Virus record (IMG/VR): IMGVR_UViG_3300042698_000029
Span: 89,127-153,126 of that record
Source: a virus
Reading direction: 5' to 3' (one strand)
DNA: 64,000 nt
The notes beneath the pieces are model-generated. The model was not told the origin of the DNA. It saw nothing but the letters and a program-made list of their open reading frames with translations, and searched no databases. Of this stretch, positions 1 to 64,000 are shown in pieces. Position 1 is the first letter of the stretch, and the number at the start of each line of letters is the position of its first letter. The position numbers were made by a program, and so were the translations under genes.

Positions 1-225
1 CTCCGAGAGCAGTGGGTGTGGTTGGGCTCATGGGGAGCCGGTCGCCGGTACGTCACCGGCACCGTGGAGAAGGGCCAGCCCGTAGTCCGGGACGGCGGTC
101 ATGTGTACGTGTGCCTGCGCGAGCATTTCTCCACCGAATATGACCGGCCCTCTACGGGAGGCTCCTTCTGGGGACACGTCGCCTCTTTCTGCTGCCCTTC
201 CTCCGAGGTGGAACTCCGGGGTTAA
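1..225 (+). CDS. C-terminal fragment of a tail-fibre-type protein (carbohydrate-binding module)
   Basis: An open frame enters from the left edge and stops at TAA 223-225, so only the last 74 codons are visible. The spacing W-G-S-W ... Y-V-T-G-T-V ... V-Y-V-C resembles the ChtBD3/CBM5_12-like modules in two other proteins of this window, near residue 5 of the GDPD fibre (42464-44095) and near residue 50 of the beta-helix fibre (44144-46246). The inferred role is polysaccharide binding at the end of a virion or secreted protein. Assignment rests on this resemblance only; the catalytic part lies outside the window. Confidence 0.5.
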   Translation, partial: LREQWVWLGSWGAGRRYVTGTVEKGQPVVRDGGHVYVCLREHFSTEYDRPSTGGSFWGHVASFCCPSSEVELRG

Positions 226-396
226 TCCCCTCAAGAGGGGTCCGGAAGGGGGATATTCCTCTCGTTCGGGCTGGTGTCCTCTGCCAGGTGGATCTACGGG
301 CTTTATCCTTTTGCCGGACGGCGCTCCTCACACTGGTGGCCCAAAAGGGAGGGGCGTCGTCGGGGATACAGGGCCCGCATGGGTGGCCCTGTACGA

Positions 397-437
397 GAAA
401 ACGGGCTGGTTGCCTTCACGGTGACCAGCCCGTTTTC
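397..437. terminator. Rho-independent terminator
   Basis: A 14-bp stem, gaaaacgggctggt with accagcccgttttc, is separated by a 13-nt loop. The T-rich flank allows it to work for transcripts from the left. Confidence 0.7.
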
Positions 438-451
438 GTTGAACGCTCAAA

Positions 452-678
452 GTCTCATCGTCACTCTTCGTATCGTCTCAGCGAAGTTTCATGATCCATA
501 GAGTGAGACTTTTGATGTCACACTAAGTCACTGGAAATCATGACAAAAAGGTCAGGGTCTCACGAGACGTTGAGACGAGTCTCACGGACGTCTCACCGTC
601 TCACCCGGTCCCACCTGCACGTTTTCCCGTGCGACGTGGCCCACTCCCCAAGGGCGCCTCCCCGTGAGACTCCGAGAC
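452..678. repeat. GTCTCA repeat cluster, candidate clt-like locus
   Basis: Nine exact GTCTCA/TGAGAC hexamers lie at 452, 475, 504, 557, 571, 579, 590, 598 and 665, most within an 8-mer NGTCTCAC; near copies (CGAGAC) occur at 563 and 673. The cluster is directly upstream of the TraB/FtsK-like gene. In Streptomyces plasmids, TraB translocases recognise short plasmid-specific direct repeats at clt through a C-terminal winged helix, so a DNA-transfer or loading site is a reasonable inference. An operator cluster is the alternative. Confidence 0.55.
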
Positions 679-719
679 TTTGGTGACTGTCCGTGCGTCA
701 GGCGAGGGGTGCCGGAGAA

Positions 720-733
720 GTGATCTAGATCAC
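720..733. promoter_or_regulatory. GTGA-N6-TCAC operator-like site
   Basis: This is a perfect 14-bp palindrome, GTGATCTAGATCAC, 71 bp upstream of the translocase start codon. It is one member of the scattered GTGA-N6-TCAC family described in the findings. Confidence 0.5.
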
Positions 734-804
734 ATAAGAGGCCCGTAGAACTATCTGGACACGGTCCGTACGGTGAGAGGTCGATCCCCGAAAAGGAGTC
801 CGCC

Positions 805-2865
805 ATGCTGCACGCATCCGTACCCGCCGCCCAGTTGAATTCCGCTACCGAATACCTGGCCGCCACCGGCGGCGCGGGAGACGCCCTCCAGTGGGTCATC
901 ATCTGGGGCGCCATCCTCTGCGGAGTCCTCTACTTCGTCCGTTACCGCGACGGAGATCACGAGATCTCCGAGGACTTCGGCAAAGTGTTTCGCCGCACGG
1001 GGATGAAGAGGGGCTCCACGCCCGAGAAGGCGGAGGAGGCCCCGGAGCCTGTCGAGGAGGCCGGGCCCCTCTCGGCGGCCGACGTCGAGGCTCTCGTGGA
1101 GCGCAAGCTCGCCGAGCGGATGCCGTCGATGTCCGGTTCTGTCACGATTCCCGGCATCCCCCGTCAGCGCGCGGGGGACCAGGTTCCTCCCCCCTCCATG
1201 CCGGTGAGCTTCGAGAAGGCCCCTGAGGCCGTCCAGGAGCCGCTGCCCGTCGTAGAGGCTGCTCCCCTCCCCGCCGCCCCTGCGAAGCCCGTAGAGGCCG
1301 TCCAGGAGCCCGTCAGCGCCCCGGCGGCCGAAGCCTCTGCGCGTCCTCGTGAGCGCCTGGTCGTGCCCGAAGTGAAGAAGGCCCCCCCGGCCACAGCTGC
1401 CACATCCGCCCCTCGCATCACGCGGGAGGACGAGCCCCTGGAGGCCACCCCGGAGGAGAAGGAGCTGCTCGACAAGCTCGCGCCCCAGGTGTGGGAGAAG
1501 ATCTCCCCCACGCGCAAGCTCGGCGGGACCGTGGTGGAGAGCGCCGTCCTGACCCGGGCCGGGATCCAGGCCGTGATCAAGCTGAACGGCGACTGGACCC
1601 TGCCTAAGTTCCAGGGCCGCGAGGAGTCCGTGCGCATGCTGCTGGAGGTCCGCAAGGACGTCATGACCCGCATCACCGAGTCCGACAAGTCCGGCTGGGT
1701 GGTCCTCAGCCTGCGCACCCGCAGCGCCTGCCCGACCTTCATCCCCTGGTACCCCGGAGCCCCGCTGGGGTTCTGCACCGTGACCGGCAAGGAGATCCGG
1801 GTCGACTTCCGCAGGCACCTGGCCATTGCCGGAGCCTCCAACATGGGCAAGTCCGTGACAGCCCGGAACATCTTCGCCGAGGTGTGCTTCGACTCCGTGG
1901 CCGCCCTGATCTACTGCGACCCCAAGATGGTGGAAGGCGCGCTCTGGCGGGGCCGGGCCCGGGTGGCTCTGGACCCCGATGAGATCCACGACGTGGCCCT
2001 TGAGCTGGACGAAGAGAACACCCGGCGCAAGAACGTCATGCAGCAGCAGGGCTGGGACAAGTGGATCCCCTCCGAGGAGGCTCCCACCCTGATCGTCCCC
2101 GTGGACGAAGGCGCCTCCCTGGTGGCCGACGCCAAGGACTCCTCCCTGGAGAAGGAGGAGAAGATCATCCGCAAGAAGACCCTCTCCATCTTCGTCAAGG
2201 GGGCCCGGGAGTGGCGCTCCCAGGGCATCCACATCATCTGGATGACCCAGTACCCGACCGTGGAAGAGGGGATGCCGCAGCAGATCGGCGCCAACATCCC
2301 GGACCGGATCTCCATGGCGCTCGGCATGGAACGGCACGCCGAGGTCGTCTTCGACAAGGAGAACGTCGCCAACGGCTGGAAGGCCCACAAGCTCCCCCGC
2401 GACCCCAAGGGACTCGCCCTGGTGAAGGTGGGCGAAGAGTGCGAGCCCAACCCCGTGCAGGTCGTCTACCTGGACAAGGACCGGATCGCCGAGCTTCCGC
2501 TGTCGGGCATCTGGTACCCGTCGGGAGTCCGGTACGCCAAGGAGGTCACCGACGAGCCGGAGCCCGTGGACGAGGCCAGCATCGAGCAGGGCGAGCCGGA
2601 GGACGCCGAGCCCAAGGTTGCGGTGAACGACCAGGCCACGACCCTGATCACCCGGGACGGCGAGACGGTCCTGGTCGAGGAGCCATTCACCTCCGAGGAG
2701 AAGGTCCTGATGGCCCTGGAGATGTCCGAGACCGGTCTCATGGCCTTCGCGGACCTGATGAACGAGACGGCCATCCCCAAGCCCACCCTCTACCGGCTGC
2801 TCAACGCCATGCTGGAGAAGGGGAAGATCGCTAAGGGCGGTCACGGCGAGTGGAAGCTCCCCTGA
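805..2865 (+). CDS. TraB/FtsK-SpoIIIE-like DNA translocase
   Basis: This 686-aa protein is a P-loop ATPase of the FtsK/SpoIIIE/TraB superfamily, which pumps double-stranded DNA at membranes. One transmembrane helix is at residues 28-45, then a Pro/Glu/Ala-rich linker runs to about 215. The motor has Walker A GASNMGKS (343-350), Walker B LIVPVDE (429-435) and the family motif GIHIIWMTQ (474-482). The C-terminus (about 640-686) looks like a winged helix, as used by FtsK-gamma and TraB for sequence recognition. The ATG follows AAGGAG at 795-800. In Streptomyces plasmids such a protein mediates mycelial transfer with a KorSA-type repressor, and one lies at 5187-5921. Actinophages also carry FtsK-like genes, so transfer itself is inferred. 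Confidence 0.85.
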   Translation: MLHASVPAAQLNSATEYLAATGGAGDALQWVIIWGAILCGVLYFVRYRDGDHEISEDFGKVFRRTGMKRGSTPEKAEEAPEPVEEAGPLSAADVEALVERKLAERMPSMSGSVTIPGIPRQRAGDQVPPPSMPVSFEKAPEAVQEPLPVVEAAPLPAAPAKPVEAVQEPVSAPAAEASARPRERLVVPEVKKAPPATAATSAPRITREDEPLEATPEEKELLDKLAPQVWEKISPTRKLGGTVVESAVLTRAGIQAVIKLNGDWTLPKFQGREESVRMLLEVRKDVMTRITESDKSGWVVLSLRTRSACPTFIPWYPGAPLGFCTVTGKEIRVDFRRHLAIAGASNMGKSVTARNIFAEVCFDSVAALIYCDPKMVEGALWRGRARVALDPDEIHDVALELDEENTRRKNVMQQQGWDKWIPSEEAPTLIVPVDEGASLVADAKDSSLEKEEKIIRKKTLSIFVKGAREWRSQGIHIIWMTQYPTVEEGMPQQIGANIPDRISMALGMERHAEVVFDKENVANGWKAHKLPRDPKGLALVKVGEECEPNPVQVVYLDKDRIAELPLSGIWYPSGVRYAKEVTDEPEPVDEASIEQGEPEDAEPKVAVNDQATTLITRDGETVLVEEPFTSEEKVLMALEMSETGLMAFADLMNETAIPKPTLYRLLNAMLEKGKIAKGGHGEWKLP

Positions 2866-2887
2866 TCCTGAGGGACCGCTTGGCAGA

Positions 2888-2916
2888 GCCCCGGAGTCGG
2901 TGGTTGACTCCGGGGC
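2888..2916. terminator. Terminator after the translocase gene
   Basis: An 11-bp stem (gccccggagtc with gactccggggc) lies 23 bp after the stop codon of the translocase gene. Confidence 0.65.
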
Positions 2917-2976
2917 CTTAGTCCGTTTGGGGACGACACAGTCGCACTGAGCTGCGACGGAAGGAAGCGATCCGTC

Positions 2977-3264
2977 ATGAGTACCACCTACGACACCGAG
3001 TGGATGTCTCAGATGGCTTGCACGGGCCACGACCCGGACGAGCTCTTCATGGACGGGGCCGCCCAGAGCCGGGGCAAGAGGATCTGCGCTCCGTGCCCTG
3101 TGAAAGCGGAATGCCTGGCGTACGCCAAGGAGCGCGGCATCGACCACGGTGTGTGGGGCGGCTTCACCGACCGGGAGCGGCGTGAGCTGGACCGGAAGTT
3201 CCCTTCGGTCACCGACTGGAAGCGGTTCATCCTGGACGCCAGGTCCCGGCAGGGCGCGGTCTAG
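2977..3264 (+). CDS. WhiB-like (Wbl) iron-sulfur transcription regulator
   Basis: The 95-aa protein has the four conserved cysteines of Wbl proteins at C15, C37, C40 and C46 (CAPC then ECLAYA) and the GVWGG turn at residues 58-62, followed by a basic tail. Wbl proteins bind a 4Fe-4S cluster and usually act by contacting the principal sigma factor. They are confined to actinobacteria and their phages and plasmids, where they can redirect host transcription. GGAAGGA precedes the ATG. It is monocistronic, with hairpins on both sides. Confidence 0.92.
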   Translation: MSTTYDTEWMSQMACTGHDPDELFMDGAAQSRGKRICAPCPVKAECLAYAKERGIDHGVWGGFTDRERRELDRKFPSVTDWKRFILDARSRQGAV

Positions 3265-3295
3265 ACCTCCAGAAGCACCGCTTCAGTGCACACAG

Positions 3296-3333
3296 GAAGG
3301 CCCCCTCCGTTATCAGGTCGGAGGGGGCTTCCC
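3296..3333. terminator. Terminator between whiB-like gene and the convergent gene
   Basis: The core stem is ccccctccg (3301-3309) with cggaggggg (3319-3327), extended by GGAAGG/CTTCC. It is placed to serve both convergent genes. Confidence 0.65.
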
Positions 3334-3384
3334 CATGATCAGGTATCAGGGTGAACCGGAGAAATGCAGTCCGCTTGCCTTCCC

Positions 3385-3780
3385 TCACCTCTGGTACAGG
3401 ACCTCTCCGAGAGAGTAGGTCTGAACCAGAGCGTCGATGTCTCGTTCCGAGAAAGACGTGACCTTCTCGTCATAGAGGTCCTGGATGAGAGACCAAGCGC
3501 TTCCGTGGTCCAACGGCAGCCGCGCTTCCACAGCCGCCTTCAGTCCATGGGCGAGCGACAGCGTCGTAGCCAGGTAAGCCTTAGGTTCTGGATCATCGTG
3601 CCGGGTCAGCCACAGCACCTGCGAGTGCGGGTCTTCCACCGAACCGACGCGGCTGCGGCGCACGGTCGCCCAGTGGGAGCAGGCGCCGTTCTCCACGAGA
3701 TCCAGCATCTGCTTCCAGTACCGATCGGCGATGCGCGCGGGTTGGAGGGTCAAATCGAAAGAAGGGTCGTGTTCGTGCAC
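3385..3780 (-). CDS. Hypothetical protein (131 aa)
   Basis: The protein is soluble and mixed in charge, with no family recognised. The GTG start at 3780 has GGAGGG upstream at somewhat long spacing, so the true start could be slightly different. Third-position GC is high, which supports coding on this strand. It is separated from the next gene upstream by a terminator at 3883-3918. Confidence 0.6.
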   Translation of the reverse strand: MHEHDPSFDLTLQPARIADRYWKQMLDLVENGACSHWATVRRSRVGSVEDPHSQVLWLTRHDDPEPKAYLATTLSLAHGLKAAVEARLPLDHGSAWSLIQDLYDEKVTSFSERDIDALVQTYSLGEVLYQR

Positions 3781-3882
3781 TCTTCAGACATCCCTCCACA
3801 ATATGCGACCATGCCTGGGTGATCTCGGGGGAGAGCACACGTTCCGGCAGTTTCGGAACAGAGTTGAAGATCAGCCCAACAG

Positions 3883-3918
3883 AGAAGCCCCAGGACATCG
3901 AGAGTGTCCTGGGGCTTC
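3883..3918. terminator. Terminator
   Basis: The stem gaagccccaggac pairs with gtcctggggcttc. It follows the RelE-like gene on the minus strand. Confidence 0.65.
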
Positions 3919-3931
3919 TTCTCGTGCGCGA

Positions 3932-4294
3932 TCACAGGGACGTCTTGCCGGACGCCGGAGGGTGGCTGTCCGCCGTAAGGATGAGGATCAGGTGTTCATC
4001 GCCTTCGTCGGCTTCTCCGGAGGCTACGAGAACCTTCAGCTCTTGTTGATCGCCTTCGACCCACCAGCACCGCCACGCGGCTCCCCGGCGAGACAGGTAA
4101 GTCTCGTAGGTCTTTCCGCCGGTCGCCTTGTCGAGTTGCGGGTAGCGCTGCGTTTTGATGCCCGGCCCCTCGAAGGGGTCTTGGGCCATGGACTGGAAGA
4201 CTCCCGCGATGTCGGCCGCGAGCTGCCTGTCCTTCTTCATGGCCTTGGCGAGGATCTTCTCCGCCTTCGGTGTGAGCTCCAGGTGCCAAGTCAT
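3932..4294 (-). CDS. RelE/ParE-fold protein (120 aa)
   Basis: The N-terminus (LELTPKAEKILAKAMKKD), a helical stretch, and the late strand RRGAAWRCWWVEGDQQELKV follow the RelE/ParE toxin-fold layout. Family members are mRNA interferases or gyrase poisons, but phage and plasmid homologues are often uncharacterised. The start overlaps the stop of the GIY-YIG-like gene (ATGA, 4291-4294), so the two are translationally coupled. No classical antitoxin is adjacent, and its upstream partner might fill that role. Function is inferred from fold only. Confidence 0.55.
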   Translation of the reverse strand: MTWHLELTPKAEKILAKAMKKDRQLAADIAGVFQSMAQDPFEGPGIKTQRYPQLDKATGGKTYETYLSRRGAAWRCWWVEGDQQELKVLVASGEADEGDEHLILILTADSHPPASGKTSL

Positions 4295-5022
4295 TGGGCT
4301 TCCTCCAGCATCTTGGCGAGGAACGTCTTGGCGCTGATACCGCGAACTCCGTCTTGGATCCCCTTCACGGATTCGACTACGTCGTCCGTCACGTACTGAG
4401 GAGGTACTTCGTTGTTCTCGGGCAGGAGCGCGATGACCACCTCCATGGGCATGTACGGCGTGACATCCCCTTCGACGCCACGGTCAGCCAGCATCTTCTT
4501 GAGCTTCTTGCTGACGTGCATCGTCCCGTTCAGGACGAGCACCGGTACGAGGGTGATGACGCCGTCTTCGCTCACGGAAGCCTCGTAGGCCGTGTGAGCC
4601 CCGGCGAGGTCCTTGAGGCGGGCGCGTCCCTGGGCATCGAGAGAGATCAGGCCGGACGATTCGCGCGCAACACAGACCTCCTGCTCCGGGTCGTACCCGC
4701 GAGTCAGGTCCTCCTCGGTAACCCCGGCGTCCTTCAAGTACTCGAAGACCTGCTGGAAGTCGATCGTGTCGGGGAATGTCTCCGTCCAACCTCCGTGGGG
4801 CATCTGGTGAGGGGAGAGGAAAGAACCGGGGTGAAGCTCACGGAGACGGCCCAGCACGTGCCCTTCCATCGTCAGGGACTGGGAAGAGGGGAAGGGGCCG
4901 AGATGGACGACCTTCTCCCACCCGTCGCTAACGAGGGCCTTGACCCGCGCCTCCTTTCCCACGCCAACCTTCAGGGCGCCGAACTGAGCGTGACGGAGGA
5001 CGTAGATTCCGGTAGTACGCAC
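4291..5022 (-). CDS. GIY-YIG (T5orf172-like) domain protein
   Basis: The 243-aa frame begins with GTG at 5022 after GAGGAG. The N-terminal 70 residues (TGIYVLRHAQFGALKVGVG, then GWEKVVHLGPF and MEGHVLGRLRE) follow the GIY-YIG nuclease pattern of the T5orf172/MUG113 type. The remainder is unassigned, with a central beta-rich part. The longer open frame to 5184 crosses the upstream terminator and lacks a ribosome site. It forms an operon with the RelE-fold gene. It could be a nuclease-type defence or DNA-processing component; that is inference. Confidence 0.55.
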   Translation of the reverse strand: MRTTGIYVLRHAQFGALKVGVGKEARVKALVSDGWEKVVHLGPFPSSQSLTMEGHVLGRLRELHPGSFLSPHQMPHGGWTETFPDTIDFQQVFEYLKDAGVTEEDLTRGYDPEQEVCVARESSGLISLDAQGRARLKDLAGAHTAYEASVSEDGVITLVPVLVLNGTMHVSKKLKKMLADRGVEGDVTPYMPMEVVIALLPENNEVPPQYVTDDVVESVKGIQDGVRGISAKTFLAKMLEEAQ

Positions 5023-5061
5023 AGCAACTCCTCGGGGAGGTCTTCGACTTGATGTACCTAG

Positions 5062-5088
5062 CTTATCAAGCGCAGCTCTCTGGATAAG
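5062..5088. promoter_or_regulatory. CTTATC-N15-GATAAG dyad
   Basis: Perfect 6-bp arms (5062-5067 and 5083-5088) lie 40 bp upstream of the GTG of the GIY-YIG-like gene, just past the terminator of the GntR gene. TAAGCT within it could serve as a -10 box. The same dyad recurs elsewhere in the window. Confidence 0.45.
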
Positions 5089-5117
5089 AGCTAGTACCTG
5101 TGATGTATGCGACAACG

Positions 5118-5155
5118 AGGAAGCCCCCAGCCAGTACGTCGACTCGGGGCTTCCT
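5118..5155. terminator. Terminator after the GntR gene
   Basis: The stem aggaagcccc pairs with ggggcttcct and lies downstream of the minus-strand regulator gene. Confidence 0.65.
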
Positions 5156-5186
5156 GTGTTCCGGCTCCAGCGCGGCCGGAGCACGA

Positions 5187-5921
5187 TCAGAGCTGTTCCT
5201 CGTAGTGCAGGTACCCGGTCCCCGGGCAGACCTTCACGGCAACCTCTACGACCCGGTCGTCCTCCAGGTACACCGTCCGCACGTCCACCAGAACCGTGGT
5301 CCCCTCTTCCAGCCCAAGGAGGTCCAGTTCCTCGGAGTACGCGGGCCGGGAGGTGATGTCGTGGGAAGCCCTGTCCTGGGGACTGCCGAGCCTCTCGGAG
5401 GCCAGCTCCCGCGATCCGCCCGTAGAAGTGGTTCCTGACAGTTCCGGAACCTGGTTCATGACGTAGGAGGGGTAGTAGGAGCTTGAGAGGTGAGAGACGG
5501 TGCCGTTCCGGGAAACCACCCTGACCCGCACCTGAACCGGATGTCCCGGAGCGACGCCCAGACGTTCGGCCACCACCTCATCAGCGGCCGTCACTTCGGA
5601 TCGGACGATCCGGGAAACTTCCCCTTCCCGCAGTGCCCGTCCGGTCTCCGCGTGGCGCCGCACCCGGTCCGCGATGGAAGGACTCGACACGACGGCCGGA
5701 CGGTAAGCGACTGAAGTCCCGCTTCCCGAGGACGCAACAGTGAGTCCGTCGTTCTTCAGGACCTGGTAGGCCCTGTTGGCCGTGGCCATCGAGATCTTGA
5801 ACTGGTCGCAGACCTTGCGGAGGGTGGGCATCCGGGCGCCCGGGGGCAGCTCGCCCGACAGGATCTTCGTCCGGAAGTAGCCCACCACCTGGTGGTATGT
5901 CCCACGGGTGCTTTCCGTCAT
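5187..5921 (-). CDS. GntR family (HutC/KorSA-like) transcription regulator
   Basis: The 244-aa protein has an N-terminal GntR winged helix (residues 5-75; GELPPGARMPTLRKVCDQF, then AYQVLKNDGL with the wing at GSGTSV). The C-terminal domain is of UTRA/HutC type. KorSA-like members repress transfer and replication genes in Streptomyces elements. GGGGAAAAG precedes the ATG. It is divergent from the 66-aa gene at 6145, and between them lies a 22-bp inverted repeat containing GTGA-N6-TCAC (6013-6034), a good autoregulatory operator candidate. Confidence 0.88.
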   Translation of the reverse strand: MTESTRGTYHQVVGYFRTKILSGELPPGARMPTLRKVCDQFKISMATANRAYQVLKNDGLTVASSGSGTSVAYRPAVVSSPSIADRVRRHAETGRALREGEVSRIVRSEVTAADEVVAERLGVAPGHPVQVRVRVVSRNGTVSHLSSSYYPSYVMNQVPELSGTTSTGGSRELASERLGSPQDRASHDITSRPAYSEELDLLGLEEGTTVLVDVRTVYLEDDRVVEVAVKVCPGTGYLHYEEQL

Positions 5922-6012
5922 GATCTTTTCCCCTATCTTGCTCTGAAGTGTTGCACATCACTCTGTTCTGCTCTAGATTAAATGACGCAAGCAGCGCACG
6001 GCAAGAGAGATC

Positions 6013-6034
6013 CACTGTGAAGTGGCTCACAGTG
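6013..6034. promoter_or_regulatory. Extended operator dyad in the gntR divergent region
   Basis: CACTGTGA and TCACAGTG form perfect 8-bp arms around a 6-bp spacer. It is the longest-armed member here of the GTGA-N6-TCAC family apart from the site at 60835. The position between two divergent genes suggests control of both. Confidence 0.55.
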
Positions 6035-6144
6035 TTCGGATAGTTCCAATCTATCCTGACACAAAACGGAGTGTCGCCTCGCGAGATGGCCTGTGATCCG
6101 CACGAAAATGTACGGAAACCCGAAGCGTCCCAAGGGAGCACACC

Positions 6145-6345
6145 GTGTACGACCCCCTGTTCGAGCCTGCGCGCACCTTGAACACGAACTACCTCGCCGA
6201 GGCGCTCCACTCACTGCGGCAGGTCACCCCTCCCCGTCTCGAAGACCAGGCGTACGGAGCTGACGGAGTCTTCGACGTGACGTCCTACTTCGAGTCTCTT
6301 CGAAGGGAGCTCGACCGGATCGAAGACGAGTGGAAGAACCTCTGA
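6145..6345 (+). CDS. Hypothetical protein (66 aa)
   Basis: A small acidic protein with a GTG start after AAGGGAG. It ends in a charged helix (SLRRELDRIEDEW). It is divergently transcribed from the GntR regulator. Sequence AATCTATCCTGACAC at 6048-6062, about 90 bp upstream, also occurs inverted near 13670, hinting at a shared promoter element. No function recognised. Confidence 0.65.
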   Translation: MYDPLFEPARTLNTNYLAEALHSLRQVTPPRLEDQAYGADGVFDVTSYFESLRRELDRIEDEWKNL

Positions 6346-6428
6346 CAAGCAAACAGGGCCCCCGCTACCAACGAGGGCCCCAGATCAAGCAGTTCCCAAC
6401 CGAAGCCATCGGATAAGGAGTCTTCAGC

Positions 6429-6755
6429 ATGAACGACATCGATACCGACCGCAAGGACCGAATCACCTCCGTCGTAGACCTTCTTCAGACGCGGCATGGT
6501 GACCTCTTCAAGACCTTCCCCGTTGCCCGGCAGGCGCGGGAGGTAGTGAGTGCGGTGCAGGGTCTGATCGCCTCCGACGAAGTAATGGTCATCATCCGAC
6601 GGGTCTCCGGTGACCGGCCCAAGCAGGCAGCGGTCGCGAACGCTCTCGCCCGTGCCAAGGAGAGGGGACTCATCCACAGTCCGCGCAAGGGACTGTGGGG
6701 TGCCTCCCTGGCAGGGGGTGTGTACGGAGGAGGGTCCGACCCGACCTCCCCCTGA
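6429..6755 (+). CDS. Hypothetical protein, possible winged-helix (108 aa)
   Basis: ATG follows AAGGAG. The C-terminal half (KQAAVANALARAKERGLI, then SPRKGLWG) has the look of a recognition helix and wing, so DNA binding is possible, and its position just before the replication gene would suit a regulator of copy number. No family match was made with certainty. Confidence 0.6.
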   Translation: MNDIDTDRKDRITSVVDLLQTRHGDLFKTFPVARQAREVVSAVQGLIASDEVMVIIRRVSGDRPKQAAVANALARAKERGLIHSPRKGLWGASLAGGVYGGGSDPTSP

Positions 6756-6798
6756 CGGGGCGAGCCCGCTCCTGATGGAAGAATGACGGCAGAAAAGC

Positions 6799-6832
6799 GA
6801 AGGAGCCCCTGGTGTGGATCAGGGGCTCCTTC
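6799..6832. terminator. Terminator upstream of rep1
   Basis: The stem gaaggagcccct pairs with aggggctccttc and isolates the rep1 transcript from the preceding gene. Confidence 0.65.
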
Positions 6833-6908
6833 AGGTACGAACTCCCCATCCCCATGGGGTGCGCGCGATGTCACTATCAATCAGCTACCCAGAGGTTATC
6901 CGATGGGA

Positions 6909-6962
6909 GTGACGTCACACCACCCCGCTGTCCGGAAGGACCGGAAAAGTGACCGATGTCAC
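6909..6962. promoter_or_regulatory. Double palindromic operator at rep1 start
   Basis: GTGACGTCAC (6909-6918) is a perfect palindrome. GTGACCGATGTCAC (6949-6962) matches GTGA-N6-TCAC, and its first three bases are the rep1 GTG start codon. A protein bound here would block translation-start DNA and transcription of rep1. Confidence 0.5.
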
Positions 6963-8667
6963 AGCCCAGATGATCCAGGCCCGAGCCAGCCTGGAGACCG
7001 TGATGACCTCAGTGTCCCGCCTCACTGGGACCAATGGGGAAGTCGTGAGGGCCCTCACAGACCTGGTTGTCGGGGAGGCCGCATGGTTGAGCCTGCTGGA
7101 CCGGGAGGAGATCATCAGCCGCTCTCTGGAAGTCTTGCGAGAGGCCGGATGTAAGGCGTCCCGCCCTCTGGTATCCGGGGCCGTACAGACCGCCTTCAAA
7201 CTCTCCCAGAAGCGCACAGCGGTTGAGGAGCTCTACCTCGAAGCCCAGCAAGGTGACCTGCTCCCACAGATCGATCCGCAGATCTGGACCAACGAGGGCC
7301 GCTACAAGAGGTTCCTGGACTCCCTGTACCGACTCTCCCTGTACCGCCGGGCGCGGCCTGAGTCGGTGCTGGGGTGCTTCGCCGTTCACAGCCTCTGCCT
7401 GATCCCTCCACACACAAGGGTGGAGACGGACGGCAGCGAGAACGCGCTCAACGCTCTGAGCGCGGTGGTGGGCCAGACCGGCAAGGGCAAGGGCAACGTC
7501 CAGGGGTGCACGGACGTCGTTCTCAAGCCATTGATCCAGCAGTCCGTTCCCGGAAAGAACGAACGGGGAGGGATCCGCCGCGCAGCGGGAGTGGCCTCGG
7601 GTGAAGCGATCATCGACCAGTTCTCAGGCAGCTGGGAAGACGATGACGACATCATGGCCGCCGACGAGGATGGAAGGGTCTCTGGGCAGAAGTGGGACGC
7701 CGTTCTCCTGGTCATCGATGAGATGAAGTCCCTGCTGGCCACCATGGACCGGTCGGGCTCCACCACCGACAGCACCCTCACAAGCCTTCTCACCGGAGGC
7801 GACGTGACCTCTCAGAAAGCCGATGTGACGGGCAACGGCGGAGGAAGGGTGACGCTGACGGGAGGCGAATACCGGTTCTGCGGGTCAGGAGGCCTTCAGC
7901 CGGAGTTCTTGGACAGACTGGCGAAGACCGGCGGCATCGGCTTGGTCAAGCGCATCCTGAAGCTGCCCGCCGGGATGCATCCCGACCAGATCCACGCACG
8001 GAAGGTTCTCGTAGAGGGCGGCTACGGTCGCTCAGAGGCCGAAGAGGACGCGGCCCTTCTCCGTTCATCGCTCCACGGCCTGCGCGAGAACGGGACCGTC
8101 ACGGTGGCCCGCTCCATCCAGGAAGTCATCGACAAGATCGCTGATGCTTCTGTCGAGGATCGGGGCTTCAGCGAAGTAGACCCAGCCGGACAGGGTCTCC
8201 ACCTCCGCATCGTTCTCGCGGCCTTCTTCGCCCGTCTGTCCTCTCTGTGGGAGATCGATCGTGACGCCTGGACCATGTCCGGGTACCTCATGAGCTTGGA
8301 CGAGGCGATGCACAGGCACATCCTCGGGTACGTGGGAGAGGTCGAGCAGGACGAGCGGGCCCGAGAGATCGGGGAGTACACGTCCAAGACGGTCTCGGTG
8401 AAGACCAAGGAGACCTGGGAGTCCACGGGCTCGACGCCGGTCCTGGACAGGGCCATGGGGAAGATCCTGGAGTTCATGTACAACGCGGGTGGGGAGCACA
8501 CGGCCACCGACGTCCGGGACAAGTCAGGAGCCAACAGTTCTACTCAGGCCGCTCACAAGGGTGTGACCGGGAAGCAGCTCCACGTTCATGCCTTGGAGCG
8601 GATGGTCATGTCGGGCGCGGTGAAGAAGGTGGGCCGGAAGTTCGTTGCTACTCGGAAGACCCTGTAG
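6949..8667 (+). CDS. Rep1: DUF3987-like replication ATPase/primase-helicase
   Basis: The 572-aa protein has a clear P-loop GQTGKGKG (175-182) and Walker B VLLVIDE (252-258), with a further ATPase-type strand RVTLTGGEYRFCGSGG. The C-terminal 90 residues resemble a winged helix (KILEFMYNAGGEHTATDVRD). This fits the DUF3987-type ATPases used as replication proteins by plasmids and phages of actinobacteria. The GTG start has AAGGA upstream and overlaps an operator-like palindrome. The gene is followed by a terminator and then by a ten-copy iteron region, the usual neighbour of an initiator. The replication role is inferred from domain and context. Confidence 0.7.
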   Translation: MTDVTAQMIQARASLETVMTSVSRLTGTNGEVVRALTDLVVGEAAWLSLLDREEIISRSLEVLREAGCKASRPLVSGAVQTAFKLSQKRTAVEELYLEAQQGDLLPQIDPQIWTNEGRYKRFLDSLYRLSLYRRARPESVLGCFAVHSLCLIPPHTRVETDGSENALNALSAVVGQTGKGKGNVQGCTDVVLKPLIQQSVPGKNERGGIRRAAGVASGEAIIDQFSGSWEDDDDIMAADEDGRVSGQKWDAVLLVIDEMKSLLATMDRSGSTTDSTLTSLLTGGDVTSQKADVTGNGGGRVTLTGGEYRFCGSGGLQPEFLDRLAKTGGIGLVKRILKLPAGMHPDQIHARKVLVEGGYGRSEAEEDAALLRSSLHGLRENGTVTVARSIQEVIDKIADASVEDRGFSEVDPAGQGLHLRIVLAAFFARLSSLWEIDRDAWTMSGYLMSLDEAMHRHILGYVGEVEQDERAREIGEYTSKTVSVKTKETWESTGSTPVLDRAMGKILEFMYNAGGEHTATDVRDKSGANSSTQAAHKGVTGKQLHVHALERMVMSGAVKKVGRKFVATRKTL

Positions 8668-8680
8668 TTGTTCGAATGCC

Positions 8681-8711
8681 GAAGCCCGCTCCTCTCCCGG
8701 GGGCGGGCTTC
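8681..8711. terminator. Terminator after rep1
   Basis: The stem gaagcccgc pairs with gcgggcttc, lying 13 bp after the rep1 stop codon. Confidence 0.65.
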
Positions 8712-8722
8712 GGTGCGAAAAA

Positions 8723-8935
8723 TGGGACATGGGACAGCGTGTCCCACTTATGCGCGTGAGAGCCAAAACGGTGTCCCATGTTTGTCCCATCTTTTGTTAC
8801 TCTGAGTAATAATTACGGGTACAAACTAGGGTAAAAAGGACAAATTCTCTTTCGCACCCTGTTGTCCCAGTCCGTAAGCGAAAAGTGGGACAAAAATGGG
8901 ACACCTAGCCGGACATGGGACACTGCGTTGTCCCA
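8723..8935. repeat. Iteron region 1: ten TGGGACA/TGTCCCA copies flanking an AT-rich core
   Basis: TGGGACA occurs at 8723, 8730, 8886, 8897 and 8916, and the reverse TGTCCCA at 8740, 8772, 8783, 8863 and 8929. Five copies lie on each side of an AT-rich stretch (about 8790-8860, containing gagtaataattacgg and gggtaaaaagg). Together with the upstream Rep1 gene this is a textbook layout for an iteron-controlled replication origin. The same layout appears at 50266-50474 with a different iteron. Confidence 0.75.
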
Positions 8936-9022
8936 CTTTTCGGGAGGTCCACCCGTAGCAGGCCCCCGGTCGAACAACATCGGTGTGAAGTACTGCACAT
9001 TCCATCCCTAGTCAGATGGGTC

Positions 9023-9028
9023 TAAGCT
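9023..9028 (+). promoter_or_regulatory. Possible -10 box for the small membrane operon
   Basis: TAAGCT lies 46 bp upstream of the GTG at 9074, immediately right of the iteron region. The same hexamer occupies the equivalent position in front of the GIY-YIG-like gene. No clear -35 was identified. Confidence 0.3.
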
Positions 9029-9073
9029 GATAACTCGCAGGAAGCCCCATCCCCCCGTAGAAGGAGAACCCTC

Positions 9074-9334
9074 GTGGCCGATATGAAGCCCACCACCCAG
9101 CAGATCATCGAGGCCCTTTCCCTTGTGGGAGGAGGCGTGACTCTGGTGACCAGCCAGAATCTGATCGCTGCTGCTTTGATCGGTGCCCTGGGGTCCATGG
9201 GCCTCTACAAGGCCTGGAGCGAGGCGAATCTCCGGAGGCGCCGGGAGTTGGCCAAGGACGCCATCCGCCACGCTGCCGCCAAGGGCGACCTGTCCGCCGA
9301 CGACGCCGCCAAGCTGCTGAAGGAGATGCCGTGA
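9074..9334 (+). CDS. Small membrane protein (86 aa)
   Basis: GTG follows AGAAGGAG. One hydrophobic segment covers residues 16-45 (LVGGGVTLVTSQNLIAAALIG region), followed by a basic helix and an acidic C-terminus. Overlap of its stop with the next start (GTGA at 9331-9334) makes a two-gene operon. In Streptomyces plasmids, small membrane proteins of the Spd type accompany TraB and assist spread; in phages such genes can be holins. Neither role is proven here. Confidence 0.65.
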   Translation: MADMKPTTQQIIEALSLVGGGVTLVTSQNLIAAALIGALGSMGLYKAWSEANLRRRRELAKDAIRHAAAKGDLSADDAAKLLKEMP

Positions 9335-9534
9335 ATCGCACCGAGATGAGTACCTACGGCAGGCTGTCCTGGGCGGCCTCATCCCTGGGGGCGGGGGTGT
9401 TCTTCACAGGCCTCCTAGTGGAGGACCCCTACCTGTGGGGGGCCGGTCTGTTCTGGCTGGCGGGGTTCGGGATGCGGGCCTACATCGAGTTCGTCAAGAC
9501 CTTTCCGGACCCCGATGCCGACCCCGGCCTCTAA
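9331..9534 (+). CDS. Small membrane protein (67 aa)
   Basis: The GTG start overlaps the previous stop. Two hydrophobic stretches (residues about 11-30 and 33-47) could form a hairpin in the membrane; the acidic tail is FPDPDADPGL. With its partner at 9074 it forms a two-gene membrane cassette (spread-type or holin-like). Function is inferred from topology only. Confidence 0.62.
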   Translation: MNRTEMSTYGRLSWAASSLGAGVFFTGLLVEDPYLWGAGLFWLAGFGMRAYIEFVKTFPDPDADPGL

Positions 9535-9549
9535 AACTCGGCACACCAA

Positions 9550-9581
9550 GAGAGCCCCCGATCGGATGATCGGGGGCTCTC
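9550..9581. terminator. Bidirectional terminator
   Basis: The stem gagagcccccgatc pairs with gatcgggggctctc and lies between convergent genes. Confidence 0.7.
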
Positions 9582-9590
9582 AGGCTTGGG

Positions 9591-10193
9591 TCACCCAATG
9601 GGCATACGAGAAGAGTGCATCCGGATCACGGAACCTTCTGAGCCGGGCTCAATCCCGCCAAGCCTCTGCTGCGTGCGCGCCTGCGCCTCTTTCCTCGGAG
9701 CGTTGCATCGGACGCCCGGACCCGCCTTGCACGTCGGACACCTACGCACCATGGCGAACACTTCCCATCGGTTCAGGGTCCCGTCGTCCCAAGCGGGGCG
9801 ACGGGAGTCCACCAGTGCATCCAGCTCCGTTCGGTCTCCGAGCAGAGCGGCACGCAACGCGTGTGCCACGGTGGACGCCGTTCCCTCATCCCGGAACCCC
9901 CTGATGCACCACCCCGACCCACCTCCGGAGAGGGAGTTCGCCGTGCTGGCGGACCCGTGACCTTCAGCGTGCAGGTAGCTCCTGAGTAGATCAACCGCCG
10001 GGTACAGGTCCCCGCAGCGGCTCGCCATTTCAGGGCTCTCGCCGGTACCGGGTTGCATCGTCAGGGTGTCGGCATGCACCCTCCACTCCGCGCCCTCTTT
10101 CTCGACCACGACGAACAACTCGTCCTTAGCCATGGACTGGCGGTAGACCTTATTGGACTCGTGCACATCGCGCACGTGGGGAATCTTCTTCAA
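9591..10193 (-). CDS. Zinc-finger domain protein (200 aa)
   Basis: The first half is unassigned. The C-terminal half carries a compact CPTCKAGPGVRC metal-binding motif followed by a basic helix (KEAQARTQQR), typical of small actinobacterial zinc fingers. The annotated start is TTG at 10193; a GTG about 18 bp further in (VRDVHESNKV) is possible because the ribosome site is weak for both. It is the last gene of a leftward cluster, separated from the peptide genes by a hairpin at 10221-10252. Confidence 0.55.
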   Translation of the reverse strand: MKKIPHVRDVHESNKVYRQSMAKDELFVVVEKEGAEWRVHADTLTMQPGTGESPEMASRCGDLYPAVDLLRSYLHAEGHGSASTANSLSGGGSGWCIRGFRDEGTASTVAHALRAALLGDRTELDALVDSRRPAWDDGTLNRWEVFAMVRRCPTCKAGPGVRCNAPRKEAQARTQQRLGGIEPGSEGSVIRMHSSRMPIG

Positions 10194-10220
10194 AGTCGGC
10201 CGACCCTTATCAAGATGAGG

Positions 10221-10252
10221 AGAGGGGCCCCACAGAATAGCGGGGCCCCTCT
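10221..10252. terminator. Terminator
   Basis: The stem agaggggcccc pairs with ggggcccctct and ends the leftward helicase/peptide operon. Confidence 0.65.
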
Positions 10253-10290
10253 GTGTTGTTCCGGCTCCAGCGCGGCCGGATCGCCCGGCG

Positions 10291-10410
10291 TCAGCCGGTC
10301 TTCGTGTAGCAGGTGCAGTTGGCGCCGCAGAGGATGCAGTCGCCGACCTCGATCTCGGAGAGCTTCTTCAGGGTCTCCTTGGTGGTGCTCTTCTTCTCTT
10401 CCGTGTCCAT
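10291..10410 (-). CDS. Cys-rich micro-peptide (39 aa), RiPP-precursor-like
   Basis: A strong AAAGGA ribosome site precedes the ATG at 10410. The charged N-terminal half (KKSTTKETLKKLSEIEVGD) is followed by a short Cys/Thr-rich tail with C25, C28, C33 and C35, giving CILCGANCTCYTKTG. This leader/core contrast is typical of ribosomally made modified peptides, but the CxxC...CxC set could equally bind a metal. No modifying enzyme is recognised nearby. It is the last gene of the operon containing the Snf2 helicase. Confidence 0.6.
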   Translation of the reverse strand: MDTEEKKSTTKETLKKLSEIEVGDCILCGANCTCYTKTG

Positions 10411-10444
10411 GACCGTGATTCCTTTCTGGATGGGTGGATGACGG

Positions 10445-10531
10445 TTACTTCTTCTTGCCGAGGTTGCCGAGGTTCACGCCTCCGCCGCCCTTGCCGTTCT
10501 TGGTCGGTATGCCCTTGCTCTCTTCGGCCAT
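10445..10531 (-). CDS. Gly/Lys-rich micro-peptide (28 aa)
   Basis: ATG at 10531 follows AGAAAGG. The sequence is very short, with a GKGGGG run and a GKKK end. It lies between the helicase gene and the Cys-rich peptide gene with short gaps, so it is co-transcribed. It is supported by the ribosome site and operon position only. Confidence 0.5.
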   Translation of the reverse strand: MAEESKGIPTKNGKGGGGVNLGNLGKKK

Positions 10532-10564
10532 CGTCTTGCCTTTCTCGTGGTGTCACCGGCCCTC

Positions 10565-12211
10565 TTAGGCCGGAGTCTGGGTGTCGCCGTACAGGACCGA
10601 CATGCGCTCGCCGCGTTCGAGCTGAGCGGCGTACACGTCCTCATCGATCGTTCCGGCGGTACGGATGTAGAAGCGCTGGACCGGCTTCGTCTGGCCTGAG
10701 CGGTACAGACGGCCCTTGGCCTGCTCGTTCTGCACGCCGTCCTGGTCCTGAGACAGCCACACCTCGATGTGGCTCTTCTCCTGAAGGCCGTCCGTGCCGG
10801 TACCGACGCCCGAGATGACGGCCACCAGCACGCGGTAGTCGGTGCCGAAGCCCTTCTTCACGGACTCCTGGAGCTCCGGCTGGGAGGACAGCGGCCAGCG
10901 TTCGGCGGACTTCCCGATCTTCCGGGCGACCAGGTCGGCGAACTTCGAGCTGTGCGTGAGGACCAACACCGGCTCTTCCGACGGCAGGTCGGACAGCAGC
11001 TCCTTCAGGGCGTAGATCTTCGGCTGGTCGATGTTCTTGTAGTCGACATCCAGCTTCGAGAGGTCCACGTCCTCGCCGGAGTCGATTCGGTCCTGGAGGG
11101 ACTCGACGGTCACCTTTTGACGCCGGGCTGCTTCCGAGAGGGACATGGTGCCCTCCGTCGCGGTGGTCTGACCCAGTGCCAGCTGCCGGAGGCGGATCTG
11201 CTTGACGATGGGGAGCGGGGTGCCCACGGGGACTTCGTCCATCCACGTGAAGCACTGCTCTTCGAAGTCGTCGTACATCTCCCGCTGCTCCAGCGTCATG
11301 CCCACCTCGATCTCGTGGGTGATGACCTCCGGCAGGTTGAGGATGTCCTTGGACAGGCGCCGGATCGCGCAGGGGATTTCCGCCCACATCGCGGCCGGGT
11401 CGACGATCTCCCCGATGACGTCACGAGTCTTGGGCTTCTTCTCGACCGGGTCCCAGCCGTATTCATCGACCTCGATGTTGAAGTGCTTGTGGGCCCACGG
11501 CCAGAACGCCGTATACACCTTGGGCCACAGCCAGTTGAGGATGAACCACAGATCCTCCTCCTGGTTCCCCGCCGGGGTGGCTGAGGCCCCTACGCGGTAC
11601 ACGCTCTTGATCAGCCGCAGGGTCTTGCCGATCAGCGCATCCTTGCGGTTGCGGGCACGGTGCACCTCATCGAAGACCACCAGGTCCCAGACGCCGGTCC
11701 GGCTCCACGGAGGAATGCGTCCGTCCTGCATCCCCTTGCGGATGTTCGCCTGCGTGGGCGCCCACTTACGCTTCTGGCCCGACTCGGTGACCTCGTAGCC
11801 CAGCTTCCCCGCCATGTGCTCGGGGCCGATCAGGAAGATCCCCGGCTCCTTCTTCGTCATCCGGCGCCAGGTCTCCGCGTCATATTTCGTCTGCGCGCTT
11901 CCGTGCGGGCCTACCAGACGCACCTTGTCGTCCGGAAGCGTCGGGAACTGGCGCAGCAGCGTCTTCTTGACCTGGAGATGAGTGACCGGCGGCCCGATCC
12001 ACAGGATCCGCAGACCACTCTTCTGGGGCTGAATCTTGCGGATGGCCTCCACGATCATCACGGTCTTGCCCAGGCCGAGGTCGTCGGCGAGCAAGACGGA
12101 CTTGGATCCCTGGTCGCTCAGTTCGGCGCGCATCCGCTGGATGGCTTCGTCCTGATAGTCGCGCGGAGCCAGCTTCTCCAGGCGTTCCACCTGGATGTTC
12201 TTCTTGGCCAT
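10565..12211 (-). CDS. Snf2/SWI2-type superfamily 2 helicase
   Basis: A 548-aa SF2 ATPase: motif I DDLGLGKT (43-50), DEVH box (181-184), motif III GASATPAGN (208-216) and a C-terminal motif VI GRLYRSGQTKP near residue 510, with a conserved NLPEV linker typical of Snf2 proteins. These enzymes translocate on double-stranded DNA and remodel nucleoprotein; phage versions act in replication, repair or host takeover. The start MAKKNIQV was chosen because the longer frame lacks a ribosome site. It follows the 243-aa gene by 4 bp. Confidence 0.88.
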   Translation of the reverse strand: MAKKNIQVERLEKLAPRDYQDEAIQRMRAELSDQGSKSVLLADDLGLGKTVMIVEAIRKIQPQKSGLRILWIGPPVTHLQVKKTLLRQFPTLPDDKVRLVGPHGSAQTKYDAETWRRMTKKEPGIFLIGPEHMAGKLGYEVTESGQKRKWAPTQANIRKGMQDGRIPPWSRTGVWDLVVFDEVHRARNRKDALIGKTLRLIKSVYRVGASATPAGNQEEDLWFILNWLWPKVYTAFWPWAHKHFNIEVDEYGWDPVEKKPKTRDVIGEIVDPAAMWAEIPCAIRRLSKDILNLPEVITHEIEVGMTLEQREMYDDFEEQCFTWMDEVPVGTPLPIVKQIRLRQLALGQTTATEGTMSLSEAARRQKVTVESLQDRIDSGEDVDLSKLDVDYKNIDQPKIYALKELLSDLPSEEPVLVLTHSSKFADLVARKIGKSAERWPLSSQPELQESVKKGFGTDYRVLVAVISGVGTGTDGLQEKSHIEVWLSQDQDGVQNEQAKGRLYRSGQTKPVQRFYIRTAGTIDEDVYAAQLERGERMSVLYGDTQTPA

Positions 12212-12215
12212 GGTG

Positions 12216-12947
12216 TTACCAGCCCTTCGAGCGGCTGGTCTTGCTGGTCCACGACAGGTACGGGTCCCCGCGAAGCGGAACACCTTCCGCGCGGGCCTTG
12301 GCGTACAAGTCGTTACGCAGGGATCCGGCGATGAGGTACGTCAGGGAGCAGGCCTCGTGGCGCACTTCGTCGTTGAAGACCGGCATCAGAGCGATGGTCT
12401 TGACGGCGTTGAAGTTCTCCTCGACGGCGTTGTACAAGTCCAGGAGTTCCAGTTCGGAGGGCCACAGCACGGGTGCCTGGCGGGGGAATCCGGCCTCCTC
12501 GTGCAGGAGGGCGATGCGCAGCTCGATCCGGCCGAGGGTTTCGGTGACCTCGTTGGCGACGTCGGGGACTTCCACGATCTGGATCCCGTTCATCCCGAAT
12601 GCCTCGTGCATCGGACCCGAGAGACTCGTGAACATGGCGAGCGCGTGGTGGTCGACGGGGGAGCCGTCATCGTCCTCGTAGGCGTAGAGACACACCATCC
12701 GCAGACCATTGTGGTCATCGGGGTACACGTAGGTGGTACCGCAGTTCTCGGGGATGCGGCTCAAGAAGCCCATGATCTTCTCGCGCGCCGGGTCCGGCAG
12801 GAGCGTGGTGTTGTCCCACGTCACCTTGCGCAAGTAGAGGCAGAGGTCTTCCCACCGGTAGTCACCGGCGCCCGGATACAGGCTGATCCTTCCCTGATTC
12901 TTGGAGGCGGTGAAGTAGTTCCATCGCAAGCCGTCGATCTCGTGCAT
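12216..12947 (-). CDS. Hypothetical protein (243 aa)
   Basis: ATG follows AAGGAG. The protein is soluble, rich in aromatic residues and acidic, with no recognised domain. It is the first gene of the operon running through the Snf2 helicase and two micro-peptides, so a role alongside the helicase is plausible. The gene upstream (12975) is only 27 bp away. Confidence 0.65.
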   Translation of the reverse strand: MHEIDGLRWNYFTASKNQGRISLYPGAGDYRWEDLCLYLRKVTWDNTTLLPDPAREKIMGFLSRIPENCGTTYVYPDDHNGLRMVCLYAYEDDDGSPVDHHALAMFTSLSGPMHEAFGMNGIQIVEVPDVANEVTETLGRIELRIALLHEEAGFPRQAPVLWPSELELLDLYNAVEENFNAVKTIALMPVFNDEVRHEACSLTYLIAGSLRNDLYAKARAEGVPLRGDPYLSWTSKTSRSKGW

Positions 12948-12974
12948 GTCGCTCTCCTTCCGGGGGTGTGGTGC

Positions 12975-13337
12975 TCAGAGCTGTACGGAGGTCTGACCGG
13001 GGATCTGCGGGGCGGGACGCCGGACGCGGATGTCTCCCCGTCGCGGAGAGGTCTCGATCAGCTCATCCACTTTGGCCCAGTAAGCCGACGCCTCCGCTGG
13101 GTCCATCCCTTCCCAGACCTCGTACCAGGCGCGGATCCCCGGAAGGCTTTCGATGAACCAGGAGTAGCCGGAGACGTTGTCCGGTCCGCAGGTAGTGATG
13201 TCCGGCTTGGGGAACCCGTTGGTGCTGTGGATCCAGTTGTTGACCTTGCCAGGGTCGATTCCGCCCAGGTAAACGGCGACCGCGCGGGTGCCGTACGTCT
13301 GGACGCCGTGGATTCGCAGGCCGTCAGGGGTCCTCAT
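12975..13337 (-). CDS. Hypothetical protein, possible helix-turn-helix (120 aa)
   Basis: ATG follows GAGGAG. The segment VAVYLGGIDPGKVNNWIHST with FPKPDITTCG afterwards looks like an AlpA/excisionase-type winged HTH that reads DNA through a short wing; a Trp-rich acidic helix follows. It starts the leftward cluster just after a terminator at 13365-13396. DNA binding is inferred. Confidence 0.58.
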   Translation of the reverse strand: MRTPDGLRIHGVQTYGTRAVAVYLGGIDPGKVNNWIHSTNGFPKPDITTCGPDNVSGYSWFIESLPGIRAWYEVWEGMDPAEASAYWAKVDELIETSPRRGDIRVRRPAPQIPGQTSVQL

Positions 13338-13364
13338 GATGCGGTCTCCTCTTCTGGGGCAGGA

Positions 13365-13396
13365 GAGGGGCGTCCGGGTGCATGAGGACGCCCCTC
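13365..13396. terminator. Terminator
   Basis: The stem gaggggcgtcc pairs with ggacgcccctc and lies downstream of the small hydrophobic gene. Confidence 0.65.
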
Positions 13397-13417
13397 GGTT
13401 TCCGGTGGTGCGGCTGG

Positions 13418-13606
13418 TCAGCTCTTCTTGTTGCCCTGGTCGTCGTTCTTGGGGGCAACGGCCGCTATGGCCGCCATCGTGCCACCCGCCAGCAGGGCGG
13501 TGCCGGGACCGGAGACGGAGGCGAGGCTGACGACAGCAGCGGCAGCCGCGCCCCCCTTGGCGACGGTCGAGGCGGATGCGTTGGTGAGCTTGTCCTTGAG
13601 GCCCAT
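13418..13606 (-). CDS. Small hydrophobic protein (62 aa)
   Basis: ATG at 13606 follows AAGGAG. Residues about 18-49 form an Ala/Gly/Val-rich hydrophobic stretch (KGGAAAAAVVSLASVSGPGT and onward), flanked by a Lys-rich N-terminus and a charged tail. It is a single-span membrane or amphipathic peptide, possibly holin- or bacteriocin-like. It stands alone between a terminator and the protease gene. Confidence 0.6.
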   Translation of the reverse strand: MGLKDKLTNASASTVAKGGAAAAAVVSLASVSGPGTALLAGGTMAAIAAVAPKNDDQGNKKS

Positions 13607-13692
13607 GGTGATCTCCTTGATGGATGGCGGTGAGGGTTTCTGTTCCTTACCATCATCCATCGCAAGGGCGTGTCAGGATAGATTAGACTGAG

Positions 13693-13706
13693 GTGACCTG
13701 CGTCAC
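13693..13706. promoter_or_regulatory. GTGA-N6-TCAC site
   Basis: GTGACCTGCGTCAC overlaps the TGA stop codon of the M4 protease gene (13703-13705) and lies upstream of the small hydrophobic gene. Confidence 0.5.
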
Positions 13707-14725
13707 GACGCCAAGACCCCCACCGCCTGCCAGGCCCGCTCCACCGAGGTCTTCACCTGCGAGAAAGGCCCGAACCGTTCCGAGGCCGCCGAGACCGTCG
13801 CCGTGGCAAACGCCAGGAAACTGGACGTCGGACCCACGCGTCCCTGAAGAATGGTGTCCAGCCACACGCGGCCCGTCTGCTCCCAGGCATGACCGCCCAC
13901 CGACACCGAGGCCAGGTAGAAGGCGTGGTTCGGAATGCCGGAGTTGATGTGCACCCCGCCGTTGTCCTTCGACGTCTGGACGTACTTCGCCATCGTCGCG
14001 GGCTGCGGATCCCGGCCCAGCTTGCGGTCGTTGTACGCAGTGCCCGGGGCCTTCAGGGACCGCAGCGCCGTGCCCTGCACGGTGGAAGTGAAGATCCCCT
14101 CACCGATGAGCCAGCTGGCCTCTTCCGCCGTCTCATCCAGGGCATACTGCTCCGCGAGAACCCCGAAGACGTCCGCGAAGGACTCATTGAGCGCGCCGGA
14201 CTGGCCGTGGTACTGAAGGCCGACCGTGTTCTGGACGATTCCATGCCCGATCTCGTGAGCGACGACCGTGGAGTCCGAGAGGAATGTGTCGAAGTACACG
14301 TCGTCGCCGTCGCCGATGGCGAGGAGCTCCCCGTTCCAGAACGCGTTGGCGTAGGCCTGTCCGTAGTGAGCCACACAGGGAAGGTCAGTTCCGGCCCCGT
14401 TCACCCCCGACCAGCCATAGACGTCGTAGAGGAACTCCAGGATCTCGCCGGACATACGCCACAGCCGGTTGGCCTCCCCGTCCTCCACTTCGGGGTCCAG
14501 GTCGTCGCGGAGCATCGTGCCGGGGAGTGACCACCCCTCTTCGGCCGTCCACACGGATCGGTTGGCGGGCACCGTAGCGGCCGTCAGCAGCGGGTCGGGA
14601 GGGATCAGCGAGCGCATCGCCCGCACAGCCGCGTCTTTGCCGAAGTCCCGCCGGACTTTCAGAGCCCGCTCCGCCACAGGCAGGCGCTCGACCAGGTGGG
14701 GAGGGATGATGAAGCATTGGGTCAT
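13703..14725 (-). CDS. Thermolysin-family (M4) metalloprotease, protealysin-like
   Basis: The 340-aa protein has the zinc motif HEIGH (157-161), the third-ligand motif GALNESFAD (177-185, ligand E181) and the catalytic segment VHINSGIPN (258-266, H259). There is no signal peptide, and the length and compact N-terminal propeptide match protealysin-like M4 enzymes rather than secreted thermolysin. It could cleave host or virion proteins; a protease of this type on a phage-like element is unusual. No clear ribosome site precedes the ATG. It is divergent from the 197-aa gene. Confidence 0.9.
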   Translation of the reverse strand: MTQCFIIPPHLVERLPVAERALKVRRDFGKDAAVRAMRSLIPPDPLLTAATVPANRSVWTAEEGWSLPGTMLRDDLDPEVEDGEANRLWRMSGEILEFLYDVYGWSGVNGAGTDLPCVAHYGQAYANAFWNGELLAIGDGDDVYFDTFLSDSTVVAHEIGHGIVQNTVGLQYHGQSGALNESFADVFGVLAEQYALDETAEEASWLIGEGIFTSTVQGTALRSLKAPGTAYNDRKLGRDPQPATMAKYVQTSKDNGGVHINSGIPNHAFYLASVSVGGHAWEQTGRVWLDTILQGRVGPTSSFLAFATATVSAASERFGPFSQVKTSVERAWQAVGVLAS

Positions 14726-14742
14726 ACCGGACAGGATCGCCG

Positions 14743-14748
14743 TACGCT
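14743..14748 (+). promoter_or_regulatory. Likely -10 box, leaderless gene
   Basis: TACGCT is followed by six bases and then the ATG at 14755, the geometry of a leaderless Streptomyces transcript. There is no ribosome site in the gap. Confidence 0.4.
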
Positions 14749-14754
14749 GAGCTC

Positions 14755-15348
14755 ATGAACGGCTACGACATGATCTGCGAGGCGGTCAAAGCGTCCCGGA
14801 CAACCCGGATGCCGGAAGCAGCCACCACCCCTGCCACCCCTGCCCGACCCCTGAGTTCCTACGCCGAGGCGGGAGGTACCAAACGGTCCGACGGCAAGTC
14901 GTCGCAGGACAAGAACGGCGGCAACCGCTACGACATCTCCACGCCCGAGAAGAAGCGCAAGGCTCTCGCGGCAGCCCGTCGCAGCGACAACCCCGAAGAC
15001 CTCAAGCGCCTGCGAGGCAAGGTCGCCGAGTCCTGCCTCCTTCCCCCGCTCTATCCGCGCGAAGCGGTGTCGTCAGGCGATTTCCCGGCCTTCGGAGAAG
15101 CCGAACTCACTGCCAAGCGCCGCAACAGCCTCCCGGCCAGCGCCTTCGCCGGTCCGAACCGTACGTACCCCATCGACACTGAGGCCCGAGCTCGGGCGGC
15201 TATCGCCCGCGTCCGACAGTTCGGCAGCCCCGAGCTCCAGCGCCGGGTGATCGCGGCGGTGAAGCGCCGTTACCCCAACATGGATGTGGAGGCGAAGTCA
15301 GGCAAGCCCACCGTGTCCTCCCCTTCTCAGCGCCGGAAGAAGAAGTAA
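14755..15348 (+). CDS. DUF6582-like protein (197 aa)
   Basis: The C-terminal third carries the phage-common pattern RRNSLPASAFAGPNRTYPI, then EARARAAIARVRQFG and RVIAAVKRRYP, which I recognise as the DUF6582-type domain often encoded near phage head genes. The middle is basic and low-complexity. It may be a nucleic-acid-associated or scaffold-type protein. The start is probably leaderless (see the -10 box at 14743). It is convergent with the 159-aa gene across a bidirectional hairpin. Confidence 0.65.
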   Translation: MNGYDMICEAVKASRTTRMPEAATTPATPARPLSSYAEAGGTKRSDGKSSQDKNGGNRYDISTPEKKRKALAAARRSDNPEDLKRLRGKVAESCLLPPLYPREAVSSGDFPAFGEAELTAKRRNSLPASAFAGPNRTYPIDTEARARAAIARVRQFGSPELQRRVIAAVKRRYPNMDVEAKSGKPTVSSPSQRRKKK

Positions 15349-15362
15349 CCGGCTACGCCAGT

Positions 15363-15399
15363 GAGCCCCTGGAGAGGCGACCGGACCCTCCAGGGGCTC
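15363..15399. terminator. Bidirectional terminator
   Basis: The perfect 12-bp stem gagcccctggag with ctccaggggctc lies between convergent genes. Confidence 0.7.
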
Positions 15400-15414
15400 A
15401 TCGGATGTTCACCG

Positions 15415-15894
15415 TCAGAACGTGATGAAGTCCATGACGTCCTGTACTCCCTTGACGAAGTCCTTCAACTCCGGTTCTCCGGTGACCACCACGGAAGGGA
15501 CGTCCCCCGGGGGAATCGCCTGGCGGAGGGGCTCGGAGGAGTACACGATCAGCACCGGGCCCGCCTCCACGACGGCCTGCGAGTCGGGGGAGTCGTCTGT
15601 CACGATCACACCGCACACGACGTCCAGGTATCCCGCCATGCGAAGGGCATGAGCGGCCACCTCGCCGGTTGACAGGATCAGCTGGGGCTCTGAGTCGTCC
15701 AGGGCCGGAAACGCGCCGGAGAAGGTGATGTGGTGGTATCTGACACCCCCTTTGACGGGGTCGTCCCCCAGCTCGTCATCGGCAATCAGGCAGTCGACCT
15801 CGTGCCCGGCCTCGGCCAGGGCCTCCATGAGCTGGATGGTCAAGGTGTCTTCGACTTCGACCGGATCCCGGTCTAGAAGTACGGTGATCTTCAT
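15415..15894 (-). CDS. Hypothetical protein, Rossmann-like start (159 aa)
   Basis: ATG at 15894 follows GAAGGAG. The opening MKITVLLDRD and a following helix/strand alternation resemble the N-terminal nucleotide-binding half of a glycosyltransferase or a dehydrogenase, but no complete family signature is present. It is acidic and soluble. Function unknown. Confidence 0.58.
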   Translation of the reverse strand: MKITVLLDRDPVEVEDTLTIQLMEALAEAGHEVDCLIADDELGDDPVKGGVRYHHITFSGAFPALDDSEPQLILSTGEVAAHALRMAGYLDVVCGVIVTDDSPDSQAVVEAGPVLIVYSSEPLRQAIPPGDVPSVVVTGEPELKDFVKGVQDVMDFITF

Positions 15895-15918
15895 TGTTTC
15901 TCCTTCGGGACACAACGA

Positions 15919-15954
15919 AGCCCGGACCAGGGAGAAGAGTTCAAGGTCCGGGCT
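15919..15954. terminator. Terminator after the vWA gene
   Basis: The stem agcccggacc pairs with ggtccgggct. Confidence 0.65.
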
Positions 15955-15997
15955 CCGCCACGGTGCTGCGCGATCCTATCGGATTGAGGGGGCTGCG

Positions 15998-17011
15998 TCA
16001 GTTCAGGACGAGCAGCTTCGTGCCGGGCAGCAGGACCCGGTTGACGGAGGTGCTCTTCACGAAGATCTCGTACTTGTCGTTGTGATCGGGCTTGACCTTC
16101 ACGTTGTCCCGGCCGAGGCCGAGCATGTCGCGCACCTGGTCACCGGCGTAGATCTGGCTCGTGGACTTCTCCAGGATCATGATCTCCTTGTTCCCCTGGA
16201 TCTCCTCGCGCTTGGTGAGCTGGTAGAACGCCTTGCCCAGCCGGTACTTGATGCCGCACTGGTCCTCGACCCACGCCTTGATGGCGGTACGGGCGGTGAC
16301 CGGAACCAGCATGTAGTCGACCGGCTTCAGAGGCGTGAGAGCCGCCTGCTGGATGGCTTCTGCGTTGACCGCGTCCGCACCGGTGGAGAAGACGGCCCGC
16401 GACCCCCGGATGCCCGACGCGCGTCCGGTCATGAATGCGCTGGTCGCCGTACGGACCGCCGAGAAGCCGTCCTCCAGGCCCTTGCGGGAGGTGGCGTCCC
16501 AGATGGCGATGTTGTTCACCGGGAAGCCGTAGTTGACGGCGTACTGCTCGCCGCGCCGGTCCGGTACCAGGGTCGCCACCGTCCAGTGGTCGGGCATCTT
16601 CTCGAACCAGTTGGTGAGGTCGTACTTGCTGCGCTTGGACCGGTTCTCCTGGCCGTCGGTGATCACGAAGGACAGAAAGGCATGGTCTCCGTGCAGCTGC
16701 GCCGTCTGCGCCAGTTCCTCCTGGGACTGGAGAGTGGCATCGATCAGAGCCGTCCATCCCTGGGTCTTGTAGTGATCCTTCAGCGACGGCAGGCGCAGGA
16801 CGTCCTTGTCGTAGAAGAGGCACCGGACCTCGGTGTCGAAGGTGTAGACGGTGATGCGGGTCTCCTGATCGAGGCGCTTGGACTCCTCGGCGAGGTAGCG
16901 GATCTGGTCGTCCACGACACGAATCACGTCGCGGTGCAGGCTGTACATCGAGTCCGACGCGTCAATCACGAGTGCCACGTGATTGATCAGGTTCTGGACG
17001 GGCTTGGACAT
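15998..17011 (-). CDS. von Willebrand factor A (vWA) domain protein
   Basis: The 337-aa protein starts with a vWA fold whose MIDAS motif DASDS is at residues 17-21 (DxSxS), followed by the strand FVITDGQ with the second metal-site Asp. The C-terminal 140 residues are unassigned. vWA proteins mediate metal-dependent protein interactions, and in bacteria they often pair with TerD-type proteins, two of which occur in this window (55874, 60864). The start after AAGGGGAAG was preferred over the GTG 15 bp upstream. Confidence 0.85.
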   Translation of the reverse strand: MSKPVQNLINHVALVIDASDSMYSLHRDVIRVVDDQIRYLAEESKRLDQETRITVYTFDTEVRCLFYDKDVLRLPSLKDHYKTQGWTALIDATLQSQEELAQTAQLHGDHAFLSFVITDGQENRSKRSKYDLTNWFEKMPDHWTVATLVPDRRGEQYAVNYGFPVNNIAIWDATSRKGLEDGFSAVRTATSAFMTGRASGIRGSRAVFSTGADAVNAEAIQQAALTPLKPVDYMLVPVTARTAIKAWVEDQCGIKYRLGKAFYQLTKREEIQGNKEIMILEKSTSQIYAGDQVRDMLGLGRDNVKVKPDHNDKYEIFVKSTSVNRVLLPGTKLLVLN

Positions 17012-17171
17012 GGTCTTCCCCTTCACTACGGAGGCTTTGAGACAGCCTTATCATCTCAGCCCCCACTGACAATTGCGCTGACCTGCTGTTGTACCCGGCG
17101 GCCGGGCAGACCGTGCAGTGCCACCCCGAGGGGGTGTCGGCGACCTGGGCCCCGCAGTTCGGACAGTTCAT
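16962..17171 (-). CDS. Zinc-ribbon protein (69 aa)
   Basis: The N-terminus MNCPNCG, then GWHCTVCPAAG, gives two CxxC knuckles of a treble-clef zinc ribbon. The gene begins 8 bp after the 59-aa membrane protein and its 3' end overlaps the vWA start by 50 bp. Translational coupling through the overlap is likely. The ribosome site is weak (GGAAGTAGG). Confidence 0.55.
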   Translation of the reverse strand: MNCPNCGAQVADTPSGWHCTVCPAAGYNSRSAQLSVGAEMIRLSQSLRSEGEDHVQARPEPDQSRGTRD

Positions 17172-17178
17172 CACGCAC

Positions 17179-17358
17179 CTACTTCCGTGGCCTGGGACTG
17201 GACGAGGTCTTCTTGGTCTTCTTCTTGTGGTCGATGTCGAGCTCGATGCCGGTGCCGGTGCTCTCCGAGACGCAGGAGGACACCCCCACTGCGATGAAAA
17301 CGATCAGGACGATGGCGATGATGGCCAGGTAGAGGGTCTTGGTCTTTCGAGAAGCCAT
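17179..17358 (-). CDS. Small lipoprotein-like membrane peptide (59 aa)
   Basis: ATG at 17358 follows AAGGAG. A basic start (MASRKTK) leads into a hydrophobic stretch and VGVSSC at residues 24-29, a loose lipobox, followed by an acidic then Lys/Ser-rich tail. It could be an outer-leaflet lipoprotein or a spanin-like partner of the muralytic genes upstream. Confidence 0.6.
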   Translation of the reverse strand: MASRKTKTLYLAIIAIVLIVFIAVGVSSCVSESTGTGIELDIDHKKKTKKTSSSPRPRK

Positions 17359-17368
17359 GGTGCTCTCC

Positions 17369-17467
17369 TTAGATGTTGCGGCCGACGACGGCGCAGAGAA
17401 AGAGGAACGAACCAGCCACGAACGTGGCGCCCAGAACGAGGACCAGGGAGTTGCGTAAAGCCTTCAC
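17369..17467 (-). CDS. Tiny membrane peptide (32 aa)
   Basis: GTG at 17467 follows GAAAGGA. Nearly the whole peptide is one transmembrane helix (SLVLVLGATFVAGSFLFLCA). Its TAA stop merges into the ribosome site of the 59-aa gene. It belongs to a run of three very small membrane proteins between the M23 peptidase and the zinc-ribbon/vWA genes. Confidence 0.55.
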   Translation of the reverse strand: MKALRNSLVLVLGATFVAGSFLFLCAVVGRNI

Positions 17468-17479
17468 GGTGGAGTCCTT

Positions 17480-17563
17480 TCAGAGGAACAGAACGGGCAG
17501 GTACAGCGTCCCGGCGAGCAGCAGGGCCAGAGCGAGGAGCTGTACTTTCTCTCGGAGATTCAC
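17480..17563 (-). CDS. Tiny membrane peptide (27 aa)
   Basis: GTG at 17563 uses AAGGGG, which is also the last codons of the M23 peptidase gene. The peptide is a short amphipathic start (NLREKVQ) followed by one hydrophobic helix. Holin-like or small regulatory membrane peptide; the role is inferred from size and position. Confidence 0.5.
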   Translation of the reverse strand: MNLREKVQLLALALLLAGTLYLPVLFL

Positions 17564-17565
17564 GG

Positions 17566-18129
17566 TTACCCCTTGGAGTTGAGCCAGGTGGTCGGGTTGA
17601 TGTCATCCCGGTAGTTCGGTCCCGTGCGGACCTCGAAGTGCAGGTGCGGGCCGGTGGACTTCATGCCGGTTCCCCCGGAGAAAGCGACCCGGTCCCCCAC
17701 GTTCACGGTGTCGCCGACCTTGACCAGCGTCTTGGACAGGTGGGCGTACTGGGTGTACAGCTTGTCGCCGTGCTTGATGACCAGGGCGATGCCGTACGCC
17801 GAGCCGTCCACGTTCCACCCGGCCTTTACGACCTTGCCGGACGCAGCCGCGCGGACCGGGGTGCCTGACCGTGCCGGGTAGTCGACGCCCGTGTGGTAGC
17901 CGGTGGCCCACTGGGATCCCGCGTACTTGTACGGGGTGTTGACCTCCAGGTCCACTGGCGCCATCCGGTCCCCTTTGAACTTGGGGGCCTTCGGCAGCGA
18001 GGTCTGATGTCGGTCGACCTGCTGTGCTCCGGCCGCGTACGCCTCGGGGTACAGGGCGTCTTCCACGGCGAACCAGGCGCCGACGCAGAGGAACGCACCT
18101 ACGCCGACGCCGATCATCTTGAGTCCCAT
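17566..18129 (-). CDS. M23 (LytM-type) peptidoglycan endopeptidase, secreted
   Basis: The 187-aa protein starts with a signal peptide or anchor (residues 1-32). The M23 domain has all zinc and catalytic positions: H79 and D83 (YHTGVD), H130 (YAHLS) and the HxH pair H162/H164 (GPHLHFE). It cleaves peptide cross-bridges of peptidoglycan. It sits in an operon with the lytic transglycosylase upstream and three tiny membrane peptides downstream, which suggests a lysis or cell-wall entry cassette. Confidence 0.9.
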   Translation of the reverse strand: MGLKMIGVGVGAFLCVGAWFAVEDALYPEAYAAGAQQVDRHQTSLPKAPKFKGDRMAPVDLEVNTPYKYAGSQWATGYHTGVDYPARSGTPVRAAASGKVVKAGWNVDGSAYGIALVIKHGDKLYTQYAHLSKTLVKVGDTVNVGDRVAFSGGTGMKSTGPHLHFEVRTGPNYRDDINPTTWLNSKG

Positions 18130-18135
18130 GACTGA

Positions 18136-18357
18136 TCACGCCTTTCCGGGGCAGTGGTGAAGCGCGATGCGCAGGTGTACGTCCTGGAGATTGATCTCGT
18201 AGTCCGCCCGCATGAAGGAGAACTCCGCGTCTTCCGCAGAGAGGACCTTGTTGGAGGGGACCTCTTCTCCGCAGGGGAGGTGCTTGATGAAAAGCTCGCC
18301 GTTGTAGTTCCCCGCCTCGATGAGGTATTCGGAGAGGACGATGTGAGGGTCCGACAT
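18136..18357 (-). CDS. Hypothetical protein (73 aa)
   Basis: ATG follows GAGGAG, which overlaps the stop of the transglycosylase gene. Cys/His residues (HLPCGEEV near the middle, HHCPG at the end) could bind a metal. It lies between two muralytic genes and is co-transcribed with them. Confidence 0.62.
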   Translation of the reverse strand: MSDPHIVLSEYLIEAGNYNGELFIKHLPCGEEVPSNKVLSAEDAEFSFMRADYEINLQDVHLRIALHHCPGKA

Positions 18358-18366
18358 GATTACTCC

Positions 18367-18900
18367 TCAGTACGGCGTAGGGGCCGCGTCGAAAGACCCG
18401 TAGCGGCGGGTGGCGTACAGGGCTCCGGCGCACAGGTTCGCCACCGGGTCGTAGCCGTCGTTGCTGGTGCCGTCGCAGTGGTTGGCCTTGAAGGTGGGTC
18501 CTATGACCTGGACCAGGCCCTTCGAGGGGACCCCGTTGATGGCGTTGATGTCGTCGGGGTTGCAGATGTATGGGTTGCCCCCCGACTCGTCCTTGATGTG
18601 CCGCCAGTAGCCCGCCCGGGTGGCCTTCACACCGTGCTTCTCACCTGCCGCCATGGCTTCGGTGATCCACAGGTTGATCTGCTCGTCGGAGGCCACCTGG
18701 CCGTTCTTGCGGGAGCACGTGGCAGGCGACTTCCACTCTCCCCAAGCGCCTGTGGTCGACTGCGGAACGTTTCCGCTGTACCCCGAGGCGTCGGAGTCGG
18801 AGGAGTAGTTCGGGACCAGAGGCGGTGCGAAAGCGACCGTGGCCCCGATGACGACCCAGCTGCCCCCGAACATCAGGGCGGCCTTCACTCGACGGTCCAT
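18367..18900 (-). CDS. Lytic transglycosylase (SLT/lysozyme-like), secreted
   Basis: The 177-aa protein has an N-terminal signal anchor (residues 7-26). The lysozyme-like fold is shown by HIKDESGGNP with the catalytic Glu at E105, then SKGLVQVIGPTFKANHC and YDPVANLCAGALYATRRYG. It cleaves the glycan strands of peptidoglycan. It is the first gene of the muralytic operon; the ribosome site GGAGGAG abuts the ATG and overlaps a CTTATC-N15-GATAAG dyad. Confidence 0.88.
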   Translation of the reverse strand: MDRRVKAALMFGGSWVVIGATVAFAPPLVPNYSSDSDASGYSGNVPQSTTGAWGEWKSPATCSRKNGQVASDEQINLWITEAMAAGEKHGVKATRAGYWRHIKDESGGNPYICNPDDINAINGVPSKGLVQVIGPTFKANHCDGTSNDGYDPVANLCAGALYATRRYGSFDAAPTPY

Positions 18901-18908
18901 GGCTCCTC

Positions 18909-18935
18909 CTTATCGGGAAAGTCTGTCTGGATAAG
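18909..18935. promoter_or_regulatory. CTTATC-N15-GATAAG dyad
   Basis: Perfect 6-bp arms lie between the terminator at 18941 and the transglycosylase ATG at 18900. One arm overlaps the ribosome-site region, so occupancy would affect expression of the muralytic operon. Confidence 0.45.
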
Positions 18936-18940
18936 AGTGT

Positions 18941-18963
18941 GGCCCCCGACATCGCCGGGGGCC
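18941..18963. terminator. Terminator
   Basis: The stem ggcccccg pairs with cgggggcc. Confidence 0.6.
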
Positions 18964-18988
18964 AGCTTTGGAGCATGTGAGTCGCGTC

Positions 18989-19105
18989 TCAGTCCTTCGG
19001 CAGGTCGTCGTGCGACCCCTTCCGCTGGTGGACCATCTTGTCGGAGAGCGACTTCTTGTCGTCGTCTCCCTTGTCGTCCTTCTTGCCCTTCCAGTCCTTG
19101 CCCAC
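18989..19105 (-). CDS. Highly charged micro-protein (38 aa)
   Basis: GTG at 19105 follows AGGGAG. More than half of the residues are Lys or Asp (GKKDDKGDDDKKS region). A start 9 bp further upstream (GTG at 19114) is possible. It may be a nucleic-acid mimic or an intrinsically disordered partner; nothing else can be said. Confidence 0.5.
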   Translation of the reverse strand: MGKDWKGKKDDKGDDDKKSLSDKMVHQRKGSHDDLPKD

Positions 19106-19186
19106 GGTGGACACCTCCCTTTCCTTCGCAACGATCCTGCGGGGAAAGGACGGCCAAATCCACAGAGGAAGGCTGTGATTTGTGTC

Positions 19187-19615
19187 TCAGAGTTCTGCGG
19201 GAAGGGCCATGTGGCGACGGGCGTACATGATGCGCCTCACCCGGGGCTTCTGCGGCACCACGGGGATCTGCGCCGTCGGGGGGTGCTGCGGCATCGGAGG
19301 AACCGGCGGAACTTCCGCTTCCTCCTCCGTGGTCGGCTGGTCAGGGAACAGGATCTCCACCACGGTCAGCAGGCGGGTGTCCGGCTCGATGAACGTAACC
19401 CACGCAACCGCGCAGACGGGCCCGATCGCGTACCGGCGGCGGCAGGAGATGCCTTCCTCGGCTTCACCCGTTTCCCGGGGGTCCGCCCGCTGGCAGATCC
19501 TCTCCAGCTCCCCCTCTACTTGAGAGAGGAGATCGAACGGAAGAGCTCCGAGCTGAGCCTGGGCGGAGTCCGTGTACCGGAGCGTGAACTCCTCGAAGGT
19601 TCGGATCTTCTTCAA
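19187..19615 (-). CDS. RelE/ParE-fold protein with Pro-rich tail (142 aa)
   Basis: Residues 6-100 follow the RelE/ParE layout (FTLRYTDSAQAQLGALP, a long helix, then RRRYAIGPVCAVAWVTF). A Pro-rich extension follows (PPVPPMPQHPP), unlike typical toxins. The chosen TTG start overlaps the stop of the upstream zinc-ribbon gene (TTGA), so the two are coupled. No antitoxin is recognised unless the zinc-ribbon protein serves. Confidence 0.5.
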   Translation of the reverse strand: MKKIRTFEEFTLRYTDSAQAQLGALPFDLLSQVEGELERICQRADPRETGEAEEGISCRRRYAIGPVCAVAWVTFIEPDTRLLTVVEILFPDQPTTEEEAEVPPVPPMPQHPPTAQIPVVPQKPRVRRIMYARRHMALPAEL

Positions 19616-19758
19616 AATTCGCCCACGTTCCCGCAGAGTGGGCAGTAGTACTTCCTGTTGACTCCATCTACGAGGTTCCTGCACCTGTCACACGTTCCTC
19701 TCGTGATCTCCCCCATCATGACCAGCGAAGTTTCCACTGTTTTCTGATCATTTTCCAT
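19612..19758 (-). CDS. Zinc-ribbon micro-protein (48 aa)
   Basis: ATG at 19758 follows GGGGAGG. Two CxxC pairs (CDRC and CPLC) spaced by 14 residues form a rubredoxin-like zinc knuckle. It is translationally coupled to the RelE-fold gene. Such proteins commonly bind nucleic acids. Confidence 0.62.
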   Translation of the reverse strand: MENDQKTVETSLVMMGEITRGTCDRCRNLVDGVNRKYYCPLCGNVGEF

Positions 19759-20185
19759 AGTGGCCTCCCCTGTAGTGCTTAACGGCTTTCCGCGTGAGCA
19801 GGTCCTCCACAGCCAGGAGAGTCAACGGCAGAACGGTCCCGTCGGCAAGGAACTGTCCACCCAGGACAAGCTCCCCCACCGACCCCTCACGATCCGGGAA
19901 CGCGTTGGTGGTGACGTCCGTAACGTGCATCACCGTGCCCGGCTCCATCCGCAGCCCCGTCTCCCGCTGCGGAAAGGGCCGGTCAGGGGGCCACAGGATG
20001 TCAGCGTGTACTTCACGGTCCTCATCGGCGAGGAACACCAAGTGCATGGTGTGATGAGAGATTGTCTGAGGATCCACGTCTTCTCCCTCGGTCGAGCCGT
20101 TAAGCAGGGCAGCGTAGCCGAAACAAGAGGGTGTGAAGGACGCTTCGGTGCGGATAACGGTTGGGTCAAACCGTTCATCGAACAC
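19748..20185 (-). CDS. Hypothetical protein (145 aa)
   Basis: The likely start is GTG at 20185 with only a weak GGTGAG site; a shorter version is possible. The protein is beta-rich and acidic, with no recognised domain. Its 3' end overlaps the zinc-ribbon start by 11 bp, so the three genes form one operon. It is divergent from the 84-aa gene. Confidence 0.52.
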   Translation of the reverse strand: MFDERFDPTVIRTEASFTPSCFGYAALLNGSTEGEDVDPQTISHHTMHLVFLADEDREVHADILWPPDRPFPQRETGLRMEPGTVMHVTDVTTNAFPDREGSVGELVLGGQFLADGTVLPLTLLAVEDLLTRKAVKHYRGGHYGK

Positions 20186-20196
20186 TCACCAGAGAT

Positions 20197-20226
20197 TTGT
20201 CCCAAAACGGTACTCTTGGGTAGATA
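20197..20226 (+). promoter_or_regulatory. Candidate promoter for the 84-aa gene
   Basis: TTGTCC (20197-20202), an 18-bp spacer and TAGATA (20221-20226) resemble a vegetative Streptomyces promoter, 28 bp upstream of the ATG. Confidence 0.45.
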
Positions 20227-20253
20227 ACCCTCCCGCAGCAGAGGAAGTACTTC

Positions 20254-20508
20254 ATGGCACTCACCCCGCGTCTTCGCGCCATCGCCGAGGACGGTTGTTC
20301 GGAGCTCATCAAGATCGACCAGGACGGCGGAGTCCTGAAGCTGGACATGGACGGTGTGCTGGTCGAGCTGCCCAACGGCTACGTCAGCACCGAGGTCTAC
20401 GACGACCGCGTCTACGTCTCCGTGTCCGCCTGGTACTGCGCGGACCGCGTCGAGCTCACCGGCACCCCCTCGGAGCCGCCGGAGGAGGAGGAAGACCCGG
20501 AGGACTGA
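20254..20508 (+). CDS. Hypothetical protein (84 aa)
   Basis: ATG follows GAGGAAG. A small beta-rich body (KLDMDGVLVELPNGYV) precedes a very acidic tail. No family recognised. It is flanked by a recognisable promoter and a terminator, so it is a separate transcription unit. Confidence 0.65.
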   Translation: MALTPRLRAIAEDGCSELIKIDQDGGVLKLDMDGVLVELPNGYVSTEVYDDRVYVSVSAWYCADRVELTGTPSEPPEEEEDPED

Positions 20509-20525
20509 TCCCCTGTCGGAGGCAG

Positions 20526-20573
20526 GTCTCCGGACGCTGCACTGTGCCCACAGTCGACGCGCGTCCGGAGACT
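20526..20573. terminator. Bidirectional terminator
   Basis: The stem gtctccggacgc pairs with gcgtccggagac, between the convergent 84-aa gene and the endolysin gene. Confidence 0.65.
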
Positions 20574-20602
20574 TGCGGGAGCCTAGCTCCGTTCTCCGGT
20601 GG

Positions 20603-21211
20603 TTACGCGGAGGCGCGCACGATGCCGTCCACCTTGCGGCGGATCTCATCCATGGACAACGGGTACGGGTCGATCTTCCCCAGCTGCCACTCGGAGTGGC
20701 CGATCACCGAAGTCGACCCGTTGCGGCCCCAGTTGTGCGCCTTGATCAGAGCAGCCGAAGCCAGCACCACCGCCCGTACCTGTTCGTCGGGCCACGGGTC
20801 GTCGCCATCGCCGAGGTTCACGCACTCGAAGCCGTAGAAGTGACGGTTGCCATCGACGGTGACTGCTTTCTTCTTGGGGAGGGACGTTTCTGCGATGACC
20901 GCTTTCAGGACGTCCGGGTCACCCAGACCCGCATGGTTGCAGCGGCCCCACCCGGTGAGGTAAACCGTGCCGTCCTTCGCGATCAGGCCCTGGGACAAAG
21001 GCCCCGGCAGATCCGGACGACCCCGGATGATTGTTTCCAGAGTGCCCTTGAGGCCTCGCGTCACGGTGTGGTGGATCATCACCCCGTGGACGGGACCCCA
21101 GGGGCCCTTGTGGTTCCTGTTCCTTGTCTTCCAGCCGCTCGTCTCGACCACACGCAGTCCGGTCTGACGCAGGGCTTTCAGCGCGATATCAGCGCTCAGA
21201 GGATTCGCCAT
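20603..21211 (-). CDS. N-acetylmuramoyl-L-alanine amidase (Amidase_2 endolysin)
   Basis: The 202-aa protein has the Amidase_2 zinc-site signatures: GVMIHHTV (His 47/48), the NHAGLGDPD turn and the late GHSEWQLGKIDP motif (His 172). It cuts the bond between MurNAc and the stem peptide, the standard job of an endolysin. There is no signal peptide, so export would need a holin. The ATG at 21211 was chosen over the upstream in-frame start by homology; its ribosome site is weak. No separate wall-binding domain is seen. Confidence 0.9.
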   Translation of the reverse strand: MANPLSADIALKALRQTGLRVVETSGWKTRNRNHKGPWGPVHGVMIHHTVTRGLKGTLETIIRGRPDLPGPLSQGLIAKDGTVYLTGWGRCNHAGLGDPDVLKAVIAETSLPKKKAVTVDGNRHFYGFECVNLGDGDDPWPDEQVRAVVLASAALIKAHNWGRNGSTSVIGHSEWQLGKIDPYPLSMDEIRRKVDGIVRASA

Positions 21212-21266
21212 GCAGGCTGTTCTACCCCAATATCGGGCGTTTCGTCGCTTTGCCCCCAAAAACCAA

Positions 21267-21296
21267 GGGAGGGCCCGGATCCCTCCAGGCCCTCCC
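21267..21296. terminator. Terminator
   Basis: The stem gggagggcc pairs with ggccctccc. Confidence 0.6.
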
Positions 21297-21300
21297 CTCG

Positions 21301-21576
21301 TCAGACCGGCTGTACGGCCTGCTCCCAGCTCGTGGGAAGCAGCTCGGGCTTCGGAGGGACCTTGTTCATGGCGTCCAGCAAGAGGACCGCTTGAGGCTTG
21401 GAGGAGACTTCCAGAGCCTTCGCCCAGGCCCGGTCGAGCTCGACGTCACTCTGGCCGCCCCGGGCCCGTGAGATGGTGAGCATCATCTCCGTCCCCCACT
21501 CGACGGCTGCGGTGGGTACGCCCGGGGCGAGGCTGCGGACCATCCGCTCGGCCTCGTTCTTCGTCATGCGGGTCAT
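21301..21576 (-). CDS. Hypothetical protein (91 aa)
   Basis: ATG at 21576 follows GAAAGG. The protein is helical and amphipathic (KNEAERMVRSLAPGV, then SRARGGQSDVELDRAWAKAL). Hairpins bound it on both sides, so it forms a single-gene unit next to the endolysin. No function recognised. Confidence 0.62.
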   Translation of the reverse strand: MTRMTKNEAERMVRSLAPGVPTAAVEWGTEMMLTISRARGGQSDVELDRAWAKALEVSSKPQAVLLLDAMNKVPPKPELLPTSWEQAVQPV

Positions 21577-21611
21577 GAGGTGTACCTTTCTTCTGGCGTA
21601 GCAGAGCGCGG

Positions 21612-21645
21612 CGAAGGGGCCCGTGGTGAGCATCGGGCCCCTTCG
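21612..21645. terminator. Terminator
   Basis: The stem cgaaggggcccg pairs with cgggccccttcg. Confidence 0.65.
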
Positions 21646-21657
21646 GCGTGGGGGAGA

Positions 21658-22071
21658 TCAGACCTTCTTGGCGATGACCCACGTGACGTCGGCGGTCTGT
21701 TCGGTCACTTCGTCGTCCGAGACCTGCACGCGAGTGGGGAACACATGCATCCCCGGCTCGGGGAAAGTGATGAACTCCCCTTCGAAGACGTGGTCCCCGT
21801 GGGCCTCGATGATCTCTCGCATGTTGGCCGCGAGGTAGCCGGACGCACCGTGCCCGTTACGAACCGGGACGATAGAGGAACAGGTCTTCACTGTCTTCTC
21901 CCCTTCGTCCGTCTCGCTCGTGACCACCGTGATGTTGAAGACCAGGGACTGGCCGGACTTCCGTCCGCTTTCCCGGGTGTTCTCGGTGAGGAAGTCCGAG
22001 TGCTTGATCTCATTCCACTTCAGTGGAGGGTAGACCCTGACCTCACCGGTGGTCCTGGAGTCGTCACTCAC
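21658..22071 (-). CDS. Hypothetical protein (137 aa)
   Basis: GTG follows GAAGGG. It is a beta-rich, acidic protein with no membrane segment and no recognised family. It is preceded by a TTCTTATCAGAA-type motif and a terminator, the standard intergenic arrangement of this region. Confidence 0.6.
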   Translation of the reverse strand: MSDDSRTTGEVRVYPPLKWNEIKHSDFLTENTRESGRKSGQSLVFNITVVTSETDEGEKTVKTCSSIVPVRNGHGASGYLAANMREIIEAHGDHVFEGEFITFPEPGMHVFPTRVQVSDDEVTEQTADVTWVIAKKV

Positions 22072-22093
22072 TTTGCCGCCCTTCTCGGTAATT

Positions 22094-22110
22094 GCCGTTC
22101 TGATAAGAAG
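22094..22110. promoter_or_regulatory. TTCTTATCAGAA motif (variant of the CTTATC element)
   Basis: On the minus strand CTTATC is followed 15 bp later by GAGAAG, between the terminator at 22112 and the gene starting at 22071. The immediate inverted repeat TTCT-TATC-AGAA is nearly identical to that at 23887. Confidence 0.4.
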
Positions 22111-22111
22111 A

Positions 22112-22135
22112 TACCCCCGGCCGGAACCGGGGGTA
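22112..22135. terminator. Terminator
   Basis: The stem tacccccgg pairs with ccgggggta. Confidence 0.65.
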
Positions 22136-22148
22136 AGGGTGGTGCAGG

Positions 22149-22162
22149 GTGACCTCGGTCAC
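22149..22162. promoter_or_regulatory. GTGA-N6-TCAC site
   Basis: GTGACCTCGGTCAC overlaps the stop codon of the 25-aa gene and lies upstream of the gene at 22071. Confidence 0.5.
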
Positions 22163-22236
22163 TGGGGGCTGCCCAGCTTTCGCTCCAGGCGCGCGAGGAT
22201 CGGATCCAGCGTCCGGTAGATCTCTTCGTCGCTCAT
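22159..22236 (-). CDS. Micro-protein (25 aa)
   Basis: ATG at 22236 follows AAGGAG and overlaps the previous stop (ATGA). The peptide is a single charged amphipathic helix (DPILARLERKLG). Coupling and the strong ribosome site support translation. Confidence 0.55.
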   Translation of the reverse strand: MSDEEIYRTLDPILARLERKLGSPQ

Positions 22237-22478
22237 GTCCGCTCCTTGTAGAAAGACGGGGGCTTCTTCGCAGCCGTTTCTGCCGCGCGGATTACCTGGT
22301 CCATGCGGTCGCGGCGGGTGGACCAGTAGGGGACTACGTCGTCCGGTTCGAACAGTTCGGCGAAGTATCCGACGGTCCCTTCCTGGGTGAAGATGCGCGC
22401 GATGGCCCCGTTGTCCATGAACTTGGGGATCCGGACGCCGAACGCCGTATCAATGTAAGTCCGCTTGATCTCCGCCAT
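22233..22478 (-). CDS. Hypothetical protein (81 aa)
   Basis: ATG follows GAGGAG. Small soluble alpha/beta protein with a basic C-terminus, no family recognised. It is in an operon with the 43-aa gene upstream and the 25-aa gene downstream, its stop overlapping the start of the latter. Confidence 0.62.
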   Translation of the reverse strand: MAEIKRTYIDTAFGVRIPKFMDNGAIARIFTQEGTVGYFAELFEPDDVVPYWSTRRDRMDQVIRAAETAAKKPPSFYKERT

Positions 22479-22489
22479 TACGTTCTCCT

Positions 22490-22621
22490 CTACTGCTGCG
22501 GCTGCTTCTGGGCAGCCAGCATCGCGGCTGCGGCCTGCACCTGAGCCTGGCGAACCAGGATGTCGGCCGCATTGGGGTCGCTGACCTGGACGGGGGACGA
22601 CTGCGGCTGCTGCTCGGACAT
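22490..22621 (-). CDS. Gln/Ala-rich micro-protein (43 aa)
   Basis: ATG at 22621 follows AAGGAG. It is a Gln/Ala-rich helix (LVRQAQVQAAAAMLAAQKQ). First gene of a three-gene operon, preceded by a terminator and a GTGA-N6-TCAC site. Confidence 0.58.
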   Translation of the reverse strand: MSEQQPQSSPVQVSDPNAADILVRQAQVQAAAAMLAAQKQPQQ

Positions 22622-22670
22622 GGGGAACACTCCTTGGGCTCGTATGGGGTGGCTTCCAGCTGATACGAGT

Positions 22671-22696
22671 CTGGCCCCTGTCGGGGACAGGGGCCA
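22671..22696. terminator. Terminator
   Basis: The stem ctggcccctgtc pairs with gacaggggccag. Confidence 0.65.
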
Positions 22697-22708
22697 GATC
22701 AGGAGGGT

Positions 22709-22722
22709 GTGAGGCTAGTCAC
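22709..22722. promoter_or_regulatory. GTGA-N6-TCAC site
   Basis: GTGAGGCTAGTCAC lies at the 3' end of the 31-aa reading frame and upstream of the 43-aa gene. Confidence 0.5.
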
Positions 22723-22814
22723 TCAGTAGCCGGACACGTCGGTCGGAATCCATCAGAGGCCGCCATCCCCCGCGACCGGGTCGGGACAGCAGGAAGCGGC
22801 TTCCTCTCGGTCAT
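22719..22814 (-). CDS. Possible micro-protein (31 aa)
   Basis: ATG at 22814 overlaps the stop of the 117-aa gene (ATGA) and has a GAAAGAG site. Composition is basic and low-complexity. Only the coupling supports it. Confidence 0.35.
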   Translation of the reverse strand: MTERKPLPAVPTRSRGMAASDGFRPTCPATE

Positions 22815-23164
22815 GGTTGCTCTTTCCGGATCAGTTCGAGGACCTTCTCCTGCGTCTCCAGGGTCAGCTCGTGGTTGATCCTCAAGTCGATACCGACTTC
22901 CCGCAGACCGGCGATCACGTCACCCCGGCGCTTGTTGACGGCGTACTGTTCCATGGAGAAAACCCGCAGGTTGCCCTCGTACCGGTACCTGCCCGTCCTC
23001 ATCGAGAACTCGTCCACGCGGGTGGACCCCACCCACTGAGCGGTGATGTACTCGCGGCCTCGTCTGATGACCGTCGCCTCCACCGTCTGGGTGTGGGTCT
23101 CCACCATGACGGGGTCCCCCACCTTCAGGTGGAAGAGGTCGCCGCGCGCTTCGTGCAGCAGCAT
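22811..23164 (-). CDS. Hypothetical beta-barrel-like protein (117 aa)
   Basis: The N-terminal half (LKVGDPVMVETHTQTVEATV, then WVGSTRVDEFSMRTGRY) looks like a small SH3/PIWI-type barrel. It shares the VDEF-x-x-RT core with the 102-aa protein at 24481, so the two are distant paralogues. The C-terminus is helical. The stop overlaps a possible 31-aa frame. Function unknown. Confidence 0.62.
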   Translation of the reverse strand: MLLHEARGDLFHLKVGDPVMVETHTQTVEATVIRRGREYITAQWVGSTRVDEFSMRTGRYRYEGNLRVFSMEQYAVNKRRGDVIAGLREVGIDLRINHELTLETQEKVLELIRKEQP

Positions 23165-23166
23165 GG

Positions 23167-23634
23167 TCAGCTCTTCTCCGTCAGAGTCCAGTACATGGTC
23201 CCGCCGTCGCCGGAGACCATCTGGAAGTCGGGCAGGCTCAGGGCGGCGTCCACGGCGGGGAAGAGGTGTTCCTCGTCAGCGTAGGCCCGGAGCATCTGAA
23301 AGGACATCCTCTTCTTGCCCTCCAGGTCTTCCGCGAGCTCGTCGTCCATGATCAGGCCGATCAGGTAGGCCCGGACCCTCTGGATCTCGTTCCAGTTGGT
23401 GGCTTGGACCTCGTTCCAGAGGGCTGCCGTGTTCTGTCCGGGGCTGGCGAGGGCTCCCCAGAAGTCCTCGGCCGGGGTCGGCTTGCGCAGCCGGGGGGTG
23501 ACGGGAGTGGCGAACCAGGGAACGCCGTCCTCGAAGTAGGCGACCGGGTAGACGACGCTGTCCCAGTCCTCCAGGGTGGTGAGGTTCTTCTTGGTGACGA
23601 ACATCCAGCCGGAGCCAGGCATGGGGTGGGACAT
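23167..23634 (-). CDS. Hypothetical protein (155 aa)
   Basis: A soluble, Trp-rich protein (GALASPGQNTAALWNEVQAT, NWNEIQRVRAYLIGLIMDD). It is packed between neighbours at 2-bp gaps, so it is one of four co-transcribed genes. No recognised domain. Confidence 0.62.
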   Translation of the reverse strand: MSHPMPGSGWMFVTKKNLTTLEDWDSVVYPVAYFEDGVPWFATPVTPRLRKPTPAEDFWGALASPGQNTAALWNEVQATNWNEIQRVRAYLIGLIMDDELAEDLEGKKRMSFQMLRAYADEEHLFPAVDAALSLPDFQMVSGDGGTMYWTLTEKS

Positions 23635-23636
23635 GG

Positions 23637-23864
23637 TCAGTTCTCCTCGAAATCGGTCTGTACGAAGGCGGTCTGAGCGGCGAGGTTCAGGGGCAGCTCC
23701 TTGGGCATCTCCCAGTCGGCCACCGGCTCGCCCTCTTCGGCGAGGCCCGGGTAAACGAGGACCTCGACGTACATGTAGCCCTTCTTGGTGCCCGGCTTGA
23801 AGACCTTCCTCCGGGTCCTTGCCACCACCATGTGGCCCTTGATGACTTCCTTGTGAACGGCCAT
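23637..23864 (-). CDS. Hypothetical protein (75 aa)
   Basis: ATG follows GGGGGAAAG. Basic N-terminal beta-rich half (KGHMVVARTRRKVFKPGTKK) and acidic C-terminus. First gene of the operon continuing to 22811; preceded by a TTCTTATCAGAACG motif, a terminator and a GTGA-N6-TCAC site. Confidence 0.62.
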   Translation of the reverse strand: MAVHKEVIKGHMVVARTRRKVFKPGTKKGYMYVEVLVYPGLAEEGEPVADWEMPKELPLNLAAQTAFVQTDFEEN

Positions 23865-23886
23865 CTTTCCCCCATCATCTTGCTTC

Positions 23887-23900
23887 GTTCTGATAAGAAC
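23887..23900. promoter_or_regulatory. TTCTTATCAGAA motif (variant of the CTTATC element)
   Basis: On the minus strand GTTCTTATCAGAAC sits between the terminator and the 75-aa gene, and CTTATC is followed after 15 bp by GATGGG. Confidence 0.4.
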
Positions 23901-23902
23901 CG

Positions 23903-23934
23903 TACCCCCTGACCTCGGCGGGAGGCAGGGGGTA
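23903..23934. terminator. Terminator
   Basis: The stem taccccct pairs with agggggta. Confidence 0.65.
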
Positions 23935-23939
23935 CGTAG

Positions 23940-23953
23940 GTGAGGTCCGTCAC
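23940..23953. promoter_or_regulatory. GTGA-N6-TCAC site
   Basis: GTGAGGTCCGTCAC lies between the stop of the 141-aa gene and the terminator, upstream of the 75-aa gene. Confidence 0.5.
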
Positions 23954-23963
23954 TTCAGGTTCG

Positions 23964-24389
23964 TCAGGTTGCGTCCCACACAGCCTGACCTCGGGTGCGG
24001 TACGGCTCGATGTCGAGCGCGCGGTCGAACTCAGCCTTGCGGCCTCGGGTGTTCACGGTCTTGACCGCCTTGAGAGCCGCGTCGCGTTCCCGGGCACGCG
24101 CGGCACCCTGGAATTCCTTGGCTGTAGCCCGGATGCCCTTGATGGACCGCGCGAGGCCCCGACCGTAGGTGTAGGTCATCTTCTCGCGGATCACGCGTTC
24201 TGCGCGCGGGCGCCTTCCCTCAGTCTCAGCCCGGCGCAGTTCACCGTTCTCGTAGCGCAGGCCGTACAGGGTGTGCCATTCCACGGCTCCACGCTTGCGG
24301 CGCCAGGGACGCTGGTGGCTATCGGCGCTGATGTAGTGGACGTAGCCGTCGGTCTTCTTGTAGGGCCGGTGGCCCAGGGAGCGGGACAT
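23964..24389 (-). CDS. Basic hypothetical protein (141 aa)
   Basis: ATG at 24389 follows GGAGG. The protein is strongly basic throughout (HQRPWRRKRGAVEWHTLYG, RRAETEGRRPRAERVIREK), suggesting nucleic-acid binding. It is preceded by a palindrome and a 7-codon frame with a perfect ribosome site (24412-24435), possibly a leader-peptide control. No family recognised. Confidence 0.62.
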   Translation of the reverse strand: MSRSLGHRPYKKTDGYVHYISADSHQRPWRRKRGAVEWHTLYGLRYENGELRRAETEGRRPRAERVIREKMTYTYGRGLARSIKGIRATAKEFQGAARARERDAALKAVKTVNTRGRKAEFDRALDIEPYRTRGQAVWDAT

Positions 24390-24411
24390 GGTGTCCTCCG
24401 TAGGTAGGTAC

Positions 24412-24435
24412 CTACGGCTCTCCACTGGTGTGCAT
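24412..24435 (-). CDS. Seven-codon ORF (MHTSGEP), possible leader peptide
   Basis: A ten-base match to the 16S anti-SD (AAGGAGGTGA, complement 24441-24450) precedes ATG CAC ACC AGT GGA GAG CCG TAG. The stop runs into the inverted repeat GTAGGTACCTAC, after which comes the ribosome site of the 141-aa gene. This looks like translational or attenuation control. Confidence 0.4.
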   Translation of the reverse strand: MHTSGEP

Positions 24436-24480
24436 GGCCTTCACCTCCTTCCCTCGCGAGCCAGATGGGAGACTACCGGG

Positions 24481-24789
24481 TTACTTCTCGTCGCTCCACG
24501 GACCGGCCATGGGGATCTCCGGGTGCGGGGAGAAAGGCTCGTCGCGCAGCTGGAACCACGCCTGGAGGGTGGTGCCGTTGCTGCGCCGGGTACGGATGGT
24601 GAACTCGTCCACGCTCACAGTCCCGTCGGCCTTTTCCCACATGATCTGGGCCTCGATGGAGTTCTTCTCCATGACCTCACCGGGAGAGCCTCCGGTACCG
24701 TCCCCCTTCCAGTTCTCCACGGTGTAGACCGTCACCTTGGTACCGGATTCGATGCGGCGCTTAGGCTTGTTCTTTCCGAAAAGCTTCAC
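24481..24789 (-). CDS. Hypothetical beta-barrel-like protein (102 aa)
   Basis: GTG at 24789 follows AGGAG. A basic start (KLFGKNKPKRR) leads to a beta-rich body with SVDEFTIRTRRSNG, shared with the 117-aa protein at 22811. It may bind nucleic acid. First gene of a leftward unit ending near 23964. Confidence 0.62.
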   Translation of the reverse strand: MKLFGKNKPKRRIESGTKVTVYTVENWKGDGTGGSPGEVMEKNSIEAQIMWEKADGTVSVDEFTIRTRRSNGTTLQAWFQLRDEPFSPHPEIPMAGPWSDEK

Positions 24790-24829
24790 AACAACTCCTG
24801 TTAGAAGAAGGGTAGTTGGACAAGAAAAA

Positions 24830-24860
24830 GGCTACCTCCGCCCCACTAGCGGAGGTAGCC
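24830..24860. terminator. Terminator
   Basis: The stem ggctacctccg pairs with cggaggtagcc and is followed by T-rich DNA on the minus strand. Confidence 0.7.
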
Positions 24861-24881
24861 CAAACGACCGTGACGCTCGTC

Positions 24882-25097
24882 TCAGCCGGTGGAGACGCGG
24901 ATGTCGCAGACGTGTATCTCCCCCTCCTCGACCTGGAACCAGATCTGCACCGGTCCTGCCTGGTCGCGCAGGTACCCGACCCGGTGGGGTTCGGGGAGCT
25001 GGACTGCCCTCTCCCACGCGCGCACCTCTTCTTCATGGGCCGGTATGAGTCTTTCCCGGTCGGCTTCCGCCGCCGGGTGGTAGACGATCTTGAGCAT
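24882..25097 (-). CDS. RelE/ParE-fold small protein (71 aa)
   Basis: ATG follows AAGGAG. The start IVYHPAAEADRERLIPAHEE and end VQIWFQVEEGEIHVCDIRV match the short RelE/ParE plasmid-stabilisation layout. No antitoxin gene is adjacent, although the 169-aa gene lies 18 bp upstream. The toxin role is inferred. Confidence 0.55.
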   Translation of the reverse strand: MLKIVYHPAAEADRERLIPAHEEEVRAWERAVQLPEPHRVGYLRDQAGPVQIWFQVEEGEIHVCDIRVSTG

Positions 25098-25115
25098 AGT
25101 GATCTCCTTGTTGTT

Positions 25116-25625
25116 TCAGGCTTCTTCCAGAGGCCTGGCTTCTCTTCCGTGGCGGAACCCGGCCCGGCTGGCGATGCCGCTGAACTCGAACCGCTTGCCA
25201 AGGCATCCGGTGTCCAGGACCCCGAGGACCATGGTGGCGGGCACCTGGTCGCCCTCGGAGGTGACGATCTGCAACCAGTCTTTTTCCTCCCCCGACTGGT
25301 ACTTCACGACCGTTCCCTCCGTCTTCCAGGGGCCGGGCTGGGCGGGGTGTTCGTTGCGTACTCGATACAGACGCGTGACCTTGGTCACTCGATTGGCAAA
25401 GAACACGCCGTTCTTGGTCTTGCCAGAGATCGTCACCTGCGTCCCTTCGGACACATGCTCCAGCCCAGTGCACCGGGGTCCGATGCCCTCCGGATGGAAG
25501 CCGATGACCTTGATGCTGCCCTTGTTCACCCCCTTGTTCAAGGTGAACCAGGCAAATCTCCGCCCCGAGGTTGCGGTCTTCTCCCCGTGCTGGAGGATCA
25601 CACCGGTGAGCTCTTCCTTCTGCAC
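25116..25625 (-). CDS. Hypothetical protein, OB-fold-like (169 aa)
   Basis: The segment EGTQVTISGKTKNGVFFANR followed by VTKVTRLYRV has the strand spacing of an OB-fold, so single-strand nucleic-acid binding is possible. GTG at 25625 has no ribosome site; a TAGGAT box ends 6 bp before it, so the transcript is probably leaderless. A GTGA-N6-TCAC site (25375-25388) lies inside the gene. It is co-directional with the RelE-fold gene downstream. Confidence 0.6.
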   Translation of the reverse strand: MQKEELTGVILQHGEKTATSGRRFAWFTLNKGVNKGSIKVIGFHPEGIGPRCTGLEHVSEGTQVTISGKTKNGVFFANRVTKVTRLYRVRNEHPAQPGPWKTEGTVVKYQSGEEKDWLQIVTSEGDQVPATMVLGVLDTGCLGKRFEFSGIASRAGFRHGREARPLEEA

Positions 25626-25631
25626 AGTCCT

Positions 25632-25637
25632 ATCCTA
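25632..25637 (-). promoter_or_regulatory. -10 box of a leaderless promoter
   Basis: TAGGAT (Streptomyces TAGRAT consensus) lies 6 bp upstream of the GTG at 25625 on the minus strand. CTTATC is 16 bp upstream of the box at -35-like spacing. Confidence 0.5.
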
Positions 25638-25673
25638 ATCCTTGACGTGTATCGGATAAGGGAGATTGAATGA

Positions 25674-25709
25674 GACGAAGCCCCCGGTGCTCAGGTCCGG
25701 GGGCTTCGT
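25674..25709. terminator. Terminator
   Basis: The stem acgaagcccccgg pairs with ccgggggcttcgt. Confidence 0.7.
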
Positions 25710-25724
25710 AGGTGTCAGGCCTTT

Positions 25725-26069
25725 TCAATCATCCGTCTTCTCTCCCTCCTCTTGCGGACCGGCACGGCGGCCGAGCTCCTTCAGAAAGATCAGCAACCCC
25801 TCCAGACGTTCGGCCTGTTCCACGGTGAGACCCTTGTCGAAGGCCGCCTCGAAGTAGGCCAGACGCCCGGCCGTCTCTAGTACACGCCGCAGGGCGCGCA
25901 CTGCGGGGTCCGTGCCGGTGCGGAGCATCACCATGGCTGTCCTCGTCGGATCCTCCGTGACCTTGTTCAGGTCCATGGGGAACTCTTCCAGCGCCGTCAG
26001 CGCGTCCGGCTTGATTCCACCGTGACCCGTGCCGCTCTTGCGGGGCTTGCTGACCTTCTCACGCCCCAT
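25725..26069 (-). CDS. Hypothetical helical protein (114 aa)
   Basis: ATG at 26069 follows AGGGGG and overlaps the previous stop (TGATG). A basic N-terminal tail (KVSKPRKSGTGHGG) precedes helices ending in an acidic tail. No family recognised. Confidence 0.6.
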   Translation of the reverse strand: MGREKVSKPRKSGTGHGGIKPDALTALEEFPMDLNKVTEDPTRTAMVMLRTGTDPAVRALRRVLETAGRLAYFEAAFDKGLTVEQAERLEGLLIFLKELGRRAGPQEEGEKTDD

Positions 26070-26368
26070 CACAGCCCCCTGGTGACGCGTCCCCACGCCT
26101 CATCGCCGTGGACCTTGCGGCCGATGTAGTCGGCGTACGCGACGGCCATGTCCTCTGCGTCCTCCTTCGCGCCCTCGACGTCCGCACACATTGCGCCGCA
26201 CGTCGGAATGTCGGGGGCCGCGCCGAAGAGCTCCGACCGGAAGTAGTATCCCGATTCTGCGTCAGGGCCCTTTCCCCGGGAACTCTCCCAGTTGATCGCG
26301 CCGACAGGGATCTTCCCCAGGAACGCGTACTCGGTTCCGAACTTGCTCCGCTGCCAGGTAAGCGCCAT
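26069..26368 (-). CDS. Hypothetical protein (99 aa)
   Basis: A compact alpha/beta protein (MALTWQRSKFGTEYAFLGKI) with Cys residues at PTCGAMC. The CTTATC element and GACAAG lie immediately before the ATG, overlapping the ribosome-site region. It is divergent from the glycosyltransferase operon and coupled to the 114-aa gene. Confidence 0.6.
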   Translation of the reverse strand: MALTWQRSKFGTEYAFLGKIPVGAINWESSRGKGPDAESGYYFRSELFGAAPDIPTCGAMCADVEGAKEDAEDMAVAYADYIGRKVHGDEAWGRVTRGL

Positions 26369-26435
26369 GGCTTGTCCCCTCTCCTCCTGTTGATAAGAGA
26401 AGTATGGCACCGGGCCGGGGGTGTCGGTGCAGTTC

Positions 26436-26449
26436 GTGACCGGGCTCAC
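26436..26449. promoter_or_regulatory. GTGA-N6-TCAC site in the divergent region before the glycosylation operon
   Basis: GTGACCGGGCTCAC lies 17 bp upstream of the first glycosyltransferase start and 68 bp upstream of the divergent gene. Confidence 0.5.
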
Positions 26450-26465
26450 AGACCACCATGACGGC

Positions 26466-27326
26466 ATGAGAGAGATCGTCATCGTTCCTGCCTGGCGGCG
26501 CCCGGACTTCCTCACTGCGTGCCTGTCGCGGCTCGATCTGTCGGACGACGGGGAGAGACGGTATTTGATCTCCCTGGACCGCGACCACACGGCTCCCGTG
26601 AGAGAGGCGGCCGACAGCTTCCTGGGCATCCTCGGCACCGCGCGGGTGAGGATCGTCTCGCGGGAGCACAACTACGACGAGAGCAACAGCTACAACACTC
26701 TCAAGGCGTATGAGGACGCGGTGGAGTGGGGGGCTGATCTGGTCTACCTGGTGGAGGACGACGTCTTCACCGGCCTGGACTTCTTCACGGCCCACCAGCA
26801 GGCCCACGATCTGCTGCCCGACGTCTTTGCGGTGGGCGGCTGCAACTTCTTCCCCGGCGGGGACCCGGCGGCACTCAGCTTGCGCTACCCGTACCACTCT
26901 CTGGGGATCTCTTTCCGGCCAGATGTCCTGAAAAACTACGTTCTGCCCCACGCCACCGTTGCCTACTTCACGAACCGGTCCAGGTACTGCGAAGAACGCT
27001 TCGGCAGCAAGGGCCACTGGGACCAGGACGGGCTGATCGAAGCGGTCCGGCGGACCACCGGCCTGCCCTTCGCCGTGATGGATGCCCCGCGCGCCTACCA
27101 CGCCGGGTATACGGGGTACAGCCGGGTCGGTACTCACTTCCTCAAGCCCGAGGAGACCTGCCGCCACCACATCGTGGAGGCCGCCGCCAAACTCCTCCGC
27201 ATGACCTCCGACGAGCTCAATGAGCGAGCGCTGTTCGACAAGGATCATCAAACGGTTGAGTTGAACGCGCCGCGACCCCCTATCACCATGGTCCAGGACG
27301 GCCCTGTCGTTACACTCCGCCAGTGA
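26466..27326 (+). CDS. GT-A-fold glycosyltransferase-like protein 1 (286 aa)
   Basis: The start EIVIVPAWRRPDFLTACLSR is the nucleotide-sugar strand and helix of a family-2-like GT-A enzyme; VEDDVF (about residues 95-100) supplies the DxD-type metal motif. A YHAGYTGY signature near residue 220 is shared with two paralogues in the operon. The sugar and acceptor are unknown. The ATG lacks a good ribosome site, and an earlier start would cross the operator. First gene of the overlapping plus-strand operon. Confidence 0.75.
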   Translation: MREIVIVPAWRRPDFLTACLSRLDLSDDGERRYLISLDRDHTAPVREAADSFLGILGTARVRIVSREHNYDESNSYNTLKAYEDAVEWGADLVYLVEDDVFTGLDFFTAHQQAHDLLPDVFAVGGCNFFPGGDPAALSLRYPYHSLGISFRPDVLKNYVLPHATVAYFTNRSRYCEERFGSKGHWDQDGLIEAVRRTTGLPFAVMDAPRAYHAGYTGYSRVGTHFLKPEETCRHHIVEAAAKLLRMTSDELNERALFDKDHQTVELNAPRPPITMVQDGPVVTLRQ

Positions 27327-28252
27327 GCATCATCACCCTGGTCAGCAAGGACAACGGGGTCGGTCTCAGCGCGGACATGGTCCTCCTGGAGAAGTTCTTC
27401 GCAGGAGAAGGCCACACTGTACGCCGGGCCGACTGGGAAGCCCCGTTCATCGAACCGTGCGATCTGATCGTCTTCCTGGAACTGTTCGGATCCCAGCTCC
27501 TGCCCTATGCCCGCCGGTCTGTCTTCGTGCCCAACCTGGAGTGGATGATTCCCACCTGGATCCCCGAACTACGGGGCGTCACCCAGATGTGGGCCAAGTC
27601 GATCGCCGCGTACAAGGTCTTGCGGGGCCTGCGCATGCCTGCCGAATACACCGGCTTCCTCACGCGCGACCGGTACGACCGAACGGTAGAACGGACCAAC
27701 ACCTGCCTACACCTCAAAGGCAGGTCCAGCGCCAAGAACACCGACGCCGTGATCGAGGCCTGGCAGCGGTTCGGGACCTACTTGCCCCCTCTGACGATCA
27801 TCGCCAACGACCCCATCAATCACAGCCTGCCGGACAACGTCACCGTCCTCGGCCGACTCAGCGACGCCGAGGTCAGCCACCACCTGAACACCCACCGCAT
27901 CCACGTCTGCCCTTCCAGGGTCGAAGGATGGGGGCACTACATCACGGAGGCCCTGACCTGCCGGGGCATCGTGGTCACCACCAGTGAATCGCCCATGGTC
28001 GAACATGTCACCCCGCAGTGGGGCTTCATCGTGGAGCCTTACGGCGTACAGCTCCTGCCGGGCACGTTCGTCAACGAAGTGGGCATCAGCGCGGAGAAGC
28101 TCGCCGCCTGTGTCATGGAGGCCGCGATCCTGTCCCCGGAACGGACGACGGAGATGGGCCGCATGGCCCGCTCCCACGCCCTGCGCCGCAACGGTGAGTT
28201 CTCCGCCACGGTCCGCACCCTGCTGGGCGACCTGCTGAAGGAGGACACGTGA
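27323..28252 (+). CDS. GT-B-fold glycosyltransferase (GT4-like, 309 aa)
   Basis: The C-terminal half has CPSRVEGWGHYITEAL (about residues 195-210), the E-x7-E-type sugar-nucleotide signature of GT4 enzymes, followed by the expected helices. The N-terminal half begins with a Rossmann-like strand. GTG overlaps the previous stop (GTGA), as for most genes here. It is the only GT-B enzyme among five transferases, so it probably adds a different linkage. Confidence 0.82.
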   Translation: MSIITLVSKDNGVGLSADMVLLEKFFAGEGHTVRRADWEAPFIEPCDLIVFLELFGSQLLPYARRSVFVPNLEWMIPTWIPELRGVTQMWAKSIAAYKVLRGLRMPAEYTGFLTRDRYDRTVERTNTCLHLKGRSSAKNTDAVIEAWQRFGTYLPPLTIIANDPINHSLPDNVTVLGRLSDAEVSHHLNTHRIHVCPSRVEGWGHYITEALTCRGIVVTTSESPMVEHVTPQWGFIVEPYGVQLLPGTFVNEVGISAEKLAACVMEAAILSPERTTEMGRMARSHALRRNGEFSATVRTLLGDLLKEDT

Positions 28253-29163
28253 AGCACCTGGTCAACGTCATCGCCTGGCGCAGGCCGGACTTCTTCGCCG
28301 CCACCCTCGAACGTCTGCGCATGGCCGACCGGCCGGACGTGCGCTACCGGATCTGCATCGACCACGAACCCGATTACTACGTTCCGCCCCTGGCCCAGAC
28401 CTTCCGCTTCGACCTCGGAACGGACCGCGTCGACCTCATCTACCGAGGCTGGTGCAAGAACCAGGGCCCGACTCGGAACATCGTGGCCGCCCTGCACGAG
28501 AGTCTCCTGCGCGAGCCGGACGACGACACCCTGATCCACTGGATCGAAGACGACATCTTCGTCCACCGGGAGTACTTCCTGTTCCACGAAAGCGCTCACG
28601 AACTCGTGCCGGACGCCTTCTCCGTAACGGCTTGCAACCCCAATGGCTTCCCCCGTACCCACCCGGACCTGTTCCACAAGGTCTCATGGTGGCCTGGCAG
28701 TCCCACCGTCGGGGTGAGCTTCCGCCCGGACACGGTGCGCCTGATCACGAGCCTGCTTCCGGTGTCCTACATGGACGACCCGGTCGGCCACCTCCGCCGG
28801 ACCTTCCCCCACCATGGATGCCCGCCGGACCAGTGGTCAGGAATCGACGGAGCCCTCGGCAGGGTTATGGCCACCACCGACCGACGGCCGATCTACCCCT
28901 TCGTGGGCCGGGCCTATCACGCGGGCTTCGTCGGGGCACCGTGCGAGAACGAGGCCTGCAACAACGAGAACACCCGGGACGGCATCAACAACGGGCCGCA
29001 CCGCCACGGAACCCCGGTACCCGGGCAGACCCTCCAGGAGCGGCGCGACTACCTGCTGTCCCTGGACGCCGACGGGCTCAACAGCCACGCCACCACCATC
29101 GGGGACCACGTCTGGTACGACCTCGACATTTCCTACGGTCCTGCTCTGGAGCTGACGACGTGA
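28249..29163 (+). CDS. GT-A-fold glycosyltransferase-like protein 2 (304 aa)
   Basis: A paralogue of protein 1: VNVIAWRRPDFFAATLERL at the N-terminus, WIEDDIF for the metal motif and RAYHAGFVGAPC near residue 222. GTG overlaps the previous stop. Asn-rich loops after residue 225 (NEACNNENTRD) differ from the paralogues and may change acceptor choice. Confidence 0.76.
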   Translation: MKHLVNVIAWRRPDFFAATLERLRMADRPDVRYRICIDHEPDYYVPPLAQTFRFDLGTDRVDLIYRGWCKNQGPTRNIVAALHESLLREPDDDTLIHWIEDDIFVHREYFLFHESAHELVPDAFSVTACNPNGFPRTHPDLFHKVSWWPGSPTVGVSFRPDTVRLITSLLPVSYMDDPVGHLRRTFPHHGCPPDQWSGIDGALGRVMATTDRRPIYPFVGRAYHAGFVGAPCENEACNNENTRDGINNGPHRHGTPVPGQTLQERRDYLLSLDADGLNSHATTIGDHVWYDLDISYGPALELTT

Positions 29164-29717
29164 CAACCATGCATCAACTGATTTCCGACTCCCTGGCAGA
29201 GCTGCGCCGCCGCACCGGCTGGGGCCCCCTCCACATTCTGGAGACCGGCACCATCCGTAACTCTGACGAGGAATACCGCACCGGCGACGGATGGTCCACG
29301 CTGGCTTTTGCCGAGGACATCGCCGTCCACGGAGGGACACTGACCTCCGTGGACCTTGACACCACCCACGCGGAGAAAGTTCTCGAAGACCAGGGCCAGA
29401 TGGAGCAGGTCAACCTGCTCACCGGCTACAGCATCGACGTGCTGGGGCGGATGCTGGCCAAGAAGCAGCGCTATGACGTGATCTTCCTCGACTCGGACAA
29501 CGACTCCCAGCTGATCCTGCACGAACTGATGCTGGCCCGCCTCATGGCCCGGAGGGGAGCGCTCCTCATGCTGGACGACATCGACCTGGAAGGCCGGTCC
29601 GACGCCGTGAAGGGCCTCAGGGCCATCCCGTACCTGGAGGCGGCCGGGATCGAGTACAAGATCCTGACCCGCGACGGGGGCACCCACCGCACCGGCTTCT
29701 GCGTGGCGTGGCTGTGA
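29160..29717 (+). CDS. Class I SAM-dependent methyltransferase-like protein (185 aa)
   Basis: The strand ILETGTIRN supplies a degenerate motif I for SAM binding, with TSVDLD as the acidic ribose-binding strand and IFLDSDND plus LMLDDID downstream. GTG at 29160 overlaps the previous stop. It sits among glycosyltransferases and would methylate a sugar or its precursor (inference). Confidence 0.72.
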   Translation: MTTMHQLISDSLAELRRRTGWGPLHILETGTIRNSDEEYRTGDGWSTLAFAEDIAVHGGTLTSVDLDTTHAEKVLEDQGQMEQVNLLTGYSIDVLGRMLAKKQRYDVIFLDSDNDSQLILHELMLARLMARRGALLMLDDIDLEGRSDAVKGLRAIPYLEAAGIEYKILTRDGGTHRTGFCVAWL

Positions 29718-30571
29718 TCAACTCCATGGTTGTCGTTCCGGCCTGGCGCAAGCCGGACTTCCTGGCGGCCACCCTGCACCGGCTCGCCTTGGCCGAGGAC
29801 TCCTGCGAGGAGAAGGTCGGCTACATCGTCTGCGTGGACCGCCACCCGCACCCCGACGTCCTGGAGGTGGCCTGGCAGTTCCGGGATGACCGCAGACCGG
29901 GCCTGGTCGTCGTCAAGAAGCGGATCCACGAATACCACGGCAACAGCTTCAACGTCCTGACCGGGCTGATCGACGCTCTCAAGATGCCCGGCGCCGATCT
30001 GATCCACCTGGTCGAGGACGATGTTTTCGCTGGCGTGGACTATTTCACCTACCACCGCGCGGCGCACGAGCTGATGCCGGAGGCGTTCGCGGTTTCCGCG
30101 TGCCGTAACCAGAACGACCCGGAGCGGCACTCCGACAAGCCGTACATTCTGCGCGCCCACGCCAGCTATCAGTCCCTTGGTGTGTCTTTCCAGCGCAAGA
30201 TCCTCTACAGGCTCGCCTCGTATGCGCAGGAAGGGTATTTCCGCGATCCGGTGGGCTTCTGCCAGGCAGTGTTCCCCGACTCGCGGATCCCCGCCCCGCA
30301 CGCGGAACAGGACGGACTGTTGAACCGGATTCGGGAGTCCCACGGGCTGAAGACGGTCTACCCGGACGTGCCGCGCGCCTATCATGCGGGGTTCGTCGGG
30401 TACCACCGTGCAGGAGATCCGCTGACGGAGGGAACTGCGGCGGAGCGCGGTCTCCAGTTGCTGGCCATGGATGCCGAGGAGCTGAACCGGCGCGCGGAGG
30501 GTCCGTGGAAGGACCACGAGACCATCGACCTGGACGAGGTCCGCAAGGGACCGGAGAGAGTGATTTTGTGA
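29714..30571 (+). CDS. GT-A-fold glycosyltransferase-like protein 3 (285 aa)
   Basis: The third paralogue with MVVVPAWRKPDFLAATLHR, LVEDDVF and PRAYHAGFVGYH. Conservation of all three motifs across 26466, 28249 and 29714 argues for duplication within the element. GTG at 29714 overlaps the previous stop (GTGA); the in-frame GTG 6 bp earlier is less likely. Confidence 0.76.
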   Translation: MINSMVVVPAWRKPDFLAATLHRLALAEDSCEEKVGYIVCVDRHPHPDVLEVAWQFRDDRRPGLVVVKKRIHEYHGNSFNVLTGLIDALKMPGADLIHLVEDDVFAGVDYFTYHRAAHELMPEAFAVSACRNQNDPERHSDKPYILRAHASYQSLGVSFQRKILYRLASYAQEGYFRDPVGFCQAVFPDSRIPAPHAEQDGLLNRIRESHGLKTVYPDVPRAYHAGFVGYHRAGDPLTEGTAAERGLQLLAMDAEELNRRAEGPWKDHETIDLDEVRKGPERVIL

Positions 30572-31293
30572 GCACCGAACTCGCCGTCATCGTGCCCAGC
30601 CGCAACAGGCCGCAGGCGGTGCAGCAGCTTGCCGACGCGTTCGCCCTGAGCTGCTCTTCGTGGACCAGCCTGATCCTCGTGGTGGACGAGGACGACAAGG
30701 ACCTGGAGGAGTACCGCGAGGCCGTGGCAGCCGCTTACCCGACGTACGCCGCGATCCAGCTGCTCGTACAGGCCGAAGGCGGAAACATGATCACCGGCTG
30801 CAACGTCGGTGCCGCGCGTGCGCTGGAGATCACCTCTGGGGCGATCGGGTTCATGGGCGACGACCACCGGCCCCGGACCAGGGGCTGGGACCGTGCCTAC
30901 ATCGACACCCTCAAGGCCAAGCCGGGCATCGTCTACGGCAACGACCTGCTTCAGGGCGAGTACCTGCCCACTCAGTTCGCCGTGTCCGCAAAGATCGTGG
31001 AGAACCTCGGCTTCCTCGCCCCGCCCACTCTGGTCCACCTGTACATGGACGACTACTGGCTCCGCATGGGCCGTCTGTGTGAATGCGTCACCTACCTGCG
31101 GGACGTGGTGGTCGAGCACATGCACCCGGCGGCGGGGAAGGCGGGCTCCGACGCGGGCTACGAACGGGTCAATGCAGTAGAGATCAACCACCGGGACCGC
31201 GTCGCACTGAACGCCCACATGGACGCCTTCGTGGGTCGCGACATGGAGGCCATTCTGGGGGCCTGTGCGGCTCTCTCCGGGCCTAACTCATGA
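30568..31293 (+). CDS. Family-2-like glycosyltransferase (241 aa)
   Basis: LAVIVPSRNRPQAVQQL at the start and IGFMGDDHRPR for the DxD-type motif are classic GT2. It is more divergent from the other three GT-A enzymes. GTG overlaps the previous stop. The probable role is chain extension on the same glycan. Confidence 0.74.
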   Translation: MSTELAVIVPSRNRPQAVQQLADAFALSCSSWTSLILVVDEDDKDLEEYREAVAAAYPTYAAIQLLVQAEGGNMITGCNVGAARALEITSGAIGFMGDDHRPRTRGWDRAYIDTLKAKPGIVYGNDLLQGEYLPTQFAVSAKIVENLGFLAPPTLVHLYMDDYWLRMGRLCECVTYLRDVVVEHMHPAAGKAGSDAGYERVNAVEINHRDRVALNAHMDAFVGRDMEAILGACAALSGPNS

Positions 31294-31850
31294 AGCGGGT
31301 CCGCCTCCGCCCAGTCCATAGTGAAAACGCCCTGAAGGCCATCTACGCCCGTCCGCACGATCACCGGCCGTGGCGGGACCACCACCTACGGGTAAGCGTC
31401 ACCACCGAGATCGCCCACTGGATGGCGGGCGGCCCGGTCTACTCGGCGGCCGACCTCTCCTGCGGCAACGGAGCCATCGTGGACGCCCTGGACGTCAGCG
31501 GCCCCACGTACAAGGGCGACTTCGCTCCGGGCCACCCGCTGACGGGGCATCTGGAGGAAACCCTGCCGCAGATCCCCCGGGTCAACCTGTTCGTCCTCTC
31601 GGAGACGCTGGAGCACCTCGACAACCCAGACCGAGTCCTGGAAATGATCCGGGAGAAGGCCGACACCCTGGTCCTGTCCACGCCAGTGGACTGCTGGGAC
31701 GACAGCAACGAAGAGCACTACTGGGCCTGGTCGAGGGAAGCCGTGGAGGAGATGCTGCTGAACGCGGGCTGGGGGCCGGACGTGTATACCGCGCTGGACA
31801 TGCGGCCCAAGTTCGGTCCGTACTGCTTCGGGATCTGGGGGTGCCGCTGA
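31290..31850 (+). CDS. SAM-dependent methyltransferase (186 aa)
   Basis: Motif I is AADLSCGNGAIVDAL (DxSxGxG type), with the downstream strand NLFVLSETLEHL typical of Methyltransf_11/23-like sugar or natural-product methylases. ATG overlaps the previous stop (ATGA). Confidence 0.78.
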   Translation: MKRVRLRPVHSENALKAIYARPHDHRPWRDHHLRVSVTTEIAHWMAGGPVYSAADLSCGNGAIVDALDVSGPTYKGDFAPGHPLTGHLEETLPQIPRVNLFVLSETLEHLDNPDRVLEMIREKADTLVLSTPVDCWDDSNEEHYWAWSREAVEEMLLNAGWGPDVYTALDMRPKFGPYCFGIWGCR

Positions 31851-32473
31851 TGGAATGGCGTCTGTACCCAGGTCAGGCTGTTCCGCCGGTATCCACCTTT
31901 GAGTTCCACAAGAAGAGGGAGCGCGCTCCTCACCTGGAGCAGCCAGGCCACCGTGAGAGGCTGACACGGGCGGCCCAGCTTGTACAACGGGCGGCGGCAG
32001 CCATCGACGGCAAGGTGACTGCCTCCGATCTGGGTTGCGGAGACGGCGGCCTCCTGTCTTTGCTGATGACGCCATCCACCCAGGTGGACGAGTGCTGGGG
32101 TTATGACTTCTGCCCCGCCAATGCGGCCGGGTGGGCTGAACGAGGGGTCAAGGCGACCTTTCTGGACGTCTTCAACACCCAGCGCTCCCAGGTCGCCCTC
32201 GGCGATATCACGATCATGACGGAAGTTCTGGAGCACATAGCCGACCCCCACGGGGTGCTGCGTTGGGTGGGACTGCACTCCTCCTACATCGTGGTCTCCT
32301 CTCCGGCGGTCGAGGACGACGTCTTCCACGACCCGTGGCACGCGTGGGCCTGGGACCCTCCGGGGTACCGCGACCTGGTGGAAGGGGCGCATTTCGAGGT
32401 CTTGCTGCACGAGCTGATCGTGAGCGACGTCACCCAGATCATCCTGGCCCGGAACCGGTGGGGGCGCATCTGA
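31850..32473 (+). CDS. SAM-dependent methyltransferase (207 aa)
   Basis: Motif I TASDLGCGDGGLLSLL and the strand ITIMTEVLEHIADP identify a class I methylase, probably acting on a sugar hydroxyl or carboxyl. ATG overlaps the previous stop (TGATG). It closes the eight-gene overlapping operon; a 113-bp gap follows before the epimerase. Confidence 0.8.
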   Translation: MEWRLYPGQAVPPVSTFEFHKKRERAPHLEQPGHRERLTRAAQLVQRAAAAIDGKVTASDLGCGDGGLLSLLMTPSTQVDECWGYDFCPANAAGWAERGVKATFLDVFNTQRSQVALGDITIMTEVLEHIADPHGVLRWVGLHSSYIVVSSPAVEDDVFHDPWHAWAWDPPGYRDLVEGAHFEVLLHELIVSDVTQIILARNRWGRI

Positions 32474-32586
32474 GGGAAAACCGGGCATAGCCGGGCACGA
32501 CACCCTTAAATATCCCAGATAGCGGGAGCTGCTCTGCATACGGTGAACAGGCCGGAATGACCGGATACGCCGTAAAGGAGCAGCTT

Positions 32587-33474
32587 GTGCTCAAGCAGGC
32601 CCTCGTCACAGGATCCAGTGGATTCGTAGGTCGTCACGTATCCGCCCGTCTCGAATCCCAGGGATACCAGGTGTCACGCTGTGACATCCTCGACGGCCTC
32701 GACGCGCACGACCTCTTCACCTACGACGACGCCACCTACGATCTCGTCATCCATGCCGCAGCCGTCGCACCCCATCGTGCCGCCATCGACGGCGTCCCGC
32801 AGAACCTCCTCCACAACGTCATCCTGGACGCCGCGATGTTCCGCTGGGCCTTGAAGACGCGGCCGCATCGCGTGATCTACCTCTCGTCCTCCGCCGCGTA
32901 CCCGGTCCCCTATCAGCGGACCCTGGACGAGGGTCAGGACCTCCACGAAGACATGCTGGATCTCGACGGGCCGCAGTTCCCCGACGCGGCATACGGCTGG
33001 ACCAAGGTCACCGGAGAGAAGATGGCCAGCGCGGCCCGTGCCGCCGGGCTGAACGTGACGGTGGTACGGCCCTTCTCCGGATACGGCGAGGACCAGGGCG
33101 AGGACTGGCCGTTCGGAGCCTTCATCCGCCGCGCCCTGCGCCGCGAGGACCCCTTCGACATCTGGGGCCCCGGGACGCAGGTCCGGGACTGGATCCACAT
33201 TGAGGACGTAGTGTCCGCGATGCTGGCGGCGGCCGACGCCGGGGCCGCCGAGCCGGTTAACCTCTGCACCGGCCGGGGCGTCTCCATGGTTGAGCTCGCC
33301 GGGCTGGTGTGCCGGACTGCGGGGTACGATCCCGATTTCCGCACCCACCCCGACAAGCCCACCGGTGTCATGTACCGAGTAGGGGATCCAGACAGGATGA
33401 AGCAGTTCCACACCCCAGAGATCACTCTGGAGGAGGGCGTAGAGCGCGCCCTGAAGGTTCCCGCGCCGTTCTAG
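32587..33474 (+). CDS. NAD-dependent epimerase/dehydratase (extended SDR, 295 aa)
   Basis: GxxGxxG at residues 9-15 (GSSGFVG), the SSS strand at 101-103 and the YGWTK dyad (Y136/K140) are those of nucleotide-sugar epimerases and dehydratases. GTG at 32587 follows AAGGAG; the longer frame from 32557 has none. It would supply an activated sugar to the transferases upstream. The gene ends 4 bp into the convergent Ser/Cys-rich gene. Confidence 0.88.
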   Translation: MLKQALVTGSSGFVGRHVSARLESQGYQVSRCDILDGLDAHDLFTYDDATYDLVIHAAAVAPHRAAIDGVPQNLLHNVILDAAMFRWALKTRPHRVIYLSSSAAYPVPYQRTLDEGQDLHEDMLDLDGPQFPDAAYGWTKVTGEKMASAARAAGLNVTVVRPFSGYGEDQGEDWPFGAFIRRALRREDPFDIWGPGTQVRDWIHIEDVVSAMLAAADAGAAEPVNLCTGRGVSMVELAGLVCRTAGYDPDFRTHPDKPTGVMYRVGDPDRMKQFHTPEITLEEGVERALKVPAPF

Positions 33475-33731
33475 TCGCAGCCTCCGCCGCCACCGCACGA
33501 GGAGCTGCCGGAGTCGGAGCAGGACGAACTGCTGGACCCGCTGTCGTATGAGCTTCCGCAGGATCCTGTGGAGGAGTCGTATCCGCCGCTGTCCGAGGTC
33601 CAGGTGGACGTGTAGGTCACGTTCAGGAACGCGGCCATCTGCTGGTCGGTCAGGGGCTCCATCCGCAGGCGCCTGCGCCGGGCGATTTCGTCGCGCATCC
33701 GGCGGCGCTGGGACTCGGTGAGACGGGCCAT
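33471..33731 (-). CDS. Ser/Gly/Cys-rich protein (86 aa)
   Basis: ATG follows GAGGAGG. A basic helical N-terminus (RRRMRDEIARRRRLR) precedes a low-complexity tail of Ser, Gly and Cys (DSGSSSSSCSDSGSSSC) ending in a polyglycine run. Such tails occur in secreted or metal-binding peptides. The function is unknown. Confidence 0.6.
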   Translation of the reverse strand: MARLTESQRRRMRDEIARRRRLRMEPLTDQQMAAFLNVTYTSTWTSDSGGYDSSTGSCGSSYDSGSSSSSCSDSGSSSCGGGGGCD

Positions 33732-33836
33732 GACTTCCTCCTCAGAAACAGGTCCGGGCGGACCTCCTGGTTAAAGGATGTCCGCCCGAGGGAAAACCCA
33801 AAAGAGTTTTGAGGAAGTTCAGAGCTTTCTTAGAAG

Positions 33837-33909
33837 TGAATCCGGTCGGACTCGAACCGACGACACGGTGGTTAAGAGCCACCTGCTCTTCCAACTGAGC
33901 TACGGATCC
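33837..33909 (-). tRNA. tRNA-Lys (anticodon CTT)
   Basis: A complete 73-nt cloverleaf: acceptor GGATCCG/CGGATTC, D-arm GCTC..GAGC, anticodon loop CTCTTAA, T-arm GTCGG-TTCGAGT-CCGAC, discriminator A. Confidence 0.95.
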
Positions 33910-33948
33910 GGGCGGGGACCCCGACATCACCAGTCGAGGCCCCCTTGT

Positions 33949-34022
33949 TGAAGAGAGACGGACTCGAACCGTCATCCTTCGGCACCATAGGGCCGACGCG
34001 CTACCAATTGCGCTATCTCAAA
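33949..34022 (-). tRNA. Irregular tRNA-like gene (8-nt anticodon loop)
   Basis: D-arm (GCGC..GCGC) and T-arm (GACGG-TTCGAGT-CCGTC) are normal. The anticodon stem TCGGC/GCCGA closes an eight-base loop, CCTATGGT, and only four acceptor pairs (GAGA/TCTC) form. Longer flanking pairs CCCCTT/AAGGGG enclose the whole unit. It may be decayed, a frameshift-type tRNA, or processed unusually. Identity is unassigned. Confidence 0.5.
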
Positions 34023-34069
34023 GGGGTTCCGTTCACGGTCCTGCACAGGCGGACGGGGTTCAGCTTCAA

Positions 34070-34148
34070 GAGGCATGCGCTCTGCCATTGAGCCACCCGG
34101 GATCGGAGTCCCCGGGGCCGGATTCGAACCGGCATCTCACACCAGCAG
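34070..34148 (-). tRNA. Permuted tRNA-like gene (3' half precedes 5' half)
   Basis: On the minus strand the T-arm (GCCGG-TTCGAAT-CCGGC) and acceptor CCCGGGG plus A73 come first. A 6-nt spacer (CTCCGA) follows, then the 5' half: TCCCGGG, TG, D-arm GCTC..GAGC and CATGCC. The two acceptor strands pair over all seven positions and the anticodon stem CATGCC pairs with GGTGTG (34148 side), so the halves belong to one tRNA. The anticodon loop is split and would need end-joining at the anticodon. Amino-acid identity cannot be read. Confidence 0.6.
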
Positions 34149-34302
34149 ACCCATCACGGTAGATCAGGACGCCGACGGTTTGTCTGAGCCTGGAGCGAGA
34201 ACATCAGCTTCAACGGGCTTTGAGATTCCCGTGAGAACTTCAGCAATCATCTTCAGTTTTCGCCCTCAGGGCGACCCGTGCGCTCAGTCACGGGAGTCTT
34301 GG

Positions 34303-34330
34303 AACGGTCCCAGGAGGGGTAGGGACCGTT
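34303..34330. terminator. Terminator after the DUF7873-like gene
   Basis: The stem aacggtccc pairs with gggaccgtt. Confidence 0.6.
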
Positions 34331-34347
34331 GTGGGGATCACCTTACC

Positions 34348-35088
34348 TCATGAACCGAGAAGGTGCCGGAAGATGTTCGCGCCGACGGTGACCTGTTCCA
34401 CTTCCATGGAGTTGGCCTCCTCGCGGGCACGCTTGACGGCGTCCGACATGGCGTCGATACGGGCGACGATCTCCGCTCGGCGTTCACGGGGGAGGGCACC
34501 TGAGAACTTGGTCGTCTCCCAGTAGCCCGCGTTCTTGTCCACGGAGATGACCTCGGTCTGCGCCGGGTGCTTGTCGGTCGCCGGGTACTTCACCAGGACC
34601 GACTGCTCCTTGCGGTTGCGGACGGTCTTTACCGGAGCCGTACGGAAGCCTCCGTTTTCGGCGTCCGGGGTCCACAGCTCCGCCGGGTCGAGGACCGGTG
34701 CCTTGGAGACCACGGTCCGCAGGTCGGTGAGCTGCTTCTCCAGGAAGAGCAGGTAGGGGACCGGCAGCTCGGGCGTGATGGCCTGGCCGTCCAGCACCAC
34801 AGCGGCGCGGGCGCTCATGTTCGCGGTCTCCTTGGTGGCCACCACGTCGAAGAGCTCGGTGAGATGCTTCGCGACGTCGGCCAGCATGAACTCGACGTTC
34901 TTCTGAACCAGCGTGGACTCCGGCGGCAGCTCGTCCCCACCGTCTTCGATCGGCGTGTACTTGCGGGAGAGGCCGCTGAAAAGCGGGGCCTTCTGGAGGC
35001 CGTGGTAGATCTCGGTCACCGCGTGCGAGGTGCGGGCCTGAAGACCCTTCTGTACGGCGACGATCTGACAGAGCTTCGGTGCGGTCAC
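34348..35088 (-). CDS. DUF7873-like protein (246 aa)
   Basis: GTG at 35088 follows GAAGGA. The sequence pattern (TAPKLCQIVAVQKGLQARTS, then LPPESTLVQ, PVPYLLFLEKQLTDL and LPRERRAEIVARID at the C-terminus) matches an actinobacterial and actinophage family I know as DUF7873, of unknown function. Its location inside the tRNA array is notable. The longer frame to 35232 runs through the irregular tRNA and is rejected. Confidence 0.72.
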   Translation of the reverse strand: MTAPKLCQIVAVQKGLQARTSHAVTEIYHGLQKAPLFSGLSRKYTPIEDGGDELPPESTLVQKNVEFMLADVAKHLTELFDVVATKETANMSARAAVVLDGQAITPELPVPYLLFLEKQLTDLRTVVSKAPVLDPAELWTPDAENGGFRTAPVKTVRNRKEQSVLVKYPATDKHPAQTEVISVDKNAGYWETTKFSGALPRERRAEIVARIDAMSDAVKRAREEANSMEVEQVTVGANIFRHLLGS

Positions 35089-35119
35089 AGTCAATCCTTC
35101 GGTGAGCTTGAGTCTGAAG

Positions 35120-35238
35120 TGGGAAGAGTGGGATTCGAACCCACGATTTCCGCTGACACGCAGACGTTGCCTAGGTCGACTGCATAGACGGATCAACCGG
35201 ATTTCGTCCGGCCCCATAAGCCACTCGGGCATCTTCCC
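35120..35238 (-). tRNA. Irregular tRNA-like gene with expanded variable region (119 nt)
   Basis: Acceptor GGGAAGA/TCTTCCC, D-arm CCC..GGG and T-arm GTGGG-TTCGAAT-CCCAC are perfect. The anticodon arm is either CCGGA-(CGAAA)-TCCGG with a 5-nt loop or GCCGG-(ACGAAAT)-CCGGT with C at position 33. Between anticodon and T-arms are about 50 nt containing the hairpin GCAGTCG/CGTCTGC, far beyond a normal class II variable arm. Ser/Leu-type body; identity uncertain. Confidence 0.5.
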
Positions 35239-35429
35239 TAGATGGTCCAGGCCCCGAAAAAGTCTTCGGGGTAGATCAGGTCGTACCAGTCCAGCGCAGC
35301 CTGTGCGTCTTGGTGATACTTCTCGGCGCCATCCAGGATGCTATCGCTGGCCTGACAGACGGCGCCTTCCCTCCAGCTGTGGGGACACGGCGTACACCAC
35401 TGTGCTCCACAGGTGAGATGGCCTTTCAC
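35238..35429 (-). CDS. Small Cys/His-rich protein (63 aa)
   Basis: GTG at 35429 follows AAAGGAAG. C8, C13 and C16 with H18 (CGAQWCTPCPH) form a likely zinc site; the rest is acidic and aromatic (LDWYDLIYPEDFFG). Embedded in the tRNA array, its stop touches the 5' end of the irregular tRNA. Confidence 0.6.
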   Translation of the reverse strand: MKGHLTCGAQWCTPCPHSWREGAVCQASDSILDGAEKYHQDAQAALDWYDLIYPEDFFGAWTI

Positions 35430-35695
35430 TGCTTCCTTTCTCGAAGGGCCCGTTACGTGTCCCCGGTGGATGCCCATACCGGGTCTGGCGAGAGCGGGGA
35501 CTACACCCTTCTTCCAGTCTTGCCTCGACTTGCAGGCAAAGGATGCATTCCCGTTGACACTACCCCTCTTAGTGATCCAGGAAGGGTCCTCCCTTGCAGC
35601 CCCGAGAGGTGTTGCGGGGTATGCAACTCATGAGGCATTCACTCCGCCGGATCGGCACCGCACCTGCCTGCCTCTCCAGCGTTCCTCGTTACCTG

Positions 35696-35862
35696 TGCCC
35701 TTGGCGGGATTCGAACCCGCGCCTGGATTTCTCCAGAGCTGAGTGTGGAAAACGCGCTTCCCTACAGACCCGGTTCGCGAGCCATTCGGTGCATCCGCAA
35801 CCTTCTCAGCACGCCGCCCCTCCGTTTTTGGGCCGCTCTGTCCCTGCCTGAGCTACAAGGGC
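35696..35862 (-). tRNA. Interrupted tRNA-like gene (167 nt)
   Basis: The 5' part GCCCTTG-TA-GCTC...GAGC and the 3' part GCGGG-TTCGAAT-CCCGC-CAAGGGC-A form a full acceptor stem, D-arm and T-arm, but about 90 extra nt lie between them. The insert ends with a CTGGA-GAAA-TCCAG hairpin next to the T-arm. It is shorter than a typical group I intron. It could be an intron-bearing tRNA or an inactive remnant. Confidence 0.5.
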
Positions 35863-35873
35863 ATGATCCATGT

Positions 35874-36041
35874 TCAGTTGTCCGCGCTGTCCCCCAGGTA
35901 CTTCCGGGTGAGGCGCCTGCTCTTGCCGAGCTTGCGCTGTACCGCCCAGGGGTCCTTGTTCTTTCGGCCGCTTCCGGTGAGCGTGGAGTAGCCGCACATC
36001 AGGCAGCAGCCCCGCCAGCGCTTGTGGGGAGAGTGGGCCAT
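35874..36041 (-). CDS. Small basic Cys-containing protein (55 aa)
   Basis: ATG at 36041 follows GGAG. The start AHSPHKRWRGCCLMC and the end RKLGKSRRLTRKYLGD match a small basic protein family that I recognise from Streptomyces genomes (function unknown, likely RNA-binding). It lies within the tRNA array and is preceded by a ten-codon frame. Confidence 0.62.
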   Translation of the reverse strand: MAHSPHKRWRGCCLMCGYSTLTGSGRKNKDPWAVQRKLGKSRRLTRKYLGDSADN

Positions 36042-36075
36042 GACTGAGCTCCGTTCGAGTTTTCCCGGCCCCTCT

Positions 36076-36108
36076 TCAGGGCTGGGGTAGCTCGCGGTAC
36101 TCGTTCAT
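36076..36108 (-). CDS. Ten-codon ORF (MNEYRELPQP), possible leader peptide
   Basis: GGAGGA precedes the ATG at 36108, and the stop TGA lies in a small hairpin (CCCTGAAGAGGGG) that comes before the ribosome site of the 55-aa gene. The layout parallels 24412-24435. Confidence 0.35.
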   Translation of the reverse strand: MNEYRELPQP

Positions 36109-36260
36109 CGTCCGTCCTCCGGTCTGGGTTGAAAGGTGCGGGGGCCGTATAGCCTCGGCCGCAGAAATATCTTGCATCAGGAGAGCCGCCACGCGGATCA
36201 CTGAAGTTGGCCTCCTCCTACCCGTGCAGAGTCGGCTGTCGTCTCTGCTGGCATCCGCCG

Positions 36261-36332
36261 CTCCCCTTCAAGGACTCGAACCTCAGTTTCCTGATCCAGA
36301 ATCAGGCGTCCTGCCGACTGGACGAAAGGGGA
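36261..36332 (-). tRNA. tRNA-Gln (anticodon CTG)
   Basis: 72 nt: acceptor TCCCCTT/AAGGGGA, D-arm GTCC..GGAC, anticodon loop TTCTGGA, T-arm TGAGG-TTCGAGT-CCTTG, discriminator G. Confidence 0.93.
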
Positions 36333-36356
36333 TTGAGATTATGCAATTGTACTGCG

Positions 36357-36430
36357 TAGGTGGGGTGGGATTCGAACCCACACATTGCATCCGTTATCCG
36401 GCCGTCTCTGCGCGATTGGACTACCCACCT
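36357..36430 (-). tRNA. Irregular tRNA-like gene (short anticodon loop)
   Basis: Acceptor AGGTGGG/CCCACCT and T-arm GTGGG-TTCGAAT-CCCAC are perfect and the overall length is normal (74 nt). The anticodon region GGCCGGATAACGGAT pairs only as CCG/CGG around a 5-nt loop GATAA, without U33. Identity is uncertain; possibly a pseudo-tRNA. Confidence 0.5.
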
Positions 36431-36511
36431 TTGCAGGCGCCTGCCGTATGGATCCCGACCAAGAGTACAGCAGGCGCCTTCACGAAACCGAAACCCGAGG
36501 GAATCGGTTGG

Positions 36512-36676
36512 TCATACGTCCTGGGCGATCTCCTCTTCGCAGCCCGCGTGCAGCCACTTCTTGAGGATCCGGTCCTCTACTTCGAAAACGTAGGGGTCCG
36601 CTACCCAGAAAACTTCTTCTTTCGCTACCCCTACCAACCCACAGTGGGAGCACTTTCGATACAGCTTGGTGTTCAT
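36512..36676 (-). CDS. Zinc-binding micro-protein (54 aa)
   Basis: ATG at 36676 follows GGAGGG. CSHC near the start and a late H-x2-C (KWLHAGCEEE) suggest a zinc finger. It lies between tRNA genes and may be transcribed with them. Confidence 0.62.
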   Translation of the reverse strand: MNTKLYRKCSHCGLVGVAKEEVFWVADPYVFEVEDRILKKWLHAGCEEEIAQDV

Positions 36677-36723
36677 GAGGTTCCCTCCGAGTGAGTGACT
36701 TTTCAATCTCTCGGACGACCTCG

Positions 36724-36797
36724 TGGCTCGGGCTGGGCTTGAACCAGCGACCTTCTCCTTATGAGGGAGCTGCTCTAACCACCTGAGCTACAGAGCC
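36724..36797 (-). tRNA. tRNA with anticodon CAT (Met, or Ile2 if modified)
   Basis: 74 nt: D-arm GCTC..GAGC, anticodon loop CTCATAA, T-arm GCTGG-TTCAAGC-CCAGC, acceptor GGCTCTG/CCGAGCC with one mismatch. Confidence 0.88.
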
Positions 36798-36805
36798 TTG
36801 CTTCA

Positions 36806-37090
36806 TCAGACGATCTTGTGGACCATCTTCGGCATCCCGAAGGACATCGCACAGGTGGGGCCGTACTGCGTCAGCAGCTCCACCTGGGGGACGCTGCCGT
36901 TCTCGAAGGGATCGGTCCAGGTCTCCACCGGCATGCCGTTCGGATAGCCGCCGTAGTTCATGACTTCGGCGAGGGTGGCGAAAGTACCGGCCGGGACGGA
37001 GGCGGCCCACAGCGTCACCTTCTCGGTGAGATGCTTCCCCAGGTCGGGGTTGGCGGCGTAGTGAGACTTCTTGTCGACCGTGATGTGCAT
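36806..37090 (-). CDS. Hypothetical protein (94 aa)
   Basis: ATG follows AGGGGGAG. Compact alpha/beta sequence (TVDKKSHYAANPDLGKHLT, then LAEVMNYGGYPNGMPVETW). No family recognised. It lies inside the tRNA array 9 bp from the Met tRNA. Confidence 0.6.
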   Translation of the reverse strand: MHITVDKKSHYAANPDLGKHLTEKVTLWAASVPAGTFATLAEVMNYGGYPNGMPVETWTDPFENGSVPQVELLTQYGPTCAMSFGMPKMVHKIV

Positions 37091-37121
37091 GACTCCCCCT
37101 AGTTTCTCCCCGCGTGTACCG

Positions 37122-37194
37122 AGCCTCCGACAGGGTTCGAACCTGCGACACCTTCCTTACGAAGGAAGTGCTCTACCAGCTGAGCTACAGAGGC
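37122..37194 (-). tRNA. tRNA-Thr (anticodon CGT)
   Basis: 73 nt: acceptor GCCTCTG/CGGAGGC, D-arm GCTC..GAGC, anticodon loop TTCGTAA, T-arm GCAGG-TTCGAAC-CCTGT. Confidence 0.95.
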
Positions 37195-37280
37195 AATGTC
37201 CGGCTTTCGAGCTCTCAGGAGACCGGACGAACCTGACTAAGGTGTTACCGGGCAGTACCCGGTTACTGATCAGTACCCCG

Positions 37281-37354
37281 TACACTCGGCAGGATTCGAA
37301 CCTGCAACCTCCTGGTCCGTAGCCAGGTGCTCTATCCGATTGAGCTACGAGCGC
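37281..37354 (-). tRNA. tRNA-Arg (anticodon ACG)
   Basis: 74 nt: acceptor GCGCTCG/CGAGTGT, anticodon stem CCTGG/CCAGG with loop CTACGGA, T-arm GCAGG-TTCGAAT-CCTGC. Confidence 0.94.
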
Positions 37355-37359
37355 TTGAC

Positions 37360-37409
37360 GAGGTACCGCGTCTTCCTCGGACTCACCTGCGGGAGCCACG
37401 CGGTACCTC
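37360..37409. repeat. 12-bp inverted repeat hairpin upstream of tRNA-Arg
   Basis: The arms gaggtaccgcgt (37360-37371) and acgcggtacctc (37398-37409) are perfect, with a 26-nt loop. There is no T-tract on either side, so it is not an ordinary terminator. It may be a structured RNA or a processing signal in the array. Confidence 0.4.
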
Positions 37410-37502
37410 TTGCCTGGTGTGACCCAAGGCGACCGCCGTGTCCCGCACCCCTTGACCCCCGGAGGGCTCGCCTGGTGACGGGAACTTAACGGATAGCAGG
37501 AG

Positions 37503-37576
37503 TAGGGGAGAGAGGAATTGAACCTCCGACCTCGTGATTATCAGTCACGCGCTCTTACCAACTGAGCTACACCCCT
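37503..37576 (-). tRNA. tRNA-Ile (anticodon GAT)
   Basis: 74 nt: D-arm GCTC..GAGC, anticodon stem CGTGA/TCACG with loop CTGATAA, T-arm GGAGG-TTCAATT-CCTCT, acceptor AGGGGTG/CTCCCCT with one mismatch. Confidence 0.93.
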
Positions 37577-37745
37577 TTGAAGAGGCCGGTCTCCTGTCCA
37601 GAAGATGCGCGGCCTCTCGCCCAGCGAATTCCCCGAAGGTGCATTCCATGGAATTCTCTGCACTTGGGCCCTTGGGTTTCCCTGGCCCCTTCTGTCTTCA
37701 GTATGCCCACAGTGCCGCAGGCCTTGCAAGCCGTATCAGCTCGAT

Positions 37746-37759
37746 GTGACCTGACTCAC
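37746..37759. promoter_or_regulatory. GTGA-N6-TCAC site
   Basis: GTGACCTGACTCAC lies immediately after the stop of the 137-aa gene and upstream, on the minus strand, of the tRNA array. It could control array transcription. Confidence 0.5.
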
Positions 37760-37760
37760 T

Positions 37761-38174
37761 TCAGCAGTACGCCGACTGGAGCATCCAGGTCGGGGCTGAA
37801 GCCTTGAGCTCCAGCGTCTTCACCGCCCATTCCAGTCGGAGAACCTCCTCCATGCCCAGGGAGAAGTGACTGTGATCGATCGTCTTCCCGCCGCCCTCGT
37901 CCACGGAGACCGACCGCGACGTGAGCAGGATGAACCGATGCCCCAGTGGGGTGGGGTTGTTCACCCAGGGGATCTCCAGGCCGAGTTCGTCCCGGAGGCG
38001 CACGGTCAGGTCGTCGTACTCCAGAGCGTTGACCGTTTCCTCGTCCACGCCGTGCTCCAGGAGCAGCACCTTCTGCATGGTCTCGATAACGTCCCCCGAT
38101 CCGAAGGTCCAGCTCTGCTCGGACGGCTCTTCGAACGCTACGCCGAAGTGGAGCTCTGTCTGGTGGTAACCCAT
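37761..38174 (-). CDS. Hypothetical protein (137 aa)
   Basis: ATG follows GGAAGGGGA. Soluble acidic protein (GYHQTELHFGVAFEEPSEQS at the start). No family recognised. It is divergent from the Acb2-like gene, which may link it to anti-defence functions. Confidence 0.6.
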   Translation of the reverse strand: MGYHQTELHFGVAFEEPSEQSWTFGSGDVIETMQKVLLLEHGVDEETVNALEYDDLTVRLRDELGLEIPWVNNPTPLGHRFILLTSRSVSVDEGGGKTIDHSHFSLGMEEVLRLEWAVKTLELKASAPTWMLQSAYC

Positions 38175-38238
38175 GATATTCCCCTTCCGTTCTCACTATT
38201 TTCCCACGTCATACCTGGTGGTAGTACCCTGTGGAGAC

Positions 38239-38457
38239 GTGACCCCCACCACACCTGGAGTATCCGTGGATCCCACCGAGCAGATGATGAAGTTCTTCGA
38301 GTTCGAACATCTTCCCGCTCATCTTCAGCAGGTCTCCAAGATCTTCTCCACGGCAGCTGCGCAGATCGTGGATCTGGTGCCACCGGGCCCGGAGCGGACA
38401 GTGTGTCTCCGCAAGCTGCTGGAGGCCAAGGACTGCGGAGTACGGGCCTCCCTGTAA
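38239..38457 (+). CDS. acb2: Acb2-like anti-CBASS protein (72 aa)
   Basis: The core MMKFFEFEHLPAHLQQVSKI, then the helix TAAAQIVDLVP and the end PERTVCLRKLLEAKDCGVRA, match the small helical phage family (Acb2/Tad1 hairpin type) that sequesters cyclic oligonucleotides and so silences CBASS signalling. The GTG start has only a GGAGAC site; a TAGTAC box lies 11 bp upstream, so a very short leader is likely. It is followed by a strong terminator. The family call is by motif memory and should be searched. Confidence 0.72.
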   Translation: MTPTTPGVSVDPTEQMMKFFEFEHLPAHLQQVSKIFSTAAAQIVDLVPPGPERTVCLRKLLEAKDCGVRASL

Positions 38458-38464
38458 AAACGCT

Positions 38465-38515
38465 GAGACCCTCTCCGATGGCGGCCCGCAGGCCGGGGAA
38501 ACCGGAGAGGGTCTC
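38465..38515. terminator. Terminator between the Acb2-like gene and the convergent gene
   Basis: The 13-bp stem gagaccctctccg pairs with cggagagggtctc. Confidence 0.72.
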
Positions 38516-38528
38516 AGGACCGAAAGCG

Positions 38529-39248
38529 TCAGCGATCGGTCACCCTGTTGCGGCGCGCGAAGACAAGGACTCCCGCGCCGAGGAACATGATGCCACTAGC
38601 GAAGAGCATCTGCACCACGTCCTCATACCCCGCGCGTTCGGTCCTGGTCTCCTCCGTGGACAACCTCGTTTCGCCCCTCGACGCGGGCGGCTGGGGAACC
38701 CGGGGTGGAGGAGGCACCACCAACTTGCTGAAAGGGGTTCTTTCCATGCCGGTGTACGACACGGACGGATTCGGGGAGCTCGAAGATTTCGGCCCCGAGA
38801 TCGCCGCCGATGAGGCGGATGAAGTAGAGACGGGGCCGCCTGAGATCTGGGTGGTGCGACGAGCCAAGCCCGTACGGCTGCCCGTGGAAGACGTACCAGA
38901 CCCCAGGGGGTGCCTCAACGTCCCCGGGACGCCCGTACCCCGTGTAGAGGAGATCGTCTTCCCAGGCCTCTCCCTGATCGGCGGCCCACTCCTGGAAGAT
39001 TGGGCCGAAGGACCGGAGAACGGACGTGCAGGCTTTGCGGCAGAGGTCGGGGATGGTGGGGATACGGCCACGCACTCTTCAACCTCGACGTACCAGGCGG
39101 GTGGGTCCGGGGGTGCCGGAACGGGTTCGAAATAAGTAGAACATGAACACGGGCAATCCGAACGGTTGCCCTGTGTCGCCACGGCGGCCGAGCCGAGCCC
39201 TACGAAGACCACGACAGCCGTGACGGTCACCAGGAAGACGTGTCGCAT
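38529..39248 (-). CDS. Secreted, membrane-anchored Ser/Thr/Pro-rich protein (239 aa, frame uncertain)
   Basis: ATG at 39248 follows GAAAGG. The frame has a signal peptide (residues 1-26), a Ser/Thr/Pro-rich middle and a C-terminal helix (LFASGIMFLGAGVLVFARRN), the plan of a wall-spanning anchored protein without LPxTG. However, in the middle (38740-39070) third-position GC is lower here than in the overlapping frame 38623-39075, which weakens the call. It adjoins the chaplin gene and may be co-transcribed with it. Confidence 0.45.
   Translation of the reverse strand: MRHVFLVTVTAVVVFVGLGSAAVATQGNRSDCPCSCSTYFEPVPAPPDPPAWYVEVEECVAVSPPSPTSAAKPARPFSGPSAQSSRSGPPIRERPGKTISSTRGTGVPGTLRHPLGSGTSSTGSRTGLARRTTQISGGPVSTSSASSAAISGPKSSSSPNPSVSYTGMERTPFSKLVVPPPPRVPQPPASRGETRLSTEETRTERAGYEDVVQMLFASGIMFLGAGVLVFARRNRVTDR
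38623..39075 (-). CDS. Alternative overlapping frame (150 aa)
   Basis: The codons of this frame have strongly biased GC third positions and give a plausible soluble sequence (GEAWEDDLLYTGYGRPGDVE, PGVWYVFHGQPYG). It begins with GTG directly after an in-frame TGA and lies wholly inside the 239-aa frame. Either it is a real overlapping gene, or a frameshift joins the upstream signal peptide to this frame. Confidence 0.4.
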   Translation of the reverse strand: MRGRIPTIPDLCRKACTSVLRSFGPIFQEWAADQGEAWEDDLLYTGYGRPGDVEAPPGVWYVFHGQPYGLGSSHHPDLRRPRLYFIRLIGGDLGAEIFELPESVRVVHRHGKNPFQQVGGASSTPGSPAARVEGRNEVVHGGDQDRTRGV

Positions 39249-39257
39249 GGAGCCTTT

Positions 39258-39578
39258 CTACGCGTTGATGCAGGTGTTTCCAAACGCGGGGTTCAGTGCA
39301 CCGATTACGTTGACCGTGTTGCCGCAGACGTTGATCGGAATGTGGATCGGGATCTGAACGACATTGCCCGAGAGGATGCCCGGCGAGCCCACGGCCGCAC
39401 CCGTGGCGTGAGCCCCTCCGCCGCCGTGGTGGTGGTGGCCTCCGTGGTGGTTCTTGCGCCCGTGGTCCTTCTCCTCACACACGTGGTCGTAGCCGCAGGA
39501 CGGGGCCTGGGCCACGGCTGCGGCCGGGGCACCCAGTACCAGGGAAACACTGGCCACGGCCAGAGCGAGCTTCTTCAT
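39258..39578 (-). CDS. Chaplin-domain hydrophobic surface protein (106 aa)
   Basis: ATG at 39578 follows AAAGGA. A signal peptide (residues 1-24) leads to a His/Gly-rich linker (HHGGHHHHGGGG) and a chaplin domain at 64-106 with GSPGILSGNVVQIPIHIP, C85 and C103, and LNPAFGNTC. Chaplins assemble into amyloid rodlets on aerial hyphae of Streptomyces. Short chaplins are not sorted to the wall; this one lacks a sortase motif. The His-rich insert is unusual. A chaplin on a phage-like element is unexpected. Confidence 0.88.
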   Translation of the reverse strand: MKKLALAVASVSLVLGAPAAAVAQAPSCGYDHVCEEKDHGRKNHHGGHHHHGGGGAHATGAAVGSPGILSGNVVQIPIHIPINVCGNTVNVIGALNPAFGNTCINA

Positions 39579-39672
39579 CAAGGGTCCTTTCGTAGGTGGA
39601 TGGATCACCGGCGTCCCAACGAAGTCGAGGCCGCCGGGTCGCGGGGAGTCACCCGGATGATTCCGGGCCGAT

Positions 39673-41559
39673 TCAGCCCCCGAGCTCCTTGACCGCCGCG
39701 TACACGCGTCGGGCAATGTACAGGTGACCTGCGTCGTTGGGGTGAACACCGTCCGAACCGATGTAGAGGTCGGCGTTGCCGCTCCCTGTGGGAGAGCTGG
39801 TGTTGCCCGTGCCCGTGATCCACGGTCCGTGAGTGGCGACGAGGGTTCCGGTGGCGTCGTAAATGGAGCCCGTGACGGGGGAGATGAAGGGGATTCCGGC
39901 CGCAGCAGCCGACAGGCGCAGGGTGGTGTCGGTGTTGGTGATGCCACTGCCGGGCGAGCCGGTGGGAGACCAGCACCCGAGCACGTAGATCTGCGTGTCC
40001 GGCAGGGCCGCCTGGATGGTGCTGTACAGCAGGTCGGCCGCTGTGTCGATCGCAGGCTGGGATCCGCCGTTGTCGTTGTACCCGCCCCAGATGAACAGGA
40101 TGTCCGGCGCCCACGGCGTGACGTCCACGGCGACACGGTCCTGGAAGACGACGGAGGTACCAGGAGTGATGTATCCCGTGCCGCCGATGCCTTCCTGCCA
40201 CGAGTCCTCGTAGCCCAGCATCTGCATGGCCTTGTTGAACCAGGTTCCCGCGCCCAGGGCGGTGTTCATGGCGCTTCCCCCGGACAGGCTGTCGCCCAGC
40301 ACCATCACCCGCTTCTCGGGCTGCGGAGGCTTCCACATGATGGCAGTCGGGGGAAGGTAGATGCCTCCGAAGGGCATTACTGAGCAGTCGAAGCGGATGA
40401 CGCGCGGCTTCGCGCGGCCCAACGTGACCGTGAGCAGGTGCGTGCTGCCGGGGGTGGTGCCTGCAATGGCCTGCATGAGGTCGGTCAGGGGACGGCCGTC
40501 GACCCAGAGCCGCAGGTGTCCGGCGGACTGGAAGTTCAGGCGCAGCTGGAACGCGTCGGCGTCGGTGCCGAAGCTGAAGCTGTACGTGGACTGGGACGAG
40601 GCGAGGGTCGTGCGGGTGTTGGGGTACCGGGAGGTCGGGAGTACGTAGGTGGAGTCGGGAGTCCCGGATCCGATGGTGAAGTTGCCCGCGCCCAGGTACA
40701 GGAAGCGTCCGGTGACGTCGCTGCCGGAGAGCGCCACTCCGGGAGGGGCTTGTTTGATGTACCCGCTGGCGGGGGTGCTGGTCTGGGCGATGCTGATGTT
40801 TGTCGGGGCCGGGGCGGGACCGAGGTTGGTCAGCGTCATGCGCCACGGGTAGTTGGGGAAGGCGTAGACCCGGCCCGCGCCAGTGCCCTGGTTGGCCAGG
40901 GCGATGGTGGCGAAGCCGTTGCTGAGGTGCGCGGCGGTGACGGTGAAGATCGTGCCCGAAGACGCCTTGTTGAACGAGGTGCTGGGGTAGAACTCGGGGT
41001 TGCCCTCCGTGAGCGGGGAAGCGGTGCCGGAGGAGGCGTATTGCGCGATGGCTCCGGCTGAGCTGAGGAGTACCAGGTCCAGGTAGCGGCTGCCGGAGTA
41101 GAGCATCCCGAGGTGGACCTGGATGCGGTCGTCGGGCTGCGCCAGGATGGAGCACTTGAGCTGGGTGCCCACGCTGGTGGACGCGATTGTCCAGGACGCG
41201 GCCGAGGCGAGGTCCTGGACAGCACCGTCGATGATCTTTGCTTCGGCGGTGCGGTTGCCCGTGCTGTCGACTCCCGGGACACCCTGAATGCCCTGGAGAC
41301 CTGGTGACCCGTCCTGGCCGTCCGCTCCGGCGGGACCCGTGGCGCCGGTCGCCCCCGTTGCTCCAGGAGTTCCGGGCGCCCCGTCTGCCCCGTCCTGGCC
41401 GTCCGCTCCGGCCGGTCCGGCGGGGCCCGTCGGTCCAGTGGGTCCGGTGGCCCCTGGAGGCCCCGTGGGTCCGGTCGGCCCGGTAGCGCCGGGTGCCCCG
41501 TCAGCACCGGGAGGACCCGGAATGCCGTAACTTCCGCATACCCCTGGATACGTGCTCAT
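39673..41559 (-). CDS. Tail fibre with collagen-like repeats and SGNH esterase domain
   Basis: 628 aa. The N-terminus has a Gly-X-Y collagen-like run (about residues 15-110), then a beta-rich linker. An SGNH/GDSL hydrolase domain occupies about 395-628, with [11 protein letters not shown] (nucleophile Ser), the GGYNDN block and the DGVHPND block. Such fibres deacylate host surface polysaccharides during adsorption. ATG at 41559 follows GAAAGGG. Confidence 0.88.
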
Positions 41560-41630
41560 GGCGACCCTTTCGGACGATTCGCTCTCAGGGTATGCCAAAG
41601 GGTGCAGAGCGGATCATCCGGACATGACGA

Positions 41631-41661
41631 AGCCCCCACCTGTTCGTGCAGATGGGGGCCT
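41631..41661. terminator. Terminator
   Basis: The stem gcccccacctg pairs with cagatgggggc, with one mismatch. Confidence 0.55.
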
Positions 41662-41687
41662 CGCTGCGCGTGACTGCGGAATCCAGG

Positions 41688-42005
41688 TTACTGATCTATG
41701 TGGGGGCCGATGTACTCCACACAGATGGTCTGAACGTCATCCACCCGTTCGCCGTAGAACCAGACGAGGCGTTCTGCCGAGGGCCCTCGCCGGACCCATG
41801 AGAACCACAGCTCGTCTCTGCCCTGGAGCCACGAGGGACCTCGGTTGGACGCCCGGCGGTGGCTGGATAGGGACGGGTACGAAGGATCCTTCTCCAGCAG
41901 GTTCAGGGCCTTCTTGACCTGTCTGATCTTGCCGTGGTCCCCGCTGCGCTCGATGGCCTGGAGGCCTCGGCGCGCACGTTCTCTGATGTCGAGCTGGTAG
42001 GGCAT
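41688..42005 (-). CDS. RelE/ParE-fold protein (105 aa)
   Basis: ATG follows AGGAG. YQLDIRERARRGLQAIERSG, a connecting helix and the late strands DELWFSWVRRG and LVWFYGERVDD are typical of the RelE/ParE fold, with basic residues in the usual places. It lies between tail-fibre genes, without an evident antitoxin. Confidence 0.58.
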   Translation of the reverse strand: MPYQLDIRERARRGLQAIERSGDHGKIRQVKKALNLLEKDPSYPSLSSHRRASNRGPSWLQGRDELWFSWVRRGPSAERLVWFYGERVDDVQTICVEYIGPHIDQ

Positions 42006-42037
42006 GCGTTCTCCTGCGCGGTGCGCGAATGGACGGG

Positions 42038-42379
42038 TTATATGTCGTCAAGGCGCGAGCCACCCAGAAAGTTCCTGAAGAACTCCCTCACCCCGCCGCG
42101 AGGGCGGACGGATGGCTTTCCTCCGCCGGGTTCGGCACGGACCCCGTTGTCCTGGTACACGGCTTCCACGCCCGTGATCCCGTTGAGCTTGCGGATCATG
42201 GCGTAGTACTGGCCGAGAGGGAGCAGATCCTTCGGCTCCTCCAGCTCAATCACATCCGTGCGGAGCCAGTGGCGGGCCCCTGCGAGCTCCCGGTCAGGCC
42301 CCAGGATTGAGATGGCCTCGTCCCAGATCCTGTCCTGGTCGGCCTTCGGCAAACCCTTGCGCATGCGTACGACAATCAC
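42038..42379 (-). CDS. Hypothetical protein (113 aa)
   Basis: GTG at 42379 follows GGAAGGGGAG. A soluble ferredoxin-like alpha/beta N-terminus (VVRMRKGLPKADQDRIWDEA) with a disordered, basic C-terminus. No family recognised. Confidence 0.6.
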   Translation of the reverse strand: MIVVRMRKGLPKADQDRIWDEAISILGPDRELAGARHWLRTDVIELEEPKDLLPLGQYYAMIRKLNGITGVEAVYQDNGVRAEPGGGKPSVRPRGGVREFFRNFLGGSRLDDI

Positions 42380-42445
42380 TGCACTCCCCTTCCGTAGGTT
42401 TCTCCACCCTAAGGTGAACTGGAGGGTACGGAAAGGGAGTTGACC

Positions 42446-42459
42446 GTGAGTCCTGTCAC
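42446..42459. promoter_or_regulatory. GTGA-N6-TCAC site
   Basis: GTGAGTCCTGTCAC lies just past the stop of the GDPD fibre gene, upstream of the 113-aa gene. Confidence 0.5.
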
Positions 42460-42463
42460 ATGG

Positions 42464-44095
42464 CTACACGGTCGGCATGGACACGTTTCGCCAGTGCGGC
42501 GTGGAGCTGTTCTGGGTGACGTTGCCCGACACCAGGTGCATGTAGGGGCCCCGGTAGGTCTGGGCTGCCGCTGCCGAGGAGGTGATGGAGAACTCCGGCG
42601 AGATGTCGGTCCTGACGAAGGTGAGCGAGGTCGGCCGGACCTCGATCCTGAAGGTCATGTAGGTGTCTGCCACGGGCGGCTGGAAGCCGCTGGTGGTGGG
42701 CGGGGTGCCATTCGCCACGGCCGTGCTGCCAGCGGTGCCGGGGTCGTGGCGGTTGATGAGCATTTCGCCGTTGGCCCGGACAAGGCAGTGGTACCCGCCG
42801 ACCGTGTTGGTGGATCCCGTGAAGATGTACTGGGTGTCATCGGGGCGGCATACCGCTACTCCGCTGACCTGAGTGGAGACGGGCGGGATGACGGGCCATT
42901 TCATGGACCACAGCACGTTGTAGGACGAGGGGGCTGGGACTTCGTTCAGGCCGCCCAGGCAGACCGTGTGAGCGGAGCTCAGGCTGGGGAAATAGACGCT
43001 GCCGTCACTGGCGTCGAACTTCAGCCGGGTCGCGCGCGAAGCCTCCGAGGTGGGGATCGTCGGATCCCCCTCCAGCATGCCGGGCATCATGACCTTGGTG
43101 GCGAAGTTGTCGGCCGCCAGCATCTTGTACGTGAACTCGGTGTTCGTGGACCGGGTGACGTAGGCGATGCGCGAGCACATCAGGCCCTTGACTCCGAGAT
43201 CCTGGCTGAGGTGGCGTGCCTGCTCGCGGCGGTGGACTTCCCAGACCATGGTGTCCTTGCCCCGTGCGACGATCTCCGCGATACGGGCATCGGTCGTGAC
43301 GGCGGGAATCCCCCACATGTCTACGACGGAGTCGTAGGTGTTGAGCTCGCTGTCGTTGGTCAGGCCGTCCCCGGCCAGGTACCCCCACGTGGTGAATCCG
43401 TTGGTCCGGGCCCAGGACAGCAGGCTGTTGTTGTACATCATCTTGACCACGACGTTCTGCCGGGCCTGCGGGTAGTCCTCCAGGAGCATGCGCTGCAAGG
43501 GCTGTACCGCCGCGTTGGATTTGGCCTCTACGAAGATCACCGTGTTGTGGATGAACCGGTCCAGCACTTCTCGCAGGGTGACCAGGCGCTGACCGGGCCA
43601 GCCCGGTCCGAGGTAGTCGGTCTCCTCGCTCCGTACGAGGGCGGCGATCTCCGACCAGGGGCGCGTGGTGGCCGCTCCGGTGGAGTTGGTGCTTTTGTCG
43701 AAGTCCGGGTCGTGCATGCAGAACAGCGTCTTGTCGGCTGCCGCAACCACGGACACCTCGATCGCGGGCACGTAGCCGTTCGTCCTCATCAGCTCGGTGC
43801 TGACGTCGTAGCCGACCAGGGTGTGTTCGGGGAATTCGGCGCCGGATCCCCGGTGGGCGACGTACCAGCCAGCGGCCTGCGCTCGCATCTGGGCGATCGT
43901 GTAGGCGGGCAGGGCGGAGCTGGCCGACGGGCCCTGGCCCTCCTGGGACACGACGACCGACCAGGGGGCCGCTGGAGGGGACTGGCCTGCGGTGGTGGTG
44001 CTGGTGGCCAGGAAGATGGCGCCCCGGAACGAGACCAGGGAGCCGGAGGGGTAGATGGTATTGGCAGACCAGACGCCCCGCCACGGATAGGCCAT
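42464..44095 (-). CDS. Tail fibre with glycerophosphodiester phosphodiesterase (GDPD) domain
   Basis: 543 aa. A carbohydrate-binding module opens the protein (WRGVWSANTIYPSGSLVSF). The GDPD TIM-barrel follows, with AHRGSGAEFPEHT, IEVSVV...LFCMHDPDFDK and IFVEAKS supplying catalytic His and acidic metal ligands. A lectin-like beta domain ends the protein. GDPD fibres degrade wall teichoic acid. ATG follows AAAGGAG. Confidence 0.86.
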   Translation of the reverse strand: MAYPWRGVWSANTIYPSGSLVSFRGAIFLATSTTTAGQSPPAAPWSVVVSQEGQGPSASSALPAYTIAQMRAQAAGWYVAHRGSGAEFPEHTLVGYDVSTELMRTNGYVPAIEVSVVAAADKTLFCMHDPDFDKSTNSTGAATTRPWSEIAALVRSEETDYLGPGWPGQRLVTLREVLDRFIHNTVIFVEAKSNAAVQPLQRMLLEDYPQARQNVVVKMMYNNSLLSWARTNGFTTWGYLAGDGLTNDSELNTYDSVVDMWGIPAVTTDARIAEIVARGKDTMVWEVHRREQARHLSQDLGVKGLMCSRIAYVTRSTNTEFTYKMLAADNFATKVMMPGMLEGDPTIPTSEASRATRLKFDASDGSVYFPSLSSAHTVCLGGLNEVPAPSSYNVLWSMKWPVIPPVSTQVSGVAVCRPDDTQYIFTGSTNTVGGYHCLVRANGEMLINRHDPGTAGSTAVANGTPPTTSGFQPPVADTYMTFRIEVRPTSLTFVRTDISPEFSITSSAAAAQTYRGPYMHLVSGNVTQNSSTPHWRNVSMPTV

Positions 44096-44143
44096 ACCAG
44101 GCTCCTTTGGACTATCTGGACATTGCTCTCTTAAAGGATAGGA

Positions 44144-46246
44144 CTAGATCAACGTCCAGTTGCCGCTGCCGTCGGGAGCGACCGTGAGGCGATTCCACTG
44201 GTCGGGGAGCGTCGCCGTGGGGCTGCCGTCGATCGTCTGGCTGGAGACGGTGGCGACCGTCACCACGTTCGCGGACGAGTCGATCTTCTTGATCGTGTAC
44301 TGGTTCGGTGTCGCCACCGCAGAGATCAGAGTGACCGTGACCGGACCCGACGCCGCGTTGACCAGGATCGTCTCGTCAATGATCCGGACCGAGGCTGAGG
44401 CTGTGATGGTCCGCACCACCCGGGACTTCTGGCCGTTGATGACCCTCAGGCCGGTGGGCGAGGTCGCCGTCACGCCGCTCTCGGTGAACAGGCCCGTCAG
44501 CTTCACCGTGCCCCGCGCCGCAGCCAGGGCCGCCGAGCTGGTACCGGAGACGGTGAAGTTCGCGGCCTCAGTGGAGCACTGGTCGATGTCGATGGCCGGG
44601 CCGATGCCCCCGCTGCCCACGCCGTAGATGTAGATCTGGTTGACGCACTGCTCAACTGAGCAGGAGATCACCTTCATGGCGTGAACCGAGCCCACCGACC
44701 CCGCGTAGGTACCCACGGCCACCAGGCCCGCCCAGCAGTACAGGGCCATGTACCGGTCCACGATCCCGTGCTCCGTCAGGAACATGGCGTACGTGTAGCC
44801 ACCCTGCACTGAGAGGTTCTTGACGTAGACGAGGTCGTTGTTGCCCGGAGCAGGCAGCATCACCCCGATCGACAGCCCCGTTCCCAGCGTGGTGGGGGAG
44901 ACGTAGTCCGAGCCGGTCACGATGCCTGCGGTGCCGACGGAGACGTTCTCGATCTGTGCGTTGGCGCAGCCCCAGACGTTGATGGCGCCGTACGTCAGAC
45001 CGTGGTCGGAATGGGCGTTGAGCAGGGTCAGGTTCTTGATGATGGGGATGATGTTGGCGTACACCGCGCCGACGCCATAGCCCGAGCCCTCGTTGGGCCC
45101 GCAGATGATCGCAGGGTTGCCGCTGGCGTTGATGTTGGCGATCTGTGCGGCGGGAGAGGCGTACACGTTGAAGGCGATGTAGCCGCCGCCCGCCATCTGC
45201 GGGACCTGCTGCTGCCAGTGCCGGACCGCCGCCCCGCCGTCGGAGGGGCCGGAGAAGGTGATGTGCTTCTTGACGGCCGTTACGGGATTTGTGCCGAAGA
45301 CGAGCAGGCCGTTGCCCGACTTGTTGGTGCGCAGAGCTCCGGCCAGAGCGCAGAACCGGGGGGTGAAGACCTCCGCGTGGGTGTTGCCCGCTGCGAGGTA
45401 CGCTTCGGCGGCGTCGATGGCCGCGTTGCAGGCCGCCGTGTCATCGGTACCGAAGAAGACGGGCTGGTTGGTGGCGGTGGTCACGGCAGGCGCCGCGATC
45501 GTGACGGAGTTGGCGCTGGCCACAGCGGTGATGGTGGTGCTGTGGGCGGTCACGCCGGTGGTTCCGGCCCGGTTGACCAGGACCGCCATGCCCACGGTGG
45601 CCCCGGCGAAGCCGCCAGAGGCGCTGGTGAGCGTGGTGGAAGCGGCGGTGATGGTGCCGTCGGCGATCATCTTGACGTCGCCCTTGGCGCCGTACTTGGT
45701 GACGTCGAAGAACCACGGGGGGCTGAGGGCGGTGAGGTTGCCCGTGAGCGTCCAGCTGCCGGAGTAGGTGTAGATGTCGCCGGTCAGCGTGTTGAGGTAC
45801 ATGTCGCCGGTGGCTGCCGACCCGGAGGGGGCACCCGCGCCGGTGGTCCACACGGTTCCGGGAGTACCTGCCGTACCGGCCGGGCCGGTTGCGCCCGTGG
45901 GCCCGGCGGGACCCGTCGCGCCGGTGGCTCCGTCGGCGCCTTCCTCGGCTACAAGCTCCCACGGGAAAGTGGGCGGGGAGACACCCGGGGTGATGTCATC
46001 GGTGGCCAGGTAGGTACTGCCGCCGAGACGAGCCAGGTCGCCTTCGAGGTAGGTGTTCTCCGACTCCCAGGTCCCCCGCCACGAGTCGAGGAAAGAACCC
46101 GATTCTCCGGCTGGCCCAGCGGGACCCGTGGCTCCGGTGGCGCCTGTAGCGCCCGTGGCCCCGGTCGCCCCGGCGGGACCTGCTGGCCCTGTGGGTCCGG
46201 CGGGCCCCGGGATGCCGAATCCTCCGCACTCGGTGGGGTAGGTCAC
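44144..46246 (-). CDS. Tail fibre with collagen-like repeats and pectate-lyase-type beta-helix
   Basis: 700 aa. Order: short tip, collagen-like Gly-X-Y repeats, carbohydrate-binding module (WRGTWESENTYLEGDLARLG), a second Gly-X-Y run, the FDVTKYGAKGD entry into a right-handed beta-helix, and a C-terminal tip with LPDQWNRLTVAPDGSG. Beta-helix fibres bind or cleave surface polysaccharides. GTG at 46246 follows GAAGGAG. The longer frame upstream is not needed. Confidence 0.85.
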   Translation of the reverse strand: MTYPTECGGFGIPGPAGPTGPAGPAGATGATGATGATGATGPAGPAGESGSFLDSWRGTWESENTYLEGDLARLGGSTYLATDDITPGVSPPTFPWELVAEEGADGATGATGPAGPTGATGPAGTAGTPGTVWTTGAGAPSGSAATGDMYLNTLTGDIYTYSGSWTLTGNLTALSPPWFFDVTKYGAKGDVKMIADGTITAASTTLTSASGGFAGATVGMAVLVNRAGTTGVTAHSTTITAVASANSVTIAAPAVTTATNQPVFFGTDDTAACNAAIDAAEAYLAAGNTHAEVFTPRFCALAGALRTNKSGNGLLVFGTNPVTAVKKHITFSGPSDGGAAVRHWQQQVPQMAGGGYIAFNVYASPAAQIANINASGNPAIICGPNEGSGYGVGAVYANIIPIIKNLTLLNAHSDHGLTYGAINVWGCANAQIENVSVGTAGIVTGSDYVSPTTLGTGLSIGVMLPAPGNNDLVYVKNLSVQGGYTYAMFLTEHGIVDRYMALYCWAGLVAVGTYAGSVGSVHAMKVISCSVEQCVNQIYIYGVGSGGIGPAIDIDQCSTEAANFTVSGTSSAALAAARGTVKLTGLFTESGVTATSPTGLRVINGQKSRVVRTITASASVRIIDETILVNAASGPVTVTLISAVATPNQYTIKKIDSSANVVTVATVSSQTIDGSPTATLPDQWNRLTVAPDGSGNWTLI

Positions 46247-46350
46247 GGCATCTCCTTCGAGGCAGGTCAAATCGCCCTTACAGGATATGCCGGTAGATCG
46301 GGGATGCTCAGTGACAACTCGGACAGAAACGCCTTGGGTGACGCCGGAAG

Positions 46351-46364
46351 TGACCCAGGTCACG
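46351..46364. promoter_or_regulatory. GTGA-N6-TCAC site in a divergent promoter region
   Basis: GTGACCCAGGTCAC lies between the beta-helix fibre and the divergent 85-aa gene. An adjacent inverted repeat GTACTG-CC-CAGTAC (46369-46382) is a second operator candidate. Confidence 0.5.
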
Positions 46365-46460
46365 CTCGTACTGCCCAGTACTGGACACTGCGCTCCACCG
46401 AAAATCGCGAGGATCTTCTCAGTCGCCGCGAGAACGCGGTCTCCGGAAGGGAAAACTCAG

Positions 46461-46718
46461 ATGGCAACGGTGCGCATCAACGAAGTCGGGTTCCTCAACG
46501 AGGACACCATGAGGCAGTCGATCGGACGGCTCGGTCTGGCGACCCTGCCCAGCGGGGTGAGTCCTCTCGCCACCGCCACGCTGGTCCGCCTCACCTGCCA
46601 GGCCCACGGCGTACAGGTCGCAGGCTTATCCCGCGAGTACGAGGAGACCCTGCTGAAGGAGCTGGCCTCGATCAAGCTGATCTTCTGGCCCGGCGGCAAC
46701 GTGGTGCAGATGGTCTGA
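46461..46718 (+). CDS. Hypothetical protein (85 aa)
   Basis: ATG follows GGAAGGGAAA. A helical body (RQSIGRLGLATLPSGVSPLA) ends in a hydrophobic strand. It is the only plus-strand gene among the fibre genes and is closed by a terminator at 46727-46760. No family recognised. Confidence 0.6.
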   Translation: MATVRINEVGFLNEDTMRQSIGRLGLATLPSGVSPLATATLVRLTCQAHGVQVAGLSREYEETLLKELASIKLIFWPGGNVVQMV

Positions 46719-46726
46719 GAAAAGCC

Positions 46727-46760
46727 GAACACCCCCACCCTGTCCAGGCGGGGGTGTTCG
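46727..46760. terminator. Bidirectional terminator
   Basis: The stem cgaacacccccacc pairs with gcgggggtgttcg. Confidence 0.68.
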
Positions 46761-46766
46761 GAGGCG

Positions 46767-47148
46767 CTAGAACAGCCGACGAAGGGCCTCGGTTGCCTTC
46801 TCAATGTCAGCGAACTTCTCCAGGGCCAGGTCGAGCATGAACTGGATGGCCACCTCGTCCTCAACCGGGAGGACGGCCTCCCCGTTGAGCGCGAGGAACG
46901 AGATCATCGCCACCCATCCGGTTCTCTTATTGGCGTCCACCAGTGGGTGGTTACGCGCAATCCCCTCACCGAGAGCGAGAGCCTTGGTCCAGACATCGGG
47001 GTACACGTCCTGGCCGCCGTAGCTGGATTGCGGCCGGAACACCGCTCACCGCTGATGACAGGAGGCCCCAGTCACGTACAACTACGGGAAACCCGAGGGC
47101 TTCCTCCGTAGCCGCTAAGACAGCGTCCTCGTCGGGGTAGTGGATCAC
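46767..47148 (-). pseudogene. doc: Doc-like (Fic fold) toxin, broken by a 7-bp tandem duplication
   Basis: The 5' frame from GTG 47148 reads HYPDEDAVLAATEEALGFPV then VRDWGLLSSAV; the 3' frame reads FRPQSSYGGQDVYPDVW and HPLVDANKRT, the Doc/Fic active-site motif. The two are out of phase because AGCGGTG is duplicated in tandem around 47040. Removing one copy gives a continuous Doc of about 125 residues. Doc toxins phosphorylate EF-Tu. The GTG overlaps the stop of the small upstream gene (GTGA), as in addiction modules. Confidence 0.8.
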
Positions 47149-47267
47149 CGGTCGGCCAGCTTCTTCAGCAGCGTCCCGTGGACCTTGCCGATCTTCTTGC
47201 CGATCTCCCGCATCTTGGCCCGCATCTCGTCCTTCGTCATCGGGCGCTCCTCGGTCGCTACGCTCAT
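47145..47267 (-). CDS. Putative antitoxin of the Doc module (40 aa)
   Basis: ATG at 47267 follows AAGGAGG. The peptide is a Lys-rich helix (KMREIGKKIGKVHGTLLKKL) whose stop overlaps the Doc start. Very short for a Phd antitoxin, so the pairing is inferred from the coupling. Confidence 0.5.
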   Translation of the reverse strand: MSVATEERPMTKDEMRAKMREIGKKIGKVHGTLLKKLADR

Positions 47268-47304
47268 GTTTCCTCCTTCGGGTAGTCAGATACTCACACG
47301 AAAA

Positions 47305-47332
47305 TGCCCCTGTTCCCAAGGGGACAGGGGCA
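47305..47332. terminator. Terminator
   Basis: The stem tgcccctgt pairs with acaggggca. Confidence 0.6.
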
Positions 47333-47351
47333 TGATCTGAGTCACACCTGA

Positions 47352-47585
47352 TTAGTACAGCGAGCCATCCGGAGCAGGTTCGACCGGCAGGAATTCGTTG
47401 CCGGACAGGTAGTTCTCGAAGCTCTTCGCGACGGTCACCGTTCCCTGGGCGATTTGCTCGGGAGTCAGGGTGCCCGCGTCAGGGGCGTGGGCGGTGAGGA
47501 TCTCCACCGCACGTTCCAGGGAGTCGGACCGCAGGGACCGCGCCGGGTCCTCCCAGTCGCCGTCGCCGCATTCCTGAATGGTCAT
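47352..47585 (-). CDS. Hypothetical protein (77 aa)
   Basis: ATG at 47585 follows GGAGG. A helical acidic protein (DSLERAVEILTAHAPDAGTL). It lies between two terminators, so it forms a separate unit. No family recognised. Confidence 0.6.
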   Translation of the reverse strand: MTIQECGDGDWEDPARSLRSDSLERAVEILTAHAPDAGTLTPEQIAQGTVTVAKSFENYLSGNEFLPVEPAPDGSLY

Positions 47586-47619
47586 GTTGCCTCCGTAGGT
47601 CAAGAACATCATGGCGCAG

Positions 47620-47655
47620 GAAGGCCCTGTCCAGGCGTACCCGGACAGGGCCTTC
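47620..47655. terminator. Terminator
   Basis: The stem gaaggccctgtcc pairs with ggacagggccttc. Confidence 0.7.
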
Positions 47656-47683
47656 ATGTTGTCCGCCGCCGGACAGTTTTCGC

Positions 47684-48511
47684 TCAGCCCTCGGGGGCGA
47701 ACGGAATCGTGACCTCCTGGGAGACCGTGCGGACGGGCTCGTCCACGTCGGTGACGGTCACCGTGTACGTGCCGTCGCCGTAGGTGTGCTCGGTGTTCGT
47801 GGTGCCGTCACCCGGGTTGGTCTCGTCCGCGAGGCCGTCGCCGAAGGAGATGGTCACCTCTCCCGCACCCTTGTTGTCGGCGAGGATCGACGCGCGGCGG
47901 CGGGTGGGGTCACCGGCGTCGGCCGAGATAGAGACCTCCAGGTCTCCGGTAGCCGTGGAAAACGGGACGATCACCTCGTAGGTCGCCGAGCGCTCCGGCT
48001 CGTCCACGTCGGTCACGGTGACGGTGTAGGTTCCGGCCGCTGCGAACAAGTGGGACGTCGTGGTGGTGCCGTCGCCGTTGTTGGTGCCGCCCGGGGTACC
48101 GTCGCCGAAGTCGACGGCGAGACCGCCCTTGCCGTAGTTGTTGGCGGAGATGAGCACCGACATGCGAGTGACGTCGGCGGTGTCCTCGATCACATCCAGC
48201 GAAACGGCGCCGGGGACCATGGAGTCCTGGCGGGCCTTGAGGCCGATCTCGTCCGGACCCTGGGAGAACCCGGAGACCGTTCCCTTGAAGATCATCTGGC
48301 CGTTGCGGTCGTAGAGGATCACCTTTCCGGTGCCCGGCCACGCCCCTCGGACGGCCAGGTACTCCTCGGCGTCGTCGGCGAGCTGAACGGGGTTCCACGT
48401 GACTTCGAGAACGAGACCCTCGTCCTCGGTGTCGACGCGGACTTCCCTGGGCTTGGTGTTGATTTCGACTTCGCTCTCGTCCTCGCGGACAAAGACGATC
48501 TTTTGGATCAT
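47684..48511 (-). CDS. PKD-domain protein, probable virion structural or decoration protein (275 aa)
   Basis: After an N-terminal beta domain (about 1-110), two Ig-like PKD repeats follow, each with FGDG...T-x-H-x-(F/Y)...GTYTVTVTDVD. PKD domains are common on phage capsids and tails, where they bind cell-surface glycans. ATG follows GGGAG. The gene has no signal peptide, which favours a virion role over secretion. Confidence 0.72.
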   Translation of the reverse strand: MIQKIVFVREDESEVEINTKPREVRVDTEDEGLVLEVTWNPVQLADDAEEYLAVRGAWPGTGKVILYDRNGQMIFKGTVSGFSQGPDEIGLKARQDSMVPGAVSLDVIEDTADVTRMSVLISANNYGKGGLAVDFGDGTPGGTNNGDGTTTTSHLFAAAGTYTVTVTDVDEPERSATYEVIVPFSTATGDLEVSISADAGDPTRRRASILADNKGAGEVTISFGDGLADETNPGDGTTNTEHTYGDGTYTVTVTDVDEPVRTVSQEVTIPFAPEG

Positions 48512-48601
48512 GAACTGCTCCCGGGTAGCGTTCCGTCCGGAACGTGACGTTCCTACCGAAATGGTCTCTTACCTAGCAGTGTTGGGTCAAATGCGCAAGA
48601 A

Positions 48602-48635
48602 AACCCGCCCGGTGTGTGGAGGCACCGGACGGGTT
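48602..48635. terminator. Terminator
   Basis: The stem aacccgcccggtg pairs with caccggacgggtt. Confidence 0.6.
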
Positions 48636-48718
48636 CGGGGGTGAGGAGCAAAGTCCTGGGGCTGCTGCTGTCAGCCCGGCCCGGAGGGCCACCCGGCGGA
48701 CAGATTACCCGAGAACGA

Positions 48719-48982
48719 TCAGCCCTGGACGCCCGACGTGCCCGTGACCTGCGTACGGGAGTGGTCGGACATGACGTTGACCGCGTTGGTGTCCCTCAGG
48801 CTGAGCAGCGCCTCGGCGTTGTCCACGCTGGAGCCGGTGGTGTTGTCGGGAGCCGGGAGGATCAAGCCGGTCACCTTCTTCAGGGCGTTCGGACCCGTGG
48901 GCAGCGGGGCGGCGGTCGCGGGTCCGGCTGCCGAGGCCACGGCTGCGGCGGTGAGCGCTGCTGCGGTGAGGATCATGCGCAT
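48719..48982 (-). CDS. Small secreted protein (87 aa)
   Basis: ATG at 48982 follows GGAG. A signal peptide occupies residues 1-25 (Ala-rich, ending ATAA-P). The mature part is short and hydrophilic (TNAVNVMSDHSRTQVTG). It faintly recalls rodlin-type surface proteins, which would fit with the chaplin, but the match is weak. Confidence 0.58.
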   Translation of the reverse strand: MRMILTAAALTAAAVASAAGPATAAPLPTGPNALKKVTGLILPAPDNTTGSSVDNAEALLSLRDTNAVNVMSDHSRTQVTGTSGVQG

Positions 48983-49154
48983 GGGAGCTCCAGGGTGTGA
49001 GTTGCTGGCAGAAGCTGTGCGGGACGGAACCTACCGCAGCCGCGCACCCATCCTGAAACACCCCTGTTCGCTTCTTAGGGCCTTCGAACCCCCGGGTGGG
49101 GGTGGGGGACCCATAAGTAGAGTTAGGCCCGCAGAAGGCCGTATGGACCCCTTC

Positions 49155-49628
49155 TCAGGCCGTTGTGCCAGAGATCCCCGAGTACGAGAACCGAGAGTCC
49201 CACTTGTGAGCGGGGAACCAGCCGATGGGGCGCACCACATTCACGTTCTCCTTGGGGGCCGTCGACAGGTCGAAGACCGCCCGGTCGGCCAGCCCCTCGG
49301 GAAGGGTGATCCAGTACTTGGTCCAGTGGGAGTTCCGGAAGTGCTGCTCCACGCAGTACTTCCAGATGAACGGGGTGCTCGCGCCGGGGTAGATGTTGGG
49401 GTCGTAGGGGTTGAGCACTTCGGCCCGTGCTGATCCGTCCCCTCCGAGGATCAGCTGGGTCGTGGACAGCACCATCGTGTAGTCCACCCCGGCCGGAAGC
49501 GCTGTGATCAGGGCCGGGTCGGGAGACACGAAGACCTCCCCCTGGTGCGGGGCGCCACTGGGCCTCAGCCACCGCCCCGCCAAGACAACACGCAGGAATC
49601 CGTCAGGGAGCATCCCGGTCACCTCCAT
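49155..49628 (-). CDS. Tail-associated protein N-terminal-domain-like (157 aa)
   Basis: The sequence LRVVLAGRWLRPSGAPHQGE, then GDGSARAEVLNPYDPNIYPG, WTKYWITLPEG and DLSTAP follows the beta-rich base domain found at the start of many actinophage fibre and receptor-binding proteins. The start is uncertain; ATG at 49628 was taken as the most plausible, with no strong ribosome site. Confidence 0.52.
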   Translation of the reverse strand: MEVTGMLPDGFLRVVLAGRWLRPSGAPHQGEVFVSPDPALITALPAGVDYTMVLSTTQLILGGDGSARAEVLNPYDPNIYPGASTPFIWKYCVEQHFRNSHWTKYWITLPEGLADRAVFDLSTAPKENVNVVRPIGWFPAHKWDSRFSYSGISGTTA

Positions 49629-49801
49629 CGTCGTGACCAGGATCTCACTCGTCCGTGGGGATGACCTCTTTGGTGATCTAACTTCTTGCAGGATCGGGGA
49701 CCAGCAGAAGGGCCCCAAAAGGGTTTTGCGCAGGAACTGGGTAGGTCACGTACCGCTGGCCAGGCCCGAGCCGTAGCGGTGCCGTGGACAGACACCGGGG
49801 A

Positions 49802-50119
49802 TCAACGGTTGCCGGTCCAGACGATGCGCTCCCTGAACCCGCCCCTCTCCTCGGCCTTGGATGCCCGGAGCCCCTCCAGCTGCGCCGGGTTGATTCCGAG
49901 ATCGGCCGCGAGGGCGAAGACGACCTCCAGGACGTCTGCGAGCTCCTCGGGGGCGTCGGTCTCGTCCGCCTCCAGGTACTCCGCCACCTCTTCACTGAGC
50001 TTTGCGCGGAGTCGCTGCCGGTACTCGGCCGGGTCAGCGACGTAGACCTCCGGCTCGGCCCCACCCGCGCGGATGATCCGGGGAATTCGGTCTCTTACCA
50101 ACTTGCCCTTGGTGAGCAC
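49802..50119 (-). CDS. MazG-like nucleotide pyrophosphohydrolase (105 aa)
   Basis: KLVRDRIPRIIRAGGAEPEV, LSEEVAEYLEADETDAPEEL and ADVLEVVFALA carry the EExxE-type metal motifs of MazG/PRA-PH-like phosphohydrolases. They hydrolyse noncanonical or alarmone nucleotides; phage versions can tune host (p)ppGpp or purify dNTP pools. GTG at 50119 follows AAGGAG. Confidence 0.8.
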   Translation of the reverse strand: MLTKGKLVRDRIPRIIRAGGAEPEVYVADPAEYRQRLRAKLSEEVAEYLEADETDAPEELADVLEVVFALAADLGINPAQLEGLRASKAEERGGFRERIVWTGNR

Positions 50120-50265
50120 GTACTTCTCCTTCCACTGGACCGACTCGGCCCTCTCAAGGCCTGTCACGGCCTCCTCCTCAGTCCGGAGAACCTACAACAG
50201 GCGTCGGGTGTTCGACAGGCCCTCCGTGTTCGACTTTCTCACGCTACGCATTGTCATACCGCAGG

Positions 50266-50474
50266 TGGGGTCCTGGGGTCCCTCCGAGTGGTGGGGTCCT
50301 CGCTCTAGGGACCCCACTTGCAGTAATACCAGCTCACAGGTTTGACGTGTCCCTATCACATAGGATGGGGATGTCCTTTTTGTTTTGTTTTATACACATG
50401 TAAAGGGTGGGGTCCCTCACCCAAGGACCCCACCGGGACCCCAGTGCAGGGACCCCAGGGACCCCAGGACCCCA
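50266..50474. repeat. Iteron region 2: ten GGACCCCA/TGGGGTCC copies flanking an AT-rich core
   Basis: TGGGGTCC occurs at 50266, 50274, 50292 and 50408, and GGACCCCA at 50309, 50425, 50436, 50450, 50459 and 50467. Four copies lie left and six right of an AT-rich core (50317-50407, including ccttttt-gttttgttttat). The terminator and the Rep2 stop follow, exactly as in iteron region 1. It is a likely second replication origin. Confidence 0.75.
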
Positions 50475-50493
50475 CCAGCTACCGAGAGTGACG

Positions 50494-50524
50494 AAAAAGC
50501 CCCCGGCGATCACCGGGGGCTTTC
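50494..50524. terminator. Terminator after rep2
   Basis: The stem gaaaaagcccccgg pairs with ccgggggctttc. Confidence 0.7.
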
Positions 50525-50538
50525 GTTCTGTTCGATTT

Positions 50539-52116
50539 CTAGCGAGGCGTGTACTTGCCCTCTCCGTTATCCGCCAGGAGCTTGTTCTCGACCGCGTACC
50601 GGACCGTCCAGCGGGCCAGCCCGCCCTTGGCCTTCTCCTTCTCCCAGTCCCCTCCGGCGATCACGCAGCTCTCTTCCCACTCCGTCACCTCCGACTTGGT
50701 CAGCCGGTCCCGGATCTCGACCTGGGAAAGGGGCTTGAGCCTGCACTTCGCCGTGATCTTGTGCGCCACCCGGGCCACGATCTCCGGCCACGTGCCCGGC
50801 GTACCCATGGCGTCCGCGTTCTCCCGCACCCGCTCAGCACGGGACTTCCGCCCGGCCTCCTCGACCCGGCCCTCGGTTTCAACCCTGCTCTGGAAGGACG
50901 TGAGGACCTCCGCAGCGCGGTGAGTCACGGACCCGAAGCCACGCGCTACCGCCCAGTCCTCTTCGCTGATCTCGTAAGAGCACCGCATCAGGGCCGACTG
51001 CGCGGCCACCCGGTACAGGGCCAGAGTGGCGTGCGAGGCACGCGGGTCCTCCAGGGTGAGGCCACCCGACAGAGACGAGGCCAGGATCGTCAGCTCGTCC
51101 CCCATGACCTCCGGCATGGAGAGGACGACGCCCTCCTCGTCCGCCCCCACACGGACGCAAAAGTCCACCACGTCCCCGAACGAGTCCGGGAAGCCGGGAC
51201 GCTCCCTGCGGGCCTCCAGAGCCGCTGCACGGAGGCTTTCCGGGACGGCCTGGCCCCGGCTGAGCAGACGCCCCACCTCCAGCACCGCCTCGTCCTCGGA
51301 CGCGGTGACCACGGGGACGATCATGTTGCGCTGGTAGAAGCCGGTCGTGTGTCCGGCCACCTCCGCGAAGATCTCCCCCTGGTAGTAGGCGGTGATCCCC
51401 AGAACGTACTTCTGCGCCGGAACCACGCGGTGGTGTTCATCGGAGGCCGTGTCGTTGCGGATCTCGTCGCCGACGTACGCGTCCAGGAGGTTCGACTCCA
51501 GCTCCAGCGCCTGGTTACCCCGGGAGCTGGACTTGCTCATGGCGCTGAGGAGGACCGCCCCCTCGGAATAGGACAGTTCGGTCCGGGGGACGCATCCCCA
51601 CGCAAACTCCGGGGTTCCGGGCTGTGGACCCATGATGTCGTCCTCGTCCTCCGAGAGGACGATTTTCCGGAGCATGCGCGCCAGGAGGGCGGAACCGTTG
51701 GCCGGGCGCAGCGTCTGGAATCCGAAGTCGAACTCCTCCACGTCCTCGGCGGACACAAAGACCGGCAGGGATGGCTTCGCCAGCGCTGCGGGGACGGGCA
51801 TGAGCCGGTCTCGCGCCGACATGGTGGTGTTGGAGCCCGCGCCGGAGAACGCCACCAGAGCGTAGAACCCGCCGAGGTGCACTGGACTCTTCTGGGGGTT
51901 GGGCTGTCCCAGAACGCGAGGCCCCGCAAGGATCCCGGCTCGGTTGAAGCAGGCTGCGGCCAGCCCTTCCGGCTTGACGCCTACCGCATCAGCGGCTTCC
52001 TTGATCCGCGCCATGTGCGGAAGGGCCCACAACTCCTCCGGAAGACCGATGTCACGGAGCTGGAGCGCCAGGGCCGATCGCTGTTCCGGAGTCAATTTCA
52101 GTGTGGTGCTGGTCAC
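50539..52116 (-). CDS. Rep2: DUF3987-like replication protein paralogue
   Basis: 525 aa. GTG at 52116 follows GGAGAGGAAG. FSGAGSNTTMS (91-101) stands where a P-loop would be, but lacks the GK(S/T), so ATP binding may be lost or altered. An Arg-rich region and a C-terminal winged-helix-like end (LSQVEIRDRLTKSEVTEWEE, then AVENKLLADNGEGKY) match the architecture of Rep1. Location next to ten iterons indicates replication initiation; domain identity is tentative. Confidence 0.6.
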   Translation of the reverse strand: MTSTTLKLTPEQRSALALQLRDIGLPEELWALPHMARIKEAADAVGVKPEGLAAACFNRAGILAGPRVLGQPNPQKSPVHLGGFYALVAFSGAGSNTTMSARDRLMPVPAALAKPSLPVFVSAEDVEEFDFGFQTLRPANGSALLARMLRKIVLSEDEDDIMGPQPGTPEFAWGCVPRTELSYSEGAVLLSAMSKSSSRGNQALELESNLLDAYVGDEIRNDTASDEHHRVVPAQKYVLGITAYYQGEIFAEVAGHTTGFYQRNMIVPVVTASEDEAVLEVGRLLSRGQAVPESLRAAALEARRERPGFPDSFGDVVDFCVRVGADEEGVVLSMPEVMGDELTILASSLSGGLTLEDPRASHATLALYRVAAQSALMRCSYEISEEDWAVARGFGSVTHRAAEVLTSFQSRVETEGRVEEAGRKSRAERVRENADAMGTPGTWPEIVARVAHKITAKCRLKPLSQVEIRDRLTKSEVTEWEESCVIAGGDWEKEKAKGGLARWTVRYAVENKLLADNGEGKYTPR

Positions 52117-52254
52117 TTTTCTTCCTCTCCTGAGGAAGAGCCCTGGGTTCACCACGCCGTTATCGGGTAGAGTCGTCTCAACGAAGCGAGCTGCACTCTA
52201 TTCGTGTGATGGAGCTCCAGAGTCTTCCAGTGGGTAGCTGGCGATGACTCCTTG

Positions 52255-52284
52255 AAGGACCCCGGTTCCGACGCCGGGGTCCTT
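52255..52284. terminator. Terminator
   Basis: The stem aaggaccccgg pairs with ccggggtcctt. Confidence 0.68.
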
Positions 52285-52291
52285 CACTCTT

Positions 52292-52534
52292 TCACGCGCC
52301 GGGGACATCCTCCGGCAGGGACGCGAGGCGGATCTGCTCGGCCGTGAGGGTTCCCGTCCGCAGCATCCGTTCCACTGCCTCCAGGACCTTCGCCGCCGTC
52401 GCGGAACGGCTCGCGGCTCCGATCTGAGGGCCCAGCTCGTCCAGGGTGCGGCGGTGGTGGTTGTTCAGCGTCATGGAGGACGCGGTGAGCTTGTCGTCCT
52501 CGTGGATGTCCTGCTTCGGCCTTCCCAGTGCCAT
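52292..52534 (-). CDS. Small protein, possible RHH/partition accessory (80 aa)
   Basis: ATG at 52534 follows GGAAGGGAA. Short strand-like start then helices (TASSMTLNNHHRRTLDELG, TAAKVLEAVERMLRTGTL) suggest a ribbon-helix-helix or CopG-like DNA-binding protein. It lies downstream of the coiled-coil and ParB-like genes on the same strand, so it may belong to the partition/regulatory cluster. Confidence 0.52.
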   Translation of the reverse strand: MALGRPKQDIHEDDKLTASSMTLNNHHRRTLDELGPQIGAASRSATAAKVLEAVERMLRTGTLTAEQIRLASLPEDVPGA

Positions 52535-52627
52535 GGGAGTTCCCTTCCTCTTCGTCGTTTCACATAACATAGCCCTCTCGAAAGAGGGGGTGGAAGGGAA
52601 AGACCGTGTGACCTACCCCACACATGC

Positions 52628-52663
52628 AGGAAGGCCGGACCTCCGAAGAGACCCGGCCTTCCT
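52628..52663. terminator. Terminator
   Basis: The stem aggaaggccgg pairs with ccggccttcct. Confidence 0.65.
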
Positions 52664-52675
52664 GACCTGCGACAA

Positions 52676-53179
52676 TCACCTCGTGGAGGTGTCCCTCAGG
52701 TTCTCCTGCGCCGCGATGCGGGACTTCGTTTGGCGAATCTCCGCCTCCTTCTCGCGCAGCTTGATGGCCAGTTGACCCCTCCGCTCCTCCAGCTGCACCA
52801 GCCGACGGCTCAAGCGCAGGATCTCTGCCTCCGCCTTCTGCTTCACCGTGCGCTCGACCTTACGGCCCTTGTTCTTGCCGGTGGCCGCGTTGCGCTCCTT
52901 CTCCAGCCACTCCGCGAATTCCTCGATCTTCGAGCGGAGTACCCATTCCCGGGCCCCGTACTTCACCACCGAGCGCGGGAACTCGCGACTGTAGTTGGAC
53001 CGCCGCGAGGACACCAGGGCCGGAGTGCACCCCAGGATCTTCGCCTGCTCCTCGCGGTCGGCTACCAGGTCCCAGCGGCCGGTCAGCTCGGAGTGGAGCC
53101 ACACAACGAGAGAGGGGTTCTTGATCACTTCCGGCACCTGGATGAAGTCGGGCGCCGGAGGGATGATCATGTCGGTCAT
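52676..53179 (-). CDS. HTH and coiled-coil protein (KfrA-like, 167 aa)
   Basis: ATG at 53179 follows AAGGAG and overlaps the previous stop (ATGA). Residues 30-90 look like an HTH (DREEQAKILGCTPALVSSRR); the C-terminal half is a long basic coiled coil (RKVERTVKQKAEAEILRLSR). This layout matches KfrA-type plasmid regulators that act in partition. It is coupled to the ParB-like gene. Confidence 0.6.
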   Translation of the reverse strand: MTDMIIPPAPDFIQVPEVIKNPSLVVWLHSELTGRWDLVADREEQAKILGCTPALVSSRRSNYSREFPRSVVKYGAREWVLRSKIEEFAEWLEKERNAATGKNKGRKVERTVKQKAEAEILRLSRRLVQLEERRGQLAIKLREKEAEIRQTKSRIAAQENLRDTSTR

Positions 53180-54234
53180 GCGGACATCTCCTTGTACCAC
53201 TGCTGAAGCTGAGCCGGGCGCCAGATTTCGCCGAGCCCCAGGTTGGTGGGCGCGAGCTTGTCCAGCTGCTTGTCGTCCAGGAAGTTGCGCAGCCCCGACC
53301 GGACGAGGTTGGCGTACATGACCTCGTCACGCTTGGAGATCTTCGTGGTGCCGTTGCGGTTGCGCTCGTTGCGCACCCTGTAGGCGTGGGTGCGTACCCG
53401 GTCGCGCGGATCGGACGGCTCCAGCACCATCGAGGTGTCCATGAGCGGGTTCAGGAACTCCTGCACCCTGGAGTAGTCCGCACCCGCGCGGTAGGCCGCC
53501 ACCATGTGGGAGAGCAGCGTCTTCGCCGGGATGCCCGTGCGGTTCTTGGCGACCATCACTTCCTGGTACCAGCCGCTTCCCAGCTCGGGGAACAGGGACT
53601 CCAGGAACAGCAGCCGGTCGATGTCGGCACGCTCATCCATCAGGTTGACCTTCTCGCGCCCTTCCAGCATGGGGGAGAGGTACTTCAGGGTGACGGCTTC
53701 GCGCTTGGCGTCCGGCAGACTCAGGAACTGGTGGCCCTGCCGCCCGAGGCCGGTGTCGATGTTGGAGAACGACGACCACGGCACGTTGCCGGTGACGGGA
53801 AGCGACGGCGCTTCAAACCTCAGCCCCTCCTTCGAGGCGATCATGTACGCCAGGAGGATCGCGCAGAAACGGTGCTGGCCGTCCAGGACGTACCCGTCCG
53901 GAGTGAAGTCGGCCCCCTTGGGGGTCAGCATGTCCCACTTCCCCGAGAGGATCTTCTCGCGCGCGAACTTGGTGATCTCGTTGATCGAGATGTCGCGGTT
54001 GATCCGGCTGTCGTCGCGGAAGTCGGACGGTGTCTGATTCTTGCGGAAGATGCGGTTGACGACAATGTCGTATGCGAGCTCCCGCGTGACCTTCATCCGA
54101 CCCAGCGGAACCGACGGCGTACCGTCGATAAACGCCGGAAGGTCGTTACCCGGGAGCTCGAACCGAGCTGCCCGAGGATCCGACGAGAAATCGATGTTCA
54201 GTAGCCGCTCCAGCGGCGAGCGTGTCTCAGCCAT
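53176..54234 (-). CDS. ParB/DGQHR-domain protein (352 aa)
   Basis: ATG at 54234 follows GGAAGGAAGG. The GYVLDGQHRFCAI block is the ParB/sulfiredoxin nucleotide-binding signature, in the DGQHR variant found in phage and plasmid ParB-like proteins; FSNIDTGLGRQGHQFLSL follows. No HTH of a classical ParB is clear, and no ParA ATPase gene is in the window. It may act in partition or as a CTP/NTP-dependent DNA-modifying protein. Confidence 0.72.
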   Translation of the reverse strand: MAETRSPLERLLNIDFSSDPRAARFELPGNDLPAFIDGTPSVPLGRMKVTRELAYDIVVNRIFRKNQTPSDFRDDSRINRDISINEITKFAREKILSGKWDMLTPKGADFTPDGYVLDGQHRFCAILLAYMIASKEGLRFEAPSLPVTGNVPWSSFSNIDTGLGRQGHQFLSLPDAKREAVTLKYLSPMLEGREKVNLMDERADIDRLLFLESLFPELGSGWYQEVMVAKNRTGIPAKTLLSHMVAAYRAGADYSRVQEFLNPLMDTSMVLEPSDPRDRVRTHAYRVRNERNRNGTTKISKRDEVMYANLVRSGLRNFLDDKQLDKLAPTNLGLGEIWRPAQLQQWYKEMSA

Positions 54235-54306
54235 GTGCCTTCCTTCCCCTTCGTTGGAAGACACTCTTCCTAAGCATCCCCCACGCTGTCAACAGATGGA
54301 GTCTAC

Positions 54307-54322
54307 GTGATAACTACGTCAC
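54307..54322. promoter_or_regulatory. GTGA-N8-TCAC dyad (variant)
   Basis: GTGATAACTACGTCAC has the same half-sites but an 8-bp spacer. It overlaps the stop of the 118-aa gene and lies upstream of the ParB-like gene. Confidence 0.35.
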
Positions 54323-54670
54323 ACCCCTGGTCGGGGGCGGTACCCGGTCCTCGGCGATGACGTCCCGGAACATCCAGTCCGGGTACTCTTCCCACGCCTC
54401 GGTCAGCCAACCAGTCTGACGACCCGCACGGTTCCACTCCGCCGCACTGAGTACACCGGTCCGGCCACTCCCCGCCGGGTCGTACCGCAGCACACTGACG
54501 CGGTGCTCGTAGTACCAGCACCGCAGCTGCTTCACCGACGCCCAGGCCTTTTCCTCAGTCTCGTCCCGCAGAGCGTTGGACCAGGTCCGGGACCTGCTGG
54601 TCGGATGAACGAAGTCCACCCAGTAGGTCAACCGAACCTGATCCAGCGCGGGAACTTCCAGCTCACTCAC
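54314..54670 (-). CDS. Hypothetical protein (118 aa)
   Basis: GTG at 54670 follows GGGGAAG. Aromatic-rich (KQLRCWYYEHRVSVLRYDPA, WLTEAWEEYPDWMFRDVIAE). No family recognised. The longer frame to 54913 lacks a ribosome site and overlaps the next gene. Confidence 0.58.
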   Translation of the reverse strand: MSELEVPALDQVRLTYWVDFVHPTSRSRTWSNALRDETEEKAWASVKQLRCWYYEHRVSVLRYDPAGSGRTGVLSAAEWNRAGRQTGWLTEAWEEYPDWMFRDVIAEDRVPPPTRGVT

Positions 54671-54692
54671 AGTCTTCCCCAGGCCCCGTGGT

Positions 54693-55046
54693 TCAGGAGG
54701 CCACGCCGCTGCGGCTTGCCCGGCGCGCGTTGAACCTCTCCCAGTACGTCTCCCACTGCGGAGGAATCCCTTCGCGGCAGCCGAAAACGACCAGCCAGCC
54801 CTCGTCCTCCGGCTTGTCCGGGTTCTTCCCAGGGACCCAGGAGGCGAAGAATTCGGCCGGGTCCCAGCCGCCGTCGATCCGCTCTCCCCGCTCGAACCTC
54901 TTGGCCGCGTCAACGGCCTTCTGCTGAGTGGGGAACCACGCGTCGGGGATGGTCTCCGTCAAGTTCTTCCTGAGAAACGCCTTGCGTTCCTCCACAGTGT
55001 TGGGGCCTTCCGAGACAGGAAGGGGCCAGAATCCCTTGATCCTCAC
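54693..55046 (-). CDS. Hypothetical protein (117 aa)
   Basis: GTG at 55046 follows GGAGG. Soluble Trp-rich protein (RIDGGWDPAEFFASWVPG). Operon with the 118-aa gene, 22 bp apart. No family recognised. Confidence 0.6.
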   Translation of the reverse strand: MRIKGFWPLPVSEGPNTVEERKAFLRKNLTETIPDAWFPTQQKAVDAAKRFERGERIDGGWDPAEFFASWVPGKNPDKPEDEGWLVVFGCREGIPPQWETYWERFNARRASRSGVAS

Positions 55047-55150
55047 GACAAGGACCTCCTCTTTGATCTACGTGGAAATCCCAGACTAACCTGGGAACAT
55101 CATGAGATCCAGCGGAAGTGACCCGGCGTGGCTGCCTGCTCTAACATGAC

Positions 55151-55184
55151 GAAGCAGCCCCCGGCGAGGACCGGGGGCTGCTTC
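55151..55184. terminator. Terminator
   Basis: The stem gaagcagcccccgg pairs with ccgggggctgcttc. Confidence 0.7.
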
Positions 55185-55202
55185 ACGTTCCGTCCCGTGG
55201 AA

Positions 55203-55475
55203 TCAGGACTCTTCGATCTGGTCGGCGTGCTTGACCAGGATTTCCTGCCCCGCGTGGACCAGCTCCTTGAGGTCCGCGTACGAGATGCGGATCTCAAGGG
55301 CCGCGTGGGCGCTCGGGGAGAACGACCCCTTCGAGCGGTAGTCCAGGCGGACCGACGCCGAGTCCTGCTCATCAGCCAGGGTCATCTCGACCGAAGCCGT
55401 CTCGTCCTCCTCCAGCCAGAGGCGGGACGACTTCCCCAGACGCTGAATCCAGCGGTGCGTGTTCTTCCAGGGCAT
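55203..55475 (-). CDS. Hypothetical protein (90 aa)
   Basis: ATG follows GGAGG and overlaps the stop of the 35-aa gene. Beta-rich acidic sequence (WLEEDETASVEMTLADEQDS, then AALEIRISYADLKELVHAG). No family recognised. Confidence 0.6.
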   Translation of the reverse strand: MPWKNTHRWIQRLGKSSRLWLEEDETASVEMTLADEQDSASVRLDYRSKGSFSPSAHAALEIRISYADLKELVHAGQEILVKHADQIEES

Positions 55476-55582
55476 CAGATCCTCCAGCTCCTGACGGGGT
55501 CGCCCTGGCCCTGGTTGTCGTGCGCGCTGCGCAGCTGGGTGTACGCCCGGCGTTCGGCCTCGTACAGCAGGTGGTCGCGCAT
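55475..55582 (-). CDS. Micro-protein (35 aa)
   Basis: ATG at 55582 follows GAGGAG and the stop overlaps the next start (TGATG). A basic helix (LLYEAERRAYTQLRSAHDNQ). Coupling supports translation. Confidence 0.52.
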   Translation of the reverse strand: MRDHLLYEAERRAYTQLRSAHDNQGQGDPVRSWRI

Positions 55583-55592
55583 GGTGTTCTCC

Positions 55593-55877
55593 TCAGGCCA
55601 GGTCGATGCGGTCGGTGTTGTTCGGGATGAGCACCGGATACGCCAGAGAGTTGAGCTTGACGATCCAGTGCTTCCCGTCCGGGGTGGCCGCCACCGTGTC
55701 GATCTCCCCGGTGACCTCCATCCGGTCCGGATGGCCGACGTGGATCTCCCAGTTCTCGTCCAGATCCAGGTCACCGAGTACGTCCGCCTGGACCCACTCA
55801 TCCGTAATGCGCGGGTCGCGCAGGACGTCGTCGGACTGAGTCAGATAGTTGTCCAGCTTGCTCATACCGTCAGTCAT
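55593..55877 (-). CDS. Hypothetical protein (94 aa)
   Basis: ATG at 55877 overlaps the stop of the TerD-like gene. Acidic beta-rich protein (NWEIHVGHPDRMEVTGEIDT). Linked by coupling to the TerD-like gene upstream. Confidence 0.6.
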   Translation of the reverse strand: MTDGMSKLDNYLTQSDDVLRDPRITDEWVQADVLGDLDLDENWEIHVGHPDRMEVTGEIDTVAATPDGKHWIVKLNSLAYPVLIPNNTDRIDLA

Positions 55878-56476
55878 GCGAGGCACTCCATCGTGTTCTT
55901 GAGGTCGGTGAGGTCGCCTGGTTCGGCGTACCCCCAGCGGGCATCTCGGAGGGCGGTCCAGCCGCCGTCCGTGCGGCGCTCCAGGTCCATCAGGATGGCG
56001 ACGTTCAGCCGGTCCAGGAGCAGCCCGGCCCCTGAGCAGAGCTGGATCTCCGACTGGATCAGGAGGTCCGAGCTTTCCGGACCGTACAGGTCGAGCTGCG
56101 CCTTGGGAATCTGGTCGAAGGACGTGCCGGGCTGATGGGCAACCACGGCTACCGTCAGCTTGGAGACCACGGTCGGCGCCAGGCTCAGGTCGACCAGGGC
56201 TGACTCGTCCCACAGAGACCGGCCGCCGCGCTTCTCGTCGTGAGCGATCCACAACCAGTCCGCCACGTCTCCACCCAGCCCGACGGGACCGAACAGCCCG
56301 GCGATCTGACCGTCCTCGCGGTAGGCGGTGAGGATCAGGTCCAGGTTCATTCCGCGCAGCTTCTTGATCTGGCCCGACAGACCGGCCCCGCCGTCCCTGC
56401 GCCAGCTCGCTGCCAGCCGGACGGTGCCGCTGGGGAGGGGCCATGAGGTACGGACGGGGCTCAGCTGAATTGCCAT
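55874..56476 (-). CDS. TerD-family protein 1 (200 aa)
   Basis: ATG at 56476 follows AAGGAG. The TerD fold is indicated by LRGMNLDLILTAYREDGQIA, VDLSLAPTVVSKLTVAVVAH and FDQIPKAQLDLYGPESSDLL. TerD-type proteins bind calcium and are encoded with vWA proteins in stress, tellurite and phage-resistance loci. Short relative to standard TerD, and some acidic ligands may be absent. Function in a phage is unknown. Confidence 0.68.
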   Translation of the reverse strand: MAIQLSPVRTSWPLPSGTVRLAASWRRDGGAGLSGQIKKLRGMNLDLILTAYREDGQIAGLFGPVGLGGDVADWLWIAHDEKRGGRSLWDESALVDLSLAPTVVSKLTVAVVAHQPGTSFDQIPKAQLDLYGPESSDLLIQSEIQLCSGAGLLLDRLNVAILMDLERRTDGGWTALRDARWGYAEPGDLTDLKNTMECLA

Positions 56477-56787
56477 CACATCTCCTTCTTGTGGTGTGCG
56501 AGGACCAGCTGGCAGACGTGGTCCCAGTTCGCCAGCGAGAACAGCAGGGAGCCGAGGTCGCTGCGGATCTTCCGCGCGGTCTCGACGTCGGCGTCCCGGT
56601 TGGAGATCCACAGGAGGTCATCGACCTGCACTCCGTACCCGATGTCGAAGAGCAGGAGGTTCACCCAGCTGTGGAGGGGGTTGACCGCTTCCAGACCGGT
56701 GGCGTTCTTCGCCAGGGCCAGGGCGGGGTCCCGCAGCGCGGGATCGTTGCACAGCCACTCGGCAATGCGGGCCTCGTAGTTGTCCAT
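56476..56787 (-). CDS. Hypothetical protein (103 aa)
   Basis: ATG at 56787 overlaps the previous stop (TGATG). Helical protein rich in Trp and Leu (NPLHSWVNLLLFDIGYG). It belongs to the TerD-containing operon. No family recognised. Confidence 0.6.
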   Translation of the reverse strand: MDNYEARIAEWLCNDPALRDPALALAKNATGLEAVNPLHSWVNLLLFDIGYGVQVDDLLWISNRDADVETARKIRSDLGSLLFSLANWDHVCQLVLAHHKKEM

Positions 56788-57125
56788 CACGCCACCACCG
56801 CGATCTGCTTGGCGACCTGGATCTGGGAGAGGAGGGCCAGGGCGGAGCGGTGAGCGGCCTTCGCCTCGTCCGTGTAGGACGAGAGGCACATGCGCGCGTA
56901 CCGCAGGAGCAGGTCCTTCACCTCGGGGCAGGCCCGGACGAACACGAAGGGCTCCCCGGTGGCGGAGGGAACGTTCACGCGGGCGTCCCACGCGTACCGC
57001 AGGGTCATCTCCACCATGTTCTGGTGGGCCATGTCGAGGTCGCCGTTCCAGGCTCCGGTGGTGCGGAACCAGAGGTCGAAGGCATTCGCGTTCCTTGCCG
57101 AGAGCCGTACTCCGTTGTCGCTCAT
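56787..57125 (-). CDS. Hypothetical protein (112 aa)
   Basis: ATG follows GGAAGGGGAGG. Aromatic-rich helical protein (ANAFDLWFRTTGAWNGDLD). First gene of the operon continuing through TerD protein 1; preceded by a CTTATC/GATAAA dyad. Confidence 0.62.
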   Translation of the reverse strand: MSDNGVRLSARNANAFDLWFRTTGAWNGDLDMAHQNMVEMTLRYAWDARVNVPSATGEPFVFVRACPEVKDLLLRYARMCLSSYTDEAKAAHRSALALLSQIQVAKQIAVVA

Positions 57126-57167
57126 GATGTCCTCCCCTTCCGAGGGATGTCGTGGTCGTCAGTCTCC

Positions 57168-57194
57168 CTTATCAATCTGTCCTGACACGATAAA
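57168..57194. promoter_or_regulatory. CTTATC-N15-GATAAA dyad
   Basis: On the minus strand TTTATC-N15-GATAAG lies directly after the terminator of the 107-aa gene and 43 bp before the ATG of the 112-aa gene. It contains AATCTGTCCTGACAC, close to the 15-mer at 6048-6062. Confidence 0.45.
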
Positions 57195-57231
57195 GCCTCC
57201 TCCTGGACCGGCGTGCAGTCCAGGAGGAGGC
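57195..57231. terminator. Terminator
   Basis: The stem gcctcctcctgga pairs with tccaggaggaggc. Confidence 0.7.
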
Positions 57232-57246
57232 GGTGTGACGTAGCTC

Positions 57247-57570
57247 TCAGCTGTACAGCTTCTTCAGGCGTTCGATCTCCGCTTCGACCTCGGCGAGGGT
57301 GACCTCTCGGTACTCCCATCCCCCGTCCGGTCGCTGCATGGTCAGCCGAGCCGTCCTTCCGGCTTGCAGGGTGTACCGGGCGGACCCCAGAAGGTCCTGC
57401 CGCAGAGTGTCCTCTCCCTGTTCCGCTTCCCAGCGAATGCCGTCGCCCCCTTCCTCGTCTGCTTCCAGGAAAAGCTCCTCGTAGCTGTGCTTGATATCGA
57501 CGCCGTACTTCCCGAGCACGGCCTTGATCTCCTGCCGTGCCTGGTAAAGCTCCATCAGACGCTGATCCAT
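57247..57570 (-). CDS. Hypothetical protein (107 aa)
   Basis: ATG follows GAGGAGAG. A helix (ELYQARQEIKAVLGKYGVDI) precedes a beta-rich middle and ends in a coiled-coil segment (LAEVEAEIERLKKLYS). No family recognised. Confidence 0.6.
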   Translation of the reverse strand: MDQRLMELYQARQEIKAVLGKYGVDIKHSYEELFLEADEEGGDGIRWEAEQGEDTLRQDLLGSARYTLQAGRTARLTMQRPDGGWEYREVTLAEVEAEIERLKKLYS

Positions 57571-57580
57571 GACCCTCTCC

Positions 57581-57772
57581 TCAGTGCCAGGTGCCGTCGT
57601 CCAGATCGAGGTAACTGCCGGACTTGTCGTCGGTCAGGACGATCCGAGGACCGTCGTGCTGGATCAGGGTGATCCGCATCCCCGTCTCGGCCAGCAGCTC
57701 CCACAACCGTCGCCGGGCCTCCGCCATCTTCTGCTGCTGCATCCCCTGCATGAACAGGTTGAGGTCGGTCAC
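57581..57772 (-). CDS. Hypothetical protein (63 aa)
   Basis: GTG at 57772 overlaps the previous stop (GTGA). Met/Gln-rich helix (NLFMQGMQQQKMAEARRRL) and a small beta domain (PRIVLTDDKSGSYLDLDDG). Coupled to the RelE-fold gene upstream, so it is an antitoxin candidate. Confidence 0.55.
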   Translation of the reverse strand: MTDLNLFMQGMQQQKMAEARRRLWELLAETGMRITLIQHDGPRIVLTDDKSGSYLDLDDGTWH

Positions 57773-58083
57773 GACGGCTCCCCACTCTCTTCCTCGATCA
57801 AGCGCAGGGCGAACCCGTGCACCTTCAGCTGCGACGGCCCCACCGTGAAGTACACGAGAGCCCCGTACTTCTTCCCTTCGAGTACGACCGGCTTCCGGAC
57901 CTGCGCCACCCGGGACACCCAGCCAGGCTCGTCTGACCGGCTCGCGGGAAGCGACACAGAACCCTTGAAGGGCTCCTTCTCCAGGACGTCGAGCTTGTCC
58001 TGGAAGACCTTCTGCACGTCCCTGTCCAGGTGGAACAGGTCGTCCATCACCTGGTGGGACACGTAACTCACGTACCTCGGCAT
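57769..58083 (-). CDS. RelE/ParE-fold protein (104 aa)
   Basis: ATG at 58083 follows AAGGAG. YVSHQVMDDLFHLDRDVQKV, KLDVLEKEPFKGSVSLP and the late VRKPVVLEGKKYGALVYFTV are of RelE/ParE type. The next gene (63 aa) overlaps its stop and may be its partner, in reverse of the common antitoxin-first order. Confidence 0.58.
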   Translation of the reverse strand: MPRYVSYVSHQVMDDLFHLDRDVQKVFQDKLDVLEKEPFKGSVSLPASRSDEPGWVSRVAQVRKPVVLEGKKYGALVYFTVGPSQLKVHGFALRLIEEESGEPS

Positions 58084-58096
58084 CGCTCTCCTTCGG

Positions 58097-58975
58097 TTAC
58101 TTCTGAAGTTTGGACACCAGCTTGGACGGGTCCAGGATCGGCGCCCCACCCGGACCGGAAATGTACGGGTCGATCCACGTACGCCTCGTACGGACCTTCC
58201 CAGGCCCGTACGGGACGTTGCGCCAATGCCCCCGGGTGATCCACCGGTGCGACCGCTGGACACCCTCCCCGGACCCGTACGACGGATTCGTGGCCGTTCG
58301 TCGCAGCGTCACGTACCGGGTGTCCATCAGCAGCTTGGCGTCCAGCCGGGCCAGCCTCTTCATGCCGTGACGCGACGGCCGAACCATCTCCCGGGTGGCC
58401 AGCGTCTGCTCCATCAGCAGCCACAGCGACAAGGCCATCGTCGGCAGGAACACCGAGATCGTCTGGTCCATCTCATCCACCGGCATGGTACGCAGGTAGA
58501 TGTTGATGGCGGTCAGCTCCTCCCCGAGGGGAACCGGCTGCTCCATGTCCGGCAGCAGTACCGACCGGGTCAGGGCCAGCCCTTCCTTGAAAGCCCTCAC
58601 ACGCTCGGGGTTGTCCTCGTGGAAGGACTGGATCCTGTCCAGACCCATCTGCCGGGGGACCAACCCGTGAAGGTTGACCTTTCCCCCGATGACCGACCAG
58701 GAGAACCCGGCCAGCCCGTGGACCGTCCCCTCCCATACCAGAATCCCGTGCGGAGAAGGGATGTCCTCGGCGTGCATCGTCATCGGCAGCAGGGACTCCG
58801 CCGCCGCCTCGGCCGTCTGCCGCATGTCCTGGGCAACCCAGAACAGGTCTGCCGCCTGGACCGAGGTGATCCACCTGTCCAGGCTGACCCCAGGATCACC
58901 CTTGTACCAGCGCGCGTCCTCAATCATGTCCGCCCGCAGTTCGGGAACGTCCCTCGCAGTGACGTTGTGGGACAC
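58097..58975 (-). CDS. Conserved phage/actinobacterial protein with RGHWR-GPG motif (292 aa)
   Basis: The C-terminal block HRWITRGHWRNVPYGPGKVR with DPYISGPGGAPIL is a recurrent motif in actinobacterial phage proteins that I associate, tentatively, with AcrVA2-like domain proteins. The N-terminal 200 residues are helical with no recognisable catalytic site. It sits among small genes of unknown function. Treat the AcrVA2 link as a lead to test. Confidence 0.5.
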   Translation of the reverse strand: MSHNVTARDVPELRADMIEDARWYKGDPGVSLDRWITSVQAADLFWVAQDMRQTAEAAAESLLPMTMHAEDIPSPHGILVWEGTVHGLAGFSWSVIGGKVNLHGLVPRQMGLDRIQSFHEDNPERVRAFKEGLALTRSVLLPDMEQPVPLGEELTAINIYLRTMPVDEMDQTISVFLPTMALSLWLLMEQTLATREMVRPSRHGMKRLARLDAKLLMDTRYVTLRRTATNPSYGSGEGVQRSHRWITRGHWRNVPYGPGKVRTRRTWIDPYISGPGGAPILDPSKLVSKLQK

Positions 58976-58978
58976 GGC

Positions 58979-59335
58979 TCAGAACTCCAGCCGGTGACTG
59001 TCGCACACCGTGGCGGTGCCCACCGCGTAGCGGATGAGCAGCTGCTGGCCATTGAGGTCGATCTCGGGGCTGACCGGCACCCAGTCCCGGGTACCCGGCT
59101 TATTCATGATCAAGGAGGAGAAGGCGCCGGACATGTCCAGCGGGGCGTCCTCAGGGTAGCTCAGGTGGTCCACGATGACGTTGGCCGCCCAGCCCTTGAG
59201 GCCGTCCAGGGACAGGACCGCGAGGGACCCGTCCTGATTGGCGATGAAGACCGACTGGACTTCCTCCACGTCGCTGCGGTCCAGCCACAGCACCGGGTAG
59301 TTCTTGCCCTCTTCGTACGCACGGTTGAACTGCAT
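58979..59335 (-). CDS. Hypothetical protein (118 aa)
   Basis: ATG follows GGAGAAG and overlaps the previous stop region. Beta-rich (FIANQDGSLAVLSLDGLKGW). No family recognised. It follows the HU-like gene in the same operon. Confidence 0.6.
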   Translation of the reverse strand: MQFNRAYEEGKNYPVLWLDRSDVEEVQSVFIANQDGSLAVLSLDGLKGWAANVIVDHLSYPEDAPLDMSGAFSSLIMNKPGTRDWVPVSPEIDLNGQQLLIRYAVGTATVCDSHRLEF

Positions 59336-59817
59336 CAGATCTTCTCCTTCTTGATGTACCTGCGCTTGTGGACACCGGCCTTGGCGTAGTCGGTGATGGC
59401 CTCCCCCGAGTTCTTGGGAGCCTTGCCGATGAGCGGCCCGGTCTTGGGGAGAGACCGGCCGTTGAGGTACTGCTTGAACAGGGCGCCGGAGGAGAACTTG
59501 ACGTCCTTGCGTGCAGGGGCCCGCATGGTCTCGCCGGTCTGAGGATTGCGGGCCTTACGGGCCTTCCGCTCCTCGGGCGCGAACGCCCCGAACCCGGTGA
59601 TCAACACAGACTTGCCCTGGTGAACGGTCCGAGTGACAGCGTCCAGGAACTCCATGCAGATCTTCTCGACGTCGTCCTTCCCAGGCGCGTTCATACCCTC
59701 GGCCAGCCTCAGATTCAAGGCGACCATCGTGAACAGATCGTCTCGGCTGAGCCGCTCCTTCACTTCGATCGCCTTCAGCCGCTTCTGGTCAGTGTCGGAC
59801 AGCTCCGAAACCTTCAT
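59335..59817 (-). CDS. HU/IHF-like DNA-bending protein (160 aa)
   Basis: ATG at 59817 follows GGAGG. Residues 72-120 (VLITGFGAFAPEERKARKAR, then NPQTGETMRAPARKDVKF and GALFKQYLNG) match the HU/IHF beta-arm and C-terminal helix consensus, and residues 21-65 supply the dimerisation helices. A basic tail (HKRRYIKKEK) extends it beyond the usual 90 residues. It probably organises the element's DNA. Confidence 0.82.
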   Translation of the reverse strand: MKVSELSDTDQKRLKAIEVKERLSRDDLFTMVALNLRLAEGMNAPGKDDVEKICMEFLDAVTRTVHQGKSVLITGFGAFAPEERKARKARNPQTGETMRAPARKDVKFSSGALFKQYLNGRSLPKTGPLIGKAPKNSGEAITDYAKAGVHKRRYIKKEKI

Positions 59818-59847
59818 GTCTTCCTCCTTCAACTCAGGCAAACGAAA

Positions 59848-59880
59848 GGCCCGTAGGGGGAACTTATCCCCCTACGGGCC
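59848..59880. terminator. Terminator
   Basis: The stem ggcccgtaggggg pairs with ccccctacgggcc. Confidence 0.7.
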
Positions 59881-59911
59881 CCAGGATCCAGCGAGTTGAG
59901 TGTGCCGTCGC

Positions 59912-60127
59912 TCACAGTCGACGGTCCGCCTCCCGGTGGTCCGCCAAGCACAGCACGCAATCCGGATCACCGTTCGTACCGTGCCTGCCCGTGAGGTGCG
60001 CAACCGATCGTGCGTCGTCGCCCTTGATGCAGGCCGAACAGTGGATCGCCGTCATCCCGTCCGCGTGCTGGCCGTCTGCGTGCTCAGCCAGCAGCTCCTT
60101 GTCTTGGTCTCCCGGCGTGTAAGCCAT
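59912..60127 (-). CDS. Zinc-finger-like protein (71 aa)
   Basis: ATG follows AGAGGAG. CSAC and CVLC pairs with His residues between (AHLTGRHGTNGDPDCVLC) suggest one zinc site. Common layout for small phage and plasmid regulators. Alone between hairpins. Confidence 0.6.
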   Translation of the reverse strand: MAYTPGDQDKELLAEHADGQHADGMTAIHCSACIKGDDARSVAHLTGRHGTNGDPDCVLCLADHREADRRL

Positions 60128-60138
60128 TCCCTCTCCTC

Positions 60139-60753
60139 TTACGCTGCGAATGCCTTGGGGGAGACCTGACCGGGCTCCCAGGTGCTGTCAGGGTCCCGGA
60201 TCCCCTCCTCCCCACACCACTGGTTCACGAAGTCCGTGACCTCGTCGTCGGACATGTGGAAGCCGGGAACGTCCCCGTTCGACCTAGTGATCAGGTAGTC
60301 CAGGAACGCGAAGGACAAATCCTCGTTCTCGTTCCCTGCCAGGTCCTCTCCGTAGAACAGGACCTCCGCTTCCCTGTTGGTCAGGCCCAGAACCGACTGG
60401 GCGGCGTCCGGGACCGGGATGCGAAGGGAGCTGCACGGTATCCCGGGCGAAGGGACCGGCCGGACCTCGTTAGCCTGACGGCTGCCGTAATCCCATACGG
60501 CCTCGAACCGACCCGAGGCCACTGCCAGACGACCCGCCAGGTCGTAGTACACCCTGTCGTCCAGGCCCCAGCGGATGAACGCCGAGTGAGTGTGCTCGCC
60601 GGAGTTTCGGGCCCACTCGCGCAGCTCCAGGAGCTTCACCGGCAGGTCGTCGGGGTACCTCTGGGGGCTGTCGCGGGGGGTCTCCGCTTCCTCGTCCGTA
60701 CCGTATTCTTCTTCGTCGTAGTGAGTGTCGTACCGGTCCGTCAGGCGGTTCAT
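60139..60753 (-). CDS. Hypothetical acidic protein (204 aa)
   Basis: ATG at 60753 follows AGAGG. The Asp/Glu-rich N-terminus (HYDEEEYGTDEEAETPRDS) and overall acidic character resemble a DNA-mimic or adaptor protein; no family recognised. An operator-like palindrome and a terminator lie upstream. Confidence 0.6.
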   Translation of the reverse strand: MNRLTDRYDTHYDEEEYGTDEEAETPRDSPQRYPDDLPVKLLELREWARNSGEHTHSAFIRWGLDDRVYYDLAGRLAVASGRFEAVWDYGSRQANEVRPVPSPGIPCSSLRIPVPDAAQSVLGLTNREAEVLFYGEDLAGNENEDLSFAFLDYLITRSNGDVPGFHMSDDEVTDFVNQWCGEEGIRDPDSTWEPGQVSPKAFAA

Positions 60754-60781
60754 CCGTCTTATCCTCTCTGATCGAAACGAG

Positions 60782-60823
60782 AAGGGCCCCACAGAAGGAA
60801 TGTACCCTTCTGTGGGGCCCCTT
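60782..60823. terminator. Terminator after the TerD gene
   Basis: The stem aaggggccccacagaagg pairs with ccttctgtggggccctt, with the loop in between. Confidence 0.72.
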
Positions 60824-60834
60824 TACAGGAATCC

Positions 60835-60856
60835 GCAGGTGATGCGCATCACCTGC
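60835..60856. promoter_or_regulatory. 22-bp perfect palindrome containing GTGATGCGCATCAC
   Basis: Eleven bases on each side of the centre match perfectly; the core is GTGATGCGCATCAC (60839-60852). It lies between the TerD stop and its terminator and upstream of the 204-aa gene. It is the longest perfect member of the GTGA-N6-TCAC family. Confidence 0.6.
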
Positions 60857-60863
60857 CTGGAGA

Positions 60864-61580
60864 TCAGACGCGCTGGCGGCAGTGGTCCAGCAGCGAGTTG
60901 ATGTCGCCGCGCTTGATCGACACCATCTCCTCCAGCACCTCGATCTGCCACGGCGCCGCCGGGTCCGTCGGCGAGGTACGCGAGACCTTCGCGATGAGGC
61001 AGCAGTTCGCCTGCGCCCCCAGGTCCGGCATGATCAGGGCGTCTTCGGTGGCCGAACCGTCCGCGCCGAGGTTGTACATGCGGAACTCGACGTTGTTGGC
61101 CCCCTGGAACCCCTTGTCCTGCGCGGCATCAGCCATGCCGCCTGCCTTGAAGACCGAGGCGGTGAAAAAGATGGAGTCGTAGGCGAGCGGGATGTCGGCG
61201 AGGACCACGTCGACCTGTTCGTCGTCCAGCGCCTCGATTTGGGCCGCCGACAGGCCGGACTTCTTGAGCTTGCGCTTGTTGTCCTCGCCGGTGGTGGAGT
61301 CTCCGGAGTGCTTGACGGGGGAGCCCTCGCGGGCCAGCGGATCCACGTTGTCCAGACCGGCGAACTTGACCGCCTTGGTGCCCTGCATGAGGACGGCGAT
61401 CAAGTCGATGTCCAGGCCGCCCGCCTTCGACAGCAGGCCGAGGAACCCCGACTTGCCCCGCGTGGACGCGTCCCACTTCGCGCCGAACCGCAGCCGCTTC
61501 TGGGCGGTGCCGTCGTCCTCGACCAACTTCGCACCGTTGCCACGGCCAGCGTTGTCCTTGTTCAGGTTGATCGAACCCAT
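60864..61580 (-). CDS. TerD-family protein 2 (238 aa)
   Basis: ATG follows GAAGGGGAAG. RLRFGAKWDASTRGKSGF, GGLDIDLIAVLMQG, HSGDSTTGEDN, DIPLAYDSIFFTASVF and NNVEFRMYNLGADGS trace the calcium-binding TerD fold at near full length. TerD proteins act with TerB/TerC and vWA partners in stress and phage-related loci. The vWA protein at 15998 could be its partner (inference). Confidence 0.85.
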   Translation of the reverse strand: MGSINLNKDNAGRGNGAKLVEDDGTAQKRLRFGAKWDASTRGKSGFLGLLSKAGGLDIDLIAVLMQGTKAVKFAGLDNVDPLAREGSPVKHSGDSTTGEDNKRKLKKSGLSAAQIEALDDEQVDVVLADIPLAYDSIFFTASVFKAGGMADAAQDKGFQGANNVEFRMYNLGADGSATEDALIMPDLGAQANCCLIAKVSRTSPTDPAAPWQIEVLEEMVSIKRGDINSLLDHCRQRV

Positions 61581-61601
61581 GATGTTCTTCCCCTTCAGTG
61601 T

Positions 61602-61627
61602 GGGCCCCCGACGGATTGCCGGGGGCC
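61602..61627. terminator. Terminator
   Basis: The stem ggcccccgac pairs with gccgggggcc, with slight asymmetry. Confidence 0.6.
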
Positions 61628-61658
61628 GGTCGTTCCCAGTACTGATGTGCGGGACGGG

Positions 61659-61934
61659 CTACTCGAACTCGGCCAGCGCCTCTTCCGCAGTCTTGACCGG
61701 CGCCGTGTTGTCGGCCAGGACCACGTAACTGGCCCCGCCCTTGCCCGTCAGGAACGGCAGCACCACGATGTGCGGGGCGCCGGGCCGGGACCAGCCGCCG
61801 ATCTCCCACGCGCCACGGGAGGGCAGCCACTTCGCCGGGACCGCCGTGCCGCCCAGCTCCCGGGCCAGCCCGCGCGCCTCGGCCGGGCCGTACCCGAGTG
61901 CCCGCGCCGGTGTCCTTGTCAGGTCGACTGCCAT
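61659..61934 (-). CDS. Hypothetical protein (91 aa)
   Basis: ATG at 61934 follows GGGGGAGAAG and overlaps the previous stop. Ala/Gly-rich N-terminal helices then a beta-rich end (IVVLPFLTGKGGASYVVLAD). No family recognised; in an operon with the 124-aa gene. Confidence 0.6.
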   Translation of the reverse strand: MAVDLTRTPARALGYGPAEARGLARELGGTAVPAKWLPSRGAWEIGGWSRPGAPHIVVLPFLTGKGGASYVVLADNTAPVKTAEEALAEFE

Positions 61935-62308
61935 CACTTCTCCCCCTGGTCCAAGTGTTCCTGCTCCTTGCGCTGTTTGGTCACGGCCGCGTCGATGGCC
62001 TTGTCCAGGGAAATGAAGGTGGCGACCTTCAGGAAGGCCTCCCACTGGGTGTGTTCCTCCATGCTCCTGTCCAAGCAGTCAGGGCCATAGCTCGGGGAGA
62101 AGGCGACCCACTTGTCCGGCGAGTCCGCCATGCAATAGAACGGCCCCCACTTCGCCACCCAGCGGCCGTCTGGAAGCTTCCCCAACGTGGACACCTGGAC
62201 GAGCCACTGGACCTTCTGCTCGCCGTCCACGGTTCGGTAGACCGGGAAGACGAACTCGGTGGCGTGTGCTGCCCGCTCCCGTGCGGTACGCAAGTCGTCG
62301 GTGCTCAT
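61934..62308 (-). CDS. Hypothetical protein (124 aa), paralogue A
   Basis: The core VSTLGKLPDGRWVAKWGPFY followed by a helix SLDKAIDAAVTKQRK is shared with the next gene upstream (62305), so these are tandem paralogues. ATG at 62308 overlaps the stop of 62305. No known family. Confidence 0.6.
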   Translation of the reverse strand: MSTDDLRTARERAAHATEFVFPVYRTVDGEQKVQWLVQVSTLGKLPDGRWVAKWGPFYCMADSPDKWVAFSPSYGPDCLDRSMEEHTQWEAFLKVATFISLDKAIDAAVTKQRKEQEHLDQGEK

Positions 62309-62664
62309 GCGCTTTCCTTGGCGTCGTACTCAGCCTGAACCTGCTGCTGCCGGGCCTTGGCGGCCTTGACCGCCGCGTCCAGCGAGTGGAAGGTGGTGCG
62401 CCGATCGAACTCGGCCCACTCCTCCGATGCCTCCAGCAGCGCCAGGGGCTCCGTCAGCCACTCGTCCTCGTCGGCGCACCGGTAGAACTGCCCCTGCGTC
62501 ACATGCCAGCGGCCGTCCGGGACCTGCGCGTAGGCGGACACCACGACGACGTCGAGGATCTCCCGCACGCCGTCCTCGCTGTTCTTGAAGACCGGGTATC
62601 CGAAGCTGGTGGCGCTCGCCGCCTCGTTCCAGGCGAAGTCCAGGTCGAGGTCTTTGTCGTTCAT
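62305..62664 (-). CDS. Hypothetical protein (119 aa), paralogue B
   Basis: ATG at 62664 follows AAGGAAAA. AYAQVPDGRWHVTQGQFYRC and the helix SLDAAVKAAKARQQQ match paralogue A. The pair probably arose by local duplication. Confidence 0.6.
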   Translation of the reverse strand: MNDKDLDLDFAWNEAASATSFGYPVFKNSEDGVREILDVVVVSAYAQVPDGRWHVTQGQFYRCADEDEWLTEPLALLEASEEWAEFDRRTTFHSLDAAVKAAKARQQQVQAEYDAKESA

Positions 62665-62672
62665 GGTTTTCC

Positions 62673-63137
62673 TTATCGGATCGTGGTGGACAGAAGTTCC
62701 TCCACCTTGTCGTCTCCTCCGAGCAGCGCCGCGAGATCCCGCGCCGCCCGGCAGTCCTGGTCGAAGCGGTACCGCCAGAACTCCTGGTTCCCCAGGTCGG
62801 CAGGCCGCAGGCCCATCAGCTTGCACCAGCCCGTAAATGTCCTCTTCGTCCCCAACAGCCGTACCCGTTCGACGCGGCCCAGCAGAGTCCGGAGGTACTT
62901 GTCGACCAGGACAGTGATGTCGTTGCTCGACTTCGTGTACTCCATCACCGTGGCCGAGTGGAAATCCTCCAGGGACACCCCCTCCCTTCGCCGGGAGGTG
63001 ATGCGGACGTTCCAGGAATGGACTGAGCTGGCGAGGGCCGTTCTGCGGTAGTTCCCGTCGTATCTGGCCTCGCCGCCGTAGCTGAACTCGACGGCGAGGC
63101 CGTACGTGGCCATCTGCTGAAGGATGGTCTGCTTCAC
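62673..63137 (-). CDS. Hypothetical protein (154 aa), paralogue C
   Basis: GTG at 63137 has a weak ribosome site. The C-terminal block LGNQEFWRYRFDQDCRAARD is shared with the next upstream gene (RDNQEFWRGRFDHDVKCFKE), marking a second tandem pair. No family recognised. Confidence 0.58.
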   Translation of the reverse strand: MKQTILQQMATYGLAVEFSYGGEARYDGNYRRTALASSVHSWNVRITSRRREGVSLEDFHSATVMEYTKSSNDITVLVDKYLRTLLGRVERVRLLGTKRTFTGWCKLMGLRPADLGNQEFWRYRFDQDCRAARDLAALLGGDDKVEELLSTTIR

Positions 63138-63144
63138 CCGGGTC

Positions 63145-63612
63145 CTACCGGGAGCTGACGGAGGTGAGGAACTCGCGAGCGCGGTCCCCGCCGCAGACGA
63201 TCCGCGTGAACTCCTTGAAGCACTTCACGTCGTGGTCGAACCGGCCGCGCCAGAACTCCTGGTTGTCCCGGGTGTCCTCGATGGTCACGCCGAAGCTCAC
63301 GCCCTGCACGTCCAGCCACTCCTCATAGTCGAGGAGGTGGCCGTCCATCGACAGGAGGTTCCCCATGCGCAGGGAGAAGGAGAGCATGTACTGCTCCGTG
63401 ACGGTGGTCTCCGACTCCTGGATGGCCTGGAATTCGTTGCGGGTGGCCCGGTAGCGGTCACTCAGGACCGCCGTAGGGTGCCCGGCCATGACCCTGACGG
63501 CCCAGACGTGTACTTCCTCAGCGCTCTTGGGGGAGAGGCGTTCCACACCCTGGTACAGGAACTCCGGCGTGATGCCGAAGGTGATGAGGTTCTGATGGAG
63601 ACTGCTCTTCAT
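63145..63612 (-). CDS. Hypothetical protein (155 aa), paralogue D
   Basis: The partner of 62673. Shares NQEFWR-x-RFD and a preceding TVTEQYMLSFSLRMGNLL-type region. It is followed at 7 bp by its paralogue. No family recognised. Confidence 0.6.
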   Translation of the reverse strand: MKSSLHQNLITFGITPEFLYQGVERLSPKSAEEVHVWAVRVMAGHPTAVLSDRYRATRNEFQAIQESETTVTEQYMLSFSLRMGNLLSMDGHLLDYEEWLDVQGVSFGVTIEDTRDNQEFWRGRFDHDVKCFKEFTRIVCGGDRAREFLTSVSSR

Positions 63613-63630
63613 GGCTTCCCTTCCTTGAGA

Positions 63631-63849
63631 TCAGGCGGCGGTCTTGATGGCGGCCGGAGTGAAGGCACCGATGATCTGGCCCTTGCGGTTGCGCTTGGTG
63701 ATGTACGCCTTCCCGTGCCGGTCCTTCAGCTCCAGGCCGCGCTTGGTGGCTTCCGTGTCGGAGAAGATCGGCCCGGTCTCCCGGCAGTCACGGTCGACGG
63801 TCCCTACGGGGCCGTAGTGCACGACGAAGTAGGCTTCGGTGGCCTTCAT
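63631..63849 (-). CDS. Hypothetical protein (72 aa)
   Basis: ATG at 63849 follows GGAAGGA; the upstream ATG at 63858 is too close to it. Small beta-rich protein with a basic C-terminus (GKAYITKRNRKGQIIGAF). First gene of the operon of paralogues. Confidence 0.6.
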   Translation of the reverse strand: MKATEAYFVVHYGPVGTVDRDCRETGPIFSDTEATKRGLELKDRHGKAYITKRNRKGQIIGAFTPAAIKTAA

Positions 63850-63926
63850 GACACTCATTCCTTCCACTGGGGAACAGGGCTTTCAGCGACTTGATGCCAC
63901 TACCCTAGGCAATGCGCACAAACACA

Positions 63927-63965
63927 AACAGGTGCGGCCCTTGTGATAAGGACCACACCTGTTCG
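63927..63965. terminator. Possible terminator
   Basis: The arms aaacaggtg(c)gg and cc(a)cacctgttc pair imperfectly around ttgtgataa. It would separate this operon from genes outside the window. Confidence 0.45.
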
Positions 63966-64000
63966 TACAGCTCCGCGCTAGCCGGTCAGTGGACGAACTC

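What the first reader, a model, noticed from the sequence alone, without database searches (positions are those of the whole stretch)
50266..50474. A second iteron-type origin with a different repeat but the same architecture
Ten GGACCCCA/TGGGGTCC copies flank an AT-rich core beside Rep2, with the same order rep, terminator, iterons as at 8.7 kb. Both iterons share GGGAC. Two parallel rep-iteron modules on one element suggest a fused co-integrate, stage-specific replication, or divergence to avoid incompatibility. Rep2 lacks the P-loop lysine pattern, so it may be a regulatory or partner protein.
Basis: partly seen in the sequence, partly recalled or inferred. Interest (0 to 1): 0.76.

Follow-up and report, generated by a model that had tools for sequence, protein, structure and literature searches.

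The report
Phage with three separate replication starts
The repeat cluster is almost certainly a DNA-replication start site of a large soil-bacterium phage, and it is one of three related start sites on the same genome, each with its own initiator gene and its own private repeat, which is unusual for a phage and makes it a natural test of how initiator proteins choose their DNA.

Summary
In detail: ten exact GGACCCCA copies lie in 50266-50474 around an AT-rich core, next to Rep2 and a terminator. In null genomes no 8-mer exceeds four copies per 250 bp. The window is part of a 153-kb phage, a distant relative of cluster-BM Streptomyces phages (Satis), not a plasmid co-integrate. Rep1, Rep2 and Rep3 are one protein family: a profile built only from other actinophage primase/helicases finds exactly these three among 235 predicted proteins. 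In 16 of 19 outside loci examined, the homologous gene is followed directly by iterons, an AT core and more iterons. Iteron type co-varies with the last ~75 residues of the protein: same iteron, 95-100% identical; different iteron, 34-73%, while the helicase core stays 95-100%. So these are initiator-origin pairs, with the C-terminus the likely iteron reader. Rep2 has lost the Walker-A lysine, so its module is a helper-dependent origin, a regulator or a decaying copy. Seven relatives lack all three Reps. Verdict: a real, new variant of a known kind. Origin function and orthogonality are inferred, not measured.

The parts
50539..52116 (-). Rep2, 525 aa, Walker-A-deficient member of the actinophage primase/helicase initiator family (longest ORF starts at 52155)
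   Evidence: GTG at 52116 preceded by AGGAGAGGA; outside-family profile E 3.9e-17; homologous to Rep3 (hhalign 1.3e-6, Z 14); SGAGSNT in place of the P-loop
50496..50523 (.). terminator-like hairpin between rep2 and the iterons
   Evidence: 93% complementary arms; terminator-like scan
50261..50479 (.). origin 2: ten GGACCCCA iterons (50266-50474) in a long interrupted inverted repeat
50318..50407 (.). AT-rich core of origin 2, with TTTTGTTTTGTTTTATA (50378-50394), CATGTAAA (50397-50404) and ATGTCCTT (50371-50378)
   Evidence: 17-mer occurs only here and in origin 3 in the 153-kb record; 0 of 1000 shuffles reach a shared 17-mer
6949..8667 (+). Rep1, 572 aa, same family, intact Walker A (GQTGKGKG)
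   Evidence: phrog_28894 1.5e-11; outside-family profile 2.1e-26
8679..8713 (.). terminator-like hairpin after rep1
   Evidence: arms 8679-8692 / 8700-8713
8723..8935 (.). origin 1: ten TGGGACA iterons
8790..8862 (.). AT-rich core of origin 1 (AAAAAGGACA at 8833-8842)
   Evidence: third most AT-rich spot of the record

Best explanation
The array at 50266-50474 is a replication origin, one of three paralogous initiator-origin modules of a 153-kb phage related to cluster BM. Each module is a rep gene, a terminator, inward-facing iterons, an AT-rich core and mirrored iterons. The Rep protein is the helicase half of the actinophage primase-polymerase/helicase family. It binds its own iterons through its C-terminal ~75 residues, and its helicase part opens and loads at the core. 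Each Rep is predicted to fire only its own origin. Rep2, which has lost the ATP-binding lysine, should bind origin 2 but would need Rep1, Rep3 or the phage DUF3987 helicase to unwind it. Shown: arrays, layout, protein family, unique core word shared by origins 2 and 3, co-variation of C-terminus and iteron in other phages. Inferred: origin activity, C-terminal binding, orthogonality, lytic use.
For: (1) Array real and beyond chance. (2) Third module of the same layout with Rep3 at record 77134-78540. (3) A profile without window sequences picks only Rep3, Rep1 and Rep2 out of 235 proteins (4.5e-28, 2.1e-26, 3.9e-17; next 0.56). (4) The homologous gene in Nonomuraea plasmid III, Gordonia phages (Hibiscus, Tarzan, Reyja, Jojo24, Santhid, TinyDot, BetterKatz, Francois, Pimento), M. 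abscessus MabD prophages, Tsukamurella phage TPA4, Corynebacterium phage CL31 and Dulem virus 32 is followed immediately by iterons/AT core/iterons. (5) Iteron type co-varies with the last 75 aa in 16 of 16 pairs, which are not independent. (6) Some hosts of the module are integrated prophages (PMC8092301), so it is not merely plasmid maintenance. (7) pWTY27 RepA binds a comparable array in vitro (PMC3583192).
Against: No experiment. Homologs in cluster-O mycobacteriophages and a Tsukamurella plasmid lack an adjacent array, so the protein can work without one. The record's GC-skew minimum is at 28.2 kb, not at any module. AlphaFold models were poor, so the C-terminal winged helix is not confirmed. 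Close relatives replicate without these modules, so they are not essential to this kind of phage. The third array is the weakest of the three (3 of 300 local shuffles equal it).
Confidence: 0.8

Rival explanations
1. Rep2/origin 2 is an interference element or decoy: a helicase-dead initiator and iterons captured from a competing phage, which blocks or titrates the rival's initiator instead of starting replication.
For: Walker-A lysine lost only in Rep2, longest branch in the tree, array nevertheless perfect; the family is spread over unrelated phages.
Against: No competing phage with GGACCCCA iterons was found; Rep2 keeps the Walker-B-region glutamate and the conserved arginine; its core matches origin 3 of the same phage, suggesting shared use at home.
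Confidence: 0.2
2. The arrays are operators or partition sites: Rep proteins bind them to regulate transcription or segregate DNA, not to start replication.
For: The array lies beside a terminator and could control the next gene; clustered short repeats also mark centromere sites; Rep2 lacks the P-loop lysine.
Against: Proteins belong to the primase/helicase family, no ParA in the record, AT-rich core between the arms, integrated prophages carry the same module.
Confidence: 0.1
3. Fused co-integrate of independent plasmid replicons.
For: Three modules with different iterons on one element; long branches and no support for recent duplication.
Against: The backbone is one phage whose core genes match Satis-like phages; no partition gene; modules sit about 21 and 41 kb apart without plasmid gene blocks.
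Confidence: 0.06
4. The arrays are clusters of host DnaA boxes.
For: The Nonomuraea iteron TGTCCACA looks like the actinobacterial DnaA box (own knowledge); TGTCCCA of origin 1 is one step away.
Against: GGACCCCA, AGTCGACA and the outside iterons CCAGCAA and CTGACAC are unlike it; iteron changes track the phage protein.
Confidence: 0.03

Closest known systems
Actinophage 'DNA primase/polymerase' with downstream array (Gordonia phage Hibiscus gp54, M. abscessus prophiGD05-1 gp33, Nonomuraea gerenzanensis plasmid III WP_225267152.1)
   Same: Helicase family; rep followed directly by iterons-AT core-iterons
   Different: One module seen per locus read, with PrimPol in the same or a nearby gene; here three modules, and Reps without PrimPol (one PrimPol gene at record 80751-81800, a few genes from Rep3)
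Streptomyces theta plasmids pWTY27, pFP1, pFP11 (rep/iteron)
   Same: Short iterons in both orientations forming a long inverted repeat beside rep; RepA binding shown (PMC3583192)
   Different: Plasmids with one replicon; pWTY27 RepA was not available for comparison here
Phage lambda O / P1 RepA iteron origins
   Same: Phage-borne iteron-binding initiator and AT-rich region (general knowledge; PMC7157519 mentions P1)
   Different: To my knowledge unrelated initiator folds; P1 has different plasmid and lytic replicons, not three paralogous modules
Cluster BM Streptomyces phages Satis, JustBecause, Kela, Frankenweenie
   Same: Virion genes (portal 55%, capsid 71%), PolA, DUF3987 primase-helicase, FtsK
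   Different: Satis, the one annotated member checked, and six related contigs have no Rep homolog and no rep-linked iteron array

Membership tests
Actinophage primase/polymerase-helicase initiators (phrog_28894) | Homology of the helicase region | tested here: met
   Outside-only profile: Rep3 4.5e-28, Rep1 2.1e-26, Rep2 3.9e-17; PHROG hit for Rep1 and Rep3 only
Actinophage primase/polymerase-helicase initiators (phrog_28894) | Walker A lysine | tested here: not met
   Present in Rep1 and Rep3, absent in Rep2; 'not met' refers to Rep2
Actinophage primase/polymerase-helicase initiators (phrog_28894) | PrimPol domain in the same protein | tested here: not met
   None in Rep1-3; a split arrangement also occurs in prophiGD05-1 and Dulem virus 32, so this is not strictly defining
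Actinophage primase/polymerase-helicase initiators (phrog_28894) | Iterons-AT core-iterons directly downstream | tested here: met
   16 of 19 outside loci
Classical iteron plasmid replicon (Rep_3/RepA type) | Rep_3-type initiator | tested here: not met
   No Pfam or NCBIfam hit of that kind
Phage-plasmid | Partition gene | tested here: not met
   No ParA family hit in the record
Phage-plasmid | Extrachromosomal circular maintenance | not testable with these tools
   The 119-bp end overlap fits a circle or a terminally repeated linear genome
Cluster BM-like phage | Homologous virion and replication core | tested here: met

The most novel reading that the evidence does not exclude
One phage genome uses three mutually orthogonal initiator-origin pairs of a single family, with a helicase-dead Rep2 as a binder that recruits a sister helicase or represses firing, so that origin choice on a long phage genome is programmed by which Rep is present; and iteron recognition across the family is a swappable C-terminal cassette.
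Probability: 0.35. Interest if true: 0.86.

Novelty: new variant of a known kind. Interest (0 to 1): 0.72.

Why it matters
Phages with two replicons are known (P1), but I found no description of three paralogous initiator-origin modules on one phage. The case and its outside relatives turn the question of how initiators acquire new DNA specificity into a direct experiment: MabD prophages GD17-1 and GD12-2 have identical helicase cores (100% over 330 aa) but different C-termini (35%) and different iterons. It also gives probable origins, in part covered by annotated hypothetical ORFs, to a set of actinophages, and a ready set of candidate orthogonal replicons for actinomycete genetics.

Tried and rejected
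Homolog searches of Rep1 and Rep2 in phages, plasmids and viral contigs, of Rep3 in phages and viral contigs, and of Rep2 and the three-Rep alignment in genome contigs found nothing; the link came only from Rep3 against plasmids. Two AlphaFold jobs gave unusable models, so no fold search was run. No relative in solved structures. GC skew does not mark the modules. The exact core word is absent from viral contigs. Repeat clusters in relatives are coding repeats or not linked to a Rep gene. Kineococcus pKRAD02 was dropped as a Rep homolog: only its PrimPol part matches. An AGG[AT]CA box is present in 7 of 8 cores against 0.7 expected, but I chose it after looking, so it is only a lead. The tree cannot tell duplication from separate acquisition because of long branches. 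A co-integrate and a partition function were considered and set aside.

Full report
Observation. Ten exact GGACCCCA copies lie at 50266-50474, four on the left and six on the right of an AT-rich core, with two TGGGGTCC-N9-GGACCCCA dyads flanking the core. The whole record has only 21 such 8-mers; in 60 Markov copies no 8-mer passed 4 copies per 250 bp. The sister array at 8723-8935 has ten TGGGACA.

What the element is. The window is bases 89127-153126 of a 153,126-bp virus record whose first and last 119 bases are identical, so the unique length is 153,007. It is a tailed phage: terminase, portal, capsid, a 1726-aa tape-measure-like protein, PolA, DUF3987 primase-helicase. Many virion genes are 50-72% identical to those of cluster BM Streptomyces phages such as Satis, which have 285-nm prolate heads and 1-kb terminal repeats (PMC6687918). 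No ParA or tyrosine integrase family was found.

A third module. A whole-record scan for local repeats gave the two known arrays and AGTCGACA x6 at record 76879-77069, directly after gene 77134-78540 (Rep3) and its terminator, around an AT-rich core. The three cores are the 2nd, 3rd and 6th most AT-rich spots of the record. Origins 2 and 3 share TATAAAACAAAACAAAA, found nowhere else in the record, beyond 1000 shuffles.

The proteins. Rep2 and Rep3 are homologous (Z 14; hhalign 1.3e-6); Rep1 and Rep3 Z 7.5; Rep1-Rep2 alone is not significant. Rep1 and Rep3 hit a phage DNA polymerase/primase family. Rep3 led to an 884-aa protein on Nonomuraea plasmid III, a 59-kb circle that carries terminase, portal and capsid genes; all three Reps match it. 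That protein led to primase/polymerases of Gordonia, Mycobacterium and other actinophages. A profile from these outside proteins alone finds Rep3, Rep1 and Rep2 and nothing else significant in the record, and nothing in seven relatives. Rep2 alone has lost the Walker-A lysine (SGAGSNT); the glutamate and the arginine that follow are kept.

The family layout. In Nonomuraea, Hibiscus, Tarzan, Reyja, Jojo24, Santhid, TinyDot, prophiGD05-1, GD12-2, GD17-1, Dulem virus 32, BetterKatz, Francois, Pimento, TPA4 and CL31 the stop codon of this gene is followed at once by iterons, AT core, iterons, each group with its own repeat. For GD12-2, Reyja, Santhid, Francois and Pimento only the repeats, not the AT core, were measured. 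Exceptions: cluster-O Catdawg and Bora, and a Tsukamurella plasmid. Other genes of the window's record show no such arrays: 228 of 231 have at most four copies of any 7-mer in the 420 bases downstream.

Who reads the iterons. Among close pairs, those with the same iteron have last-75-aa identity of 95-100%; those with different iterons 34-73%, although the helicase core is 95-100% in both sets (16 of 16 pairs, three groups, not independent). The C-terminus is therefore the likely iteron reader. Rep1, Rep2 and Rep3 differ in C-terminus and in iteron, so orthogonality is predicted.

Mechanism. Rep binds its array through the C-terminus, the mirrored arms bring Rep to both sides of the core, the helicase opens it, and PrimPol (record 80751-81800) or the DUF3987 primase starts synthesis. 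These steps are inferred. MabD prophages are integrated (PMC8092301), so the module serves phage replication and not only plasmid upkeep. For Rep2 I favour binding with a helicase supplied in trans, but a regulator, a decoy against rival phages, or decay are not excluded.

Novelty. Rep-iteron loci are known in Streptomyces plasmids (PMC3583192) and RepA origins in mycobacterial prophages (PMC7157519). I found no report of three paralogous modules on a phage or of the C-terminus/iteron co-variation in the open-access library searched; subscription papers were not searchable.

Noticed in passing
window 452-670: Nine GTCTCA copies in 219 bp in an AT-rich gap just upstream of an FtsK/SpoIIIE-like gene (805-2865) whose C-terminus hits a helix-turn-helix family; recalls the TraB/clt arrangement of Streptomyces plasmids.
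   Followed up: partly
L006:12363-13001 (record 88363-89001): Many GGAAGC/GCTTCC repeats between a membrane-protein gene and the window start; related contig G006 also has GGAAGC-rich stretches, partly coding.
   Followed up: partly
record 27523-29952 (L003:8523-10952): A 2.4-kb gene-free stretch with GATCATC repeats, the most AT-rich 60-mer of the record and the GC-skew minimum (28,244); by synteny with Satis it is probably the physical genome end.
   Followed up: partly
L125:4826-5098, L126:4721-4951, L127:4730-5080: Annotated hypothetical genes SEA_HIBISCUS_55, SEA_JOJO24_54 and SEA_TINYDOT_58 lie on top of the iteron arrays and may not be genes.
   Followed up: no
L123 (NZ_LT559120.1): Nonomuraea gerenzanensis plasmid III, filed as a plasmid, carries terminase, portal, capsid and tail genes: probably an extrachromosomal prophage.
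   Followed up: partly
record 35379-37781 (L003:16379-18781): The terminase gene appears to hold an intein-like insertion inside its Walker A motif (GTGKA...THNS), judged by eye.
   Followed up: no
window 33836-37576: Seven phage tRNA genes, one with an odd two-base anticodon call.
   Followed up: no
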